Of a DNA stretch of 64,000 nt, positions 1 to 64,000 are shown in pieces. The DNA is taken from assembly GCA_025359135.1 (NCBI GenBank), contig JANYHJ010000168.1, positions 62,001 through 126,000 on the forward strand, in the 5' to 3' direction. A program made the translations under genes and the position numbers. Below the pieces are notes generated by a model, which worked only from the letters and a program-made list of their open reading frames with translations, did not search any database and was not told the DNA's origin. The DNA comes from Gemmatimonadota bacterium (lineage in GTDB: Bacteria; Gemmatimonadota; Gemmatimonadetes; Gemmatimonadales; Gemmatimonadaceae). Position 1 is the first letter of the stretch. Each line of letters opens with the position of its first letter.

Positions 1-521
1 TCGGGTTCGGGACGCTCTGGGAACCGGTACCGCCGGTCACCGGGATGGCCACCCTGCTGGTGAATCCGGCACCAACCGGCAACCCGACGTTCGTTGGCAC
101 CGCGGCGGCTGCGCAGTACGTATCGGCGGGCGCCGCCGCCGGTACCCTCGCGATTCCCGTCGAGAACTGTGGCGGTGGCGGCACGATCAACGGTCACTGG
201 CGCGAGCAGTCGGGCGGGTCGCCGTCCACCATCGGCTTCGGCATCGAGCTGATGACCGGCTTCATCTCGGCGCCAGCGGGCCAACGCAACCCGTTGTCCG
301 CCGTGACCATCGCCTCGATGGCCGACCTCGGGTACACGGTGAGCTACACGACGGCCGACGCCTTCTCGCTCGGCGGTCAGACCTGCCCCGCGCCCCTGCT
401 GTACGCACCGAACCAGCCCGCCGGGCTCGTTCACGTGGGCAACGACGTGGTGCACGAGACGCTCGTGAAGCCGATCGGCGTCGTCGGGCGCGATGGTCGC
501 GTGAGGCCGATCTACCGGTAG
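1..521 (+). CDS. Leishmanolysin-like (M8) zinc metallopeptidase, C-terminal part
   Basis: Only the C-terminal ~172 residues are in the window; the reading frame is already open at base 3, so the start and the expected HExxH zinc site lie upstream. The visible part opens with GFGTLW, which in M8 proteins follows the HExxH helix. It then has the family-like stretches GTINGHWREQ, ELMTGFIS and SAVTIASMADLGY, where the His in GHWRE is the likely third zinc ligand. The protein is probably exported and degrades extracellular protein. It ends in a short basic tail and is followed by a strong hairpin terminator. Family assignment is fairly firm; activity cannot be judged without the N-terminal half. 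Confidence 0.75.
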   Translation, partial: GFGTLWEPVPPVTGMATLLVNPAPTGNPTFVGTAAAAQYVSAGAAAGTLAIPVENCGGGGTINGHWREQSGGSPSTIGFGIELMTGFISAPAGQRNPLSAVTIASMADLGYTVSYTTADAFSLGGQTCPAPLLYAPNQPAGLVHVGNDVVHETLVKPIGVVGRDGRVRPIYR

Positions 522-544
522 CAGGTAGCTCGCCGGGTGAACGA

Positions 545-580
545 CGAAGGGCGGCATCCCTCACGGGGTGCCGCCCTTCG
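545..580. terminator. Bidirectional hairpin terminator between the M8 peptidase and ssrA
   Basis: A 16-base inverted repeat with one mismatch (arms 545-560 and 565-580, loop TCAC) is almost entirely G+C in its core. It lies 24 bases past the peptidase stop codon and 17 bases beyond the tmRNA 3' end, so it can serve both converging transcripts. Short T-rich stretches follow on either side, but there is no long U-tract. Confidence 0.75.
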
Positions 581-596
581 CATTTCGTGCGGATCA

Positions 597-953
597 GGTG
601 GAGGCGGGGAGAGTTGAACTCCCGTCTTGCATTGGATTGCTCACAGCGTCTACGTGCGTATCCTGCTGATTGATGTTCCCGAGAGCTGGCCAGCAGGCCA
701 CCCACCCTCAGGTGAGCCGTCTAGTTTTCGCGAACCGCCCGACGGCGTGATGATCCGCTATCCCGGAACTATGATACCGACGAAGAACGCCCCGGGAGGG
801 GCTCCCTTCGTGGCAACGCTACGCAACCCGAAGGTTACGCGGCGAGGGCCAGTTGAGTGTTGGCAGTTAGTGTTTTGCCGAAGGATTCACCAGGGTCCGG
901 CACCTGAGCACGCAGCCACGAGGTCACCGACACAATCGAAGCCGGTCGCCCCC
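597..953 (-). ncRNA. ssrA: tmRNA (ssrA)
   Basis: Transfer-messenger RNA rescues stalled ribosomes and tags the unfinished protein for proteolysis. On the minus strand the 5' end (from 953) reads GGGGGCGACCGGCTTCGATT. It pairs with the 3' acceptor strand CGCCTCC (600-606) with one G-U pair, and a tRNA-like T arm with GTTCAA sits just inside. The internal message encodes the tag GKTLTANTQLALAA followed by TAA (around 839-883); the LALAA end is the normal protease signal. The tag starts at a GGC resume codon, as in tags beginning GKT. The terminal A of CCA is not encoded (ACCT in the DNA) and must be added. RNA is one-piece, about 357 nt. Confidence 0.95.
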
Positions 954-967
954 TGAACTACTCCCCA

Positions 968-996
968 ATGATATCGGCATGGTCCCGCTGAAGCAA
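968..996 (-). promoter_or_regulatory. Sigma-70-type promoter of ssrA
   Basis: On the minus strand a TTGCTT box (991-996) is separated by 17 bases from TATCAT (968-973), a five-of-six match to the -10 consensus. The mature tmRNA 5' end lies 15 bases downstream, leaving a few bases for RNase P to remove. The -35 box matches only its first three bases. The promoter sits in the 54 bases between the diguanylate cyclase stop and the tmRNA, so ssrA is probably transcribed on its own. Confidence 0.65.
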
Positions 997-1007
997 TGCG
1001 CCAGTGC

Positions 1008-3023
1008 TCAAGTGGTTGAGCCGCTTTCGCTTGCGTCGTGGGCGTTGACGCGGTTTCTCCCCTGCTGCTTGGACCGGTACAGCGCCTTGTCGGCCAGCGA
1101 GAAGAGTTCCGCCCGCGGAATCGGCACCGCGCCGCCGTAGGTCGCCACGCCGAGCGAGCACGTGACGGGTATCGCGTGCGACTTGGCTTGCACCGGCCGC
1201 GTCTCGATCGCCTTCCGCATTCGCTCGGCGAATTCCTTCGCGCCAGCGAGGTCGGTTTGCGGTAGCAGGCAGGCGATCTCCTCGCCGCCGTAGCGCGTCA
1301 CGATGTCCACGGTGCGCACGCCGTCCTTGAACGCCTTGGCCACGTACTGCAGCACCGAGTCGCCGACGTCGTGGCCGTACGTATCGTTGACCTTCTTGAA
1401 GTGGTCGAGGTCCGCCACCACCAGCGACACCGGTCCGCCGTAACGATCACACTCGTCGAGCAGTCGTTCGATCTGCTCCTCGAAGTAGCGACGGTTCGAG
1501 AGGCCCGTGAGGACGTCGGTGCGTGCCCGTCGCTCGATCTCTTCGTATTCGAACTGCGACTCGAGCGAGACCGCCGCAATGGCGCCGAGGAGCCGCAGGG
1601 CGCGCACCGACTCGCCGCGCACGCGGTTGATGTCGTCGCCCTCGACCACGATGGCGCCAACCACGCCCTCGGGCCGCACGAGCGGCACGACGCCGAGTGA
1701 GCTGACCGAGCGGCGCGGCTCGGCGCGACCGTAGACAACCGCCAGGCGCGACAGTTCGCGGGCGTCTTCCCACGTGAGCGGCGTCGCTTCGCGGCAGCTG
1801 CCACCAACCGCGGAATCATCGGTGACGACGAGTCCGACTCGCACCGGCGCCGTGGGGCTCGTTGCCTGCACTTCGCCCTTCCGCGAATCCGCATTCCAGC
1901 GGACGAGTGCCGCGTGCGCCGCGCCGGTCACGTCGAGCGCACTCTGGCAGATCTCCGCGCCCAGCGTCTCGATCGACCGGCTCTTCTGGAAGTCCGTGGC
2001 CGCCTGGAGGAGCGCCAGCGTGGTCGCGTTCTGCCTCGCGACTTCGTCGCCGCTCTCGACGAGCGCGAGCATGTCGGCGAGATGATCGGCGTGGCGCGGG
2101 AGCCAGCGCTTGAGTTCGTCGCGGTCCTGCCTGAGTCCGCTCCGGTGCGACACGGAGAGCGCGCCACCGGCCAGCGCGCCGATGCGTGGCGGAATCGCGA
2201 TGGCCGCGAGGCTCGGCATGCCGCCCGAGCCATCGAAGTTCACGTTGCCGTTCTCGGCGGCCCACGCCACCAGCGGCAGCCACTCTTCCTTGCGGAAGGA
2301 GACGGGGCCGTTGGTGTCATCGCCGCTCCACGCCCAGGCCACGAGCACGCCGGGTTCGTCAGCGCGCGGACGCCAGACGACCGCATCGTCGGCGCCGACG
2401 TTGTCGCGAAGCATGCGCAGGTACGTGATCACCGGCGACCCGGCGGGATCCTGCATGCGCGGTGAGCCGACGATCTCGGGGCGCTCGATGGCGGGTGGGC
2501 CTACGCGCCCCCGTTGCGCCAGCTCCTCGACCTGCAGCGCGCGTCGTTCCGCAACTTCCACCTGACGGCGCATGCGTGTGGCGAGCCACCTCGGGATCAC
2601 CGCCGTCGAGACGAGCACCGTCATGGCGAGGAACGATGGCGCCCAGATGATCTTCTTGGTGAGGAGCGCCTCCATGCCGAGCAGCGTGGTCATGGCGGCG
2701 AGCGACCCGACGAGCGCCATGCCGGGTCCGTGCGGCACCGAGATGGCGAGTGCGCAGAGCGCCACGAGGACGACGCCCGGCGACTGCAGGCCACCCGTGA
2801 AGACGGTGAGCACCATGGCGGGGATCATGCCCGTCATGCCGATGCGACGCGCGATGTCGGCGTCGAGCGGCGGTTCGCGGATGGCGAGGAGCGCCGCGAT
2901 GAAGACTGCGACGCCGGTGATGATCAGCATCGGCCAGACACCGCGCAGGATCAGCGAGGTCGGGACGGCACCCTGGACCAGGGCGAATCCGGCGACGAGG
3001 CCGCTCACGGAATCGTCACGCAC
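1008..3023 (-). CDS. Membrane diguanylate cyclase (GAF-GAF-GGDEF)
   Basis: Predicted to make cyclic di-GMP from two GTP at the cytoplasmic membrane. The 671-residue protein has about five hydrophobic segments in residues 1-150, a helical linker, two GAF-like sensor regions (about 190-330 and 340-490) and a C-terminal GGDEF domain. The active-site loop is GGEEI at 579-583. An RTVD product-inhibition site (RxxD) lies exactly five residues before it, so the enzyme looks both active and feedback-controlled. The GTG start at 3023 comes one base after the dusB stop TGA (3025-3027), so it is probably translated by coupling to dusB. The input signal is unknown. Confidence 0.88.
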   Translation of the reverse strand: MRDDSVSGLVAGFALVQGAVPTSLILRGVWPMLIITGVAVFIAALLAIREPPLDADIARRIGMTGMIPAMVLTVFTGGLQSPGVVLVALCALAISVPHGPGMALVGSLAAMTTLLGMEALLTKKIIWAPSFLAMTVLVSTAVIPRWLATRMRRQVEVAERRALQVEELAQRGRVGPPAIERPEIVGSPRMQDPAGSPVITYLRMLRDNVGADDAVVWRPRADEPGVLVAWAWSGDDTNGPVSFRKEEWLPLVAWAAENGNVNFDGSGGMPSLAAIAIPPRIGALAGGALSVSHRSGLRQDRDELKRWLPRHADHLADMLALVESGDEVARQNATTLALLQAATDFQKSRSIETLGAEICQSALDVTGAAHAALVRWNADSRKGEVQATSPTAPVRVGLVVTDDSAVGGSCREATPLTWEDARELSRLAVVYGRAEPRRSVSSLGVVPLVRPEGVVGAIVVEGDDINRVRGESVRALRLLGAIAAVSLESQFEYEEIERRARTDVLTGLSNRRYFEEQIERLLDECDRYGGPVSLVVADLDHFKKVNDTYGHDVGDSVLQYVAKAFKDGVRTVDIVTRYGGEEIACLLPQTDLAGAKEFAERMRKAIETRPVQAKSHAIPVTCSLGVATYGGAVPIPRAELFSLADKALYRSKQQGRNRVNAHDASESGSTT

Positions 3024-3024
3024 A

Positions 3025-4062
3025 TCACGCGGCCGTGGCCTCGGCTTCCACTTCGCTTTGGACTGTGTGTGCCATCCGTGCGTCGTCGGTCGGACCGCGA
3101 TGCAAGTAGTCGGCGAAGATCCCCTCGACCTCGGCGATCGAGTTGACGGCGTGCAGCTGACGGCGCAGGTCGCTCGAGCCGGGGAGTCCCTTCACGTACC
3201 ATCCCAGGTGCTTGCGGAACTCGATGGCGGCGCCGCGCGGATCAGCTTCGTAATCCTCGGCCATGCGGGCGTGGTCAAGCGCAATGCGGAAACGATCCTC
3301 GACCGCGGGGGTGGCCCGCATCGGCCGGCCATCCAAAATGTCGCGCACCTGGTCGAAGATCCACGGCTGTCCGAACGAGCCGCGGGCGATCATGATGCCC
3401 GCGCAGCGAGTCTGCTGCCACATGCGGATCGCGTCGTCCGGCGTCTTGATGTCGCCGTTGCCGAGCACGGGAATGTCGAGCGCGTCGACGACGGCGGCGA
3501 TCTCTTCCCAGCGCGCGCTGCCCGAGTACATCTGGGTGCGCGTGCGCGGATGGAGGGCGAGCACCTTCACGCCGGCGTCCTGGCAGCGCAGCCCGATCGT
3601 GACCGGGTCGCGCATCTCCTCGTTCCACCCCGAGCGAATCTTGCAGGTGACGGGGAGATGGGTGGCCTTGGAGACGGCGCGGATGACCTCCTGCACCAGA
3701 CCCAAGTCGCGGAGACAGCCCGAGCCGCCATTGCGCTTGACGACTTTCTTGACCGGACAGCCGAAGTTGATGTCGACGAAATCCGGCCGGAAGACGTCGG
3801 TCACGAGCGCGGCGGCCTCACCCATGGCGTGCGGGTCGGCACCGAAGATCTGCACGCCGATCGGGTGCTCGTCCTCGGAAAAGCGCAGCTTGGAGATGGT
3901 CGCTTCGTTTTCGCGACGGATGCCTTCGGCCGAGAGGAATTCGGTCACGACGACGTCCGCGCCATACCGACGGCAGAGGCGGCGAAACGGCGACTCCGAA
4001 ACCCCGGCCATCGGCGCGAGGTAGAGCGGAACCTGGGCGGCAACGGGGAACGGAAAGCGCAT
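3025..4062 (-). CDS. dusB: tRNA-dihydrouridine synthase (DusB family)
   Basis: FMN enzyme that reduces uridines in the tRNA D-loop. The start is placed at ATG 4062 (345 residues), because the protein then begins MRFPFPVAAQVPLYLAPMAG, matching the usual TIM-barrel start; the open frame upstream lacks family similarity. The catalytic cysteine is in DINFGCPVKKVVKRNGGS (Cys102). The FMN-phosphate region includes GNGDIKTPDDA and MIARGSFGQPW. It is divergent from ptsN and immediately followed by the diguanylate cyclase gene, forming a two-gene operon. The B subtype is assigned by overall resemblance. Confidence 0.92.
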   Translation of the reverse strand: MRFPFPVAAQVPLYLAPMAGVSESPFRRLCRRYGADVVVTEFLSAEGIRRENEATISKLRFSEDEHPIGVQIFGADPHAMGEAAALVTDVFRPDFVDINFGCPVKKVVKRNGGSGCLRDLGLVQEVIRAVSKATHLPVTCKIRSGWNEEMRDPVTIGLRCQDAGVKVLALHPRTRTQMYSGSARWEEIAAVVDALDIPVLGNGDIKTPDDAIRMWQQTRCAGIMIARGSFGQPWIFDQVRDILDGRPMRATPAVEDRFRIALDHARMAEDYEADPRGAAIEFRKHLGWYVKGLPGSSDLRRQLHAVNSIAEVEGIFADYLHRGPTDDARMAHTVQSEVEAEATAA

Positions 4063-4110
4063 GCGTGGAGACAAGTTAGGGCAGCGTCGGAAACGTCGCA
4101 ACATCAAGAT

Positions 4111-4139
4111 TTGACACGACTTGGGACGGTTCGTAGGTT
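4111..4139 (+). promoter_or_regulatory. Candidate promoter of ptsN
   Basis: A perfect TTGACA (4111-4116) is followed after exactly 17 bases by TAGGTT (4134-4139), a weak three-of-six -10 box. The predicted transcript starts about 70 bases before the ptsN ATG, in the 152-base divergent region shared with dusB. No clear opposite-strand promoter for dusB was found. Confidence 0.5.
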
Positions 4140-4214
4140 GCCGGGATAGACGCCGGGGAACGGTCGCGAAACCGCTCCTCCCTTGCTGCAGCCTTCGCAC
4201 CGATACCCAGCGCA

Positions 4215-4667
4215 ATGGAACTGCGAGAGTTCTTCGCCGAAGACGCGATCAAGCTCGACCTCGATGGGACGTCCAAGGACGACGTCATGAAGGAACTGAT
4301 CGGGCTGCTCAAGCTCGACGACAAGTCCGAGGCGATGCTCTTCAAGATGCTCAAGCGTCGCGAGAACCTCGGCTCGACCGGTATCGGTCGCGGCATCGCG
4401 ATCCCCCACTGCCGCTCGCTCGTCGTCACCAAGCTGCGCGTGGCGTTCGGGCGCAAGAAGGCGGGGCTCGACTTCCGCGCCATCGACGACAAGCCGGTGC
4501 AGTTCTTCTTCCTGATCGTCGCGCCGCCGCTCGAGGTCTCGAACCAGTACCTGCCCGTGCTCGGCAAGATTGCGCAGTTCAGCAAGGAGCCGGACGTGCC
4601 GGAGCGGTTGCTCACGATCACGGAGCCGGTGCAGTTCATGGACCTGCTGAAGGAGAAAGGGGTTTAA
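4215..4667 (+). CDS. ptsN: PTS IIA-type protein (PtsN family, nitrogen PTS)
   Basis: A 150-residue single-domain EIIA(Ntr)-like phospho-acceptor, with length and fold pattern typical of PtsN. The phosphorylated histidine is His65 in the motif GIAIPHCRS. PtsN proteins are not sugar transporters but regulators whose phosphorylation state reports on nitrogen and potassium status. No EI (PtsP), NPr or HPr gene is in the window, so the phosphate donor must be encoded elsewhere. It is divergent from dusB and followed by two lipoprotein genes 106 bases downstream. Confidence 0.9.
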   Translation: MELREFFAEDAIKLDLDGTSKDDVMKELIGLLKLDDKSEAMLFKMLKRRENLGSTGIGRGIAIPHCRSLVVTKLRVAFGRKKAGLDFRAIDDKPVQFFFLIVAPPLEVSNQYLPVLGKIAQFSKEPDVPERLLTITEPVQFMDLLKEKGV

Positions 4668-4773
4668 GCGGTGATGGGACGGGCTTCTTGGGCGACGTTG
4701 CCGGGAGTCCCACGAAAGGTCCGATGAAGGCATGGCGCGCCGTGGCTGGCCCGGTGCGCGAGGAGAAGCCCAG

Positions 4774-5211
4774 ATGAGACTCGTGAGGAGTGTCCGAGTG
4801 TACGCGAGCGTGTTGCTCGCGCTGGTTACTGCCGGGTGCAGCGATTCGACTGGGCCGGCGGGTGCCGTGAGCCTGGTGCCGGAGCAGTCACAGCTGTCAC
4901 TGGGAGCGTGGCAGCGGATGGGACTGAGCGCAACGTTCGCCAATCATGGATTCGCGCCCGTGAACGTCAGGGGCGAGTCGTGCCTGTCGCGCGGTGCGTT
5001 CGTTGACCGTTGGACGGGAGGGCAGTGGCAGGAGCTATCCGCCCACTCCATCGTCGGGTCGTGCGGAGGGTCCTCGCACGACAATGACGTTGTGGGAGGC
5101 AGCACGCTGCCGATCTTCGCGCTGAGCGTTCCCACGGACACGGGCCGCTATCGACTGCGACTGCCCACATCGGTCGGCACGGCAATTTCGGGCCCGATCG
5201 AAGTCCGGTAG
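4774..5211 (+). CDS. Small lipoprotein, sister of the next gene
   Basis: Unrecognised 145-residue protein with a type II signal peptide: a basic start (MRLVRSVRVY), a hydrophobic core and lipobox LVTAGC with the lipidated cysteine at residue 22. The start at 4774 is chosen over an upstream frame because it gives this clean signal. The mature part looks beta-rich. It ends RYRLRLPTSVGTAISGPIEV, closely matching the end of the next protein, which has the same length and the same cysteine position. Two further cysteines in the mature part could form a disulfide. Function unknown; probably anchored in a periplasm-facing or surface membrane leaflet. Confidence 0.65.
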   Translation: MRLVRSVRVYASVLLALVTAGCSDSTGPAGAVSLVPEQSQLSLGAWQRMGLSATFANHGFAPVNVRGESCLSRGAFVDRWTGGQWQELSAHSIVGSCGGSSHDNDVVGGSTLPIFALSVPTDTGRYRLRLPTSVGTAISGPIEVR

Positions 5212-5315
5212 CGCGACGCATCAGGGCGAGGCGCTCGCGACCGCGAGCCGTACTTCCTCGCATGTCACCGCACTGCGCCGGTGACGCGCACGCAGCTCGG
5301 CGGGTATCGCTGGGC

Positions 5316-5753
5316 ATGCGCACCCATCATCGCGTCATCCGTCGCTCGGCTGCCCTGCTCGCACTCGCGCTCGCGGCGTGTACTGAAGCCGTCGCGCCGA
5401 CGCGCGACCTGACGATCACGCCCAAGTCGGCGGAGATCTCGCTCAGCAATGCGCTGACGTCCGGCATTCCGGCCACGTTTGCAAACCACACCCGGGACAG
5501 CGTCATGGTGCAGGCGAGCTGGTGCAGCGGGAGCGGCGTGTCACTGGAACGCGCGGTGCTCACCGGCTGGCAGCCGATGCCGGCGGCGGTGATCTTCTGC
5601 ACCACGATCGCCGCGCCGCGGCCAGTCTCCGTGGCGCCCGGCGATTCGTTGGACGTCTGGGCGAGAGCGTACGGCGTCGTCGTGGGCCAATACCGAATGC
5701 GGCTGAGCACGACGGGCGGAGAGGCGGTGTCGGGGGCGTTCGACGTGCGCTGA
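5316..5753 (+). CDS. Small lipoprotein, sister of the preceding gene
   Basis: Unrecognised 145-residue lipoprotein (start ATG 5316) with lipobox LALAAC and the lipidated cysteine at residue 22. It aligns along its length with the protein at 4774-5211: a serine/leucine segment after the signal, PATFANHTRD against SATFANHGFA, a cysteine pair, and QYRMRLSTTGGEAVSGAFDV at the end. Equal length and tandem position point to gene duplication followed by strong divergence. It is followed 45 bases later by msrA on the same strand. No enzymatic motif is visible, so a binding or structural role is more likely. Confidence 0.65.
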   Translation: MRTHHRVIRRSAALLALALAACTEAVAPTRDLTITPKSAEISLSNALTSGIPATFANHTRDSVMVQASWCSGSGVSLERAVLTGWQPMPAAVIFCTTIAAPRPVSVAPGDSLDVWARAYGVVVGQYRMRLSTTGGEAVSGAFDVR

Positions 5754-5798
5754 TATCCCGGATGGATCCGATTGGCGGCCGATTGCGTAGAATCCGGC

Positions 5799-6467
5799 AT
5801 GACCAACCGACTCCTCTCCAGTGCGCTGGCCACCGTGGCCGCGTTTTCGCTCGTGGCCTGTGCCCGCGCCGATGCGCACACCGTGCTTCCCGACCCTGCT
5901 CCGTCAGCCGTTGCGGCAGCGGGTGCGCCGCTCGACACTGCGGTCTTCGCGGGCGGCTGCTTCTGGGGCATCGAAGCCGTCTATCGACACGTGAAGGGCG
6001 TCACGAGCTCGGTCTCGGGCTACGCGGGCGGCCACACGGTCAATCCGAGCTACGAGGACGTCAGCTCCGGCAGCACGGGGCACGCCGAGTCGGTGCAGGT
6101 GATCTATGATCCGGCAGTGGTGTCGTACGGCACGCTGCTCAAGGTGTTCTTCTCCGTGGCGCACGATCCGACGGAGCTCAACCGCCAAGGGCCCGACGAG
6201 GGCACGCAGTACCGCTCCGCGATCTTCACGCGGTCGAGCGCGCAGGCGGACGCGGCCAAGGGGTACATCGCGCAGCTGGGCGCAGCCAAGGCGTACCGCC
6301 GGCCCATCGTGACGGACGTGGCGCCGCTCACGGTGTTCTACGCGGCCGAGTCGTACCACCAGAACTATCTCGCGATGCACCCGACGCAACCGTACATCGT
6401 CTGGAACGATCTGCCGAAGATCGAGGCGCTCAAGAAGGAGTTCGCGTCGATCTACCGAGCGGAATAG
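5799..6467 (+). CDS. msrA: Exported peptide-methionine (S)-S-oxide reductase MsrA
   Basis: Repairs oxidised methionine in proteins. The 222-residue form starting at ATG 5799 carries a signal sequence with a possible lipobox (FSLVAC, Cys21), then the MsrA domain. The catalytic cysteine is Cys54 in AVFAGGCFWGIEAVYRHVKG. Family blocks GYAGGHTVNPSYEDVSSGSTGHAE and YRSAIF follow, and the C-terminal part has the usual YHQNYL. Export means it would protect periplasmic or lipid-anchored proteins, perhaps including the two lipoproteins just upstream. No MsrB domain is attached. A bidirectional terminator follows. Confidence 0.93.
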   Translation: MTNRLLSSALATVAAFSLVACARADAHTVLPDPAPSAVAAAGAPLDTAVFAGGCFWGIEAVYRHVKGVTSSVSGYAGGHTVNPSYEDVSSGSTGHAESVQVIYDPAVVSYGTLLKVFFSVAHDPTELNRQGPDEGTQYRSAIFTRSSAQADAAKGYIAQLGAAKAYRRPIVTDVAPLTVFYAAESYHQNYLAMHPTQPYIVWNDLPKIEALKKEFASIYRAE

Positions 6468-6505
6468 CGTTGTTGACCGCGTAGCACGGGCCCGCCCTGA
6501 AGTGC

Positions 6506-6542
6506 GAAGGCCCCGCCGTCCACACTGGACGGCGGGGCCTTC
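6506..6542. terminator. Bidirectional terminator between msrA and the M14 peptidase
   Basis: A perfect 16-bp stem (6506-6521 with 6527-6542) closes a 5-base loop ACACT. It lies between the converging stops of msrA and the M14 carboxypeptidase and has short A/T flanks on both sides. It is one of the clearest intrinsic terminators in the window. Confidence 0.85.
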
Positions 6543-6571
6543 AACGTTGCGGTGCAGCGTGAGCGCTCTTC

Positions 6572-9532
6572 TTACGGAGCGCCAGTGCCCGGGCCCGCTG
6601 TCGTGCCGCGTGCCGCCGGTGCGGCCTTCCCCGCATCCAGGTCGTTCCAGTTGAGGATCGTGTTGAAGCCGAGGAAGTAGGTGCCCTGCGTCTGCCACCG
6701 CCAGAACGGACGGATGGCGAACATCACAACGTGTCCCTTGCCCACCGGCGCATCGACGACCTGCGCCTTGCCGGCAAGCCCCTGCCCGTTCTGCAACACG
6801 CCCGAGAGCAGCATGTCGTTCGGGTTCTGCGGGAAGGTCATGACGACGCGCGGACGCGCCTCGTCATTGACGAGTCCGAACTGGCGTGCCATCGCGAGGA
6901 GCGCCGCAGCGTCGCTATTGGCCGTGCCGGCGCCGGCGCCACCGCGTGCGGCGGGGGCGGGTGCGGCGGAGTCACCGACCCACGGGGACATCTGCTGCTT
7001 GGCCGCCATCGGCGTGACGTTCTGGCTCGGGCCACCGCCGCCGCCCAGGAAGGTCGCAAACTCGGCCGGCACCCCTCCACCGCCCGCGCTCAGCACCGGA
7101 TCCTGGTTGAAGTACACCGGCAGCTGTGTTCCCTCGTAACCGTACGTGATCGGGCTCTTCTTGTCGCTCAGGATGCCGCGCATGACCGAGCCGCGGACGA
7201 AGAGGCCGGCCGGCGATTCGACCGTGACGCCGCTCGTGATGCCGAACGATGGGAAGATCGTGGCGGTGGAGCCTTCGACGATCAGCGTTCCGCCCTCGCG
7301 AACGAAGTTGGCGAGTTCACCGAGTCCTTCGATGCCCATGCCGCCACGGATGTCGTCGGTCTCGTCGAGCGCGCCCAAGTTGGGCGTCTCCTTGGTCTTC
7401 TTGTACGGCAGCGGCGTCGGGCCGGTCTTCGGTACGCCGTTCACCTGCGAGATGGCCGAACCGCCGATGTGCGGCAGCACGATCACGTCGTACTGGGCAC
7501 GGAGGTGGCCGTCCTTGAGCTTCTGGTCGGCGAAGTACTTGTAGGGCACGCCGTAGGTGTCGAGCGCGGCGCGCACCCAGCCCTCGTCCTGCGTGCGCTG
7601 CCACGAGTGCACGTAGCCGATGCGCGGCACGTCGAGGTCGTGGGTCTTGACCTTGGGTGCCTCGGCTACGGCCCAGGCGGAAAGCCCGAGCGACTTGAGC
7701 GTCGGCTCGACGGCGGCGCGATCGGCGCCATCGATGATGAAGGCGCCGGCGTTGAACTTCTTGCCGTTGAGCTCGAACGGTTCTTCGGCGGCGGCCATCT
7801 TGACGTTGGCGTGCTTGAAGCGGAACGCCATCAGGTTGTTGTCGGTCGTGTGCTCGACAACGATGGTCTTGCCGTCGCCGCTGATGCCGCCGCTCGCCTT
7901 CACGTCAGCGAGGACGGGCGACATGGCGGCCGTCTGGATCGACTTGTCGGTGCATTCGAAGACGGCAAAGTTGCGCATGAACTGCGTGGTCCAGCCCGTG
8001 TCGTCGTAGGGACGCGGGTTGGCGGCCGGGTAGTTCTGCACCGAGAAGTACATCTCGGGGATGATGCGATACGGCTGGTCGGCGCGGATGATGTAGTCGC
8101 CCTTGTGCACATCGAGCGAGCCGGCCTTGAAGTCGGCATTGGCCGTGTGGAACTCGAGCCCCTGGAAGCGGAGCGCGTTGACGACGTCGGCGACTTCGCC
8201 CTTGCGGCGCTGGCCGGCCGGGATGACCCAGGCGTAGGTCGGCCCGGTGCGGCCCTTCTCGAGCTGGCGCTTGTTCTTGAGCCAGTAGTTCTCGAGCCAG
8301 GTCTCCTTGTTCTTCGCGACGCTGTTGAGCGCGATGAGGATGGCGGATTCCTGGATGTTGGTGTTGTTGCGCGGGCCCCACTTGATCGACGGCAGCGGCG
8401 GATTCGGGCGGAACCACTCACGGCTCGTGGTGGTCGAGCCGAGGCGCACGGTGCTCGTGTCCGGCCCGTACGACTGCACTTCGTAGAAGCGGCCCGTCGC
8501 GTTGTGCGAGTGCGCCGCGAAGAACATGTAGTTGGGCACCCAGCCGTCGTAGAAGCCGTAGGTGAAGACGCCCGGCACATTGCGCTTGGTCATCTCCATG
8601 ACTTCGACCTGCGCGAGCGTCCACCACTCGCTGATCGTGATCGGGTCGAGGGCCTCGTTGTAGGGCCCGGTGCCCGTCGAGGCGTAGAGGTACGACTGCG
8701 CCTCGTGCAGGTCGTGCATGATCTGCGGGTGCCACTCGAGGAAGAAGGTGTTGACGTTCTTCGTGAGGGCGAGGTACTGGCCGATATTGTCGCGGTTGTT
8801 GTCATGCGCGACGTACTTGCCCCAGTACATGAGCGGGAGCCGCGCGGTGCCCGGCGCGAGCTTCTTGTTGAAGTAGTACGTGTCCACCTGCTTCTCGCGG
8901 CCGTCGACCTCGATGACCGGCGTGATGAAGGTGATGATGTTGTTGCGGATCTGCTGGATGAACGGCGTCTCCTCGACGATGAGGCGATACGCGAGTTCCT
9001 GCAGCATCTCGGGGCCGCCGGTTTCGGGCGAATGCATGCCGCTCGTGATCCAGTAGATGGGCTTGCCCTGCGACTGGAGCAGCTTGGCCTTCTCGTCCGA
9101 CGTCTTGCGCGGGTCGGTGAGCTGCGCGAGCAATCCCTTGTACTTCTCGAGGTCCTTGATGGTCTGCTCGTCGGCGATGGCCATGACGACCATGTCGCGC
9201 CCTTCTTCCGACTTGCCGATGACCCAGGTCTTGGCGCGCGGGCTGCTCTTGGCGAGCGCCTCGTAGTAGCGCTGGATGTCCTTGGCGTACGTCAGTTCGC
9301 CTGGCGTGCCGATGATGCGGCCGTGGAACTTGAGCGGGCTCGGCACCTTGTCCGAGGCCGGCAGGTGATCGACCAGCTCCGTCGTGATGCGCGGATCCTG
9401 GAGGTATTCCTTGATCTTCTTCGTGTACTCCTCGTCCTGCTTCTGGGCTTGTGCCCCGAGGCGCGCAACGAGGACGAGGGAGGCGGCCAGCGCCGGGAGG
9501 GCGCGGCGGGCGACAGACAGGGACAGCGGCAT
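6572..9532 (-). CDS. Exported M14-family zinc carboxypeptidase
   Basis: A 986-residue exported peptidase with a signal peptide (about residues 1-27, ending RLGAQAQ). The M14 zinc site is visible as His167-x-x-Glu170 in TSGMHSPETGG. A third ligand is likely His276 in HDLHEAQSY, although His273 is also possible. The N-terminal catalytic part (about 60-400) is followed by a long C-terminal region with a glutamine-amidotransferase-like or beta-sandwich look, including EGGTLIVEGSTATIFPSFGI. Large M14 proteins of this type are common in Gemmatimonadota and Acidobacteriota and are thought to trim peptides for uptake. It is monocistronic, facing a terminator shared with msrA. Confidence 0.85.
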   Translation of the reverse strand: MPLSLSVARRALPALAASLVLVARLGAQAQKQDEEYTKKIKEYLQDPRITTELVDHLPASDKVPSPLKFHGRIIGTPGELTYAKDIQRYYEALAKSSPRAKTWVIGKSEEGRDMVVMAIADEQTIKDLEKYKGLLAQLTDPRKTSDEKAKLLQSQGKPIYWITSGMHSPETGGPEMLQELAYRLIVEETPFIQQIRNNIITFITPVIEVDGREKQVDTYYFNKKLAPGTARLPLMYWGKYVAHDNNRDNIGQYLALTKNVNTFFLEWHPQIMHDLHEAQSYLYASTGTGPYNEALDPITISEWWTLAQVEVMEMTKRNVPGVFTYGFYDGWVPNYMFFAAHSHNATGRFYEVQSYGPDTSTVRLGSTTTSREWFRPNPPLPSIKWGPRNNTNIQESAILIALNSVAKNKETWLENYWLKNKRQLEKGRTGPTYAWVIPAGQRRKGEVADVVNALRFQGLEFHTANADFKAGSLDVHKGDYIIRADQPYRIIPEMYFSVQNYPAANPRPYDDTGWTTQFMRNFAVFECTDKSIQTAAMSPVLADVKASGGISGDGKTIVVEHTTDNNLMAFRFKHANVKMAAAEEPFELNGKKFNAGAFIIDGADRAAVEPTLKSLGLSAWAVAEAPKVKTHDLDVPRIGYVHSWQRTQDEGWVRAALDTYGVPYKYFADQKLKDGHLRAQYDVIVLPHIGGSAISQVNGVPKTGPTPLPYKKTKETPNLGALDETDDIRGGMGIEGLGELANFVREGGTLIVEGSTATIFPSFGITSGVTVESPAGLFVRGSVMRGILSDKKSPITYGYEGTQLPVYFNQDPVLSAGGGGVPAEFATFLGGGGGPSQNVTPMAAKQQMSPWVGDSAAPAPAARGGAGAGTANSDAAALLAMARQFGLVNDEARPRVVMTFPQNPNDMLLSGVLQNGQGLAGKAQVVDAPVGKGHVVMFAIRPFWRWQTQGTYFLGFNTILNWNDLDAGKAAPAARGTTAGPGTGAP

Positions 9533-9633
9533 GGGCTCCGGACCTTCAGGGGGTGGCAGGGGACACGCGTAGAGTTGCCCCCGCCGGGGATACGCGCAAG
9601 ACGGCAGAAACGCTTAGTCCGTTGGCGAAGGCA

Positions 9634-11013
9634 TCAGGCCGTCTCGGCGTGGTCGATGACCACCCGCCGCACCTCGGCGCCCAAGCGGTGGCGCACGCGC
9701 AGCAGGTCGAGCACCGCGACGACAGCCAGGCCGCCCACGAAGCCCCACCAGAGTCCGATCGCCCCCCACCCGGCCGCGATGCCGAGCCCGTAGCTGAGCG
9801 GGATGCTCACGAGCCAGAAGCCGGCCAGGTGCAGCAGCATCGGGATGCGCGTGTCGCCTGTGCCGCGCAGCACCGCCGAGCAGACTGCCTGCGTGCCGTC
9901 CATGACCTGGAACAACCCCGCGAGCGGGATGATGGCCGTCGCGATCGCGACGACCTCGAGGTCCGTGGTGTACGCACGCGCGAGCAGTCCCGGCACGGCA
10001 ATGAACACAATCGCGGCGATCGCCATGAAGCCGACCCCCACGCAGAGGCCCGCCACGGCGTCGCGCCGCGCGGCGGCCATGTCGCCGCGACCGATTGCGC
10101 GCCCGACCATGACACCGCTCGCCGCCGCTGCGCCCACGGGCACCTGGAAGGTGAGCGACGCGAGGTTGAGCGCGACCTCGTGCCCGCCCATCACGGCTGT
10201 GCCGAGCCAGCCAGCCATCACGGTGACCAAACCGAAGGCGTTGAACTCGAAGAAGAAGGCGAAGCCGATGGGAAGGCCGAGCAGTGCCATGCGGCGGAGC
10301 GGCGCCAACTCCCATGATTCGGGCCGCCACGGCTTGAGGCGCGGCGCGAGATCCTTGCCCCCGGCGAGCAGTGCCGCGCCCAGCATGATCCAGCGCGCGA
10401 TGGACGTGGACTGCGCCGAGCCCACCACGCCACCGGGTGCGAACCCCGCGTGGCCGAAGATCAGCATCCAGTTGAGCGCAATGTTCGCGAGGTTACCGAC
10501 CACGACGCCGACGAGGATCGGACGCGGATGGTGCACGGCCTGCCAGGTGGAGCGACAGACGGCGAAGGCGAAGAACGGGAAGAGGCCGGGGATGCTCCAG
10601 TGCGCGTAGCCGCCCGCGAGCGGCGCGACATCTTCGGGCTGCTTGAGGAAGCTGATCAGCCAGGGCGCGGGCACGAGCGCAAGCGACATTGCCACCGTGA
10701 CGAGCACAGCGAGCAGCAGGCCGCGCTGCACGCCGCGCGCCACTGCGACTTCGTCTCCCGCCCCCAGCGCCTGCGACACGACCGGATCCACGGCCATGAG
10801 AATGCCGAAGCCGATCGTTCCGACGAACCAGAAGGCGAAGTTGCCCAGCGCGCCCGCTGCGAGTGCGGCACCGCTGACGCGGCCGAGCATGAGCGTGTCG
10901 ATGACGCCCATGAGCATGAGCCCCACGTTGACGAGCACGAGGGGAGTTGCGAGGCGCGCCATTTCGGCGAGTTCGGCGCGCGTGGGACGGAGCTGCGCCC
11001 AAGGGGTGGACAT
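9634..11013 (-). CDS. MATE-family efflux transporter
   Basis: Inner-membrane sodium- or proton-driven exporter of cationic drugs and metabolites. The 459-residue protein (ATG 11013; an upstream TTG adds only two residues) has about 12 hydrophobic segments in two repeated halves, the usual size for the NorM/DinF-type family. Typical features include the N-terminal PLVLVNVGLMLMGVIDTLML and ALAAGALGN, and VDPVVSQALGAGDE in the first half. It faces the same way as the M14 gene but has its own upstream spacer, which holds a dispersed palindromic repeat. Substrate cannot be predicted. Confidence 0.88.
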   Translation of the reverse strand: MSTPWAQLRPTRAELAEMARLATPLVLVNVGLMLMGVIDTLMLGRVSGAALAAGALGNFAFWFVGTIGFGILMAVDPVVSQALGAGDEVAVARGVQRGLLLAVLVTVAMSLALVPAPWLISFLKQPEDVAPLAGGYAHWSIPGLFPFFAFAVCRSTWQAVHHPRPILVGVVVGNLANIALNWMLIFGHAGFAPGGVVGSAQSTSIARWIMLGAALLAGGKDLAPRLKPWRPESWELAPLRRMALLGLPIGFAFFFEFNAFGLVTVMAGWLGTAVMGGHEVALNLASLTFQVPVGAAAASGVMVGRAIGRGDMAAARRDAVAGLCVGVGFMAIAAIVFIAVPGLLARAYTTDLEVVAIATAIIPLAGLFQVMDGTQAVCSAVLRGTGDTRIPMLLHLAGFWLVSIPLSYGLGIAAGWGAIGLWWGFVGGLAVVAVLDLLRVRHRLGAEVRRVVIDHAETA

Positions 11014-11024
11014 CCCCAAACCTA

Positions 11025-11101
11025 GTCGTCCTGAGCGCAGCCAACGACCCGCTTATCGCAGGTGAAAGCAGAAGCAGGTCCTTCGCTTCGCTCAGGACGA
11101 C
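11025..11101. repeat. Dispersed palindromic repeat, copy 1
   Basis: An imperfect inverted repeat. The outer arms GTCGTCCTGAG (11025-11035) and CTCAGGACGAC (11091-11101) match exactly, and inner blocks ACCCGCTT and AAGCAGGTCCTT pair loosely around a central spacer. A second copy with the same half-sites is at 30393-30470. This copy lies just downstream of guaA and upstream of the MATE gene. It could act as an RNA hairpin or be a non-autonomous REP-like mobile element. Confidence 0.75.
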
Positions 11102-11122
11102 CGCGCACTCACAACGTGCGCG

Positions 11123-12664
11123 CTACTCCCACTCGATCGTCGCCGGCGGCTTCGAGCTCACGTCGTACACGACACGATTGACGCCCTTCACTTCGTTGAT
11201 GATCCGGTTCGACATCCGTGCCAGCACGTCGTGCGGGAACTGGAACCAGTCGGCCGTCATGCCGTCGGTGCTCGTCACGGCGCGGAGCGCGATGACGTGA
11301 TCGTACGTGCGCCCATCACCCATGACGCCGACGCTCCGCACCGGGAGAAAGACCGCGAACGCCTGCCAGATGTCGTTGTAGAGTCCGGCCGCGCGGATCT
11401 CCTCGAGGTAGATCGAGTCCGCGTGACGCAGCGTGTCGAGCGTCGGCTTGTCCACCGAGCCCAGCACGCGGATGGCGAGCCCCGGGCCCGGGAACGGGTG
11501 CCGTCCGACCATCTCCTCGGGCAGGCCGAGCTCGCGACCGACATTGCGGACCTCGTCCTTGAAGAGTTCACGCAGCGGTTCGATGAGCGTGAACTTCATG
11601 CCGGGTTTGAGGCCGCCCACGTTGTGGTGCGTCTTGATCGTCGCGCTCGGGCCGCCCTTCGCACTCACCGACTCGATGACGTCGGGGTAGAGCGTGCCCT
11701 GCACGAGGAACGCCGCGTCCTTCCCTGCCTCGGCGGCGGCATCCTCGAACACGTCGATGAATGTGTGCCCGATGCGGCGACGCTTCTCCTCGGGCTCGTC
11801 GATGCCGGCGAGTGCCGCGAGGAAGCGATCCTCCGCACGCACAGTCACGAGGTGCACCCCCATGTTCGCCTTGAAGGTGCGTTCGACCTGCTCGCGCTCG
11901 TGCAGCCGCAGCAGGCCGTTGTCCACGAAGATGCAGGTGAGCTGATCGCCGATGGCGCGGTGCACGAGTGCGGCCGCGACACTCGAGTCCACGCCACCCG
12001 AGAGACCGCAGATCACGTGCCGGTCGCCCACCAGGGCACGGATCTTCGCGATCTCTGCCTCGATGAAGCCACCGGGCGTCCAGTCCGGCTTCGCTCCCGC
12101 GATGCCGAAGAGGAAGTTCTGGATGATCTCGGCGCCGCGCACCGTGTGGGCGACCTCCGCGTGGAACTGGATCGCATGGATCGGACGCGTGGCGTGTCGG
12201 AAGCCGGCGATCACGCCGTTCGAGCGCGCCGTGACGGCGTATCCAGCAGGCGCGGCCGCGACGTGGTCGCCATGGCTCATCCACACCTGCGTGTGTTCGC
12301 CCTTGTCGAACCCCGCGAACACGCCCGCCGCCTCGGCGATCTCGACGTCGGCGCGTCCGTATGCGCGGTTCGAACTCGCGTGCACGGCGCCGCCGAGAGC
12401 GTGCGCCATCCACTGCATGCCGTAGCAGACGCCCAGGATCGGCGCGATGTCGACGATCGCGGGATCGAAGGTCGGCGCGTCAACGTCCGTGACGGAGTTG
12501 GGACCGCCCGAGAGGATGATGCCGGTGGGTTTCCACGCGCGGATCCAGTCGAGCGGACGGTCGTACGGATGGATTTCCGAGTAGACGCGGGCCTCGCGTA
12601 CGCGCCGCGCGATGAGCTGCGTGAACTGCGATCCGCAATCGAGGATGAGGATCCGCGAGGTCAT
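11123..12664 (-). CDS. guaA: GMP synthase (glutamine-hydrolysing)
   Basis: Converts XMP to GMP using glutamine and ATP. The 513-residue form starts at ATG 12664, which overlaps the upstream stop as ATGA; an in-frame ATG at 12673 is a less likely start. The class-I glutamine amidotransferase domain comes first, with Cys80 in LGVCYGMQ and the His-Glu pair in FHAEVAHT. The ATP-pyrophosphatase P-loop follows ([14 protein letters not shown]), then the C-terminal dimerisation domain ending KPPATIEWE. It is the last gene of a seven-gene operon. A palindromic repeat follows its stop codon. Confidence 0.96.
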
Positions 12665-13170
12665 CGCGTCCACTCCGCCGCCGGTAGCTGGATGAACTCG
12701 ACCTTTCTGGTGTCGAGGTCGAGCAGCGCCGCGCTCGGGCTTCCGTGGAGCCAGCCGCAGCCCTCACCCGGGCAGATCAGCAGCGCGCCCTCGCGCTCCT
12801 TCATCTCCGGCTTGTGCAGGTGACCTTGTACCACGAACTGGTGCGTCTCGATCGACGTCTCGGTGGCGTCGGCGATTTCGTGCACCAGCAGGATGCGCTG
12901 TCCTCCGACGTCGAACGAGTGCGGTGATTCCCACAGCTCGAAGCCCATGCCCTGCTGCGCCATGGCGCGAATGCCCTCGTGGTCGCCGTCGTTGCGACCG
13001 AACACGCCGAGCAGCGGCATGTTGGCGTCGATGAACGGCTTGAGAGCGAACGGCGCGCAGTAGTCACCCGCGTGCAGCACCATGGTGGCGCCGGCCGCCT
13101 GCAGCCGGCGCAGCAACTCGGCGACCGCGTCGAGGCGATCATGGGTATCGGCGATCAGGGCAACCTTCAT
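12661..13170 (-). CDS. YfcE/MJ0936-type metallophosphoesterase
   Basis: A compact 169-residue cytoplasmic phosphoesterase with the binuclear-metal motifs in order: ADTHDR (D-x-H), HAGDYC (G-D), GRNDGDH (N-D), VHE and QGHLHKPE (G-H-x-H). Family members hydrolyse phosphodiesters such as bis-p-nitrophenyl phosphate in vitro; the natural substrate is usually unknown. It overlaps lysA by four bases at its start (ATGA) and guaA by four bases at its end. It is therefore firmly within the accD-guaA operon and translationally coupled on both sides. Confidence 0.85.
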
Positions 13171-14447
13171 GCTACGATGCTCCAGTCAGGGTCGGCCCGC
13201 TCGCCGCGCACGAGGTCCTCGTGGCGTTCGCGGGTACGGATCACGCCCCAGCGCGTGCCGTCCACCAGCACTTCGGCGGCGCGCGGCCGGGCGTTGTAGT
13301 TCGACGACATCACGAAGCCGTACGCGCCCGCGGTGTGGACCGCAAGGAGCGCCCCTGGGGGGACGTCGGGCAGGGCGCGATCGCGGGCGAGAAAGTCGCC
13401 ACTCTCGCAGACCGGACCGACGATGTCGGCCTGTCCTGCGCCCACGGTTGCCATCACGGGCTCGATGCGGTGATGGGCGTTGTACAGCGCCGGACGCACC
13501 AGGTCGTTCATGCCGGCGTCGGCGATCACGATGGCGCGGCCACCGGAGTCCTTGCGATAGAGCACGCGGGTGAGCAACACGCCGGCTTCGGCCACGAGGA
13601 AGCGGCCGGGCTCGATGGCAATGATGCAGCCGGTGGCGGCGTGCACGCGATGCGCGACCGTCGTGAGCCCCGCGAGGTCCACGGGCGGCTCGTCGCCGTA
13701 GGTCACGCCGAAGCCGCCGCCCAGGTCGAGCGTGGTGATGTGTCGCGCGGCCTCCGGCGCTTCGGCGCGAAGCCGAAGCAGCAGCGTCACGAGCCTATCG
13801 GCCGCAGCGCCGTACGGCCCGAGCTCCGTGAGGAGCGATCCGATGTGGTGCTGGAGCGCGACGAGGCGTAGCCCGTCGAGCCCCGCGGCGTAGCAGGCGG
13901 CTTCAAAGGCGCGGTGCAGCGGAATGCCGAACTTGTCGCCCACCTGCCCCGTCTTCACGTACTCGTGGAAGGCGTGCACCGTGACTTCCGGGTTGACGCG
14001 AATCGCGACCGGCGCCACCACGCCGCGCGCCCGTGCCAGCGCAGCGATCAGTTCAAGTTCCGCCTCCGATTCGGCCGTGATGCAGGCCACCCGCGCATCG
14101 AGTGCGGCCTCGATTTCATCGGCGCGCTTGCCTACGCCGCCGACGATGATCTCGTCGGGGGTGAAGCCGGCCTGCCGCGCTCGGAACAGCTCGCCCGACG
14201 AGACGCAATCGACGTGCGCGCCCGCGGCGCGCAGCGTGCGCAACACACCCAGCGAGCCGTTGGCCTTCATCGCGAAGTGGATGCGGTGCGGCACCCCCTC
14301 GAGCGCGGCATCGATCCGCTCGAACTGCTGGCGCAGGCTGGCTGCGCTGTAGACGTATGTGGGCGTGCCCACCGATGCCGCGATGATCGGGAGCGGCACG
14401 CCCTCGCATTGGAGCACGCCGCCCTCACGCGTGAACGCGGGCGTCAG
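13167..14447 (-). CDS. lysA: Diaminopimelate decarboxylase
   Basis: PLP enzyme making L-lysine from meso-diaminopimelate. The barrel carries the PLP lysine in HFAMKANGS. The C-terminal part carries [11 protein letters not shown] and the substrate-binding [16 protein letters not shown]. The start is uncertain. The family's N-terminal block ([23 protein letters not shown]) runs up to the proS stop, where the only start-like codon is CTG at 14447, overlapping TGA as CTGA. The next choice is GTG 14417, which would trim that block. I use the CTG (about 426 residues). The stop overlaps the phosphoesterase ATG. Why lysA sits with aminoacyl-tRNA synthetases is unclear. Confidence 0.92.
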
Positions 14448-15913
14448 TACGCCTTCGCCCACAGCACCTCGCACGTGGCCGGGCGTCCGGTGACCATGCA
14501 GGTCGTCGGCGGTTCGGCCGAGCGGAACTCGGGGTCCGGAATGCAGCGGATCGTGGCCTTGGTCTCTTCCTTGACCTGCGCCTCGACGGCCGGATCGCCG
14601 CACCAGCCAGCGTAGACGAAGCCGCCGTTGCCCGCCATGACCTCCTTGAACTTGTCGTAGCTGATGCGTTCACGGATGGAGTTCGCCTCGCGGCGCGCGA
14701 GGGCGTTGGCGCGCAACTCGGACTGCATCTGTTCGAGCAGCGCGGGCAACGCCGTCTCGAGTTCGACGAGCGGAATCGGCTGCTTGGTGCCGGTGTCGCG
14801 GCGCACGATGACGCACTGGCCCGCATCGAGGTCGCGGGGCCCGAGCTCCATGCGGAGCGGCACGCCGCGCAACTCCCACTCGTAGTACTTGGCACCCGGC
14901 TTCATCCCTTCGCGCGCGTCGATGTGGATGCGGCGGCGCAGGTGCTCGGGACGCTCGAACGAGCCGAGCGTCGCCTTGAGCTTGTCGGCGGCCTCCAGCA
15001 CGCGGGCCTTGTCTTCGTCGCTGCGGAAGATCGGCACGATGACGACTTCGATCGGTGCGAGGCGGGGCGGACACACCAGTCCCTTGTCGTCCGAATGCGT
15101 CATGATGAGGCCGCCCACCATGCGCGTGCTCACGCCCCAGCTCGTGTTCCAGGCGAATTCCTCCGTGCCTTCCGCGCTCTGGAACTTGAGCTCGAACGCC
15201 TTGGCGAAGTTCTGTCCGAGGTTGTGCGAGGTGCCGGCCTGCAGCGCCTTGTTGTCCTGCATCATCGCCTCGCAAGCGTACGTGCGAAGCGCGCCCGCGA
15301 ACTTCTCGCTCTCGGTCTTCTGCCCGGTGATCACCGGCATGGCCATGTACTGCTCCATGAAGGTGCGGTAGACGCCGAGCATGCGGCGCGTCTCGGACTC
15401 CGCCTCGTCATGCGTGGCGTGCGCGGTGTGTCCCTCCTGCCAGAGGAACTCGAGCGTGCGCAGGAAGAGCCGGGTGCGCATTTCCCAGCGCACGACGTTG
15501 GCCCACTGGTTGATGAGGATGGGAAGGTCGCGATACGACTGCACCCACTTGGCGAACATCGAGTAGATGATCGTCTCCGACGTGGGCCGCAGCACGAGTG
15601 GCTCCTCGAGCAGCTTGCCACCGCCGTGCGTGACGACGGCCGTCTCGGGTGCGAACCCCTCGACGTGCTCGGCTTCCTTGCTCAGGTAGCTCTGCGGAAT
15701 GAGCAGCGGGAAGTAGGCGTTGACGTGGCCGGTGGCCTTGAACATGTCGTCGAGCTGGCGTTGCATCCGCTCCCAGATGCCGTAGCCGTTCGGCCGGATC
15801 ACCATGCAGCCGCGCACCGGCGCGTAGTCGGCGAGTTCGGCGCGGAGGACGAGTTCGTTGTACCAGGCGCTGAAGTCGGCGGCGCGGGTGGTGAGCTTCT
15901 TGTCGTCGGCCAT
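14444..15913 (-). CDS. proS: Prolyl-tRNA synthetase (short, editing-domain-free type)
   Basis: Charges tRNA-Pro. The start is ATG 15913 ([20 protein letters not shown]); the long open frame upstream overlaps hisS and is not coding. At 489 residues it matches the archaeal/eukaryote-like type without the internal INS editing domain. Class II motifs include [38 protein letters not shown] and, near the middle, [14 protein letters not shown]. The C-terminal part ends WAKAY, typical of this type. It follows hisS by 46 bases and overlaps the proposed lysA start. Confidence 0.95.
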
Positions 15914-15959
15914 CTGGAAGTCCGGTGAACGAGCGGCGCCCTCGTGGGCGCCGGGCGTG

Positions 15960-17330
15960 CTAGAACGCGTCGCCGCGGTGCGCGAGGGCGGCAGTGAGGA
16001 CCTGGTCCAGCGCCACGTCGGCGCCTGGCAGGAACGAAACGAGCGACGTGCCGCTCGCAGGCCGGTGCACGTCGCGCACGGTGACGACGCGATTGCCGGC
16101 GAACTCGTCGTGCAGCTGGAGCACGTAGCGGGCGCCCGCCGAGTGCGCGGCCTTGTACTGCTTGTCGGGCTTCTGCGCGCGCAGGGCGTACTCCACCGAG
16201 AACCCGGCCGCGCGCAGCTCGTGCGCCACGCGCATGGCCAGCGGAATGCCGCCGCTCGCATTGCCCGTGATCCAGAAGTCGGGGCCCGGCGCTTCGGTGG
16301 GCAGCAGACCGCGACCGCGCAGCAGGTCGCCGAGCACCACGTCACCCATGCCGAATCCGAGCGCCGGCATGTCGGGTCCACCCAACCCCTTGAGCAAGTG
16401 ATCGTAGCGTCCGCCGCCACAGATGGCGCGATGTTCACCCTGCGCGTCGAACAGTTCGAAGACGATGCCGGTGTAGTAGGCGAGGCCGCGCACGATGCGA
16501 AGATCGAGGTCTACCCAGTCAAGGACGCCAAGCGCTTTCAGATATGCGGAGTAACTGTCGAGTTCAGTCAGTCGGGCGAGTACGTCCGCCGAATCACCGA
16601 ATTGATCTCTCAGCGTCTGCAAATGCCCATGCAGCGACGGCCACTTCGCGGAAGCTCGAAGTGGATCGCCTAAGTTCCAGATAGCGTCGATCTGCTCGTG
16701 CTCGAGGCCGCCCTCGTGAAAGAGTTTGTTCTTAAGTGACGCCTCAGGTGTTCGATGCATCTTGTCGAAGACAGCAAATACCATCGGTACGGCGTTATCC
16801 GGAATCTTCAGAGCGCCGAGCAAGGCTGTGAGCAGTCTTCGATCGCTGACGCGCGCGCGAACGATACCCGGCTCAAGCCCCAGCGTGCGCATGATCTCGA
16901 TCGCCACCGCCACCAGTTCGGCGTCGGCCGTGACGTCGGCCTCGCCGAAGATGTCGACATTCAACTGGAAGTGTTCCCGCAACCGTCCCTTCTGCGCGCG
17001 CTCGTAGCGGAAGAGCTGCGGCATCGAGAACCAGCGCACCGGCTTGCGCAGCGCATTGGCGCGCGCCCCCACCATGCGCGCCACCGTCGGCGTCATCTCG
17101 GGCCGCAACGCGACGTCGCGGTCGCCCTTGTCCTTGAAGCTGTAGAGCTGGCCGACGATCTCGTCACCGCTCTTTCGCGTGTAGAGCTCAAGCGACTCGA
17201 GGGGCGGACCGTCGTACTCGACGAAGGCAAATCGGCGGCACACCTCGCGCCACGCGCGCATGATATGCGCGCGCTCCGCCAGTTCGGCGGGATAGAAATC
17301 GCGAAAACCGTGGAGGGGACCGAGCGTCAC
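15960..17330 (-). CDS. hisS: Histidyl-tRNA synthetase
   Basis: Charges tRNA-His; 456 residues, class II. Motif 2 is seen in [13 protein letters not shown] and [22 protein letters not shown]. The histidine-binding block is [18 protein letters not shown], followed by [11 protein letters not shown]. The segment coding residues about 154-276 (16501-16870) has markedly lower G+C (about 55% over 16501-16800) than the flanks. It also uses different codons, although the frame is intact. This covers the insertion domain that contacts the tRNA acceptor. The gene lies 9 bases after folC. Confidence 0.95.
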
Positions 17331-17339
17331 CAGAGAAAC

Positions 17340-18616
17340 CTATCGAGCGAGCGGGCGCACGTCCAAGGCGACCATCGCGTCGCCCACGGTGTGGAACGAG
17401 CCGGTCACGATGACCGTCTCTCCCATCGAATCGGCGAGTGCGAGCGCCTTGGTGAAATCGGGTTCGAGCGTGGCCGGCCACCCGTTGGCGTGTGCGAACA
17501 CCGCCGCTTCAGCCGGATCCCATCGGCGAGATGCGGGGGACGTGGGGGCGACCGTGAGCACGAGGTGATCGACGAAGCGCGCGAGCACGGTCATCATCGC
17601 GCGCCAATCCTTGTCGGAGAGCACGTTGAGCACGGCCACGGCGGGACGCGGCGGATTGACCAGTTGCAGTGTCCGCTCCATGACCGCCATGCCATCGGCG
17701 TTGTGGGCGACGTCGAAGAGGTGCTTGCCGAGCAGCTGGAAGCGCCCGGGGAGTCGCACGTCGGGCAGTACCGCTGCGATCTCGTTCAACGAGCGGGCGT
17801 AGGGAGCGCCCGCGGCATCGAGCATCGTGATCGCGACCGCGGCGTTGTCGGCCTGGTGACGCCCGGCGAGCGAGGTATGGAGCACCACTGGCGCACCACC
17901 GGCGAGCGCAAAGCTGAACGACGTGCCGGCGCCACCCACCTGCACGTCGCTGACGCGGCTCTCGGTTGGCACCACGCGGACGGGGGTGGCGCCCAGCGCG
18001 TGCGCGTGCGCGACCAGCACATCGCGCAGCACCGGGTCCGCTTCGCCGATCACGGCGGGCACGCCGGGCTTGAAGATGCCGGCCTTCTCGCCCGCGATCT
18101 CGATGGTCGTGTTGCCGAGCAGCTCCTGGTGGTCGAGCCCGATGGACGTGACGCCCGCGACGATGGGTGTGATCACGTTCGTCGAATCGAGTCGCCCGCC
18201 GAGCCCGACCTCGATCACCGCCACGTCAACCCGTTCCTTCGCGAAGACGTCGAAGGCGAGGGCCGTCGTCGCCTCGAAGAAGCTCGCCCCGGTGCGCTCC
18301 ACGTCCGGCGTCCAGCGCTCCACGAACTCCACCACCGCCTCGCTCGCCACGGGCTCGCCGTTCACGAGGATGCGCTCGGTGAAATCGACGAGGTGCGGCG
18401 ACGTGTACTTCCCCACCGAGAGTCCTTGCGCGCGCAGGAGCGTCTCGAGGGTGGCCACGGTGCTGCCCTTGCCGTTGGTGCCGGCGACGTGGAAGCAGCG
18501 GAGCCGCTCGTGCGGGTCACCGAGCACGCGCAGGAAGTCGCGCATCCGCTCGAGCCCCAGCTTGTCGCGTCCCTGCGTGCGCTCGAAGAGGAAGTCGAGC
18601 GCCTGGCGGTAGTCCC

Positions 18617-18632
<16 letters not shown>
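17340..18632 (-). CDS. folC: Bifunctional dihydrofolate/folylpolyglutamate synthase
   Basis: ATP-dependent ligase adding glutamate to dihydropteroate or folates, a Mur-ligase relative. The 430-residue protein has the P-loop AGTNGKGSTVA at 50-60, the folate-loop motif YTSPHLVDFTERI, and the ligase block IEVGLGGRLDSTNVI. The GLDHQELLGNT segment binds the second metal and nucleotide. Its start overlaps the end of accD by 16 bases, the classic accD-folC pairing. Ordinary length; no anomalies seen. Confidence 0.94.
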
Positions 18633-19480
<848 letters not shown>

Positions 19481-19603
19481 CAGTGGAACTTAGGTCACAA
19501 AACGGACCGATGGCAGGGCGATTCGGGGTGTGTTCGGGCGAAGGCGCTGGGGGCAACTCGTACGTCGCTCAGACCTCCCTCGGCTGCCACGCTCGGTCCC
19601 TCC

Positions 19604-20905
19604 TCAGCGGATCAGCCAGCCGTCCTTGAGCCGGGTGAGGATCCGTCCGACGTTCGCGAAGTCGGCAAGCGGATCGCCGTCGAGCACGAGAAACGACGCT
19701 TCGGCGCCCTCCGCGAGCGAACCGATGCGACGATCGGGGAAGATCGCGCGCGGGGTGTTCATGCTCCACATGCGGAGCAACGTCGTGTCCGAGAAGAGTC
19801 CGGTCGCGCGCAAGGCTCGCACCTCGGGTCCGCTGCTCGTCCGGTACCGGTCACTTCCGAGGGCCACGGCTGCTCCCGCGTCACGCAAGAGGCGCAGGTT
19901 GTCCACGAGCATGCTGCGCACGCCGCGGGCAAGCGCCGCCGTCTCCTCGTCACTGCGCGCCGCCAAGTTGACCATGTCGAACGCCTCGCTGACCGTCGTG
20001 ACGATCACCACGCCGCGCTTCGTCGCCGCTTCTGCGTCAGCGGCCGTGAGGCGATAGCGGTCAAGCTTGACGTATCCGCCTGGGGTGTCGCCCTCCGGCC
20101 GGAAGCCCGGCAGGTGGTTGATCTCGTCGACGCCGGCGGCGACTGCGTTGCGGAAGTCCGCCGCGGTTTCCACGTGCGTGACCACGCGCAGCTTCGCGGC
20201 GTGTGCCCTGCGCACGATGATCGCGAGGAGCGTCGGGCTGAGGCCGCGCCAGTTGAGGGTGGTCGAGTCCGCGAGGCGCGCCGCGTACTCCTCCGAGAAG
20301 AGCAGGAACGTCTTCACGAAGTCCGGTCGCGTGGCGAGGTACGTGGGCCAGCGGGCGTCGAGCTCGGCTGAGTCGGCGAGCGAGTGGAAGAACCCGCCCT
20401 CACCGTCGCCTGCCTTCCAGACGCCGCGGGCGATGTTGCGGCGCGCGAGACCCATCGGATGTCCGCCGGGCCCGGTGAGCCCGGCATTCGCGAAGGACAC
20501 GTCGATGGCGCCCGGCACGTTGAAGCGCCCCCGCGCGGCGTCGCGATCACGCACGAAGTTGCTCGGATTCTGGACGTAGAAGATCCCCTCGCGCAGGTAG
20601 CGCGCGGAGATACCGGTGTCGCTGGACACCGCATTGTGGTTGTGCGCCTCTCCGAAGGGCGGCACGACGAACGCGCCCGCGAGGTCGATCACCGAGTCGA
20701 CGGTGCTCGGGCGACGATCGGTGAGGCGGCCGCGCTCGCTCCAGACGACTCGTTCGGCGAAGCGCTGGCCGTCGAACCAGCGACCGTTGCGCCACTCCAG
20801 TGCTGGCGGAGTCGAGGGCGCGGTGCCCTGTGCGGTGGCCTCGAGCGGACGGAGCCCCCACGGCAGGACGACGAGCGCGACGGCGAGCGTGCGCAACCGG
20901 TTCAC
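19604..20905 (-). CDS. Exported amidohydrolase-superfamily protein
   Basis: A 433-residue metal-dependent hydrolase with a signal peptide (MNRLRTLAVALVVLPWGLRP..., cleavage near ATAQ). The start codon is GTG. Metal-binding HxH appears as His88/His90 in GEAHNHN. Later ligands are likely THVETA, EINHLPG and the aspartate in LGSDRYR. The C-terminal IGSLAEGAEASFLVLDGDPLADF is the usual composite-domain signature. The closest resemblance is to imidazolonepropionase or prolidase-like secreted amidohydrolases; the substrate is unknown. It lies 51 bases after rodA on the same strand and could be cotranscribed with the elongasome genes. Confidence 0.82.
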   Translation of the reverse strand: MNRLRTLAVALVVLPWGLRPLEATAQGTAPSTPPALEWRNGRWFDGQRFAERVVWSERGRLTDRRPSTVDSVIDLAGAFVVPPFGEAHNHNAVSSDTGISARYLREGIFYVQNPSNFVRDRDAARGRFNVPGAIDVSFANAGLTGPGGHPMGLARRNIARGVWKAGDGEGGFFHSLADSAELDARWPTYLATRPDFVKTFLLFSEEYAARLADSTTLNWRGLSPTLLAIIVRRAHAAKLRVVTHVETAADFRNAVAAGVDEINHLPGFRPEGDTPGGYVKLDRYRLTAADAEAATKRGVVIVTTVSEAFDMVNLAARSDEETAALARGVRSMLVDNLRLLRDAGAAVALGSDRYRTSSGPEVRALRATGLFSDTTLLRMWSMNTPRAIFPDRRIGSLAEGAEASFLVLDGDPLADFANVGRILTRLKDGWLIR

Positions 20906-20956
20906 GGAACCTCCCTCGGGGACGCGACGTGCACGCGCTCGGCGCGGGCCTCAGTC

Positions 20957-22207
20957 CTACATCGCGAATGTACCGGCACGCCCGCGTCCCTCGCTGCTCA
21001 CGCGCAGCAGGATGCCGACCGCCAGCCAGCAGCTGAGCAGGAACGACCCGCCATAGCTGAAGAAGGGCAGCGGAATGCCGGTGATGGGCATGAGGTTGAG
21101 CGTCATGCCGACGTTCACGATCACGTGCACGAACCAGCCGGCGCCGAGTCCGAAGGCCACGAGCGAACTGAACTGGTCATTGGCGCGTTGCGCCACCCGC
21201 ACGGTCCGCAGGAAGAGCCAGAGAAAGAGCCCGAGCGCAATCGAGACGCCCATGAACCCGAGTTCCTCACCGACCACGGAGAAGATGAAGTCGGTGTGCT
21301 GCGCCGGGAGGAAGGCGAGCCGCTTCTGCGATCCGTCGAGGTAGCCCTTGCCCAGCCAACCGCCGGAGCCGATGGCCACCTGGCTCTGGATCACGTGATA
21401 TCCCGACGCACGCGGATCGCTCTGCGGATCCAGGAAGACCAGCAGGCGGCGCTGCTGGTACGGATGCAGGCGGTCCCAGAGAATCGGCGCGATGACACCG
21501 GCGACCACGTTCGCCACGACAACGGCGACGCCCTCCCACAAATACGGCCGGTACCAGATGACGAGCGCCACCAACGCCACGAACCAGACGCCCCACACGC
21601 CGGTGCTGAACGCGAGGATGAGCGAGATGCCCGGGCTGCCCGCCAGCACGAGCAGCGGCCACTTCACGCCGCTCCAGAAGAGCATGCAGAAGAAGATGCC
21701 GATGAAGACGATGCCCGTGCCGAGATCGGGCTGGAGCATGATCAGCGCCCACGGCGCGAACGCCACGAGTGCGGGTTGCCAGAGGTCGATGAGCGACGTG
21801 GGCGCCTCTCGCCGCGCTGCGAGCACCCGTGCCAGCATCAGCACGACGAAGATCTTCGCCAGCTCCGACGGTTGGCCCAGCCGCACCCCTGCGATCGTGA
21901 GCCACCCCTTCTGGCTCGCCGCCGTTCCAGCGCCCGACCCGAACACGAGCGTCACCGAGAGCAGCAGCAGGCCGCCCAGGTAGACGGGCCACGCGCTCCA
22001 TTCGAGCACGCGCACGGACGCGCGGCTCGCGAGCAGCGCGCTCAACGTCGCGATGAGAAACCAGCCGAGCTGTCGCTGCCAGGCCCGGGCGACGACGGGC
22101 ACGATGACGTCGGTCTGGCCCGCGCTGTACACCACGATGATGCCGAACACGGTGAGCAGCACGGCGAGCGCCGCGAGTGGGCGATCGGCCAACGTCCGGC
22201 CGATCAT
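20957..22207 (-). CDS. rodA: Peptidoglycan glycosyltransferase RodA
   Basis: SEDS-family glycan polymerase of the elongasome, working with PBP2 in the inner membrane. The 416-residue protein has about ten hydrophobic segments. SEDS blocks include TVFGIIVVYSAGQ near the start, SQKGWLTIAGVRLGQPSELAKI, LQPDLGT, IQSQVAIGSGGWLGKGYLDGSQ, PAQHTDFIFSVVGEELGF and NVGMTLNLMPITGIPLPFFSYGG. Its ATG overlaps the mrdA stop (ATGA), so it is translationally coupled to its partner. Confidence 0.96.
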   Translation of the reverse strand: MIGRTLADRPLAALAVLLTVFGIIVVYSAGQTDVIVPVVARAWQRQLGWFLIATLSALLASRASVRVLEWSAWPVYLGGLLLLSVTLVFGSGAGTAASQKGWLTIAGVRLGQPSELAKIFVVLMLARVLAARREAPTSLIDLWQPALVAFAPWALIMLQPDLGTGIVFIGIFFCMLFWSGVKWPLLVLAGSPGISLILAFSTGVWGVWFVALVALVIWYRPYLWEGVAVVVANVVAGVIAPILWDRLHPYQQRRLLVFLDPQSDPRASGYHVIQSQVAIGSGGWLGKGYLDGSQKRLAFLPAQHTDFIFSVVGEELGFMGVSIALGLFLWLFLRTVRVAQRANDQFSSLVAFGLGAGWFVHVIVNVGMTLNLMPITGIPLPFFSYGGSFLLSCWLAVGILLRVSSEGRGRAGTFAM

Positions 22208-23988
22208 GTACCGGCCTCCGTGACCGGCACCGGCGCCGCCTTCACCTTGAGGAAGTGCTCGATGATCTTCGACGCGATGCGCGCGGCCCGCGTGCCGTGG
22301 CCGCCGAACTCGAGCATCACCGCCACCACCACCTTGGGTTGCTCGGCGGGCGCCATGCCCACGAACCAGGCGTGGTCACGCTTCGGATCCTGCGAATTCT
22401 GGGCGGTGCCGGTCTTGCCCGCCAGGCGAACGCCCTGGATGGCCGCGCTGGCGGCCGAGCCGCCGGCCTGCGTCACCCCGACCATCGCGTCGCGCAGCGC
22501 GACCAGCTGGTCCGGCGTGAGGCTCATGATCGAGTCGCGCTTGACTGGGCGTTGCATGATGCTCGGCTGCGCTTCGCGGCCGTCGGTGGCGAGCGCGGTG
22601 TAGAAGCGCGCCATGTTGAGCACGGTCTGCGAGTTCTCGCCCTGACCGATCGAGAGGTTGAGCACGACGGCGTTGGACCAGCCGCGGGGGCCGTAGCGCT
22701 TGTTGTAGTACTCCACCGCGTACGGAAACTGCGACGGCGATTCTTCGGGCAGGTCGATGCCGGTGCGGTCGAGGAACTTGAGCGACACGCCGCCGGCCAC
22801 CAGGCGCTCGATGCCGATCTTGAGGCCGAGCTGGTAGAAGTAGACGTCGCAGGAGACGGCGATCGCTTCGCGCATCGTCAGCGACCCGTGTCCCTTGTGC
22901 TCCCAGCACCGGAAGTAGCGATTGCCGAACTGGTACCCGCCGCTGCACGGCGTGGGCATCCGGTCATCGAGCGTCGCGACCTTGCGTTCGAGCGCGATCG
23001 AGGCCGTCGCGAGCTTGAAGGTCGAGCCCGGCTCGTAGCGACCCTGCAGCACCTTGTTGTACAGGGGGCGACGCGGGTCGGTGTTGAGCGCCTTCCAGTA
23101 GTCGGCGGGAATGCCGCCGGTGAATCGATTGGGATCGTATGCCGGCGCGGAATGGAGCGCGATCACGGCGCCCGTCTTCGGGTCCAGCGCCACGACGCCA
23201 CCCTGCAGCGAATCGCCGAAGAGCCCGACGATGAAACGCTGCAGGTCGAGGTCGATGTTGGTGCGCAACACGGCCGCGCGCTCGGGTGGAATGTCGGCGC
23301 GTGCGCCTGCCTCGCGCACCACGCGTCCGCGCGCATCGACCTCGACGAAGCGCGTGCCCTCGCGTCCGCGCAGTTGCGCCTCGTACTGCTTCTCGAGGCC
23401 GCCCTTCCCCACCTGCTGGCCGGCCTTGTAGCCACGAAAGGCGTCGCGCGTCAACTCGGCCTCGGTGATCTCGCCGGTATAGCCCACGAACGACGCGACG
23501 GCGGCGCCATCCGGGTAGTACCGCTTGGGACTCGCCTGGATGATGAGTCCCGGAAACTCGATGCGATGCTCCTCGAGGACCGACACGACATCGAACGACG
23601 CGTCGGCGAGGATCACCGCCGGGCGGTTGGGCGCCCGGCGGAAACGCCGCACCGCAAGGTCCATCTGAGGCGCCGTGAGCGGGATCGTCCCCGAGAGGCG
23701 GCGCAGCGCGGCACGCAACGAGTCCACTCCCGGCGCGAGCAGCGACACGGTGTAGCCCGGCAGGTTCTCCGCGATGATCTGCCCCGTGCGATCGTAGATG
23801 ATGCCGCGCGGCGCCGGCAGCGGCACCTCGCGCAGCCGGTTCTGTTCCGACTCGAGCGTGTACTGCGCGTTGCGCAGCACCTGCGTGCGGAAAAAGGCGC
23901 TCACGAGCACGAACATCGTGAGCGCGACCAGACCGCTCGCGATGCGCCCGCGACGCTGGACCTCGTTGGGATGAAATGAGGTGCTCAT
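22204..23988 (-). CDS. mrdA: Penicillin-binding protein 2 (transpeptidase)
   Basis: Cross-links peptidoglycan during rod elongation. The 594-residue protein has one N-terminal membrane segment (about 18-38), a PBP dimerisation domain (about 60-240) and a transpeptidase domain. Active-site motifs are S322-T-F-K325, VSCDVYFYQLG (the SxD variant usual in PBP2) and K525-T-G in LAGKTGTAQN. It lies 9 bases after mreD and overlaps rodA by four bases. Order and content match the conserved mreBCD-mrdAB locus. Confidence 0.96.
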   Translation of the reverse strand: MSTSFHPNEVQRRGRIASGLVALTMFVLVSAFFRTQVLRNAQYTLESEQNRLREVPLPAPRGIIYDRTGQIIAENLPGYTVSLLAPGVDSLRAALRRLSGTIPLTAPQMDLAVRRFRRAPNRPAVILADASFDVVSVLEEHRIEFPGLIIQASPKRYYPDGAAVASFVGYTGEITEAELTRDAFRGYKAGQQVGKGGLEKQYEAQLRGREGTRFVEVDARGRVVREAGARADIPPERAAVLRTNIDLDLQRFIVGLFGDSLQGGVVALDPKTGAVIALHSAPAYDPNRFTGGIPADYWKALNTDPRRPLYNKVLQGRYEPGSTFKLATASIALERKVATLDDRMPTPCSGGYQFGNRYFRCWEHKGHGSLTMREAIAVSCDVYFYQLGLKIGIERLVAGGVSLKFLDRTGIDLPEESPSQFPYAVEYYNKRYGPRGWSNAVVLNLSIGQGENSQTVLNMARFYTALATDGREAQPSIMQRPVKRDSIMSLTPDQLVALRDAMVGVTQAGGSAASAAIQGVRLAGKTGTAQNSQDPKRDHAWFVGMAPAEQPKVVVAVMLEFGGHGTRAARIASKIIEHFLKVKAAPVPVTEAGT

Positions 23989-23997
23989 CCGCAGGCG

Positions 23998-24489
23998 CTA
24001 CGCCACCGCGGGCTCGTCGAGCAGCGGGCGGAGCACGACGAGCAGAACGAGGCCAGCGGCCGACGTGACGAGCGCCGAGAGCGGCGACCAGAGCAGCACT
24101 TGCTGCAACAGGTCGAGGCCGTGCAGGCGGCGTTCGGCGAGCACGATCACGAGGTCGGCGGCCCACTTGCCGAGGAAGAAGAAGATGCCGTTGAGCGCGA
24201 AGTTGTCCGCGAAGAAGACGGCCTTGAGCCAGCTCGCGAGGTACGCCACCGCCGTGAAGGCGAGCGCGCCTGTGCCGAAGGACTCGGGGGTGAGCGCGTC
24301 GGCAGCGATGCCGCTCAGGAGGCCGACCACGGCAGCAGCGCCAGGTCGCACCCGCACCGCCATCAGCAGGACGGCGATGATGAGGAAATCCACCGGCGCG
24401 CGCCAGCCGAGGAGCGGGCGCAACGTGTAGTGCAACGTCACGAGCACGGCAAAGACAACCAGCCCCTTGATGGCGCGCGAGGTGTTCAT
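23998..24489 (-). CDS. mreD: Rod shape-determining protein MreD
   Basis: A 163-residue polytopic membrane protein (about five hydrophobic segments) that links MreC and the elongasome. MreD is poorly conserved in sequence. The call rests on size, membrane pattern (LADNFALNGIFFFLGKWAADL, YLASWLKAVFF) and the position between mreC and mrdA. Its ATG overlaps the mreC stop as ATGA. Nothing unusual was seen. Confidence 0.9.
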   Translation of the reverse strand: MNTSRAIKGLVVFAVLVTLHYTLRPLLGWRAPVDFLIIAVLLMAVRVRPGAAAVVGLLSGIAADALTPESFGTGALAFTAVAYLASWLKAVFFADNFALNGIFFFLGKWAADLVIVLAERRLHGLDLLQQVLLWSPLSALVTSAAGLVLLVVLRPLLDEPAVA

Positions 24490-25649
24490 GGCGCCCTCGG
24501 CGGCGCAGCCACGGGCGGGACCGAATCGGCGGGCGGGCGGCGGCGGCGACGGCGCACTGTGGTGTCGCCCGGGGACGTCGGCCTCGGCGCGCGAACCACC
24601 GAGTCGCCCGGCTTCTGCGCGCGCAGCGTGGAATCACCAGGTGCAGGCGGCCGTGGTGGGCGCACTCCCGATTCATTCACGTCGGTCGAATCATCGACGG
24701 ACATCGAATCGGTGACGGCGTGGCGTGCGGCGAGTTCGGCCAGGGCCGCGCGGCGCGCAGCATCGTCGCCGGCATTCGCGATCGCGCGGGCCGCGCTGTC
24801 GGCGGCGGCCACACTCGTCCACACCGACGCGACGCCCGTCTGCACCTTCTGCGGGCTCAGCACCATCACGCTCGTCACGTCACCGGGCGACACGGACGGA
24901 CGAATCAGGTAGGTGCGCGCCCAGCCTTCGGCGGTGGTGAGCTCCTGCATGACCGTGCCAATGGGAATGCCGCGCGGATAGGTGCCGCCCAGCCCCGAGC
25001 TGACGATCAGCGCGCCGGTCGCGAGCGAATTGCGGAACGGCACGTTGCTCATCTCGAGCAGGTAGCGACTCGCGCCGGTGCCGCCGATGTGCGGGCGCAC
25101 GATGCCGAACGCCTTGCCGTCGGTGCTCATCGCGCTGACGCGGAAATCCGGATGCGACCAGACGATCGCCTGCGCCGTCTGCGGATCGGTGCTCGTGACC
25201 ATGCCCACGAGTCCCTCGGGCGCGACGACGGGCGAGAGGCGCCGGACGCCGGCCGCATCGCCGGCGGTGAGCGCCACCGTGAACTCCTCGCCCAGTCCCT
25301 TGCCGTGCAGCACTTCGGCGCTCACGAACCCCCAGCGCAGGCGCTGCGCGAGTCCGAGGATGCGACGCAGGCGCTCGTTCTCCGACTCGAGCGAGGCGAT
25401 CGTCATGGCGCGCACGGCCATCGAGTCGCGATCGACGACCGTGGCGTCGTGCTGGGCAATCGCGGCGCGTCCACGTTCGGCGGCACCTTGCAGCTTGAGC
25501 AACGGGGCGAGGGCGCTCCGCCTGAGGGCCTCGGCCACCGGGCGCCGCATGTCGCCGGGCAGGACAACCGCGATCAGTGCGAGCACGAGGCACACGATGA
25601 GCAGCACCGTGTCCGCGCCGCTGTTGCTGCTGCGTGCGGTGCGCGCCAC
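24486..25649 (-). CDS. mreC: Rod shape-determining protein MreC, with repeat-bearing C-terminal tail
   Basis: Periplasmic scaffold of the elongasome. The 387-residue protein starts at GTG 25649. It has a membrane segment (about 13-33), a coiled coil (about 55-100, including SLESENERLRRILGL) and the double beta-barrel MreC core (to about 285). The tail from about residue 315 is not part of the usual core. It is rich in proline and arginine and repeats a P-G-D-S/T motif three times (PGDSTLR, PGDSVVR, PGDTTVR) before a run of arginines. It follows mreB by seven bases and overlaps mreD by four. Confidence 0.94.
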   Translation of the reverse strand: MARTARSSNSGADTVLLIVCLVLALIAVVLPGDMRRPVAEALRRSALAPLLKLQGAAERGRAAIAQHDATVVDRDSMAVRAMTIASLESENERLRRILGLAQRLRWGFVSAEVLHGKGLGEEFTVALTAGDAAGVRRLSPVVAPEGLVGMVTSTDPQTAQAIVWSHPDFRVSAMSTDGKAFGIVRPHIGGTGASRYLLEMSNVPFRNSLATGALIVSSGLGGTYPRGIPIGTVMQELTTAEGWARTYLIRPSVSPGDVTSVMVLSPQKVQTGVASVWTSVAAADSAARAIANAGDDAARRAALAELAARHAVTDSMSVDDSTDVNESGVRPPRPPAPGDSTLRAQKPGDSVVRAPRPTSPGDTTVRRRRRRPPADSVPPVAAPPRAP

Positions 25650-25656
25650 CGTCAGG

Positions 25657-26694
25657 TCACTCGGACAGGACCGACCAGTACTTGTCCTCGTCGTCGAGGA
25701 TGCGCCCCGTCCCGCGCACGACGCACGTCAGGGGATCGTCGTCGACGTGGATCGGCAGGCCGGTCTCCTGCTGCAGCAACAGGTCGAGCCCGCGGATGAG
25801 CGCGCCGCCGCCGGTCATGACGATGCCGCGATCGACGATGTCGCTGGCGAGTTCCGGGGGCGTGATTTCGAGGGCGCGACGCACGGCGTCGACGATCTGC
25901 TGGATCGGCTCCTGTACCGCCTCGCGGATTTCGGTGGAGTGCACGCGCACGGTCTTCGGGATGCCGGAGACGAGGTCGCGTCCCTTCACTTCCATCTCGC
26001 GTTCCTCGCCCACGGGGTACGCCGAGCCGATCTGGATCTTGATCTGCTCCGCCGTGGGTTCGCCTATGAGGAGGTTGTAGTTCTTGCGCATGAACTGCAC
26101 GATGCTCATGTCGAGCTCGTCGCCGCCCGTGCGGATCGACGTGTCGGAGACGATCCCTGAGAGCGCGATGACCGCGATCTCCGTCGTGCCGCCGCCGATG
26201 TCGATGACCATGTTGCCGGTGGGCGTCTCGACGGGCAGGCCGACGCCGATCGCGGCGGCCATCGGTTCCGCCACCATGAAGACCTGCTTCGCGCCGGCGC
26301 CCAAGGCCGAGTCGCGCACGGCGCGCTTCTCCACTTCGGTGATGCCCGACGGCACGCAGACGATGACGCGCGGTTTCACCTTGAAGACGTGATTCTCGAT
26401 GATGAGCGTGAGGAAGTAGCGCAGCATCTTCTCGGTGACGTCGAAGTCGGCGATGACGCCGTCCTTCATCGGTCGCACCGCGATCACGCCCTCGGGCGTG
26501 CGGCCGAGCATGCGCTTCGCTTCGAGTCCCACGCCCTTGATGCGCTTCGTGTCGCGATCAAGCGCGACGACGGAAGGCTCGTTGAGCACGATGCCTTCGC
26601 CTTTCACGTAGATCAGCGTGTTCGCGGTGCCGAGGTCTACGGCGATCGAGTTGGCGGGAAACCACGATCCCGCCTTGAAGGACGGCCAGCGCAT
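25657..26694 (-). CDS. mreB: Rod shape-determining actin MreB
   Basis: Actin-like ATPase that orients elongation. With the ATG at 26694 the protein has about 345 residues, the usual length; a GTG at 26715 would add seven. Actin-fold motifs are [28 protein letters not shown] (phosphate 1), [21 protein letters not shown] (phosphate 2) and [15 protein letters not shown] (adenosine). The opening [13 protein letters not shown] may form the membrane-binding amphipathic helix. It is the first gene of mreBCD-mrdA-rodA. A 228-base spacer separates it from the lipoprotein gene upstream. Confidence 0.96.
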
Positions 26695-26922
26695 CTCGAG
26701 GTGTGAAGCACGCACCCACTCAAGGTGAGGTGCACGCAGTGATGGCGAAACGACTTTCTGGGGGGTGACTTGTCAAGCTAACGGGCGCACAACAGCGGAT
26801 ACAAGCCGTTGTCCTGACGCAACCTAGACGACGGACCCCCCGTAGTCCGTCACGCCATCGGCGGCGATGCGCAGGTCGAGCAAGCCAGGCAACCCCGACC
26901 GCAGACCGTTGGCGACGCTTCC

Positions 26923-27567
26923 CTACTCCGGGACGGACCTGGGCGCCGCGTCCGCCGGGCGCTGCGCGTACATCGAATCGATCAGGTCCCGGTACCGCGC
27001 GATCGGCATCATGCCAAGCTTCGAGCGTCGGGCGTCGAGGTTGGCCGGGTCCTCGACCGGGTCCATCACCATCTTCCCGTCTCGGCCGGACATTTGGGTG
27101 CCGTAGCGCTGCAGACGTCCGCGCGCCTTGAGCACCCGGTCGGTGAGCATGCCGAGGTCGGTGCCCGGTACTTCGCCCGAGAGGTAGGCCTGTTCGAGGA
27201 GTGGCAACATCGCCTCCTGGAAATCGGGGTCCCGGTCGGCATGCTGGATGAGCAGGAAGGCGGCCTCGACGCCTTCCTTGCCCACCTGCGCCCGGGTCGG
27301 AAGTCCGTATTCGAGGACGAGCGGCTTGAACCAGCGCAGGTTCGCCGAATCGGTTGCGAGCATCGCGCGCGCGGTCGCCTCCGACGGACGGCCACGCTGC
27401 TGGAGGTCGTGCACGAAGCCCTCGCGGACGCGCTGGTCCTGGGCGAAGCGCTCGAGCAACTCGCGCTTGAGCTCGGCGTCGCCGGGGCGGCGGTCGCAGG
27501 CGGCGGTCGCGGCGAGGGCCGCGACACCGAGGTAGACGCGCAGAACATGCGGAGCGCGGAGGCGCAT
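26923..27567 (-). CDS. DUF6624-type lipoprotein
   Basis: A 214-residue lipoprotein: signal peptide MRLRAPHVLRVYLGVAALAA, lipobox ATAAC with Cys24. The start at 27567 is chosen because the open frame upstream antisense to the next gene has no such signal. The body contains WFKPLVLEYGLPT, AAFLLIQHADRDPDFQEAMLPL, GTDLGMLTDRVLKARGRLQRYGTQ and RRSKLGMMPIARY, which resembles the DUF6624 family of unknown function. It sits between mreB and the divergent amidohydrolase fusion. No catalytic motif can be named. Confidence 0.75.
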   Translation of the reverse strand: MRLRAPHVLRVYLGVAALAATAACDRRPGDAELKRELLERFAQDQRVREGFVHDLQQRGRPSEATARAMLATDSANLRWFKPLVLEYGLPTRAQVGKEGVEAAFLLIQHADRDPDFQEAMLPLLEQAYLSGEVPGTDLGMLTDRVLKARGRLQRYGTQMSGRDGKMVMDPVEDPANLDARRSKLGMMPIARYRDLIDSMYAQRPADAAPRSVPE

Positions 27568-27608
27568 CGGGACATCATGGTCGCGGGCCGGCCCTGCGGC
27601 AAGGCCGA

Positions 27609-30362
27609 ATGAACAGCCTGAACCGGCATTCCCGCCGCGTGTCGCGCCGTGCATCGTACGGCATGAAACCTCCGATATCGGCGCGCCGCCTGGACCGCGC
27701 ACTCGCCACGCTCCTGCTCGCTCTCCCCTTCCTCGTCGCGCCCACCGCCCTCGGCGCCCAGCTCGCTCGCTACGACGTACTCTTGAAGGGTGGCACCGTG
27801 GTCGATGGCAGCGGCGGCGCGCCGTTCGTCGCCGATGTGGCCATCTCGGGCGGCACCATCGTGCGCGTCTCGCGCGACCCGATCGCACCGTCCAACGGCC
27901 TGCGGGTGATCGACGCACGCGGGCTGGTCGTCGCGCCCGGCTTCGTCGACTCGCACGACCACACGCAGGACATCGCCTCGTCACCGCTGGCGGAGAACTT
28001 CCTGCGCCAGGGCGTGACCACCGTCGTGGCGTCCCTCCACTCCGGCGACCTGCCGTGGCCGTTGGCCGAACACGCGGCGTCGCTCCGCATCGCGCCCAAC
28101 ATCGGCTTCTTTGCCGGGCATGGCTGGATCCGGAAGCGCGTGCTCGGACTCGACAATCGCGCGCCGACGGCGGCGGAACTCGCGCACATGACCGCGCTTG
28201 TGGACAGCGCGATGCGCCAAGGCGCACTCGGGTTGAGCAGCGGTCTCGAATACCTGCCGGGCACCTTCGCGAAGACCGACGAACTTGTGGCGATGGCGCG
28301 CGTGGTCAAACCGTACGGTGGGAGCTACGTCACGCACATGCGCGACGAGGGGTCGGAGCTGCTCGCGTCCATCCGGGAAGTCATCGCGATTGCGCAGGGC
28401 GCTGGCGTGAGCGCGCAGATCCACCACATCAAGAGCAGCGGCGCCGCCAACTTCGGTGGCAGCGTGCGGGCGCTCGCGCTCATCGATTCGGCGCGTGCCG
28501 CAGGACTCGACCTCGCCTTCGACCTCTATCCGTACACGGCGTTCAACACGTACGGCGACCTCCTGCTGCCGTCGTGGGCGCTCGAGGGTGGGCGTGACGC
28601 CTTCGTCGCCCGCATGCGCGACCCTGCGCAGCGCGCCAAGGCCGAGTCGGAGATGGGACGCATCTTCCGCGAGCAGGCGGGACGCGATCTGACGAGCATC
28701 CAGTTCTCGAGCATTCCGCAGGCGCCCGAGTACGCGGGGCGCACGCTCGCCGACTATGCGCGTGACCGCGGCAAGCCGAACACGATCGAGGCCGGCATCC
28801 CGCTCATCGTCGACCTGATGATCGCCGGGCGCTTCACCGCCATCTACCACGCCATGGACGAGGCCGACGTCCGCCGCTTCCTCGCGCATCCCGCCGCGAT
28901 GGTCGAGAGCGACGGGGATCTCGTGGGCTACGGCGTCGGCTTCCCGCATCCGCGGGCGTACGGGAGCTTTCCGCGTGTGCTCGCGCGCTACGTGCGCGAC
29001 GAGAAGCTGCTCACGCTGCCCGTCGCGATCGCGAAGATGACGCGCATGCCGGCGGAACGGATCGGGCAGATGGACCTGGGGCTCGTGCGCGAAGGGATGC
29101 GTGCGGATCTCACGGTGTTCAACGCCGACCAGGTGCGCGACCTGAGCACGTTCACGGAGCCGCACCACTACGCGGCGGGCATTGTGCACGTGATCGTCAA
29201 CGGCGTGACCGTGATCCTTGGTGGTGCGCTGACCGGCTCGCTGCCGGGCCGGGTGTTGACGCGCGCAGGGATCAGCATTGCCGCGGCCAACCGCGCGGCG
29301 CCCGGCGCGAAGCCACCGATGTCGCTCGACTCGATCCGCGGCCGCGTGCGCGACTGGCAGAAGATCGCGAACCGCGAGGGGATCGACACGCTCGTCGCGA
29401 TCCCGGTCAATGGTTCAACGCAGTGGGTGAGCGTGCGCGGTCGCAACCGCGCCAATCCGGTGATCGTGATGTTCCACGGCGGACCGGGCAGTGCGCTGAT
29501 GGGCGCGAGCTGGTCGTTCCAGTGGCCGTGGGAAGATCACTTCACCGTGGTGCAATGGGAGCAGCGTGGCGTCGGGAAGAACTTCGTCACGGCCGACACG
29601 GCGGCGTTGCGTCCGACGATGACGGGCGAACAACACGTGAAGGACGCCGAAGTCGTCGTCAACTGGGTGCGCCAGACACTGCACAAGAAGAAGGTGGTGG
29701 TCATGGGCGTCTCGTGGGGCACGCTCATCGGGGCGATGCTGGCGCAGAAGCATCCCGAGCTGCTCAATGCCTACGTCGGCGTGGGTCAGGGCGTCGCGGA
29801 TGCCGACGAGAAGGTCGGCTACCTTCGCACGCTGCAGATCGCCACGCTCAGGCGGGACACCGCGGCACTGCGCGAACTGAAGAGCATCGCGCCCTACCCC
29901 GCGGCCAACGGGAACATCACGCTCGACCAGGCCATCACGATGCGTCGCTGGGCGCGGAAGTACGACGGCGGCTGGTACGGCCATCCGGACTTCCGGCTCT
30001 ACTTCACGCTGCCGGAGTGGTCGTCCGCGTACAGTGACGCCGAGTTCGACGGCTACTTCGCCGGCGTGCGTTGGGCGGGAGAAGTGATGATCGGCGGGCC
30101 CTCCAAGTTTGACCTCCACGATGTCGGCCGGGTGTATCGCACCCCGATGCTCGTGCTGGAAGGGCGACACGACCTGCACACCCCATGGGCGTCGGCGCAA
30201 GCGTGGACGGGATGGATCCAGTCGCCGCGCACCCGCTTCATCACGTTCGAGCGCAGCGGGCACTTCCCGTTTCTCGAGGAGCCGGGGCGGTTTCTCGAGG
30301 TGCTGCTCAAGGAGGTACTGCCGCTGACGGAGGGGACGGCGACGTTCACGCGCGATCCGTAG
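27609..30362 (+). CDS. Exported fusion: D-aminoacylase-type amidohydrolase plus proline-iminopeptidase-type alpha/beta hydrolase
   Basis: A 917-residue two-enzyme fusion, exported by a signal peptide (second start M19, ...LATLLLALPFLVAPTALGAQ). Residues about 52-550 form a D-aminoacylase-like amidohydrolase: VDSHDHTQD for metals, the conserved YVTHMRDEG, HHIKSSG and VESDGD, and the composite-domain ending SLPGRVLTR at about 543. After a short linker, residues about 580-917 form an alpha/beta hydrolase with oxyanion HGGPG at about 622, nucleophile Ser701 in GVSWGT, an aspartate in EGRHD and a histidine in RSGHFPF. Substrates could be N-acylated or D-amino-acid-containing peptides trimmed by both domains; that pairing is inferred. 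Monocistronic and divergent from the DUF6624 gene. Confidence 0.85.
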   Translation: MNSLNRHSRRVSRRASYGMKPPISARRLDRALATLLLALPFLVAPTALGAQLARYDVLLKGGTVVDGSGGAPFVADVAISGGTIVRVSRDPIAPSNGLRVIDARGLVVAPGFVDSHDHTQDIASSPLAENFLRQGVTTVVASLHSGDLPWPLAEHAASLRIAPNIGFFAGHGWIRKRVLGLDNRAPTAAELAHMTALVDSAMRQGALGLSSGLEYLPGTFAKTDELVAMARVVKPYGGSYVTHMRDEGSELLASIREVIAIAQGAGVSAQIHHIKSSGAANFGGSVRALALIDSARAAGLDLAFDLYPYTAFNTYGDLLLPSWALEGGRDAFVARMRDPAQRAKAESEMGRIFREQAGRDLTSIQFSSIPQAPEYAGRTLADYARDRGKPNTIEAGIPLIVDLMIAGRFTAIYHAMDEADVRRFLAHPAAMVESDGDLVGYGVGFPHPRAYGSFPRVLARYVRDEKLLTLPVAIAKMTRMPAERIGQMDLGLVREGMRADLTVFNADQVRDLSTFTEPHHYAAGIVHVIVNGVTVILGGALTGSLPGRVLTRAGISIAAANRAAPGAKPPMSLDSIRGRVRDWQKIANREGIDTLVAIPVNGSTQWVSVRGRNRANPVIVMFHGGPGSALMGASWSFQWPWEDHFTVVQWEQRGVGKNFVTADTAALRPTMTGEQHVKDAEVVVNWVRQTLHKKKVVVMGVSWGTLIGAMLAQKHPELLNAYVGVGQGVADADEKVGYLRTLQIATLRRDTAALRELKSIAPYPAANGNITLDQAITMRRWARKYDGGWYGHPDFRLYFTLPEWSSAYSDAEFDGYFAGVRWAGEVMIGGPSKFDLHDVGRVYRTPMLVLEGRHDLHTPWASAQAWTGWIQSPRTRFITFERSGHFPFLEEPGRFLEVLLKEVLPLTEGTATFTRDP

Positions 30363-30392
30363 CCTTGTCGTCCTGAGCGTGGCGAGCGTCTT

Positions 30393-30470
30393 GTCGTCCT
30401 GAGCGCAGCGAAGGACCCGCTTCTCGCTCCCGGACCGCGCAAGCAGGTCCTTCGCTTCGCTCCGGACGAC
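30393..30470. repeat. Dispersed palindromic repeat, copy 2
   Basis: Outer arms GTCGTCCTGAGCGCAGCGAA (30393-30412) and its near-complement ending CGGACGAC (30470), with inner ACCCGCTT and AAGCAGGT blocks, match the element at 11025-11101. A partial extra left half (CTTGTCGTCCTGAGCG, 30364-30379) precedes it. It lies between the fusion hydrolase stop and tRNA-Asn and could terminate or stabilise that transcript. Confidence 0.75.
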
Positions 30471-30511
30471 GCACGCCCGATCCGCATGCGGACCGGGCGT
30501 TCGACTTTCAG

Positions 30512-30584
30512 CTGGGGCGGGTGGACTCGAACCACCAACTTTCCGGTTAACAGCCGGACGGTCTGCCAATTGACCTACACCCCA
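30512..30584 (-). tRNA. tRNA-Asn (GTT)
   Basis: On the minus strand the sequence starts TGGGGTGTAGGTCAATTGGC and folds as a standard cloverleaf. The acceptor arms are TGGGGTG/CGCCCCA. The anticodon loop is CTGTTAA, giving anticodon GTT (asparagine). The T loop is GTTCGAGTC and the discriminator base is G. The 3' CCA is not encoded. It is upstream of dut on the same strand, alone, with no sign of an integrated element at its 3' end. Confidence 0.96.
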
Positions 30585-30698
30585 AGGGTCGGGTGCGCGC
30601 ACCCGACAGAGGGAGATTCGGCAACTACGCGTCAAAAAACAAGCGGACAACCGGCGACTGTCGGGTCACGATTCACCGCCGTTCGCCTGAGCTCGCTT

Positions 30699-30727
30699 GG
30701 GGGTCGCCGGGGGTCGCCGGGGGTCGC
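30699..30727. repeat. Short tandem repeat of GGGGTCGCCG
   Basis: About three direct copies of a 10-base unit (GGGGTCGCCG) lie just downstream of the dut stop codon. The last copy runs into GGGGTCGCCCCC, which could form a small hairpin. It is a likely replication-slippage site with no evident function. Confidence 0.7.
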
Positions 30728-30737
30728 CCCCGCGACG

Positions 30738-31232
30738 TCAGCGCCCCGTGCTGCCGAACCCGCCCGCACCGCGCGCCGTTTCCCCCAGCGCGCTCGCCTC
30801 CGTGAGCACCGGCGCCTCGAATCGCGCGAACACCAGCTGCGCGATGCGCTCACCGCGCTTGAACGTCACTGCGTCGGTGCCGCCGTTCTGCATGATGACC
30901 TTGAGCTCGCCGCGGTAGTCGGGGTCGATCGTGCCCGGTGCATTGGGCAGCGTGATCCCGTGCTTGAGCGCGAGCCCCGAGCGCGGGCGTACCTGCATCT
31001 CCATCCCCTCGGGCAGCTCGACGGCGAGCCCGGTGGCCACCGCGCGTCGCTCACCAGGCGCGAGCACGAAGTCTGGCTCGGCTGAACTGACGTCGTAGCC
31101 CGCCGCGTGCGCCGTCGCGCGCGAGGGCAGCGGCAGGTCGAGGTTGTGCGCGAGGCGCTGGATGCGCACGACGGCGGAGGCATCGCGGCGTCCGCCGTCC
31201 ACGCCAGCGCCCGCACCGGCGCCGTAGCTCAC
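30738..31232 (-). CDS. dut: Deoxyuridine triphosphatase (dUTPase)
   Basis: Hydrolyses dUTP to dUMP, keeping uracil out of DNA. All five trimeric-dUTPase motifs are present: [46 protein letters not shown] and the C-terminal [11 protein letters not shown]. The start is ambiguous. GTG 31232 overlaps the ald stop as GTGA and gives 164 residues with a Gly/Ala-rich 20-residue leader. GTG 31169 gives the usual ~143. I use the coupled start. It is the last gene of rpsO-pnp-M16-ald-dut. Confidence 0.9.
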
Positions 31233-32344
31233 GCCAGGAACTGGTTCGGGTCCTTGAGCGGCAAACCGAACGATTCCGCCACCGCCGGATACGTGACGTG
31301 TCCGTCGGTCATGTTGAGCCCCTTCCGGAGCGCGGCGTTGTCGGTGAGCGCCTTCTTCCATCCCTTGTTGGCCAGCTCGAGCGCATAGCGCAGCGTGGCG
31401 TTGGTGAGCGCGAGCGTGCTCGTGCGCGGCACGCCGCCCGGCATGTTGGCCACGCCGTAGTGGATCACGCCGTCGACGACATACGTCGGGTTCTCGTGTG
31501 TCGTCGGCTTGATGGTCTCCACGCACCCGCCCTGGTCCACCGCCACGTCCACGATCACCGAGCCGGGGCGCATGACCTTCAAGTCCTCGCGCTTGATGAG
31601 CTTGGGCGCCTTCGCGCCGGGGATCAGCACGCCACCGATCACCAGGTCCGCCGTCGCGATCTGCTCGAGGATGTTCTGGTGGTTCGAGTAGATGAGCGTG
31701 ACGTTGGCCGGCATGACGTCACTCAGGTAGCGCAGACGCTCAAGGCTGGTGTCGAGCACGGTGACCTTGGCGCCCAGGCCCGCGGCCATCTTCGCGGCGT
31801 TAATGCCGACGATGCCGCCGCCCAGGATCACGACCTTCGCTGGTGCCACCCCGGGCACGCCGCCCAGCAGCACGCCGCGTCCGCCGAAGAGCTTCTCGAG
31901 GTACTTGGCGCCTTCCTGCACCGCCATGCGACCCGCCACTTCGCTCATCGGCGTGAGCAGCGGCAGTTCGCGGCTCGGCAGCTCCACCGTCTCGTACGCG
32001 ATGCAGGTGGCGCCACTCGCGATGTGCGCGCGCGTCAGCTTCTCGTCGGCGGCAAAGTGGAAGTAGGTGAAGAGCACCTGGCCGCGACGCATGTGCGGCC
32101 ATTCCTTCTCGATCGGCTCCTTGACCTTCATGATCATGTCGGCGGCCTTCCAGACGCTCGCCGCATCCGGGGCGATCTTCGCGCCGACCACCGTGTACTG
32201 CGCATCGCTGAACCCGCTGCCTTCGCCGCCCGTGGTCTCGACCAACACCTCGTGGCCGGCGGCCACGAACGCTTCAGCGCCCGCCGGGACCAGCGCGACG
32301 CGATTCTCGTTCGTCTTGATTTCCTTCGGGACGCCGATCAGCAT
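31229..32344 (-). CDS. ald: Alanine dehydrogenase
   Basis: NAD-dependent enzyme interconverting L-alanine and pyruvate plus ammonia. The 371-residue length is typical. It opens [20 protein letters not shown]. The substrate lysine lies in MIMKVKEPI and the catalytic histidine in [10 protein letters not shown]. The NAD-binding motif is [22 protein letters not shown], and [15 protein letters not shown] is the family signature near the C-terminus. It lies 61 bases after the M16 peptidase gene and overlaps dut. It could feed alanine from peptide breakdown into central metabolism. Confidence 0.95.
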
Positions 32345-32405
32345 CGTCAGCTCACTTGTGGTCCAGGTTGACAGCCGGCGCTCATCCGAGCGCGCAGCCT
32401 GAAGA

Positions 32406-33670
32406 TCACGCCAGCGGCCCGAGTCGGACGGTCGTCTGCCGATCCGGGTTGAAGAAATCCTCGCACACCGAGCGGGTCTCCGCCACCGTCACTGCCTCGA
32501 TGTCGGCCAGCACGCCGTCGAGGTCCTGCCACGGCTTCCCATAGAGCTCCGACGCCGCCGCCCGGTACATCCGGCTCGACACGCCTTCCATCGAGAGCGT
32601 CACCTGCCCCTTGAGCTGCCGCTTGGCCAGCGCCAGATCGGCGTCCGACAACCCCTCCACGGAGAGTCGCCCCAACTCTTCGCGCACCACGCGCTCGGCG
32701 TCCGCACACGTCTCCGGGCCACTGCCCAGATAGACACCATGCAACCCGGCGCCGAGGTAGAACTCGGTGAAGGTGTGCACGGTGTAGGCGAGCCCCAAGT
32801 CCTCGCGCACGCGCTGGAAGAGCCGCGAGCTCATGCCGTCACCGAGGAGCATCGAGACGAGCCCGAACGCCTGCCGGCGCGTGTCGTTGTTCGTGATCGC
32901 GCGCGACCCCATCACGAGGTGCACCTGCGATCCCTCACGGTCGCGCACCACGGTCGTGGCCGGCGCGATCGGCGGCGCCGGCGGCAACGGTGGAAGCACG
33001 GCGCCGTGACTCGCCTGCGCGAGCCAGCCCGCCTTCTCGAGCGCCTCGAGCAGCCGTTCGTGTTCGATGTTGCCACTGGCCGCCACGACGATGAGCGACG
33101 GCCGATAGGCCCGGTCGTGCAACGCACGCACGGTGTCGATCCCCATCGCCTTGATCGTCGCGCGCGTGCCGAGGATCGTGTTGCCGTACGGCGACGCACC
33201 GAAGATCGCGTCGTTGTGGAGCTCGAAGACGAGATCATCCGGCTGGTCTTCCACCGACGCGATCTCCTCGAGGATCACCTTCCGCTCGAGCTTGAGGTCG
33301 CTCTCGCGCAGCATCGGGTGGAAGATGAGCTCGCCGATGACGCGCGCCGCTTCATCCAGGTCCTCGTCGAGCACGCGCGCCTGGAAGGCGGTGTGGTCGC
33401 GCGACGTGTAGGCGTCGAGCGAACCACCCAGCTGCTCGATGGAGAGCGCGATCTCCTGCGGCCCCATCGTGCGCGTGCCCTTGAACACGAGGTGTTCGAG
33501 GAAGTGCGAGACGCCCATGTCTGCAGCGGTCTCGTGAATGCTCGCCGAGCGCACCCACGCCCCCAACGCAACCGACCGTACGCCCGGGATGTGCTCCGAG
33601 AGTACGGTCAGTCCGTTGCTGCATACGGTGCGGCGAAGGCCCGTGGCCGGGCCGGACGCGATCACGCCCA

Positions 33671-33671
<1 letters not shown>
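32406..33671 (-). CDS. M16-family zinc peptidase (processing-protease type)
   Basis: A 421-residue single-unit M16B-type peptidase without a signal peptide. The inverted zinc motif HxxEH is complete as His56-Phe-Leu-Glu59-His60 in VSHFLEHLVFKGT, and the distal glutamate lies in RKVILEEIASVEDQPDD. The GTG start shares its first base with the TAG stop of pnp (TAGTG), so translation is probably coupled. A pnp-M16 pair is common in many bacteria. Both halves are present (RREGxS-like domain near the C-terminus), so it may act as a homodimer; its target is unknown. Confidence 0.92.
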
Positions 33672-35878
<2,207 letters not shown>

Positions 35879-35905
35879 GTTGGGAATTGCCTCGGAAATG
35901 CACGA

Positions 35906-35937
35906 ATCGCGCAGCCGCCCATTGGCGACTGCGCGAT
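35906..35937 (-). promoter_or_regulatory. Leader hairpin between rpsO and pnp
   Basis: The rpsO-pnp spacer holds a strong hairpin: ATCGCGCAG pairs with CTGCGCGAT (arms 35906-35914 and 35929-35937), extended inward by CGCC/GGCG with one mismatch. It ends 28 bases before the pnp start. In E. coli a hairpin at the same place is cut by RNase III and lets PNPase repress its own mRNA. The same control here is inferred from position and shape only. Confidence 0.55.
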
Positions 35938-35953
35938 GCAAGACGAACCGTGA

Positions 35954-36214
35954 TTAATAGCGGAGGCCAAGGTCCTGGATGATCTGGCGGTAGCCCGACG
36001 TGTCGGTCCGCTTGAGATAGTCCAGGAGTCGGCGGCGCTTGCCCACCATCTTGAGGAGTCCGCGGCGGCCGTGGTGATCCTTGGCGTGGGCGCGGAAGTG
36101 ATCCGTCAGATAGTTGATGCGCTCCGTGAGGACGGCGACCTGCACCTTGCTGGAGCCGGTGTCCGTTTCGTGGGCGCGGAACTTCTCGAGGGCGGCGCTC
36201 TTCGTAAATGCCAT
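35954..36214 (-). CDS. rpsO: 30S ribosomal protein S15
   Basis: Binds 16S rRNA early in small-subunit assembly. The 86-residue protein starts at ATG 36214 ([20 protein letters not shown]) and shows the family pattern [35 protein letters not shown] and [14 protein letters not shown] longer frame from 36244 adds ten residues without similarity. It heads the rpsO-pnp-M16-ald-dut operon. Confidence 0.97.
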
Positions 36215-36282
36215 AATTGGTTCGCTGCTCGTGCCCCCGGCCATCTACCGGGGCGGTGAATGAATTAGGTGCGTAGCCTCTT

Positions 36283-36311
36283 AACGTACCGAGACTTACG
36301 ACGATTTGCAA
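36283..36311 (-). promoter_or_regulatory. Candidate promoter of rpsO
   Basis: On the minus strand TTGCAA (36306-36311) is followed after 17 bases by TACGTT (36283-36288), in a locally A/T-richer part of the 200-base divergent spacer between rpsO and the M28 gene. The -10 match is weak. No similar plus-strand promoter for the M28 gene was recognised in the rest of this spacer. Confidence 0.4.
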
Positions 36312-36414
36312 GGGGCTTAGGCCGTGGCGAATGCAGCACCTGCTCCCTGCCCCGCGTAGCATCACCGAACATACCGGTAGCTGACCAACTCTTCGCCTCC
36401 TCCCACGGTTCCTT

Positions 36415-37962
36415 ATGCGCCTTGCAGCCGTCGCCCTCGTCGCTGTTGTTGGCCTCCCCGTCGTCGCCGCGCGCGCACAGGAGACGGTCGACGGCGCCAC
36501 CATCGCCCGCATCAAGGATGAAGCGCTGCAGCGCTCCCAGGTGATGGAGACGATGAGCTGGCTCACCGACGTGTACGGGCCGCGGCTCGCCAACTCGCCC
36601 AATATCCGCAAGGCGGCGGACTGGACCGTCACGCAGCTCAAGGGCTGGGGACTCGCCAACACGCACCTCGAGCCGTTCCAGAACTTCGGACGCGGCTGGG
36701 AGAATACGCGCTTCACCTTCGTGGCCGCCACGCCGCAGCCGTTCCCCATTCTCGCGTACCCGCGCGCGTGGAGCCCGGGCACCGACGGGCCGGTGAGCGG
36801 TGAGACGGTCGTGGTCCAGATCGACTCCGCCCCCGACTTCGAGAAGTACCGCGGCAAGCTCAAGGGCAAGTTCGTGTTGCTCGGCGCGCCGCGGCCGACA
36901 CCCGAGAGCGCGATCAATGCGCCGATGCGCTACAGCGACTCGGCGCTGATGGCGATCGCGGAACCGGCGGCGGCGAACCCGGCGCGGCAGGGAGTGCCGC
37001 GCGCTGGCGCGAACCCGGCGGCGTTCCAGTTCCCCGTGCAGCGTTACGCCTTCCTCGCTGGTGAGCAGGTGGCAGCCGTGCTGTTGCCCGCCCGCGGACA
37101 GGAAGGCACCGTCTTTACCGACAACGGCTTCCCGCGTGCGCCCGATGCGCCGCTGCAACCGCCGACCGTTCATGTGGCCATCGAGCACTTCGGCCGGCTC
37201 GCGCGCCTCGCGGCCAAGGGACTGCCGGTGACGCTCGAGCTCGACATGCGGAACCGGTTCACGACGGCTGACGAGAACTCGTTCAACATCATCGCCGAGA
37301 TCCCGGGCACGGACCCGAAGCTCAAGAACGAGGTGGTGATGCTGGGCGCGCACTTCGACTCGTGGCACGCCGGCACCGGTGCGACGGACAACGCCGCGGG
37401 TTCGGCCACGATGCTCGAGGCGGTGCGCATCATCAAGTCGCTGGGACTCAAGCCGAAGCGCACGATCCGCATCGCGCTCTGGGGTGCGGAGGAACAGGGA
37501 CTGATCGGATCGCGCAACTTCGTGCGCGCGCACTTCCGCGATTCCACCAATGCGCCCGACAAGCCGGAGTCGGCGGGGCTCGCCGGGTACTTCAACGTGG
37601 ACAACGGCTCCGGCAAGATCCGCGGCGTGTACATGCAGGGGAACGACGCCATGCGCCCGATCTTCGACGCCTGGATGGAGCCGTTCCGCTCGATGGGCAT
37701 GGCAACGCTGACCACGCGCAACACGGGCGGCACGGATCACCTCGCGTTCGACGCCGCGGGGATTCCGGGGTTCCAGTTCATCCAGGATCCGCTGCAATAC
37801 GACACGCGCACGCACCACTCGAACCAGGACGTCTACGAGCAGGTGCAGCCCGACGACATGAAGTTCAACGCTGCCGTGGTGGCGAGTTTCGTGTGGCAGA
37901 CGGCGCAGCGTTCGGAAAAGTTGCCGCGCAAGGCGCCGGCGCCGCCGCGGGTCACGCCGTAG
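36415..37962 (+). CDS. Exported M28-family zinc aminopeptidase
   Basis: A 515-residue exported peptidase: signal peptide MRLAAVALVAVVGLPVVAARAQ, a PA-type insert in the N-terminal half, then the M28 catalytic domain. Zinc ligands and catalytic residues fit the family: His313 in LGAHFDSWH, Asp325 in ATDNAAG, Glu359-Glu360 in GAEEQG, an aspartate in FNVDNGSG and the final histidine in THHSNQD. It probably releases N-terminal amino acids in the periplasm or outside. Monocistronic, with a terminator shared with the TonB receptor gene. Confidence 0.9.
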   Translation: MRLAAVALVAVVGLPVVAARAQETVDGATIARIKDEALQRSQVMETMSWLTDVYGPRLANSPNIRKAADWTVTQLKGWGLANTHLEPFQNFGRGWENTRFTFVAATPQPFPILAYPRAWSPGTDGPVSGETVVVQIDSAPDFEKYRGKLKGKFVLLGAPRPTPESAINAPMRYSDSALMAIAEPAAANPARQGVPRAGANPAAFQFPVQRYAFLAGEQVAAVLLPARGQEGTVFTDNGFPRAPDAPLQPPTVHVAIEHFGRLARLAAKGLPVTLELDMRNRFTTADENSFNIIAEIPGTDPKLKNEVVMLGAHFDSWHAGTGATDNAAGSATMLEAVRIIKSLGLKPKRTIRIALWGAEEQGLIGSRNFVRAHFRDSTNAPDKPESAGLAGYFNVDNGSGKIRGVYMQGNDAMRPIFDAWMEPFRSMGMATLTTRNTGGTDHLAFDAAGIPGFQFIQDPLQYDTRTHHSNQDVYEQVQPDDMKFNAAVVASFVWQTAQRSEKLPRKAPAPPRVTP

Positions 37963-37985
37963 CACCGCGGGCGGAGGTCAGAACG

Positions 37986-38024
37986 GAACGGCGGCGGCCA
38001 TCGCGAAGATGACCGCCGCCGTTC
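37986..38024. terminator. Bidirectional terminator between the M28 peptidase and TonB receptor
   Basis: A perfect 12-bp stem GAACGGCGGCGG (37986-37997) with CCGCCGCCGTTC (38013-38024) closes a 15-base loop. It is followed on the plus strand by TTGTTGG. It sits between the two converging stop codons. Confidence 0.75.
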
Positions 38025-38045
38025 TTGTTGGTCGATGCGCCCTGG

Positions 38046-40370
38046 CTAGAACGCGGCCGAGAGGCTCAGGTAGAGGAGGCGCGGCGGCGCGCTCTGCAAC
38101 GTCTGGTTGTCGCCGCTCACGGTGAACCCGCCCGTGCCCACCGTCGCGATCTGCGATCGGTCGGTGAGGTTGATGACGTTGAGCTGCACGGTGAGTTCCC
38201 TGATGTTGGCCACCTTGCCGAAGCGGTAGCCCAAGCCGGCGTCCACCTGACCGTAGGCGCCCGTCTTGGAGTCGTTGAGGATGCTGAAGAAGCGCGCGCT
38301 GGCGAAGCGCACGGCTCCGGTGGCGAAGAAGCCGTCGTTGTCGTAGCGCACGTTGCTCTGCGCCTGCACGAGCGGGGCATCCACCACCCACTTGTCCTTG
38401 GACGGGATGACGGTCGTGCCGCTCGTATAGTTCTCGTTGATGCGGCTCTCGTTGTACGCGAACGCCGTCTGCCACGTGAGGCCGTCCATCACCTTCCATC
38501 GCACGAGCGCCTCGGCGCCCTTGGTGCCCACGCTGCCCACGTTGGCGAAGGAGCTCAGGCAGGTGGCGGTCAGCGGGCAGACCGCGACGCCGATGAGCCG
38601 GTTCTCGTAGTTGATGGTGTAGAGCGAGAGCGAGCCCTCGACGGCGCCACGTCGCGTCCGGACCCCCGCCTCGACCGTGGTGGCCTTCTCGGGCTTGGTG
38701 TTGGCGTTGAAGTACGCGAAGGCGCCGGCGTTGGTGTTGTAGACGCCGCCCGCGGGGCTGTACGGCAGCGCGTTCACGTTCTGCGAGAAGTTGGCGAACA
38801 GTTCGTCCTGCGCGTTGATGGCGTAGACGGCGCCCGCCTGCGGCAGGAGGCCGCCGTCCGTGTCGAACGAAGCATTCGGCCGCAGCGTGTCGCCATACGT
38901 CGCGGCCACGCGCGTCTTGCCGTTGTTGACGAAGTCGGCGCCGATGCGCAGGTACTTGACGCCGTACGTGAGGCGCAGCCGGTCGTCGAGCAACTTGTTG
39001 GTGTTCTGGATCCACGCCACGGTGTTGGTGAGCGTACCTGTGCGGTCGTAGAAGAGGCGGCTGAGCGTGCTGAAGTCCACGTCCGGGCCGGTCAGATAGT
39101 TCTTGAGGCGCCAGCCGAGACGGCGGTTGGTGGTGGAGTTGCGCTCCAGCCAGAGCCCGCCCTCGAGCGCGTTCCCGGCCACTTCGCCGGCGAGCCTCAC
39201 GTTGGCGCCGTAGCGGTTGGCCTCGTACTGCGACTGGCGGAAGAAGATGGGATCGGTGGTGAACGCCGTCGAACCGTACGTTGGCGCGTGCCAATCGCCC
39301 GCGCCGTCGTTGGCATGGAAGTATGGCTGGATCGAGAGGCGCGCCTCGCCCAGCTCGTACTCGACCAGCAGGTACCCGATGTTGTCCTTGCGGGCGCCCT
39401 GCGACGACTTGAAGTACGCCTCGTCGGGGGTGGCGCTCGCTGCCGCCGCCACCGCCGTGTTCCAGTTGCTGTACTGGTCCCAATCGCGCCCGCTCTGCGC
39501 GAAGCGCGCCATCGAGAAGTCCACGTAGTCCGCTTCCTTCCGCTGGGCGAAGTCCCAGTACACCGTGTACTTGCTGGCCCCCGTGAAGTATTGGGCCTTG
39601 ATGTTCACCTGGTCCTGCCAGGTCTGCCCCGTGCCGAAGATGAAGCCCTTCTCGCCGAGGAGACCGTCGTCGGCGCCCGAGTAGCGCGTGCCAGCGCCCT
39701 TGTACTTGTCGTTGTCGTTGCGGGAAAACGAGACGTACGCCTTGAAGCCGCCATCGCCGCCGACCGTCTGCAAGCCGGAATCCCAGCGCAGGCCGGTGCG
39801 ACGCGTCGCGGCGGAGCCGACGAGCTGCGTGATGCGCCAGCGGCTGGCATTGGCGGGGTCATCCGAGAGGTACTGGATGACGCCTCCCAGGTTGTTGCTC
39901 GACGACGTGCCCAAGGCGCCCGATCCCTGCGCCACCGACGCACCCGCGAGGTTGTCCGAGTCCACGGCGCGCCCCATGCCGAGGCCGTTGAAGTTGCCGT
40001 AGCTCATATCGCCGAGCGTGATGCCGTCGAAGGTCTGGCCGATCTGTTGTGTCTGGAAGCCGCGAATGGTGACGCGATTGGACCATTCGTAGCTGCCGTT
40101 GGGGTCCGAGCTCTGAACGTTGACACCCGGCAGCTGCTCGACGAGTCGCAGTGCGTTGGTGCCGAGCGGCACCTGGGTGATGGCCTCGCGACTGATCGCG
40201 TTGCCGGCACGCGTGCGGCCGGTGCCGGTCACGGTACCGACGATTTCGACAGTCTTGATTTTCGTGGCTGAATCGGCACGCTCCGAGATCTTCTTCGTGC
40301 TACCCTGCGCGCCAAGGACGGCCGGCACGAGAAGAGCCACCAGCGCGAGGGCGGACGTGGGACGCGGCAT
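38046..40370 (-). CDS. TonB-dependent outer-membrane receptor
   Basis: A 774-residue outer-membrane gated channel. From ATG 40370 it has a signal peptide (MPRPTSALALVALLVPAVLGAQ), then a plug domain (about 30-150) including LRLVEQLPGVNVQSSDPN, NRVTIRGFQTQQIGQTFDGI and SNNLGGVIQYLSDD. A long beta-barrel follows, ending in the aromatic residue Phe (LYLSLSAAF). The barrel region shows the usual alternating aromatic pattern. The ligand is unknown; it might be a siderophore, vitamin or peptide. It is the last gene of a minus-strand run rich in exported hydrolases, 122 bases after a small lipoprotein gene. Confidence 0.9.
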   Translation of the reverse strand: MPRPTSALALVALLVPAVLGAQGSTKKISERADSATKIKTVEIVGTVTGTGRTRAGNAISREAITQVPLGTNALRLVEQLPGVNVQSSDPNGSYEWSNRVTIRGFQTQQIGQTFDGITLGDMSYGNFNGLGMGRAVDSDNLAGASVAQGSGALGTSSSNNLGGVIQYLSDDPANASRWRITQLVGSAATRRTGLRWDSGLQTVGGDGGFKAYVSFSRNDNDKYKGAGTRYSGADDGLLGEKGFIFGTGQTWQDQVNIKAQYFTGASKYTVYWDFAQRKEADYVDFSMARFAQSGRDWDQYSNWNTAVAAAASATPDEAYFKSSQGARKDNIGYLLVEYELGEARLSIQPYFHANDGAGDWHAPTYGSTAFTTDPIFFRQSQYEANRYGANVRLAGEVAGNALEGGLWLERNSTTNRRLGWRLKNYLTGPDVDFSTLSRLFYDRTGTLTNTVAWIQNTNKLLDDRLRLTYGVKYLRIGADFVNNGKTRVAATYGDTLRPNASFDTDGGLLPQAGAVYAINAQDELFANFSQNVNALPYSPAGGVYNTNAGAFAYFNANTKPEKATTVEAGVRTRRGAVEGSLSLYTINYENRLIGVAVCPLTATCLSSFANVGSVGTKGAEALVRWKVMDGLTWQTAFAYNESRINENYTSGTTVIPSKDKWVVDAPLVQAQSNVRYDNDGFFATGAVRFASARFFSILNDSKTGAYGQVDAGLGYRFGKVANIRELTVQLNVINLTDRSQIATVGTGGFTVSGDNQTLQSAPPRLLYLSLSAAF

Positions 40371-40492
40371 TGCTGAATGCTCCGGTTGGGGTGGTTCCCG
40401 CCGGGCGCGGTGCACCCGTGGATTCCGGAGATTGCATGGAGACTGTCACGGCCTCAGTGACGCACGCGCCACGTGCGCGTAACGCCGCGTGG

Positions 40493-40918
40493 TTACCCGC
40501 CCGTGACCGACACCACGGCGGGTCGCGACTTCGCGACGCTCGTGATCTCGACGCGGATTTCGTACTGGCCGGGCTTGAGGCCCGTGACCTCGGCCTCGAA
40601 CGGCTGCAGGAACATCGCGGCCGGGCAGCTGCGCGAATCATCGAGTGACGTGATGCGCACCGTGACCACGCCACCGAACCGTTCGGCGCGCGAGTCGACG
40701 GCGCCGCACGGTGAGACCATCGCGCCGCGGATGAGCACGGTGGCGCCACCGAACACGTTGGGTCGCTCCGGCCAGTTGACCTCACCCGGCACGTCACGAT
40801 CCATCGGCGTATAGAAGACGTGCAAGCTGTCGTCCGCTCCGGTCACGAGCGTGCACCCGGCGAGCGCCAGCGCGAGGGCGCTGGCGGCGGGGCGAGACCT
40901 GAGCGGACGGATGCGCAT
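40493..40918 (-). CDS. Small lipoprotein of unknown function
   Basis: A 141-residue lipoprotein with signal MRIRPLRSRPAASALALALAGC and lipidated Cys22. The mature part looks like a beta-sandwich of the carboxypeptidase-regulatory type, ending EAEVTGLKPGQYEIRVEI. Two further cysteines (SPCGAVDS and RSCPAAM) may be bonded. The ATG follows the TAG of the prolyl oligopeptidase gene with no spacing (TAGATG), so the two are probably translated together. Function unknown. Confidence 0.7.
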   Translation of the reverse strand: MRIRPLRSRPAASALALALAGCTLVTGADDSLHVFYTPMDRDVPGEVNWPERPNVFGGATVLIRGAMVSPCGAVDSRAERFGGVVTVRITSLDDSRSCPAAMFLQPFEAEVTGLKPGQYEIRVEITSVAKSRPAVVSVTGG

Positions 40919-43066
40919 CTACATGGCCTTGGGCGTACTGGGAAGTGCGGGCTTCATGCCGAGGTGGAGCATCGTGAAGCTATACACGTCAGCCGCTTCC
41001 TCGATCTGTTTCGTGACGGAACTGGCGCCGTGGCCCGAGCGGGTCTCGATGCGGATGAGGGTCGGCTGATCGCCGCCCTGCGCGGCCTGGAGCGTGGCGG
41101 CAAACTTGAACGAGTGCGCCGGCACCACGCGGTCGTCGTGATCGGCCGTGGTAACGAGCGTGGCGGGATACGCCGTGCCGGCCTTGAGGTTGTGCAGCGG
41201 TGAGTATGCGCGCAGGTACTTGTATCCCTCGGCGTCGTCGCTCGAGCCATAGTCGGCGATCCAGTTCCACCCGATGGTGAACTTGTGGAAGCGGAGCATG
41301 TCCATGACGCCGACTTCCGGAATGGCCACTGCGAACAGTTCGGGGCGCTGGGTCATGACGGCGCCGATGAGCAAGCCGCCGTTCGAGCCGCCCTGCATCG
41401 CGAGCTTCTTCGAGTTGGTGACCCTGTTGGCGATCAGCCACTCGGCCGCTCCAATAAAGTCGTCGAAGACATTCTGCTTCTTCTCCTTCATGCCCGCCTG
41501 GTGCCACCTGTCGCCGTATTCGCCGCCGCCGCGCAACGTGACCTGCACGTAGACCCCGCCCTGCTCGAGCCACGCCATGCGAGCGGCGCTGAACCCCGGC
41601 GTGAGCGAGATGTTGAAGCCACCGTACCCATAGACGAGCGTCGGGTTCTGTCCGTCGCGCTTCATGCCCTTCTTCGCGACGATGAACATCGGGACGCGGG
41701 TGCCGTCCTTGCTCGTGAAGAAGACCTGCTGCGTTTCGAAGCGCGTGGGGTCGAACGGCAACGTGGTCTTGTGGAAGACGCTCGCCTTGCCGCTGGCGAT
41801 GTCGAGTCGGTACGCGGTGGGCGGCGCCGTGAAGGACGAGAACGAGAAGAAGGTGTCCGCGTCGCCGAACTCGCCGCCGAAGCCTGACGCCGTGCCGATG
41901 CCTGGCAGCGCGACCGCGCGCACCGCCTTGCCGGTGAGCGTGACCTCCTCGACGTGGGTGCTCGCGTCCTTGAGGTACCCGACGAAGAGGTGCCCGCCGA
42001 CCGCGCTCGCGAAGGCGATCGGCTCGGGGCGTTCCTTGACGATCGTCTTCCAGTTGGCCTCGTCCGGCTTGAGCGGGTCGATGCGCACGATGCGTTCGTT
42101 GGGCGCGCCGCGGTTGGTGCTGCCGATGAGCGTGGCGCCGTCGTTGTCGACCACGCCGACGCGGTGATCGAAGCTGGTGACGATCGGGCGCCATGTGGTC
42201 TCGCCCAAGGAGAGGTCGCGCACATAGAGCGCGTTGCCGTCGTGGCCCTGCCCGCGGTCCGAGACGCTCAAGATCGCGTAGCGCTCGTCGTCGCTCGTGC
42301 CGACGGTGTGGAAGCGCTGCGGATGCTGGGCGTCGGCAAAGACAAGCTGGTCGTCGGATTGCGCCGTGCCGAGGACGTGGTAGTAGACGCGGTGGTCCTC
42401 GTTCTTGGTCGAGAGCGCCTTGGTCGTGTCGCCCGGCGTGGGATAGCGCGAATAGAAGAAGCCGTTCTTCCACCACGCCACGCCCGAGACCTTGACCCAG
42501 CGGATGCGATCCGGAAGGAGCATGCCGCTCGGCAGCTGCCGCACCTGAATTTCCTGCCAGTCGGAGCCGGCCTGCGAGACGGTGTGCGCCGCGAGCGTCG
42601 CGTCCTTGTTGATGATCGGGCCGCTCACGCGCGTGGTGCCATCGGGCGAGAGCACGTTCGGGTCGATGTAGACCTTGGCGTCGCCCTTGAGTCCCTCCTG
42701 CACATACCAGACCGACTGGTTCTGGAGCCCCGAGTTGCGCGCCACGAAGACCCACTTGCCACGTCGCACGGGCAACCCTTCGCGCGGGTAGTCGAGCAGG
42801 GTGGTGAGGCGCGTCTTGAGCGCGGCGCGAAACGGGATCGCCTCGAGCTGTGCGAAGGTGACCTTGTTCTGTGCCTCGACCCACGCCTTGACCGCGGAGG
42901 CGGTGTCGTCCTCGAGCCAGCGATACGGGTCGGCCACCTTGCCGCCCGGATAGGTATCGACGTGGTCCACCTTGGCCGTGGCCGGGTAGCTGATGCGCTG
43001 CGCGTGGGCCGAGCTGGCGGTCATGAGGCCGAAGGTCAGGGCGACGAGGATGGACTGGCGATGCAT
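40919..43066 (-). CDS. Exported prolyl oligopeptidase (S9A)
   Basis: Serine peptidase cutting short peptides after proline. From ATG 43066 it has a signal peptide (MHRQSILVALTFGLMTASSAHAQ) and 715 residues. The N-terminal seven-bladed propeller (about 70-430) begins with the family block DPYRWLEDDTASAVKAWVEAQN. The C-terminal alpha/beta-hydrolase holds the serine in QGGSNGGLLIG, the aspartate in TTADHDDRVVP and the histidine in SGHGASS. Fourteen bases separate it from the RidA fusion upstream. It is immediately followed by the lipoprotein gene. Confidence 0.94.
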   Translation of the reverse strand: MHRQSILVALTFGLMTASSAHAQRISYPATAKVDHVDTYPGGKVADPYRWLEDDTASAVKAWVEAQNKVTFAQLEAIPFRAALKTRLTTLLDYPREGLPVRRGKWVFVARNSGLQNQSVWYVQEGLKGDAKVYIDPNVLSPDGTTRVSGPIINKDATLAAHTVSQAGSDWQEIQVRQLPSGMLLPDRIRWVKVSGVAWWKNGFFYSRYPTPGDTTKALSTKNEDHRVYYHVLGTAQSDDQLVFADAQHPQRFHTVGTSDDERYAILSVSDRGQGHDGNALYVRDLSLGETTWRPIVTSFDHRVGVVDNDGATLIGSTNRGAPNERIVRIDPLKPDEANWKTIVKERPEPIAFASAVGGHLFVGYLKDASTHVEEVTLTGKAVRAVALPGIGTASGFGGEFGDADTFFSFSSFTAPPTAYRLDIASGKASVFHKTTLPFDPTRFETQQVFFTSKDGTRVPMFIVAKKGMKRDGQNPTLVYGYGGFNISLTPGFSAARMAWLEQGGVYVQVTLRGGGEYGDRWHQAGMKEKKQNVFDDFIGAAEWLIANRVTNSKKLAMQGGSNGGLLIGAVMTQRPELFAVAIPEVGVMDMLRFHKFTIGWNWIADYGSSDDAEGYKYLRAYSPLHNLKAGTAYPATLVTTADHDDRVVPAHSFKFAATLQAAQGGDQPTLIRIETRSGHGASSVTKQIEEAADVYSFTMLHLGMKPALPSTPKAM

Positions 43067-43080
43067 GGCAGCAGGACCGG

Positions 43081-43932
43081 CTACGGGATGCGGGCGACGG
43101 CTTCGATCTCGATCATCCACTCGGGACGGGCGAGGGCCGAGACTTGCACGGCGGTGGACGCGGGCGCGCTGGCGGCGTCGTAGTACCGACCGCGAACCTC
43201 GCGCAGCACCGCGACGTTCTTCATGTCGGTGACGAAGGTGGTCGTCTTGGACACGTCCCTGAAGGTGAGCCCCACGCTCGCGAGCGCGATGCGCAGGTTC
43301 TCGAAGACGCGCTCGGCCTGCGCGCGGAAGTCGCCCGCGCCCACGAGCGCGCCGGTGCTGTCCATGGCGACTTGTCCGGCGATGTGCACCGTATGTCCAT
43401 CAGACTCCACCACGACGTGGGTGTAGCCGGTGGGCGTGGAGAGTCCCGTCGGATTGATGCGCCGCTTGTTGCCAGCCGCGCTCGACTGCGGTGCAGTGGG
43501 CTCAGGCAGACGCGTGGCCTGGAACGAGACGAGCTGCCACTTGCCGTTGCGTAGAGCCCAGACATCTGTGAAGCGGATGCGATAGGGCGACTTCTGCGCC
43601 TTGAGCTTGACGTTGAGGATGCCGTTGACGACACCGCTCGACGCGAAGCGGCGTGCGCGCAAGCTGTCCGGCGTGAGGTAGTCGAGCTCGTACGGTCCGC
43701 CGGGCCCGACTTCCTTGAGCACTTCGGTCTTGTTGTCGAGTACGCCGCTCGAGCGGCCGTAGGCGACGTCGTCGGCGAGCAGCGTGTCGAGCGCGGCGCG
43801 GTCGGCCTTGAAGTCGGCGACGACGCGCGCCGTCGTGAGGCGGATGAGGGTCGGATCGTTGACCGGTGCCTGGGCGCGTGCTGGCGCGGCCAGCACAACC
43901 GTCAGGGCGAGGACGAGCAGAAGTGGGCGCAT
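43081..43932 (-). CDS. Exported DUF4440-RidA fusion protein
   Basis: A 283-residue exported protein (start ATG 43932; signal MRPLLLVLALTVVLAAPARA) joining a SnoaL-like DUF4440 domain (about 25-140: TTARVVADFKADRAALDTLLADDVAYG ... WALRNGKWQLVSFQATR) to a RidA/YjgF domain (about 157-283: FRAQAERVFENLRIALASVGLTFRDV, WMIEIEAVARIP). Cytosolic RidA deaminates reactive enamines using an arginine in the PARS block. Here that block reads APASTAVQV, so the arginine appears replaced by serine 259. This points to a binding rather than deaminase role. It lies between a SRPBCC gene and prolyl oligopeptidase on the same strand. Confidence 0.85.
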   Translation of the reverse strand: MRPLLLVLALTVVLAAPARAQAPVNDPTLIRLTTARVVADFKADRAALDTLLADDVAYGRSSGVLDNKTEVLKEVGPGGPYELDYLTPDSLRARRFASSGVVNGILNVKLKAQKSPYRIRFTDVWALRNGKWQLVSFQATRLPEPTAPQSSAAGNKRRINPTGLSTPTGYTHVVVESDGHTVHIAGQVAMDSTGALVGAGDFRAQAERVFENLRIALASVGLTFRDVSKTTTFVTDMKNVAVLREVRGRYYDAASAPASTAVQVSALARPEWMIEIEAVARIP

Positions 43933-43978
43933 CCGCGCATGATGGCGGACGCGCCCCCGAGGCGCCAGATGCCCGCGT

Positions 43979-44626
43979 CTACTTCTTCGCCGGCTCGGGG
44001 CTGCCGGTCTCGACCAGCGCCTTGAGGCGCGTGATCTGTTCGGTGAGCACCATCTGCACCGCCGGCGCCATGCGGTCGAATCCGCTCGGCAGGTAGCCGC
44101 CGACCACGTACGAGACGTCGACCTTGCCACCGCCATCCACCGGCTTGATCTCGATCGTGAGCGTGGCCGCAACGCCGGCGCCCTGCATGGGTCCGAGTCC
44201 GCCGGTCATGCGGAGCGTGCTGTTGGGGCGGACGAAGACGACGTGCATGTGCTCGACGCCGCCGCCAACGGGGAACGACTCGCAGTAGCAGCCACCGGGC
44301 CGCGCGTCGATCGAGAGCGTCCCCTTGCCCGCGGACCAGGTGTGCGCCGGGTTCCACCACTGTTGCACGCGCGTGGTGAGCGTCTCGTAGATCATCGCGG
44401 GCGGCGCGGAGACGGGCACGCTGAAGCTGATGGCGAAACCGTTCGGCGTGACGGTCGGCGCCTGCGCGATGGTCGTTCGAGGTGCGAGCGCGCCGAAGGC
44501 AGCGATGATGGCGAACGTGTGCGTAACATGTCGCAGAACGGGGCGCAGAACGGGGCGCAGAACGGGGCGCAGAACGGGGCGCATGATCTCTCCTCGGGCG
44601 ATGAGCGAGCGATGGAGGGTCGGCAT
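43979..44626 (-). CDS. Exported SRPBCC (START-like) domain protein with repeat-bearing signal peptide
   Basis: A protein of up to 215 residues (ATG 44626, or M15 at 44584). An Arg-rich leader made of four RPVL units (RPVLRPVLRPVLRPVLRHV) runs into a hydrophobic stretch ending APRTTIAQA, an apparent signal peptide. The rest resembles AHSA1/SRPBCC hydrophobic-ligand proteins: AISFSVPVSAPPAMIYETLT, VQQWWNPAHTWSAGKGTLSIDARPGGCYCE and VDVSYVVGGY. Family members bind lipids or polyketides; export is uncommon. It is 32 bases after the phosphoesterase/beta-lactamase gene and 46 bases before the RidA fusion. Ligand unknown. Confidence 0.75.
   Translation of the reverse strand: MPTLHRSLIARGEIMRPVLRPVLRPVLRPVLRHVTHTFAIIAAFGALAPRTTIAQAPTVTPNGFAISFSVPVSAPPAMIYETLTTRVQQWWNPAHTWSAGKGTLSIDARPGGCYCESFPVGGGVEHMHVVFVRPNSTLRMTGGLGPMQGAGVAATLTIEIKPVDGGGKVDVSYVVGGYLPSGFDRMAPAVQMVLTEQITRLKALVETGSPEPAKK
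44533..44580 (-). repeat. Tandem 12-base repeat (x4) inside the SRPBCC gene
   Basis: Four perfect head-to-tail copies of GCAGAACGGGGC (plus-strand sense) encode RPVL repeats near the N-terminus of the SRPBCC protein. A 12-base unit keeps the frame whatever the copy number, so slippage would lengthen or shorten the positively charged leader in four-residue steps. Confidence 0.95.
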
Positions 44627-44658
44627 TCTTCCTCCTTAGGCGAACGACGGCCCGGCCA

Positions 44659-46845
44659 TTAGCGAGGGCGCTCGGTGGCGTCCGCTGCGGCCGCCTCGCT
44701 CAGGCGCCGGCTGACCTCGTCGCGCAGCGACGCGAGGTCGGTGAAACGGCCGGTGGCGTTGGCGCCCATCTGCTGGCGGTTGGCGAGCAGCACGACGACG
44801 AGCTGCTGGGAGGGCACGCCGAGGACGTACGTGCCCGTGAAGCCGGTGTGCATGAACGCGCCGTCGGGCAGTCCGCTCGGACGCATGAAGCCGAGGTAGT
44901 GACCGAACGGCTCCGGGGTGAGGAACTCGCGGATCGTCTCGGCGCGCAGTATCCGCCGGCCGCGCGAGACGCCGTTGTCGAGCAGAAGCTCGAGCAGCAC
45001 GCTCAGGTCGGCGGCCGTGGAAAAGAGTCCCGCGTGACCGGCCACGCCGCCGTGGGCGTAGAAGGCGTTGCCATCGTTGGCCTCGCCGCTCAGCACGCGC
45101 GTCCGCCAGCCGGTCCACGCTGCGGGATGACCATGATACGGAAAGGCGAACGTCGTGTCGTACACCATGCGATGCTCATAGCCGTTGCCAACTTCGGTGG
45201 CCGCGAAATCACCGTGGAGCCGGTCGGGCGTGAAGCCAGTGTTCGCGAGACCGAGCGGTCCATAGACGACGCGCGCCGCGTACTTGTCGAGCGACTCGCC
45301 GCTCACGCGTTCGACGATGTAGCCGAGCAGCATGAAGCCCAGGTCGGAATAGTGACGCGCTTCGCCGACGCCCGATGCGAGCGGCAGGCGCGTGATCGCG
45401 GCAAGCGCCTCGCGCCGGTCGGAGGCGCTGTAGTAGAGCGGCTGCCACGGCGTGAGCCCCGACGCGTGTCGTAGCAGGTGGCGCACGGTGATGCTGTCGA
45501 GGTGCGTTCCGCGAAACTCGCCGAGGTAGCGGTACACGGGAGCGTCAAGGTCGACGGCGCCGCGATCGACGAGCGTCATGATGGCGAGCGCGGTCGCCAT
45601 GACCTTCGTGACCGACGCGAGATCGAAGCGCGTATCGACGTGCATCGTGCGCGGATGCGCGAGTGGAGCGCCGTTCGAGTCGAGGCGTTGGGCGTCGCCA
45701 TACGCCGCGAGATGGAGCAGGCGTCCGTGCTGCGCGACGAGCAGCACGGCGCCGGCCGTGGTCTTCCCGGTGGCAGCGCGCACGAGCGAGTCGGCGTGTG
45801 CGATGGCGGCGCGCATGGCCTGACCTGACGCCGCGAGCGGCGCAGGTGGGGCCGCGGGTGGTCCCTTGCAGCGACCGTTCCCCTCGTCGACCGGCTTTAC
45901 GGTGGCCGCGTCCACGAATTGCCATGCGTAGCTCCCCGTGTCGAGCGTCAACCGCAACACGCCGAAGACGTTGTCACGGTGCGTCGCGCTGTTCGACCTG
46001 ATGGCGCCGAACCGCCGCAGGTTGCGACCGCCCGTGCCGACCACGAAGCTCGTGATGCCCGAGGTCGGGTCGCGGGCTCCATCGGCGCGCATGGGCTCGA
46101 AGCGTTCATAGTCGTGGTCGTGTCCCGCCAGCACGAGGTCGGCGCGCGCCTCCTGAAGCGCGGCCCAGATCGCCGTCAGTTCGCGGGAGTCACCATGCCC
46201 GCCGGAGCTGAAGCGCGCGTGGTGCCAGTAGGCGAGCAGGCATTGGCGGGGATGCTGCGCGAGGTCGGTGCGCAGCCAGCGCTCCTGCGCGCTTCCCTGC
46301 CCGCATCCGCCCACGTCGGCGCAGTTGCTGTTGATGGCCACGAGGTGCCAGGCACCGACATCGAAACTGTAGTAGCCGCGCGCTCGGGGACCCGCGATTC
46401 CGGTCGCGCTGTCGACGCCATTGAAGTAGTCGAAGTAGCCGCGCGCCCGCGCGGTGGCGTACTCGTGATTGCCCGGCACCGGCCGCGTGATCTTCCGGAA
46501 CTTGCCGAACGACGGATCGAACTGTGTGCGGAAGTTTTCGAGCGCACCCGACTCGTACTGCAGGTCGCCGAGCAGCAGGAGCGCATCGGGCGCCAGCGAT
46601 TCGACGACGCGGGCCACGTCGTCATGCCGGCACTCCCATGCCGCGTCGAGTGGCGCCGAGCAGACGAGGTCGCCCACTGCGGCGACGACGGGCGCGCGTC
46701 CCTGGGCCACCGCGATCGGTGGCGGGATCGTTTCGACCGGTGTGCTCTCCGGCGGCGGCGAGCCGGAAGGGGCGCACGCAGCCACGACCCACACGCCGAC
46801 GAAAGCCGTGAAGTGTGCCCGCACCGCGAATCGACGGGACATCAT
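44659..46845 (-). CDS. Lipoprotein fusing a metallophosphoesterase and a beta-lactamase-fold hydrolase
   Basis: A 728-residue lipoprotein (start ATG 46845; lipobox VVAAC, Cys24) with two enzyme domains. Residues about 48-320 are a calcineurin-type phosphoesterase: GDLVC, LLGDLQYESG, VPGNHEYATA, AYWHHARFSSGGHG and LAGHDHDYERFEPM. Residues about 350-710 are a class C beta-lactamase/DD-peptidase-fold hydrolase, with S411-V-T-K414, Y499-S-D501 and H666-T-G668 in the expected order. Neither active site looks damaged. Beta-lactamase-fold proteins of this kind are often esterases or D-aminopeptidases rather than resistance enzymes. The pairing is unusual; substrates are unknown. Confidence 0.86.
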   Translation of the reverse strand: MMSRRFAVRAHFTAFVGVWVVAACAPSGSPPPESTPVETIPPPIAVAQGRAPVVAAVGDLVCSAPLDAAWECRHDDVARVVESLAPDALLLLGDLQYESGALENFRTQFDPSFGKFRKITRPVPGNHEYATARARGYFDYFNGVDSATGIAGPRARGYYSFDVGAWHLVAINSNCADVGGCGQGSAQERWLRTDLAQHPRQCLLAYWHHARFSSGGHGDSRELTAIWAALQEARADLVLAGHDHDYERFEPMRADGARDPTSGITSFVVGTGGRNLRRFGAIRSNSATHRDNVFGVLRLTLDTGSYAWQFVDAATVKPVDEGNGRCKGPPAAPPAPLAASGQAMRAAIAHADSLVRAATGKTTAGAVLLVAQHGRLLHLAAYGDAQRLDSNGAPLAHPRTMHVDTRFDLASVTKVMATALAIMTLVDRGAVDLDAPVYRYLGEFRGTHLDSITVRHLLRHASGLTPWQPLYYSASDRREALAAITRLPLASGVGEARHYSDLGFMLLGYIVERVSGESLDKYAARVVYGPLGLANTGFTPDRLHGDFAATEVGNGYEHRMVYDTTFAFPYHGHPAAWTGWRTRVLSGEANDGNAFYAHGGVAGHAGLFSTAADLSVLLELLLDNGVSRGRRILRAETIREFLTPEPFGHYLGFMRPSGLPDGAFMHTGFTGTYVLGVPSQQLVVVLLANRQQMGANATGRFTDLASLRDEVSRRLSEAAAADATERPR

Positions 46846-46900
46846 GGCGGAATGATGCGGCGCGCGTGGCGGCTCGGCGAGGGGCCGCGCGTGCGTCTTG

Positions 46901-48112
46901 CTACGACCCGGCGCCGATGCGCGCCCATTCGCGCCGCGCGCGCTGCACGCAATCCTCGATCGCGAGGCCATCGAAGTAGTTGCCGACGACCGCGAGCGGC
47001 CGGCCGACAATCGCTGCGTCGAGTTGCGCGACGAGTCGCTCGTGGCCGACCACGGGCGACGGCAGCACCACGCGCCGCTCGGCCACGTCGCGCAGCTCAT
47101 CGCGCGGAACGCCGAGCACGACCGCCATGCGCGCGAGCCGGAGCTCGCGATCCAGCCCGGGAGCGAAGTGGAAGGTGAAGGCGCGATATCGCTCATCGGG
47201 CACGGAGTCGCGCGTCACCACCGCGTGCAGCCCATCGCCAAGCGGTACCGCGAACATCGTGACTGGCCAGCGCACTCGTGCGAGCGGCAGCACGACGGCC
47301 ATCGAGTCAACCGCCGCTTCCTCGATGCGTGCGAGCGTGCGAGCGGCGTCGGGGGCAGCGCCCTGCAGCAGGATCGCGGCGGCCGACGGGTTGGTCGCGA
47401 TCGCGAGTCGTGCGGCGCTGATCGAGTCACCGTTCGCGAGACTGACGCTGAACCCGCGCTGCGCGTCATGCTGCACGCCGGTCGCGCGCACCCCCGTGAT
47501 CACGTCGAGTCCCGGCTCCGACGCGAGCAGCTCCGCGGCCACCTGCAATCCACCGTCAAGCGTGAAGCTGCGCGGCAGGTCGGTGCGCCGGCCATCGCGC
47601 GACTTGAAGAGCATGCTCGCGGGAAAGTCGTCGGCGGACTGCGATGGCACGGCGGAGAGCATCGGTCCGAGCGTGTCACGATAGTTGCGCGGCCCGACGA
47701 TGGCCGAATAGTACTCGCGCACCGAGTGACCGGCCTTCTCGGCGCCGATCATGCGCGGCGCGTGCAGCGCGAGCTCGAGCCAGTTGAACCGCCGCATGAG
47801 CGCGCCCATGTTCGCGCCGGGCGCCATCCGGTCCTGTTCGAGAAAGCGCAGCTTGGTGGGCACGCGCTGCACGAGCGACTTCGCGAGTCCACGCCCTTCG
47901 AGCAGCGCGATCAAGCCGGTGTACGAGTTGTAACAGGTGTGCGCGCCGAGCTCATACCAGTAGCCTTCCGCGGTTCGTCGCGACGCGAGGCACCCTCCGA
48001 CGTGCGGCTCGGCCTCCACCACGAGCGTGCGCTGTCCTGACCGGGCGCTCGCTGCTGCGATGCTCAGGCCGCTGATGCCGCCGCCGAGCACGAGGGTGTC
48101 AACCGATCGCAT
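46901..48112 (-). CDS. FAD-dependent oxidase resembling protoporphyrinogen oxidase
   Basis: A 403-residue FAD-binding amine-oxidase-fold protein. The N-terminal dinucleotide motif is LVLGGGISGLSIAAA, followed by LVVEAEPHVGGCLASRRTAEGYWYELGAHTCYN. The C-terminal end NYFDGLAIEDCVQRAR matches the FAD-binding end of HemY-type protoporphyrinogen oxidases (a GNY/F-x-G-V/L block). It is shorter and more divergent than typical HemY, so it may be a related flavoenzyme. No other heme gene is nearby. It starts one base after the FHA gene stop and ends 55 bases before the phosphoesterase fusion gene. Confidence 0.65.
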   Translation of the reverse strand: MRSVDTLVLGGGISGLSIAAASARSGQRTLVVEAEPHVGGCLASRRTAEGYWYELGAHTCYNSYTGLIALLEGRGLAKSLVQRVPTKLRFLEQDRMAPGANMGALMRRFNWLELALHAPRMIGAEKAGHSVREYYSAIVGPRNYRDTLGPMLSAVPSQSADDFPASMLFKSRDGRRTDLPRSFTLDGGLQVAAELLASEPGLDVITGVRATGVQHDAQRGFSVSLANGDSISAARLAIATNPSAAAILLQGAAPDAARTLARIEEAAVDSMAVVLPLARVRWPVTMFAVPLGDGLHAVVTRDSVPDERYRAFTFHFAPGLDRELRLARMAVVLGVPRDELRDVAERRVVLPSPVVGHERLVAQLDAAIVGRPLAVVGNYFDGLAIEDCVQRARREWARIGAGS

Positions 48113-49738
48113 TCAGATCCCGAGTTCTTTTCGCACGTCGTCGGGGAGCAGCTTGCGCGCGGGCTTGAGCGGCACGCCCACGTATCCCTTGGTCCCCTTG
48201 CCTGCATGGATGGCCACGAGTTCACCGGCGGCCGTGAAGACCGCGCTGCCGCTCGCGCCGATGGTGGTCGTGGCATCGTAGCTGACCTGCTCGGGCGTGA
48301 TCGCGCCGAAGAGCCCCGCCGCAATCACGGGGCGCGCCGCCGTGCCGGCAGCGAGACTCACGGGCATGCCGATGACCGCGGCGCCACTTCCGTCCACGAG
48401 CGAGGCGCCCTTCCAGTCGATCTTCCTCACGAAGGGACCGGTGTAGTCGTCGACCTGGATGAGACCGACGTCCGCGCCACCGGCATCGGCAACCGCGACT
48501 TCGGCTGCCCAGAGCGACTTCTTGGTGCCGCCGAGCGAGACCTCGATGCTGTCAGGTTCGCTGTCGCCGTCGCGCAGCACGGCGCGCGTGGTGATCATGA
48601 TGCCGCTTGCACTCACGACCACGCCCGAAGCGCTGCGGGCCTTCGTGCCGAACCAGCTGGTGACGACGCCGATCGCGGGACCGTTGGCCTGGGCGAGCTG
48701 TCCCAGGTTGGCACCGGCGGCCTTGATCTTCGCGTCGAGCTGCGACGCTTCGCTCGCCTGTGCCTGCACGACGTCAAGCCGTTTCTGGAGGCTGTCGCGC
48801 TCGCGCGTGACGAGCGTGCCCTTGCCGCTGGCGGACTTGGCGAGGGCCGACTTGAGCCGATCGATCTCGGTCTGTGCGGCCTTGCGCGCGCTGTCGGCGG
48901 CCTGCTGCTGGAGCGCGACGGCCTTCTCCGCGCGCTGCAGCGAGCTCTCGAGTTCCGCGGAGCGCTCGTTGGCGGTGGTGAGGGCGCGCGTCAGGCTGTC
49001 GACGAGGCCCGCGTTTCCACCGGCCGATTCTGCAGCGGCGAGGCGCCCGCGCAGCCGATCGGCTTCGGCAGTGACGAGCACGCGGAGCGAATCGTTGACC
49101 TTCGCCTGGCGCGCGACGTCCGCCTCGCGTCCGGCGAGTGCGCGTTCCTGGTTGGCCGCCTGCATGCGGCTGTACGCCACCGCGCCGCCCACGATGGCCA
49201 CGACCAGCGCACCGGTCGCGGTGAGCGTGGAGCGCAGGCGGGTCGACGATTTCACCTTCTCGTCCTTGAGCGCCTTCTCGAAGGCGAGGGTGCGCATGCC
49301 AGGGCCGGCGTCGCCCGCAGTCGGTGACGGCGCGAGCGGCGTGGGAGCGGCGACGAGCGCGGGCCGGGTTGGTGGCGCGGGTCGCGGCACCGCGCTCTCG
49401 ATCATCGTGGCGGCGACGATCTTGGGCGACGTGGCCACGACACGGAACTGCGGCCCGCTCTCACCCAACTGCATGACCGCGCCGGTGACCACGGCAGTGC
49501 GGGCGTTCGGTGCGAGACGCGCGCCGTTCAGCCAGGTGCCGTTCCGGCTCCCCAGGTCAGTGAGCGCCCAGGCCGTGCCATCATGTTCGAGAATCGCGTG
49601 GCTCGCGGACACCACCGCTGCTCCGTCGCCCGTGATGACCAGCTCGAATTCAGGGTCGCGGCCGATGCGGACCGGCGTCGCGGAATACTCGTGGCGTTGT
49701 CCCGAGCGGGGTTCGGCGAGTACGAGATACGCGGGCAT
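48113..49738 (-). CDS. FHA domain - transmembrane - coiled coil - trypsin-fold protein with lost catalytic histidine
   Basis: A 541-residue membrane protein. Residues 1-105 form an FHA phosphothreonine-binding domain (RIGR 24-27, VSASH 43-47, LGSRNGTWLNG 62-72). A proline-rich linker follows, then one transmembrane segment (174-190), a coiled coil (about 191-345) and an HtrA/trypsin-like domain (about 350-525). In the protease fold the aspartate (D423 in GADVGL) and serine (S496 in GASGSA) positions are kept. The residue expected to be the catalytic histidine reads alanine 386 (GIMITTRAVLRDG). It thus looks like a non-catalytic protease fold across the membrane from a phosphopeptide reader. 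It is translated into the flavoprotein gene with no gap. Confidence 0.85.
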   Translation of the reverse strand: MPAYLVLAEPRSGQRHEYSATPVRIGRDPEFELVITGDGAAVVSASHAILEHDGTAWALTDLGSRNGTWLNGARLAPNARTAVVTGAVMQLGESGPQFRVVATSPKIVAATMIESAVPRPAPPTRPALVAAPTPLAPSPTAGDAGPGMRTLAFEKALKDEKVKSSTRLRSTLTATGALVVAIVGGAVAYSRMQAANQERALAGREADVARQAKVNDSLRVLVTAEADRLRGRLAAAESAGGNAGLVDSLTRALTTANERSAELESSLQRAEKAVALQQQAADSARKAAQTEIDRLKSALAKSASGKGTLVTRERDSLQKRLDVVQAQASEASQLDAKIKAAGANLGQLAQANGPAIGVVTSWFGTKARSASGVVVSASGIMITTRAVLRDGDSEPDSIEVSLGGTKKSLWAAEVAVADAGGADVGLIQVDDYTGPFVRKIDWKGASLVDGSGAAVIGMPVSLAAGTAARPVIAAGLFGAITPEQVSYDATTTIGASGSAVFTAAGELVAIHAGKGTKGYVGVPLKPARKLLPDDVRKELGI

Positions 49739-49900
49739 GGCAACGGTGGGCGCGGAGGAGGTCGGTCGGCAGCATCACCTGCTGGCGGCAATCTGCATCC
49801 CGGCGGTGCTGAACGCGACCGGTGCTCGCGCCCGGGACGCGACGATGAGTAGCAGGAACATGGCGACGCGGGCGACCTGCAATGAAGGCGTGCGAACCAG

Positions 49901-51013
49901 CTATCTGGTGGCCGAACGGAGCGCGGCGCTGATTGCTGCGAGTCCGCCCTTCAATTCATCGTGCGTCGGCCAACCGAAGCCGATGCGCATGTTGCGGTCA
50001 TCCTGCTCGAACCAGTGACCAGGTCCGACCCAGGTCTTGTATTCGCCATTGAGCGCCGCGTAGAAACGCGCGACGTCGATCGGCGCCTGCGGCTTGATCC
50101 GCGGGAACGCCACGACGCCACCCGCCGGCTCGACCCACTCCATCGTCGACTCGGCCGCGATCCAGTCGCGCACGATGCCCCGCCCCGCAGCCACTGCCGC
50201 CGCAATCGCCGGTCGTTCCGCGGCTCGGCGCCGATAGAGCTGGTAGCTGATCTCCTCGTCGAGCACGGCGCCGGTGATGAAGATCTGCTCCTTGGCCGCG
50301 AGGAACTGCTCGTTGAGCGAGGAATCGCGCGTCATCAACCACCCCATGCGGAGCCCCGGCAGGCCGTATGCCTTGGAGAGCGACGCGACGCTGATCACGT
50401 GCGGCCCGAGGGCCGTGGCGAAGGGCGCGGGCTCCGCGAGCGTGAGGTCGCGATACGTCTCGTCGACCAGCAGATAGGCGCCGCGCGCCGCCACGAGCGT
50501 GGCCAGCCGTTCCAGCTCACTTCGGTCGAAGACGATACCGGTCGGGTTGTGCGGCGTGGTGATGCTCACGAGCCGCGTGCGCTCGGTCATCGCCGCCGCG
50601 ATCTCGTCGACCGTCCACTGCCAGCCGCGCTCGAAGGCGAGGTCCACGTACGTGGCCGTGGCGCCGATGGCGCGCGGCGTCTCGATGTTCGTGGCGTAGT
50701 TGGGGCGAAGCACCACGAGGTGGTCGCCCGCCTCGAGCAGTGTCGTGGCCACGATGAAGAGCGCGCCCGCGGCGCCCGTCGTCAGCAGCACCTGGTCGGG
50801 GTGACAGCCGCCTTCGGCCGCGAGCAGCGCGCGGAGGCCTGGGTGTCCGCGGTGGTCGCCGTACAGCAGCAACGTGGCGCCCACGTCGAAGTCGAGCTTG
50901 AGCTCGCCGACCGTGCGGTCGCGCATCGAGCTCTCGGCCAGGTTGTACGTGATGGCGTCATACCCGATCTGTTCGGGCGACTCCACTTCGATGGGCATTC
51001 GGCGGTAGCGCAT
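49901..51013 (-). CDS. PLP-dependent class I/II aminotransferase
   Basis: A 370-residue fold-type-I aminotransferase without a signal peptide. The PLP lysine is Lys214 in VASLSKAYGLPGLRMGW. Cofactor-binding TPHNPTG, a DETYRDL block and the C-terminal arginine region NMRIGFGWPTHDEL support the family. It lacks the specificity marks that would name the substrate. A 128-base spacer separates it from the phosphoesterase gene on the same strand, and 162 bases from the FHA gene, which starts in the same direction. That spacer contains no other recognisable feature. Confidence 0.88.
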   Translation of the reverse strand: MRYRRMPIEVESPEQIGYDAITYNLAESSMRDRTVGELKLDFDVGATLLLYGDHRGHPGLRALLAAEGGCHPDQVLLTTGAAGALFIVATTLLEAGDHLVVLRPNYATNIETPRAIGATATYVDLAFERGWQWTVDEIAAAMTERTRLVSITTPHNPTGIVFDRSELERLATLVAARGAYLLVDETYRDLTLAEPAPFATALGPHVISVASLSKAYGLPGLRMGWLMTRDSSLNEQFLAAKEQIFITGAVLDEEISYQLYRRRAAERPAIAAAVAAGRGIVRDWIAAESTMEWVEPAGGVVAFPRIKPQAPIDVARFYAALNGEYKTWVGPGHWFEQDDRNMRIGFGWPTHDELKGGLAAISAALRSATR

Positions 51014-51141
51014 GCCGGAAGAATCCGTCGGTGCACGCCGCGGGGCAAGCCAGCCGCGAACGGTGTGGATGCGCCCAGAGCGCTCAACTTTTACGAGCTG
51101 CCCCTCGACGGTTCAATGCCCAAGAGCCGAGCTCGGCGCGT

Positions 51142-52362
51142 TCAATGCGATGGAGCCGCTCCCGGCGCGTCCAGCGGCACGAAGGTGCCCGCGTCCACCA
51201 CGCCGTCGCTCACGCGATAGACCATCACGCCGGATCGCGCCATCTGCCCCATGAGCGGCGCAGGGCCCACCACGGCGGACGTCTGCGCGAAACGCAGTTG
51301 CTTCCCGCTGTACTCGAAGCCGACCTGCTCGCGCGCGTGATAGTGACCGCCGAGTGCGATCGCGAGCGTGTGCGTCTTGGTCACGCGCGCGAGCACGTCC
51401 GCCGGGTTCGACACCACGTGCCGGTACTGCTTGGCGCCCGCGATGGTGATGATCGACGGCGCGACCGAGTTCTCGTCGATGCCGGCCGACATCAGCGTGC
51501 CGCTGACCAGCGGGATGTGGTTGAACGTGACCACGGGCGTGCCCGCAGGCACCGTGGCCAGCTCCTGCTCGATCCACGCGAGCTGCACGTCGTCGACATG
51601 CCCGTAGTACGACTGGTCCTCGATGTCGACCGAATCGAGGCCGAGGAAATGCACGCCGCCGTAGGTGAAGCCGAAGTAGGTGGGACCGAGATACGAGCGG
51701 AACATCGCCTTGCCGTAGAGCGGGTGCGTGGCGGTGACCCCGGACTTGGCGCGCTCGATGCCGAAGTTCTCGTGGTTGCCAGGCACGCTCCATACCGGGG
51801 CACTGAAGCCGGCCGTTTCGCGCACGTACAGTTCGTAGTAGCCACGCGCTTCCGACTCGCCGACGCGCAGCGCGTCGCGCACGAGGTCGCCCGATACCAG
51901 CACGAAGGCCGGCTTCACGCTGTCGGCAATGGCCTTGAGCCGCCGCGTGCGCGCCACGCTCGCCTCGGCGATGTGTGTGTCGGACGCGTGGATGAAGGTG
52001 AAGCTGCGCGGCGCTGCAGCCGGCACGAGGGCAAAATCGGCGCGGGCAGTTGGCGCGCCCGCGGCAATCGGCAGCCACGGTTTTCCCTGTGCGCGGTACC
52101 CATCCGGTAGCGACACGCTCACCAGTCCAGTGCCGGCCGCGCTACGGAGCTGGTACCGACCATCCGCGCCGGTCGTGACCACGTCGCGCTGGTCGCTCAC
52201 CGCCACGCCACCCACGCCGGGCTCACCTGCATCCTGTCGCCCATTGCCATTCCGGTCGGCAAAGACGACGCCCGTGACAATGACAGTGGCGGACTGCGCA
52301 CGAGCGGGGTGCGAAACGGGAAGGACGACGGCCATGGCCGCGATGACGACGATGAGACGCAT
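51142..52362 (-). CDS. Exported calcineurin-like phosphoesterase with SdrD-type N-terminal domain
   Basis: A 406-residue exported phosphoesterase (start ATG 52362; signal MRLIVVIAAMAVVLPVSHPARAQ). The first domain (about 28-110) is a carboxypeptidase-regulatory/SdrB-like beta-sandwich with FADRNGNGRQDAGEPGVGGVAV. The catalytic domain (about 118-400) keeps the metal motifs ASDTHIAEA, SGDLVRD, PGNHENFG, VTFNHIPLV and ALGGHYHAREQ. Similar proteins dephosphorylate nucleotides or sugars outside the cell. It is divergent from the O-methyltransferase gene, with 96 bases between the starts. Confidence 0.87.
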   Translation of the reverse strand: MRLIVVIAAMAVVLPVSHPARAQSATVIVTGVVFADRNGNGRQDAGEPGVGGVAVSDQRDVVTTGADGRYQLRSAAGTGLVSVSLPDGYRAQGKPWLPIAAGAPTARADFALVPAAAPRSFTFIHASDTHIAEASVARTRRLKAIADSVKPAFVLVSGDLVRDALRVGESEARGYYELYVRETAGFSAPVWSVPGNHENFGIERAKSGVTATHPLYGKAMFRSYLGPTYFGFTYGGVHFLGLDSVDIEDQSYYGHVDDVQLAWIEQELATVPAGTPVVTFNHIPLVSGTLMSAGIDENSVAPSIITIAGAKQYRHVVSNPADVLARVTKTHTLAIALGGHYHAREQVGFEYSGKQLRFAQTSAVVGPAPLMGQMARSGVMVYRVSDGVVDAGTFVPLDAPGAAPSH

Positions 52363-52458
52363 GGGAGCGTGGTTGAGGGCCAGAGGAGGGTAACGCCGAG
52401 GGCCGACCCGACACCAGCCCATCCCGTCGCGGGCACGGGTGCGTCCTACATTCAAGCC

Positions 52459-53127
52459 ATGACCAGCCCCTCCTACGCCGCCATCGACCAGTACCTCGAG
52501 CAACTCTTCACGCCACCGGACGAGGCCCTCGAGCATGCGCTGCGCGCGAGCGAGGCGGCGGGGCTGCCGGCCATACAGGTGTCGGCGACGCAGGGGAAGT
52601 TCCTGCACCTCATGGCACGCATGGCCGGAGCCCGCCGCATCCTCGAACTCGGAACCCTCGGTGGCTACAGCGCGATCTGGCTCGCGCGCGCACTTCCGCA
52701 GGGCGGACGACTCGTGTCGCTCGAGTTCGACCCGAAGCACGCTGCGGTCGCGCGCGCGAATCTTGCGCACGCGGGCCTCGCAGATTGCACCGAAGTGATC
52801 GTGGGTGCGGCGCTCGACACGCTGGCCACACTCGTGCAGCGCGGCTCCGCACCGTTCGACTTCATCTTCATCGACGCTGACAAGCCGAACTACCCGACCT
52901 ATCTCGACTGGTGTCTCAGGCTGAGCCGGCCCGGCACCGTGATCGTGGCCGACAACGTGGTGCGGAGCGGTGCCGTGCTCGCGCCGGCGCCGAGCGACGC
53001 GAACGCGCACGGTGCGCACGCCTTCAACGCGCAGCTTGCCGCCGATGCGCGGCTCGACGCGACCGTGCTGCAGCTCGTCGGCGGCAAGGGACACGACGGC
53101 ATGGCGATCGCCATCGTGAAGGGCTGA
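52459..53127 (+). CDS. SAM-dependent O-methyltransferase (catechol type)
   Basis: A 222-residue class I methyltransferase of the CCoAOMT/COMT type. The SAM motif is ILELGTLGGYSAIWLARALPQ. Metal and substrate residues are expected in DFIFIDADKPNYPTYLDWCLRLSRPGTVIVADNVVRSG, the latter being the hallmark IADNV block. The start at 52459 (MTSPSYAAIDQYLEQLF) matches the family helix. It lies five bases before the alpha-fucosidase start and may be cotranscribed. It probably methylates catechol-like oxygen atoms; the natural acceptor is unknown. Confidence 0.9.
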   Translation: MTSPSYAAIDQYLEQLFTPPDEALEHALRASEAAGLPAIQVSATQGKFLHLMARMAGARRILELGTLGGYSAIWLARALPQGGRLVSLEFDPKHAAVARANLAHAGLADCTEVIVGAALDTLATLVQRGSAPFDFIFIDADKPNYPTYLDWCLRLSRPGTVIVADNVVRSGAVLAPAPSDANAHGAHAFNAQLAADARLDATVLQLVGGKGHDGMAIAIVKG

Positions 53128-53132
53128 CGCGG

Positions 53133-54605
53133 ATGATCGACCGTCGTCGTTTCCTATCGAGTGCAGCACTCGCCGCGATTGGATCGACCGTGCCGCTCCG
53201 GGGTTCCGACGCGCGATGGCTGCGCGCCACTGCGCACTCGAATGCACTGCGTGCCGTGCGCCCCGTGCCCACCGCCGCCCAGCTCCGTTGGCAGCGCGAG
53301 GAACTAGCCCTCTTCCTGCACCTGGGCGTGAACACCTTCACCGATCGTGAATGGGGCGACGGCATGGAAACGCCGGCGCTCTTCGATCCGGGTGCACTCG
53401 ATGCGCGCAGCTGGGCCCGCATCGCGCGCTCGGCCGGCTTCAAGTCGCTCGTCCTCACCGCCAAGCATCATGACGGTTTCTGCCTCTGGCCCACGGCTAC
53501 CACGGCTCACTCCGTGGCCGCGAGTCCGTGGCGCGGTGGTCAGGGCGACGTTGTCCGCGAACTCGCCGACGCGTGCCGTGCCGAACAGCTCGGGCTCGGA
53601 CTCTACCTCTCGCCGTGGGACCGCCACGAGCCGCGCTACGGCGACTCGGCGGCGTACATGGATTTCTACGTGCGGCAACTCGAAGAGCTCTGCACGCGCT
53701 ACGGGCTCTTGAGCGAAGTCTGGTTCGATGGCGCCAACGGCGAGGGCCCGAACGGACGCAAGCAGGTGTACGATTGGCCGCACATGCACGCCACCGTGCG
53801 GCGCCTTCAACCGCACGCCGTGATGTTCTCGGATGCTGGTCCCGACGTCCGCTGGATCGGCAACGAGCGCGGCGTCGCCGGTGAGACGTGCTGGAGCACC
53901 ATCGATCCCGACGCCGTGCCGTACGCGGGCTACGACGTGCCCGGCGTGGGCGAGGTGCTGCAGCGTGGCCACGCCGACGGCGCCGTGTGGCGTCCCGGAG
54001 AGACCGACGTGTCGATCCGGCCCGGCTGGTTCCATCATGCAGCCGAGGACGCGAAGGTGAGGACCGGCGCCGAGCTGCTCGCGCTCTATGAATCGAGCGT
54101 CGGTCGGAACTCGAAGCTCTTGCTCAACGTGCCGCCCGACCGCGCCGGGCAGCTCGGCGCGACGGATGTCGCATCGCTCAGCGCATTCGGCCGAATGAAG
54201 CGCGACCTGTTCGCGCGCGACCTGGCCCAGGGCGCGGTCCTCTCGGCGTCGCCCAGCGAGCACGCGCGCGACGCGTACGCAGTGCTCGATCCGGATCCGG
54301 GCCGCGCGTGGACGCTGCCCACCGGCAGCACCGAGGGCGTACTCACGCTGGCGCTCAAGCAACGCGGAGCGGTGCGTGTCGTCCGGATCGAGGAACAGAT
54401 CGAACACGGCCAGACGATCGAATCGTTCACCGTCGAAGCCATCGATGGCGTCACCGTCACCGAACTGGCGCGGGGCACGACCATCGGATACTGCCGCCTC
54501 CTGCGCATCGCCCCGACCCGCGCCGAACAACTGCGCGTGACCGTGCGCTCAACGCTCGGCCGCATCCGACTCGCCCGTATCTCGTTGCACGAGGGTGCCG
54601 GCTGA
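53133..54605 (+). CDS. Tat-exported GH29 alpha-L-fucosidase
   Basis: Removes alpha-linked L-fucose from glycans. The 490-residue protein starts MIDRRRFLSSAALAAIGS, a twin-arginine signal, so it folds before export. The GH29 barrel has LGVNTFTDREWGDG near the start, LTAKHHDGFCLWPT, and the nucleophile Asp199 in SEVWFDGANGEG. The acid/base is not fixed in this family. The C-terminal beta-sandwich is about 130 residues. It lies five bases after the O-methyltransferase. No transporter for fucose and no other glycan enzymes are nearby. Confidence 0.9.
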   Translation: MIDRRRFLSSAALAAIGSTVPLRGSDARWLRATAHSNALRAVRPVPTAAQLRWQREELALFLHLGVNTFTDREWGDGMETPALFDPGALDARSWARIARSAGFKSLVLTAKHHDGFCLWPTATTAHSVAASPWRGGQGDVVRELADACRAEQLGLGLYLSPWDRHEPRYGDSAAYMDFYVRQLEELCTRYGLLSEVWFDGANGEGPNGRKQVYDWPHMHATVRRLQPHAVMFSDAGPDVRWIGNERGVAGETCWSTIDPDAVPYAGYDVPGVGEVLQRGHADGAVWRPGETDVSIRPGWFHHAAEDAKVRTGAELLALYESSVGRNSKLLLNVPPDRAGQLGATDVASLSAFGRMKRDLFARDLAQGAVLSASPSEHARDAYAVLDPDPGRAWTLPTGSTEGVLTLALKQRGAVRVVRIEEQIEHGQTIESFTVEAIDGVTVTELARGTTIGYCRLLRIAPTRAEQLRVTVRSTLGRIRLARISLHEGAG

Positions 54606-54620
54606 CGTCAGCCGGTCGCC

Positions 54621-55832
54621 TCACCCCATCATGCGTTGCACGATGCGCGAGATGTCGTTCCACATCACGACGACGAAGAGCAGCATCACCGCCGCGAAGC
54701 CGACGCGCATGAACGCTTCGCGCGTGCGCACGGAGAACGCGCTGCCCTTCACCGACTCGGCCACGTTGATCAGGATCTGGCCGCCGTCGAGCAGCGGAAT
54801 CGGCAGCAGGTTGAGGATGGCGATGTTGATGCTCAGGAACGCGAGCAGCACGAGCAGCGACTCGAGGCCGCCCGACTTGGCCGCCTCGACCGAACTCTGC
54901 GCGATCGCCAGTGGTCCGCCGAGCTGCTTGACGCTCACGCGGCCCGTCGCGAGTCCCTTGAGCACCTTGATCACCGAGCCGCCCATAGCGAGCGTGCCCT
55001 TCCACCCTTCCTGCACCGCCTCGCCGAACGCCACCGGGTCACGCCGAATGGCCGACTTGGGCGCCGCGCCGATCTTGCCGATGGTCTTCGCCTCGCCCGT
55101 GGCGTCGTCCATGCCAGGAGTCGGCTCGGGCGTCACCGTGATGGTTTGCGCCGCGCCCGCGCGCACGATGGCGACGGTCAAGGTCGTGCCCGGAGCAGCG
55201 GCGATCTTTTCGACGAACCCGGGCCAATCGCGCACTGACGCGCCGCCCACCGAGACGATGCTGTCCCCCGCGAGGAAGCCGGCCGCCGCCGCTGGCTTGC
55301 CCGGCAGCACGTCGCTCAACACGGGCGCGAGATACGGACGTCCGTAGAAGAGGAAGATCGCGATCGACACGGTGATCGTGAGCGCGAAGTTCATCATCAC
55401 GCCGGCGAGCATGATGAGCAGCCGCGCGGGGAGTCCCTTGCTCTCGAACCAGCGATCCGCGGGCACCGGCTTCGGACCGAAGGGTGCGAGCGCCTGGTTG
55501 TCGAACTCCACGGGGTTGAGCCCCTTGGCATGCCCGGTATCGGCGAGCGCGGCCGCGCCTTCCGCACCGGTGGGCAACGGCGCTTCGCCGCCACCTTCGA
55601 TCTTCGACATCGTCTCGTCTTCGCGGCTCGCCATCCGCACGTAGCCACCGATCGGCAGCCACGAAATGCGGTAGTCGGTCTCGCCCACTTTCACTCCCCA
55701 CGCGCGACTGCCCCAGCCGAGCGAGAAGATCGGGGCGTAGACCCCCGTGAGCTTGGCGGCCACGAAGTGCCCGAGTTCGTGGACGAAGACCACGACGCCG
55801 AAGACGAGCAGCGGTGCGAGCCAGGTCAGCAT
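54621..55832 (-). CDS. rseP: Site-2 protease RseP (RIP metalloprotease)
   Basis: Intramembrane zinc protease cutting anti-sigma factors and signal peptides. The 403-residue protein has the HELGH zinc site (His18, Glu19, His22) in the first membrane segment, one PDZ domain in the middle (SDVLPGKPAAAAGFLAGDSIVSVGG) and the NLLPIPLLDGG third-ligand motif near the C-terminus. Having one PDZ rather than two is common outside gamma-proteobacteria. It overlaps dxr by seven bases and ends the nine-gene ribosomal/lipid operon. No BamA follows, because the O-methyltransferase/fucosidase pair converges from the other side. Confidence 0.95.
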   Translation of the reverse strand: MLTWLAPLLVFGVVVFVHELGHFVAAKLTGVYAPIFSLGWGSRAWGVKVGETDYRISWLPIGGYVRMASREDETMSKIEGGGEAPLPTGAEGAAALADTGHAKGLNPVEFDNQALAPFGPKPVPADRWFESKGLPARLLIMLAGVMMNFALTITVSIAIFLFYGRPYLAPVLSDVLPGKPAAAAGFLAGDSIVSVGGASVRDWPGFVEKIAAAPGTTLTVAIVRAGAAQTITVTPEPTPGMDDATGEAKTIGKIGAAPKSAIRRDPVAFGEAVQEGWKGTLAMGGSVIKVLKGLATGRVSVKQLGGPLAIAQSSVEAAKSGGLESLLVLLAFLSINIAILNLLPIPLLDGGQILINVAESVKGSAFSVRTREAFMRVGFAAVMLLFVVVMWNDISRIVQRMMG

Positions 55833-56953
55833 GCGAAGTGCTCCCGCACGTGTGCGCGAGCGCGTGCATCCGCTTCGCCCAGCGCCACGCGTGTTTCGGA
55901 CGGAGCGCCACCGACCGCGTCGAGCGCGGAGCGGATGGCGCGGGGAATTTCCATGAAGCGGATCTTGCCATCGAGGAAGAGCGCGACCGCCGCCTCGTTC
56001 GCGGCGTTGAACACCGCAGGCGCGGCCCCACCTGCCATGCCCGCCTCACGTCCGAGCGCGAGCGCAGGAAAATCGTCGAGCCGCACCGGCTCGAAGGTCA
56101 GCGGACTCATCTTCACCGGATCGAACGACGAAATGCCATGATCCACCACGCGCTCCGGGTGCGTCAATGCATACAGCACGGGAATCTCCATCGTCGGCTG
56201 CCCCACCTGGGCGAGCACGCTGCCATCGACGAACTCGACCATGCTGTGCACCACGCTCTGGGGATGGACCACGACGTCGATCTGCTCGTACGGGATGCCG
56301 AACAGGATGTGCGCCTCGATCACCTCGAGCGCCTTGTTGGCGAGAGTCGCACTGTCTACGGTGATCTTGCGCCCCATGTTCCATGTCGGATGCTTGAGCG
56401 CATCCGCCAAGGTCGCGCTTTCGAGCTGGGCGCGGGTCCAGGAACGAAACGGGCCGCCGCTCGCCGTGAGGATCAGCCGCCGGACCTCGGACCGCGGACG
56501 ACCACTGATGCACTGCAGGATGGCCGAATGCTCGCTGTCGACGGGCACGATTTCGCCCCCGCCCCGCTTCGCGGCCGCCTGCGTCAGGGCGCCGGCCATT
56601 ACCAGCGTCTCCTTGTTGGCGAGCGCCACGCGCTTGCCGCGCTCGAGCGCCGCCAGCGTCGCGTCGAGCCCCGCCGCGCCGACCACGGAGTTGAGGACCA
56701 CCTGCACATCGTCGCGCTGCGCGGCACGCACGAGACATTGCGGGCCGGTCTCCCAACCCGCGGGATGCCCGCTGCCGTCCTGCACGAGTCCCACGTACCC
56801 CGGCTGCCAGCGCGTGGCCTGCTCGGCGAGCAGCACCTTGTTCGAATGCGCGGTGAGTGCCGCTACCCGATAGCGCGTGTGTTGCCGTTCCAGGACGCGC
56901 AGCGCCGTGGTGCCGATCGAACCGGTCGATCCCAGGATCGCGACGCCGATCAT
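55826..56953 (-). CDS. dxr: 1-deoxy-D-xylulose 5-phosphate reductoisomerase
   Basis: Second step of the MEP isoprenoid pathway, using NADPH. From ATG 56953 it has 375 residues: N-terminal NADPH-binding ILGSTGSIGTTALRVL, the conserved ALANKETLVMAG and PVDSEHSAILQC blocks, RLILTASGGPFR, MGRKITVDSATLANKALEVIEAHILF, and the C-terminal FNAANEAAV. The long upstream open frame is not coding. Its start overlaps the cdsA stop (ATGA) and its end overlaps rseP. Confidence 0.96.
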   Translation of the reverse strand: MIGVAILGSTGSIGTTALRVLERQHTRYRVAALTAHSNKVLLAEQATRWQPGYVGLVQDGSGHPAGWETGPQCLVRAAQRDDVQVVLNSVVGAAGLDATLAALERGKRVALANKETLVMAGALTQAAAKRGGGEIVPVDSEHSAILQCISGRPRSEVRRLILTASGGPFRSWTRAQLESATLADALKHPTWNMGRKITVDSATLANKALEVIEAHILFGIPYEQIDVVVHPQSVVHSMVEFVDGSVLAQVGQPTMEIPVLYALTHPERVVDHGISSFDPVKMSPLTFEPVRLDDFPALALGREAGMAGGAAPAVFNAANEAAVALFLDGKIRFMEIPRAIRSALDAVGGAPSETRVALGEADARARAHVREHFAC

Positions 56954-57819
56954 TGCGGCCCCATCGGAACGGACACGAGCAGCCACGGCAGCATCAGGTA
57001 GGCCACCGGCATCACGAAGAACATCGAGTCGAGCCGATCGAGCACGCCGCCGTGCCCGGGAAAGACGCCGGAGGAGTCCTTCACGCCGGCCTCGCGCTTG
57101 AGCAGCGATTCGAACAGGTCGCCGACCTGCGCCACCAACGACATGAGCACCGCAAACACGATCGTGCCCGACGCCGTCATCGTGACCTCGGCCAACGGTT
57201 TGAGCACGTACTCGCAGTACCCGAAGGCCATCCCGATCGTGATCAGCAGGCCCCCGATCGACCCGGCAATCGTCTTGCCGGGGCTCACGCTCGGCATCAG
57301 CTTCGCCCCGCCGAAGATCCGGCCGAAGAGATACGCCCCCGTGTCGGTGGACCACGCCATCCAGACCGGCAGCACGACGAGCGCGGAGCCCGCCGCCGCG
57401 CCGATCACGTACGGGTGGTAGCGGATGGCGTAGGCGAAGCTGAGCGTGCCCGCGGTGTACAGCACGCCGAGCACCGTGACGCCCGCGGACGCCAGCGGCT
57501 TCTCGCCGGTCGACCGGGTGAGCAGCAATGCGGTGAAGACCACCAGCATGCCGACCACGGCGGCGCTGACCGGCACGTAGAACCAGTCATTGAACATGCC
57601 GTGCACGAGAAACGGCACGATCACGGCGCTTGGAATGCCGATCCAGCTGATCGGATTGATGCCGTCGACGCGGGCCATGCGGTAGAACTCCCAGACCCCG
57701 ATGCCCGAGAGCACGGCGAGGAGGACGGCCCACCAGAGGCCGCCGAGCCACGCCGCCATGACGACCAGCGGCGCGCCGACGAGTCCGGTGAGGACCCGCA
57801 TGATGAACTGTCGCTGCAT
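56950..57819 (-). CDS. cdsA: Phosphatidate cytidylyltransferase
   Basis: Makes CDP-diacylglycerol, the precursor of all phospholipids. The 289-residue membrane protein has about eight hydrophobic segments and the full signature SLVAQVGDLFESLLKREAGVKDSSGVFPGHGGVLDRLDSMFF, shown here as landmarks GDLFESLLKR and PGHGGVLDRLDS near the end. The start is ATG 57819; M7 (57801) is possible. It comes 58 bases after frr with no uppS in between. Confidence 0.95.
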   Translation of the reverse strand: MQRQFIMRVLTGLVGAPLVVMAAWLGGLWWAVLLAVLSGIGVWEFYRMARVDGINPISWIGIPSAVIVPFLVHGMFNDWFYVPVSAAVVGMLVVFTALLLTRSTGEKPLASAGVTVLGVLYTAGTLSFAYAIRYHPYVIGAAAGSALVVLPVWMAWSTDTGAYLFGRIFGGAKLMPSVSPGKTIAGSIGGLLITIGMAFGYCEYVLKPLAEVTMTASGTIVFAVLMSLVAQVGDLFESLLKREAGVKDSSGVFPGHGGVLDRLDSMFFVMPVAYLMLPWLLVSVPMGPQ

Positions 57820-57853
57820 GCTCAGCGCCGCGCCCCATGATGCCCGCGCGACC

Positions 57854-57879
57854 GACGGTGACGCATGCGCGTCACCGTC
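57854..57879 (-). promoter_or_regulatory. Strong hairpin at the frr stop codon
   Basis: A perfect 11-bp palindromic stem GACGGTGACGC / GCGTCACCGTC with loop ATGC overlaps the frr stop (57878-57880). It lies in the 58-base frr-cdsA spacer, the only sizeable gap in the lower half of this operon. No U-tract follows on the minus strand, so it may slow transcription or protect mRNA ends rather than terminate fully. Confidence 0.55.
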
Positions 57880-58432
57880 AGACTTCCATCAACTCGGCTT
57901 CCTTCGCCTTGAGGAGGTCGTCGACCTTCTTGATGAAGTCGTCGTGGAGCTTCTGCAGCTCCTTCTCCGCGTGCTTGACGTCGTCCTCGGAGGTGCCGGA
58001 GAGCTTCTTGAGCTTGTCGCGCGAGTCGGTGCGGGCATGGCGCACGCCCACGCGCCCTTCTTCGGCGAGCTTGTGGACGACCTTGACCAGCTCCTTGCGG
58101 CGCTGCTCGTTGAGCGAGGGGAGCGGCACGCGGATGACGCCGGCGTTCTGCGCCGGGTCGAGGCCGAGTTCCGCGTCGCGGATCGCCTTCTCGATGGCCT
58201 TCGCGTTCCCCTTGTCCCACGGGGTCACGAGCAGGAGGCGGGGCTCCGGCGCGGCGACGCTCGCCACCTGGTTGAGGGGCAGGTTCTGCCCGTAGACCTC
58301 GACCCGCACGGTGTCGAGGAGGTTGGGCGACGCCTTGCCCGACCGGATTCCCCCGATCTCCTTGCGGGTCACCTCCAGCGACTTCTCCATGTGGAGCTTC
58401 GCGTCCTTCTTGATCTGCTCGATGGGTGTCAT
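57878..58432 (-). CDS. frr: Ribosome recycling factor
   Basis: Releases ribosomes after termination together with EF-G. The 184-residue protein from ATG 58432 has the expected length and blocks: [67 protein letters not shown] (used here as landmarks) and a helical end. Its start overlaps the pyrH stop as ATGA. Confidence 0.97.
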
Positions 58433-59172
58433 GTGACGAGGGTGCCGACCCGCTCGCCGCGCAACGCCGCCGCGACCGCGCCGGACTTGTGGATGTTCAG
58501 GACGATCAAGGGGAGCGAATTCTCCTTGCACAATGTGATCGCCGTCTGGTCCATCACGCCGAGCTCGCCGCCGATGACTTCACGGTAGCTCAACGTCTCG
58601 TACATCTTGGCTGCCGGATCCTTCCGCGGGTCGGCCGTATAGATGCCGTCCACTCCCGTGGCCTTGATGATCACCGACGCCTTGATCTGGATCGCCCGCA
58701 GCACCGCTGCGGTGTCCGTTGAAAAGTACGGATTCCCCGTGCCGGCGGCAAAGATCACCGTGCGCCCCTTCTCGAAGTGGCGGAGCGCCCGACGCCGGAT
58801 GTACGGCTCCGCGAGCTCCTCCATCCGGATGGCGGTCATGACGCGCGTGTCGATGCCGGCCCGCTCGAGCACGTCCTGCATCGCGAGCGCGTTGATGACC
58901 GTGCCGAGCATCCCCATGTAGTCGGCCGCGACGCGGTCCATGCCCATCTTCGAGAGCTGCGACCCGCGCACGATGTTGCCGCCGCCGATCACCAGCCCGA
59001 TGCTCGCGCCCATCGCCACGATCGTACGCAGTTCGCCGGCGAGCCGGCTGATCGTGTCGAAGTCGAGCCCGAACCCCTTTTCCCCCGCGAGCGCCTCACC
59101 GGAAATCTTGAGGAGGATGCGTGGGTACTTGAGCTCCGGGCTCGCGACCGGCACCTGGTATGCGCCGGACAT
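58429..59172 (-). CDS. pyrH: Uridylate kinase
   Basis: Phosphorylates UMP to UDP; amino-acid-kinase fold, cytoplasmic hexamer. The 247-residue protein has the N-terminal [27 protein letters not shown], the VPVFAAG-like block [23 protein letters not shown] and the C-terminal [23 protein letters not shown]. It sits six bases after tsf and overlaps frr. Confidence 0.97.
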
Positions 59173-59178
59173 GACGGC

Positions 59179-60051
59179 CTACGCCTCGCCCATCTGGAAG
59201 CGTGCGAACCTGCGGATCGTCGCGCCGGAGCCCGCTTCCTTCACGAGCGCGCCGATCGTCTTGCTGTCGTCGCGGACCCACGGCTGTTCGAGCAGCACCA
59301 CCTCGCCGAAGTACTTGGCGATGCGGCCCTCGACCATCTTCTCGACGATGTTGGCCGGCTTGCCACTCGCGGCGGCCTGCTCCGTGAAGATGCGACGCTC
59401 GCGATCGACGAGCGCCGCCGCGACTTCCTCGCGGTTGACCGCGACCGGAACCGCCGGGACGCCCGCCGCGACGTGCTCGGCGACCGTCTTGGCCAGCTGT
59501 TCGACGGCCGCGCCCTTGCCTGCGACTTCGACCAGCACGGCCACGCGGCCGTTGTGGTGCAGGTAGGTGCCGATGGTGCCGTCGGTGCTGAAGCGCGCGA
59601 CGCGGCGCAGCACGACGTTCTCGCCCGTCTTGGCGGAAATGCCCTTGACGACTTCGCCGACCGTGCGCTTGCCGTCGTGCTTCCAGATCGCGTCGAGGAG
59701 CTGGCCCTCGGCGCCCACGTGCACGACGCCGTTGACGTTCTCGTCGAGCGCGATGTGCTCGGCCACCGCCTTCGAGAAGGCGACGAACTCGTCGTTGCGA
59801 CCGACGAAGTCGGTTTCGGCATTGACCTCGATGAGCGAGCCCGACTGGCCGTCCGGCGCGACGATGAGGGCAATCTGCCCCTCGCTCGCCTGGCGATCGG
59901 TACGCTTCTCGGCCTTGGCGATGCCGCGCTTGCGCAAGAGCTCCACGGCCAGGTCCATGTTGCCCTGCGACTCATCGAGGGCCTTCTTGCAATCCATCAT
60001 GCCCGCGCCGGTGCGGGCGCGGAGCTCGGCGACGTCCTTGGCGGTAACCAT
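59179..60051 (-). CDS. tsf: Elongation factor Ts
   Basis: Nucleotide exchange factor for EF-Tu. Two starts are possible. ATG 60051 has a good GAGTGAG ribosome-binding site seven bases upstream and gives the standard MVTAKDVAELRARTGAGMMDCKKAL start (290 residues). The GTG at 60063 is less likely. Family blocks KAEKRTDRQASEG, NAETDFVGRNDEF and GTIGTYLHHNGRVAVLVEV are intact. A G/C hairpin lies in the leader (60092-60121). Confidence 0.96.
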   Translation of the reverse strand: MVTAKDVAELRARTGAGMMDCKKALDESQGNMDLAVELLRKRGIAKAEKRTDRQASEGQIALIVAPDGQSGSLIEVNAETDFVGRNDEFVAFSKAVAEHIALDENVNGVVHVGAEGQLLDAIWKHDGKRTVGEVVKGISAKTGENVVLRRVARFSTDGTIGTYLHHNGRVAVLVEVAGKGAAVEQLAKTVAEHVAAGVPAVPVAVNREEVAAALVDRERRIFTEQAAASGKPANIVEKMVEGRIAKYFGEVVLLEQPWVRDDSKTIGALVKEAGSGATIRRFARFQMGEA

Positions 60052-60091
60052 GGTGGTACTCACTCTCGGGTGTCCTGCGGTTGGTGTGACA

Positions 60092-60121
60092 ACGCCGCCA
60101 GCTTGCGAGGGCCGGCGGCGT
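60092..60121 (-). promoter_or_regulatory. Hairpin in the rpsB-tsf spacer
   Basis: ACGCCGCC (60092-60099) pairs with GGCGGCGT (60114-60121) in the 99-base spacer between rpsB and tsf. It has no clear U-tract. It may set the ratio of S2 to EF-Ts or protect the upstream message. Significance is inferred. Confidence 0.4.
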
Positions 60122-60150
60122 CGTGAGAAACGGACAATGCGACGCCGACC

Positions 60151-61053
60151 TTACTCGGCGCTCGCCTCGCCCGCGGCCTCGCCCGCCTCGGCGGGTTCGG
60201 CCGCGCCTTCCTCGCCGCCCTTGAGGCGGGCCGCGATCGCCTCGGGCTTGGCCCGACGACGGCGCGGACGGCGACGCTTGCGCTTGTCATCCTCGCCCGC
60301 GGGCTCGGCGCCACGATCGGACGAGTAGGTGAACGACTCCGACTCCTCGTGGTCGTTGCGCGACGGGGCCTCGCGACGGGCCTCGGTGATCGCGTCGGCA
60401 ATGGCCTGCGTGATCAACTCGACGGAGCGGATCGCGTCGTCGTTGCCGGCAATCGGGACCGTGATCAGGTCCGGATCCGAGTTGGTATCGCAGATGGCGA
60501 CGATCGGGATGCCGAGCTTGTTGGCCTCGGTCACCGCGATGCGCTCCTTCTTCGAGTCGATCACGAACATCAGCCCGGGGAGGCGCGTGAGGTTCTTGAT
60601 GCCCGAGAGGTTCTTGGCCAGCTTGTCGCGCTGGCGGCTCATGAGGAGCTGTTCCTTCTTGGTGTAGTTCGAGAAGTCACCGCCTTCCTCGGAGCCGGCC
60701 TCGAGTTCGCGGAGGCGCTTGAGCTGCTTCTTGACCGTCTGGAAGTTGGTCATGAGGCCGCCCAGCCAGCGCTCGGTCACGTGCATTGCGCCGCAGGCCT
60801 CGGCCTGCTGGGCGACGATCGCGGAGAGCTGCTGCTTGGTGCAGACGAAAAGGACGTTCTCGCCCTTCATCACGACATCGCGCACGAGCTTCTGCGCGAG
60901 TTCGAGCTGACGGATCGTCTTCTGGAGGTCGATGATGTGGATCCCGTTGCGCTCCGCGAAAATGAAGCGGCGCATCTTGGGATTCCACCGGCGCGTCTGG
61001 TGCCCGAAGTGGACACCGGCGGCAAGGAGCTGGTCGAGATTCGGCTGCGACAT
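60151..61053 (-). CDS. rpsB: 30S ribosomal protein S2 with charged C-terminal extension
   Basis: From ATG 61053 the protein has 300 residues: a normal S2 core to about residue 226 (HFGHQTRRWNPKMRRFIFAERNGIHIIDLQKT, WLGGLMTNFQTVK, LPGLMFVIDSKKERIAV, IPIVAICDTNSDPD), then a long tail of about 75 residues. The tail is charged and low in complexity: an acidic part, the basic run KRKRRRPRRRRAKPEA, and an Ala/Glu-rich end. S2 is usually ~230-260 residues, so the tail is an addition. A structured leader lies upstream. Confidence 0.95.
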   Translation of the reverse strand: MSQPNLDQLLAAGVHFGHQTRRWNPKMRRFIFAERNGIHIIDLQKTIRQLELAQKLVRDVVMKGENVLFVCTKQQLSAIVAQQAEACGAMHVTERWLGGLMTNFQTVKKQLKRLRELEAGSEEGGDFSNYTKKEQLLMSRQRDKLAKNLSGIKNLTRLPGLMFVIDSKKERIAVTEANKLGIPIVAICDTNSDPDLITVPIAGNDDAIRSVELITQAIADAITEARREAPSRNDHEESESFTYSSDRGAEPAGEDDKRKRRRPRRRRAKPEAIAARLKGGEEGAAEPAEAGEAAGEASAE

Positions 61054-61092
61054 CTGGTGTTGATCCTGGGTTGGTCGTCCGCGTCCGTCGTG

Positions 61093-61137
61093 GTCTCCCT
61101 GCGACCGCCCAGCGGTGGGCGGCACCCCCAGGGAGAC
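61093..61137 (-). promoter_or_regulatory. Structured leader upstream of rpsB
   Basis: The rpsI-rpsB spacer can fold into a long hairpin. The outer stem is GTCTCCCTG/CAGGGAGAC (61093-61101 with 61129-61137), and the inner stem CCGCCCA/TGGGCGG has loop CCGC. It has no U-tract, so it looks like a leader structure. rpsB leaders regulated by S2 are known in several bacteria; whether this one binds S2 is unknown. Confidence 0.45.
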
Positions 61138-61164
61138 TCGGGGCGCGTGCGGGATAGGTGAGGA

Positions 61165-61554
61165 CTAGCGCTTGCTGAACTGGAACCGCTTGCGGGCCTT
61201 CGGACGACCCGGCTTCTTGCGCTCGACCGCGCGGGCATCGCGCGTGAGGAGCCCGAAATTGCGCAACTTCGGCTTGTTGGCCTCGTCAACGACGACGAGG
61301 GCACGAGCGACGCCCAGGCGCAGCGCGCCAGCCTGACCGGTCTGGCCACCGCCTTCGATGGTGGCCGTCACGTCGAAGCGACCGACCGCATCGGTGACCG
61401 CCATCGGCTGCTGGATGGCCGTCACGAGGGAGGGACGGGGGAAGTAATCGCCTAGAGTGCGGCCGTTGATCTCCCACTTGCCCGAACCCGGGCGCAGGTA
61501 GACACGGGCCACTGCTTCCTTGCGGCGGCCGATGGTGTGGATGATGTCCGCCAT
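61165..61554 (-). CDS. rpsI: 30S ribosomal protein S9
   Basis: Its C-terminal tail reaches toward the P-site tRNA. The 129-residue protein has the N-terminal GRRKEAVARVYLRPG, FVTVEGG-like TATIEGGGQTGQAGALRLGVARAL and the invariant end GRPKARKRFQFSKR. It follows rplM with a three-base gap. Confidence 0.97.
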   Translation of the reverse strand: MADIIHTIGRRKEAVARVYLRPGSGKWEINGRTLGDYFPRPSLVTAIQQPMAVTDAVGRFDVTATIEGGGQTGQAGALRLGVARALVVVDEANKPKLRNFGLLTRDARAVERKKPGRPKARKRFQFSKR

Positions 61555-61557
61555 GGC

Positions 61558-62007
61558 TTACTTCCCGACCTTGCTGAAGGTGAGCGTCTTGGGGGCCTGC
61601 GCGACATGCGGATGCTCCGCGCCCGCGTAGACGCGGAGCTTGATGCGGAGCTTCTGGCGGCCGAGGGCCGTCTTGGGCAGCATGCCGTGGACCGCCTTCT
61701 CGATGACGCGCTCGGGGTGCTTGGCGAGCATCGACGCGAAGGGCACGTGCTTCTCGTGCCCCATGTAGCCGGAGTAGTTGAAATACGTCTTCTGCTCCGC
61801 CTTGCGTCCGGTGACCTTCACCTTGCTGGCGTTGATGACGATGACGTTGTCGCCCGTGTCCATGTGCGGCGTGTACATGGCCTTGTGCTTCCCGCGGATG
61901 ACCTTCGCGACTTCCGTGGCGAGGCGACCCAGGACCATCCCATCGGCATCGACGATGTACCAGTCGTGCTGGATGTCCTTCGGGGTCGCGGTGTAGGTGC
62001 TGCGCAT
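61558..62007 (-). CDS. rplM: 50S ribosomal protein L13
   Basis: Early 50S assembly protein. With ATG 62007 it has 149 residues and starts [23 protein letters not shown], matching the family; an ATG at 62028 would add seven unmatched residues. It carries [36 protein letters not shown] and ends with the usual basic region. It heads the nine-gene operon to rseP and has a good promoter about 100 bases upstream. Confidence 0.95.
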
Positions 62008-62112
62008 ACGTGTGGGTAAACCAGACATGCCGTAGGACTTGCGCCCTCACCGGTGCGGAATGCAACCCGGGTCTCGGGACGCCCGTGGCAGGGCGTTTTT
62101 GGACAGAACTGC

Positions 62113-62141
62113 AAGATAGACAGTCGCTTAGCTCGGGTCAA
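62113..62141 (-). promoter_or_regulatory. Sigma-70-type promoter of the rplM operon
   Basis: On the minus strand TTGACC (62136-62141, five of six) is separated by exactly 17 bases from TATCTT (62113-62118, four of six). The local A/T content is raised. Transcription would begin near 62106, leaving a leader of about 100 bases before rplM. This is the best promoter in the window. Confidence 0.7.
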
Positions 62142-62202
62142 CCGGGGCGCTCTCGGGGCACGCGAGGGCGGCCCGTGGCGGGGCGGGCTACCTTGCGGAC
62201 CC

Positions 62203-64000
62203 ATGTCGCCCCTCCGTCTCATCCTGCTCGCCGGCCTGGTCTGGCTGCTCTACGCGAGTTGGGTCCTGAGCGGCGGTGCCATCAGCCATCATCTCCTCAA
62301 CGACGCTGTCTTTCAGCTGTTTCCGCTGGCCAGCGCGGCGACGGCCTGGGGGGCGGCCCGCCGCCCGGCCCTTGCTCCCGCATCGCGAGACGCGTGGCGT
62401 TTGCTCGCCATCGGGCTGACGCTCAATACGCTGTCGACCACGCAGTGGCTGGTGTTCGATTGGACCGGCCCCGTGCTTGAACTGCCGGCGTGGACCGCGG
62501 CGAGCTACCTGCTCTACTACCCGTTTGTCGCGGCCGGGCTGACGCGCTTCCCGACCGCTCGGAGGCTGCGTGCGGAGGCGCGCCGGGGGTGGCTGGACGC
62601 GGCGCTCGTGACGACCGGGCTCGTCACGGTCACCTGGTACGTGACCTGGACGTACAGCTCGATGTTCGCGTCGGCGGGGGTCTGGGCCACGATCCTCAAC
62701 CTGATGACGCTCGGGTCGGACCTCTTCATTGCCTGGGCGGCGTGGACCATCTACCGGGATGAGCAGGACGCGGATGCACGCCCAGCCATGCGCATGCTGT
62801 GCGTGGCCATGCTGGCGCTCGCTTTCGGCGACACCACGCTGTCGGTGTGGCAGGTCCTCGATCGCTACCAGAGCGGCACCTTTCCGGACGTGCTCGTGTC
62901 GGGAGCGTACACGCTCGTAGCCGCCGCGCCACTCTTGCATCGGCGTTCGAATGCGACCCCGCTGCCCGAGGAACGCCCCGTCGCGGCGCGCTCCTCGCCC
63001 TGGCCCGTGATTGCGCTCGTGGGTGTCGTGGTGCCGCTGGCCGTCGAAATCGTGCGCCATCGCGATCTCGACCAGACCGTGCTCGTGCTCGCGGCCATCA
63101 CGGTCATGGCCATGGAAGTCGCGCGCCAGGCGGATATCCGCCGGCAGAACCGCAAACTCGCCGCGGCACGCGCCGAACAGGACGCACGCTTCCGCTCGCT
63201 CGTCATGTACTCGCACGACATGACCTTCGTGTGTGACCGCGAAGGCCGCCTCGCGTATGCCAGTCCGTCCGCGCCACGGCAGCTCGGCATGGGCACCAAG
63301 TCCTTGACGGCCGGCGACGTCCTGGCGCTCGTGCATCCGGCCGACCGGGCGCGGCTCGCGGAGTTGCTTGCGAGCGTGAGCCCGGATGCACCGCGCAAGG
63401 CGGTGCACTGGCGCATGGGAGCCGATGGCACTTGGCGTGACGTCGAAGGCTTGCTCACCGACCTGACCGCCGATCCCTCCGTGCGCGGCATCGTGCTCAA
63501 CGTGCGTGACGTGAGCGAGCGCGAGCGCCTCGAGGAGCAGCTGCGGCAGTCGCAGAAGCTGGAAGCGATCGGCCGCCTCGCGGGCGGCATTGCGCACGAC
63601 TTCAACAACATCCTCGCGGCGGTCCTGTCGAACGCCCAGCTCCTCCAGGAGGTGCGGCCGGGTCAGGAGGCGAAGGACATCGAGGACGCGGCGCGACGCG
63701 GTGCGACGCTTGTACGGCAACTGCTCGAGTTCTCGCGCGGCGAATCGCCGGCCCCCGGTCCGGTGAACCTCGGCGAGGTGGTCATGGCGATGGCGCCGAT
63801 GATGCGCCGCCTTATCGGGCGCGAGGTGGAACTCGTCTTCGACGTGAGCAACAGCGCGGCCGTCGTCTGGCTTGATCGCGGGCAGCTCGAGCAGGTGATC
63901 TTGAACCTCGTGATCAATGCGCGTGACGCGATGCCGGACGGCGGGTCGGTGCGCGTCGAGACGTGGGTCGAGGGCGACTTCGCCGTGATGCGAGTCAGCG
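62203..64000 (+). CDS. Membrane sensor histidine kinase with PAS domain (cut by window end)
   Basis: The reading frame is open from ATG 62203 to the end of the window (599 residues so far), so the C-terminus is missing. Residues 1-310 contain about nine hydrophobic segments. A PAS domain (about 328-445: FRSLVMYSHDMTFVCDREGRLAYASPS) precedes the kinase core. The phospho-accepting histidine is His465 in LAGGIAHDFNNILAAV, the HDFNN form common in hybrid or chemotaxis-like kinases, and the ATP N-box is LEQVILNLVINARDAM. A receiver domain may follow beyond the window. It is divergent from rplM; its partner regulator is not visible. Confidence 0.9.
   Translation, partial: MSPLRLILLAGLVWLLYASWVLSGGAISHHLLNDAVFQLFPLASAATAWGAARRPALAPASRDAWRLLAIGLTLNTLSTTQWLVFDWTGPVLELPAWTAASYLLYYPFVAAGLTRFPTARRLRAEARRGWLDAALVTTGLVTVTWYVTWTYSSMFASAGVWATILNLMTLGSDLFIAWAAWTIYRDEQDADARPAMRMLCVAMLALAFGDTTLSVWQVLDRYQSGTFPDVLVSGAYTLVAAAPLLHRRSNATPLPEERPVAARSSPWPVIALVGVVVPLAVEIVRHRDLDQTVLVLAAITVMAMEVARQADIRRQNRKLAAARAEQDARFRSLVMYSHDMTFVCDREGRLAYASPSAPRQLGMGTKSLTAGDVLALVHPADRARLAELLASVSPDAPRKAVHWRMGADGTWRDVEGLLTDLTADPSVRGIVLNVRDVSERERLEEQLRQSQKLEAIGRLAGGIAHDFNNILAAVLSNAQLLQEVRPGQEAKDIEDAARRGATLVRQLLEFSRGESPAPGPVNLGEVVMAMAPMMRRLIGREVELVFDVSNSAAVVWLDRGQLEQVILNLVINARDAMPDGGSVRVETWVEGDFAVMRVS

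Follow-up and report, generated by a model that had tools for sequence, protein, structure and literature searches.

What does a membrane protein do when it carries an FHA domain, the reader of phosphothreonine, at one end and, at the other, a serine protease fold whose catalytic histidine has become an alanine? This question is raised by a gene of the window, that is, the whole stretch of 64,000 nucleotides analyzed here, which belongs to a Gemmatimonadota draft genome of 4.13 Mb in 243 contigs (G000). The gene opens with ATG and closes with TGA, and its features, together with the adjoining flavoprotein gene, are collected in Table 1.

Table 1. Coordinates of the pseudoprotease gene, its parts and its downstream neighbor; positions are those of the window.
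Feature	Position	Strand	Basis
FHA-TM-helical stalk-pseudoprotease gene	48113..49738	-	541 aa + stop; ORF and translation, Pfam, AlphaFold2 model
FHA domain, residues 1-105	49424..49738	-	Pfam; invariant columns; R27, S44, H47, N66, G67 retained
Membrane segment, residues 170-188	49175..49231	-	Hydropathy; N-terminus probably inside, from secreted relatives sharing this protease domain
Long helical stalk, residues 190-342	48713..49171	-	AlphaFold2 helices; coiled-coil pairing putative
Trypsin/HtrA-fold domain, residues 343-541	48116..48712	-	Pfam; Foldseek HtrA1
Ala386 codon GCC at catalytic histidine position	48581..48583	-	CAC in ortholog; His in 128/130 homologs
Asp423, catalytic Asp position retained	48470..48472	-	Invariant column
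Ser496, nucleophile position retained (GASGS)	48251..48253	-	Alignment columns
His511, at S1-pocket His213 position of glutamyl endopeptidases	48206..48208	-	Alignment; role from PMC5508998; putative placement
Thr491, at pocket residue Thr/Ser190 position	48266..48268	-	Alignment; PMC5508998; putative
Flavoprotein gene	46901..48112	-	Start directly after the stop of the pseudoprotease gene

The architecture given in the preliminary description holds up, as Pfam, hydropathy, AlphaFold2 and Foldseek together give an FHA domain that a single membrane segment and a long helical stalk connect to a trypsin/HtrA-like domain. Pfam places FHA (PF00498) at residues 23-92 (E 9.5e-13; 48.8 bits against a cut-off of 20.7) and Trypsin_2 (PF13365) at residues 370-510 (E 6.6e-11; 43.6 bits against a cut-off of 27.6), and hydropathy marks a single hydrophobic segment. 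The AlphaFold2 model has a mean pLDDT of 81.7, with values of about 90-98 for the FHA domain and for the greater part of the protease domain, and contains helices at 153-238, 243-304 and 311-355. Its protease part is the more trustworthy one, because the input alignment had its long rows out of place across the FHA region, whereas fragments of FHA1 (the first of two FHA domains in the relatives described below) and the protease region were placed correctly. The phosphothreonine-binding residues (GR, S..H and NG) are present, and G26, R27, S44, H47, N66 and G67 are invariant in an alignment of 19 sequences, which supports an FHA domain that looks competent for binding.

When the protease domain was compared with the PDB using Foldseek, the HtrA1 protease domain was matched with an E-value of 2.8e-12 and a target TM of 0.78. 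HtrA/Deg proteases (HhoA, HtrA1, DegP), the best structural matches, share with it the fold and the Asp and Ser positions, but the window protein differs from them in having an FHA domain at the N-terminus, His rather than Asn at position 511, and neither a catalytic His nor a PDZ domain. In HtrA/Deg proteins in the strict sense, one or more PDZ domains come after the protease domain; here, Pfam gives no PDZ match and the protease domain is the end of the protein. PDB sequence matches of the domain also include staphylococcal exfoliative toxins, with weak E-values; these reflect general fold and pocket similarity and say nothing about toxicity.

Ala386, Asp423 and Ser496 occupy the catalytic His, Asp and Ser columns of the alignment, in a register anchored by the HtrA-type HhoA: its TNAHVV pairs with the TNRHVV, and its GNSG with the GSSG, of an intact relative. 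Thus, Asp423 and Ser496 do sit at catalytic positions and the histidine position does read Ala386 (TTRAVL), as initially proposed, and the His-Asp-Ser triad of active S1 proteases is incomplete. The oxyanion segment is intact in the alignment. As for another histidine that could fill the triad, there is none: the protein contains four, of which H16, H47 and H52 belong to the FHA domain and only H511 to the protease domain. Position 511 is His in 41 compared sequences, all of which, except the window protein and one relative (L064), also carry the normal catalytic histidine; His511 as a replacement is therefore ruled out. Judged from the sequence, His511 is a substrate-pocket residue, so nothing appears to substitute for the lost histidine.

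Together with Thr491, His511 falls on the S1-pocket places of glutamyl endopeptidases, an assignment made by alignment only. In one such enzyme, replacement of the His213-type residue lowered kcat by more than 600-fold and raised KM about fivefold (PMC5508998). The putative likeness to glutamyl endopeptidases of the V8 type concerns two pocket positions, Thr/Ser190 and His213; unlike them, the window protein has no catalytic His, is membrane-anchored and is linked to an FHA domain. The domain may thus be described as one from which the general base is absent and in which the predicted S1-pocket residues are retained.

How widespread and how old is this loss? Relatives were found with an eight-row alignment of intact relatives, a single-protein scan of the named genomes having given none. 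Among 130 distinct homologous protease domains from Gemmatimonadota, the catalytic histidine is present in 128, namely, 124 in the alignment and four (L017, L019, L027 and L029) as TNRHV in a piece that was aligned on its own; it is missing from just two, the window protein (Ala) and L064 (Ser). The preliminary description had held that homologs with the normal motif would point to a local misalignment. Such homologs are indeed the rule, but the ortholog from the same genus (L008, genome G001), which is 52% identical, reads TTRHAVRDG where the window protein reads TTRAVLRDG, with equal length and equal flanks. This gapless alignment (SASG..TTR...RDG..EPDSI) rules out misalignment, and the loss is real.

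In the tree, the window protein and this ortholog are sisters with support of 100/100. A single ancestral loss common to the window protein and the secreted His-to-Ser relative L064 was rejected: the tree has two changes, and forcing the two together gave a p-AU of 0.004, a value to be read knowing that the pair was chosen after the tree was seen. Two independent losses are needed because this grouping is rejected. The loss is therefore specific to the lineage of the window species and no family trait, with the Ala386 allele known from one draft genome only. The idea that Ala386 is a fixed trait of a family of signalling pseudoproteases must accordingly be given up, as the relatives look intact and many of them adjoin kinase genes.

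Other departures from the canonical triad were seen among the homologs. L064 and L071 carry GSGGSP in place of the GSSGSP of others, so that in each the nucleophile position is Gly. The loci L078:5615-6622 (+) and L079:4719-5747 (+) encode two secreted-looking relatives without FHA domain or membrane segment, both with Gly as the nucleophile-position residue and one also with His replaced by Ser; from their sequences, these two appear to be a separate inactive branch. In addition, 12 FHA-trypsin homologs (L023, L024, L026, L030, L031, L032, L035, L074, L178, L185, L187 and L194) with intact His and Ser show Glu where the catalytic Asp is expected, and the residue before it is acidic or polar, in most cases Asp. 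This may be either an Asp-to-Glu replacement or a shifted loop.

The homologs split into two deep clades, and the window protein belongs to clade II. The typical clade II form is FHA-FHA-TM-stalk-protease, with His at position 511 and an ELG[IL] ending, and the window protein has full-length matches in it at 33-36% identity. The FHA domain of the window protein scores 102 bits against FHA1 of L041 and 57 bits against FHA2, which makes it the ortholog of FHA1; therefore, FHA2 was probably lost in this genus. By sequence descent, then, the protease domain, FHA1, membrane segment and stalk are to be regarded as shared with the clade II family of Gemmatimonadota, as seen in L090 from bacterium HR33 and in the ortholog L008, and the likeness extends to the S1-pocket residues and the ELG[IL] end. 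These relatives differ in keeping the catalytic His and, outside the genus, in having a second FHA domain and mostly a kinase neighbor, which the window protein is without. Topology may be read from L078 and L079: there, a signal-peptide-like N-terminus and another kind of N-terminal region stand before this protease domain, in place of FHA and membrane segment. Such relatives speak for a protease domain outside the cytoplasm, and thus for an FHA domain inside it.

Of the named clade II loci, 27 extend far enough upstream to show what precedes the gene, and 19 of them have a divergent Ser/Thr kinase gene there; one such kinase, checked by Pfam, gave an E-value of 4.7e-62. The double-FHA membrane proteases of these loci, in the series L088-L118 (e.g., L090:2140-3048 on the minus strand and L088:3210-4868 on the minus strand), often adjoin two such genes. 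The double-FHA form is probably a kinase-linked extracytoplasmic protease with a glutamyl-endopeptidase-like pocket, and it is possible that protease and kinase constitute a signalling pair; a literature search found no paper describing such a pair. This trait is absent from the window's contig, which gave no kinase match. The window genome as a whole has 38 Pkinase matches above the cut-off, 6 FHA and 6 PP2C, and so many kinases may share few readers. Near the ortholog in G001, the opposite strand carries a PP2C gene about 3.7 kb downstream.

The window genome holds another copy (L076 / L003, contig C3), which belongs to clade I and is an intact FHA-TM-trypsin protein (TNRHAV, Asp, GSSGS). 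It directly follows a PP2C phosphatase gene, a neighbor that recurs in both other genus members, and a partial kinase match stands at the start of its contig.

The flavoprotein gene next to the pseudoprotease gene was once considered to be translated together with it. Coupling is possible, since the TGA is immediately followed by the flavoprotein ATG, but the other genus members do not share this linkage: G001, the genome with the ortholog, gave no flavoprotein match, and in G002, the third genus member, the flavoprotein lies near the start of another contig that has no FHA-protease match, with other DNA before it. It therefore offers no clue to function and was rejected as a functional partner; it is probably a neighbor rather than part of the system. 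In the same region, a single 845-aa frame (window 44659-47196, minus strand) matches both a calcineurin-like phosphoesterase domain and a serine beta-lactamase family domain.

The main rival explanation is that the protease domain is decaying under relaxed constraint. According to this, the domain became unneeded once one FHA domain and the kinase neighbor were gone from the genus, the loss of histidine was an early step, and what remains is at most an FHA membrane anchor. The missing FHA2 and kinase neighbor agree with such a course, and so do the length of the branch that leads to the genus pair (1.01) and the end branch of the window protein, which is longer than that of its ortholog (0.63 versus 0.25). 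Furthermore, among protease columns conserved in outgroups, 19 are lost only in the window protein and 10 only in the ortholog; no conserved FHA column is lost in the window protein alone. However, the frame is full-length and Asp, Ser and the pocket residues are retained. The coding pattern is also intact, with differences from the ortholog in the protease domain of 0.29/0.24/0.47 at codon positions 1/2/3, and amino-acid identity to the ortholog is as high there (0.55) as in the FHA domain (0.50); NG86 dN/dS values were near saturation and were given no weight. The protease domain, therefore, behaves as protein-coding sequence, yet it has changed faster than its sister. Because part of this divergence predates the loss of histidine, these figures decide neither for a new function nor for relaxation. 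We regard decay as rather unlikely, though less so than the other rivals.

HtrA-type proteases act as oligomers, and a dead copy could assemble or compete with the active clade I FHA-protease of contig C3, tuning it in a dominant-negative manner. The genome does carry that one intact copy next to a PP2C gene, and a dominant-negative role has been proposed for inactive peptidases of other bacterial systems (PMC7159879), but the two proteins are only 25-28% identical and come from deep separate clades, which makes mixed assemblies doubtful and the whole proposal improbable. Still less probable is residual cleavage, in which water, a group of the substrate or another base stands in for histidine. 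Such chemistry could draw on Asp423, Ser496 and the intact oxyanion segment, but the sole histidine of the domain is the pocket residue H511, shared with relatives that have the normal catalytic one. Finally, an error of sequencing or assembly at Ala386 is the least probable of all: although a single draft genome stands behind the allele, converting CAC GCG GTG into GCC GTG CTG takes, in a space of nine bases, five substitutions or else a matched pair of 3-base indels, and the change is in frame with a normal coding pattern around it.

We thus favor, with a probability of about one half, the reading that this single-pass membrane protein derives from an FHA-bearing, often kinase-linked protease that lost catalysis, and that it now binds a peptide or partner without cleaving it, tied to phosphorylation inside the cell. 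The ancestor would have been an extracytoplasmic serine protease of Gemmatimonadota, whose activity was presumably lost in the lineage of the window species. Inside, the FHA domain may dock on a phosphothreonine made by one of the many Hanks-type kinases; the long helix would keep the outer domain at a distance from the membrane and probably bundle copies. Outside, a trypsin-fold domain with a putative Glu/Gln-type S1 pocket and an oxyanion segment, but without general base, would most likely bind peptides or a partner protein and not cut them. The result would be an adaptor or sensor, and the ligand or partner sensor of the preliminary description is a reasonable conjecture.

The non-cleaving adaptor is favored because the histidine was replaced and has no candidate substitute, because the HtrA1-like fold is confident and the FHA-binding and pocket residues are kept, because the substitution pattern is that of coding sequence with protease identity no lower than that of the FHA domain, and because of the kinase and PP2C matches in the genome and the kinase-adjoining loci of relatives. 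The observed elements among these are the domain order, the histidine loss in one lineage, the retained residues, and the intact relatives with their kinase neighbors. It is weakened by the excess of lost protease columns and the long end branch, which relaxed constraint fits too, by the lack of a kinase match on the window's contig, and by the single draft genome. A more specific version, to which we give a lower probability, is that the family turned, at least in the window lineage, into a phosphorylation-coupled receptor, in which a dead V8-like domain would capture, beyond the inner membrane, peptides that are acidic or end in Glu, linked to phosphothreonine docking inside, with the secreted branch losing catalysis independently.

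Part of this picture is already known. A survey of 2008 lists the FHA-FHA-trypsin architecture, for NP_811686.1 of Bacteroides thetaiotaomicron (Tripathi and Sowdhamini, PMC2605481), and classes 42 of 966 serine proteases from five families as putatively inactive homologues. Likened by architecture, NP_811686.1 has FHA domains N-terminal to a trypsin-family domain, an order identical to that of clade II, whereas the window protein has a single FHA domain and no catalytic His. Inactive trypsin domains have also been proposed as peptide binders or dominant-negative regulators in other bacterial systems; as in the window protein, the fold is kept and catalytic residues are lost (PMC2605481, PMC7159879), but those of conflict systems are effectors of vWA-MoxR systems (PMC7159879). 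The window protein is a variant of these known themes. A full-text literature search combining FHA domain, serine protease and Gemmatimonadetes matched only a paper on the lipocone superfamily.

With a phosphothreonine reader inside and a protease fold outside in one chain, kinases could control, or be informed by, extracytoplasmic peptides. The pair from one genus with and without the histidine, together with intact kinase-adjoining relatives, offers a clean natural comparison of the passage from a regulated protease to a binding protein. The wider and apparently uncharacterised family of kinase-linked FHA-FHA-TM-proteases probably matters more than its lone dead member.
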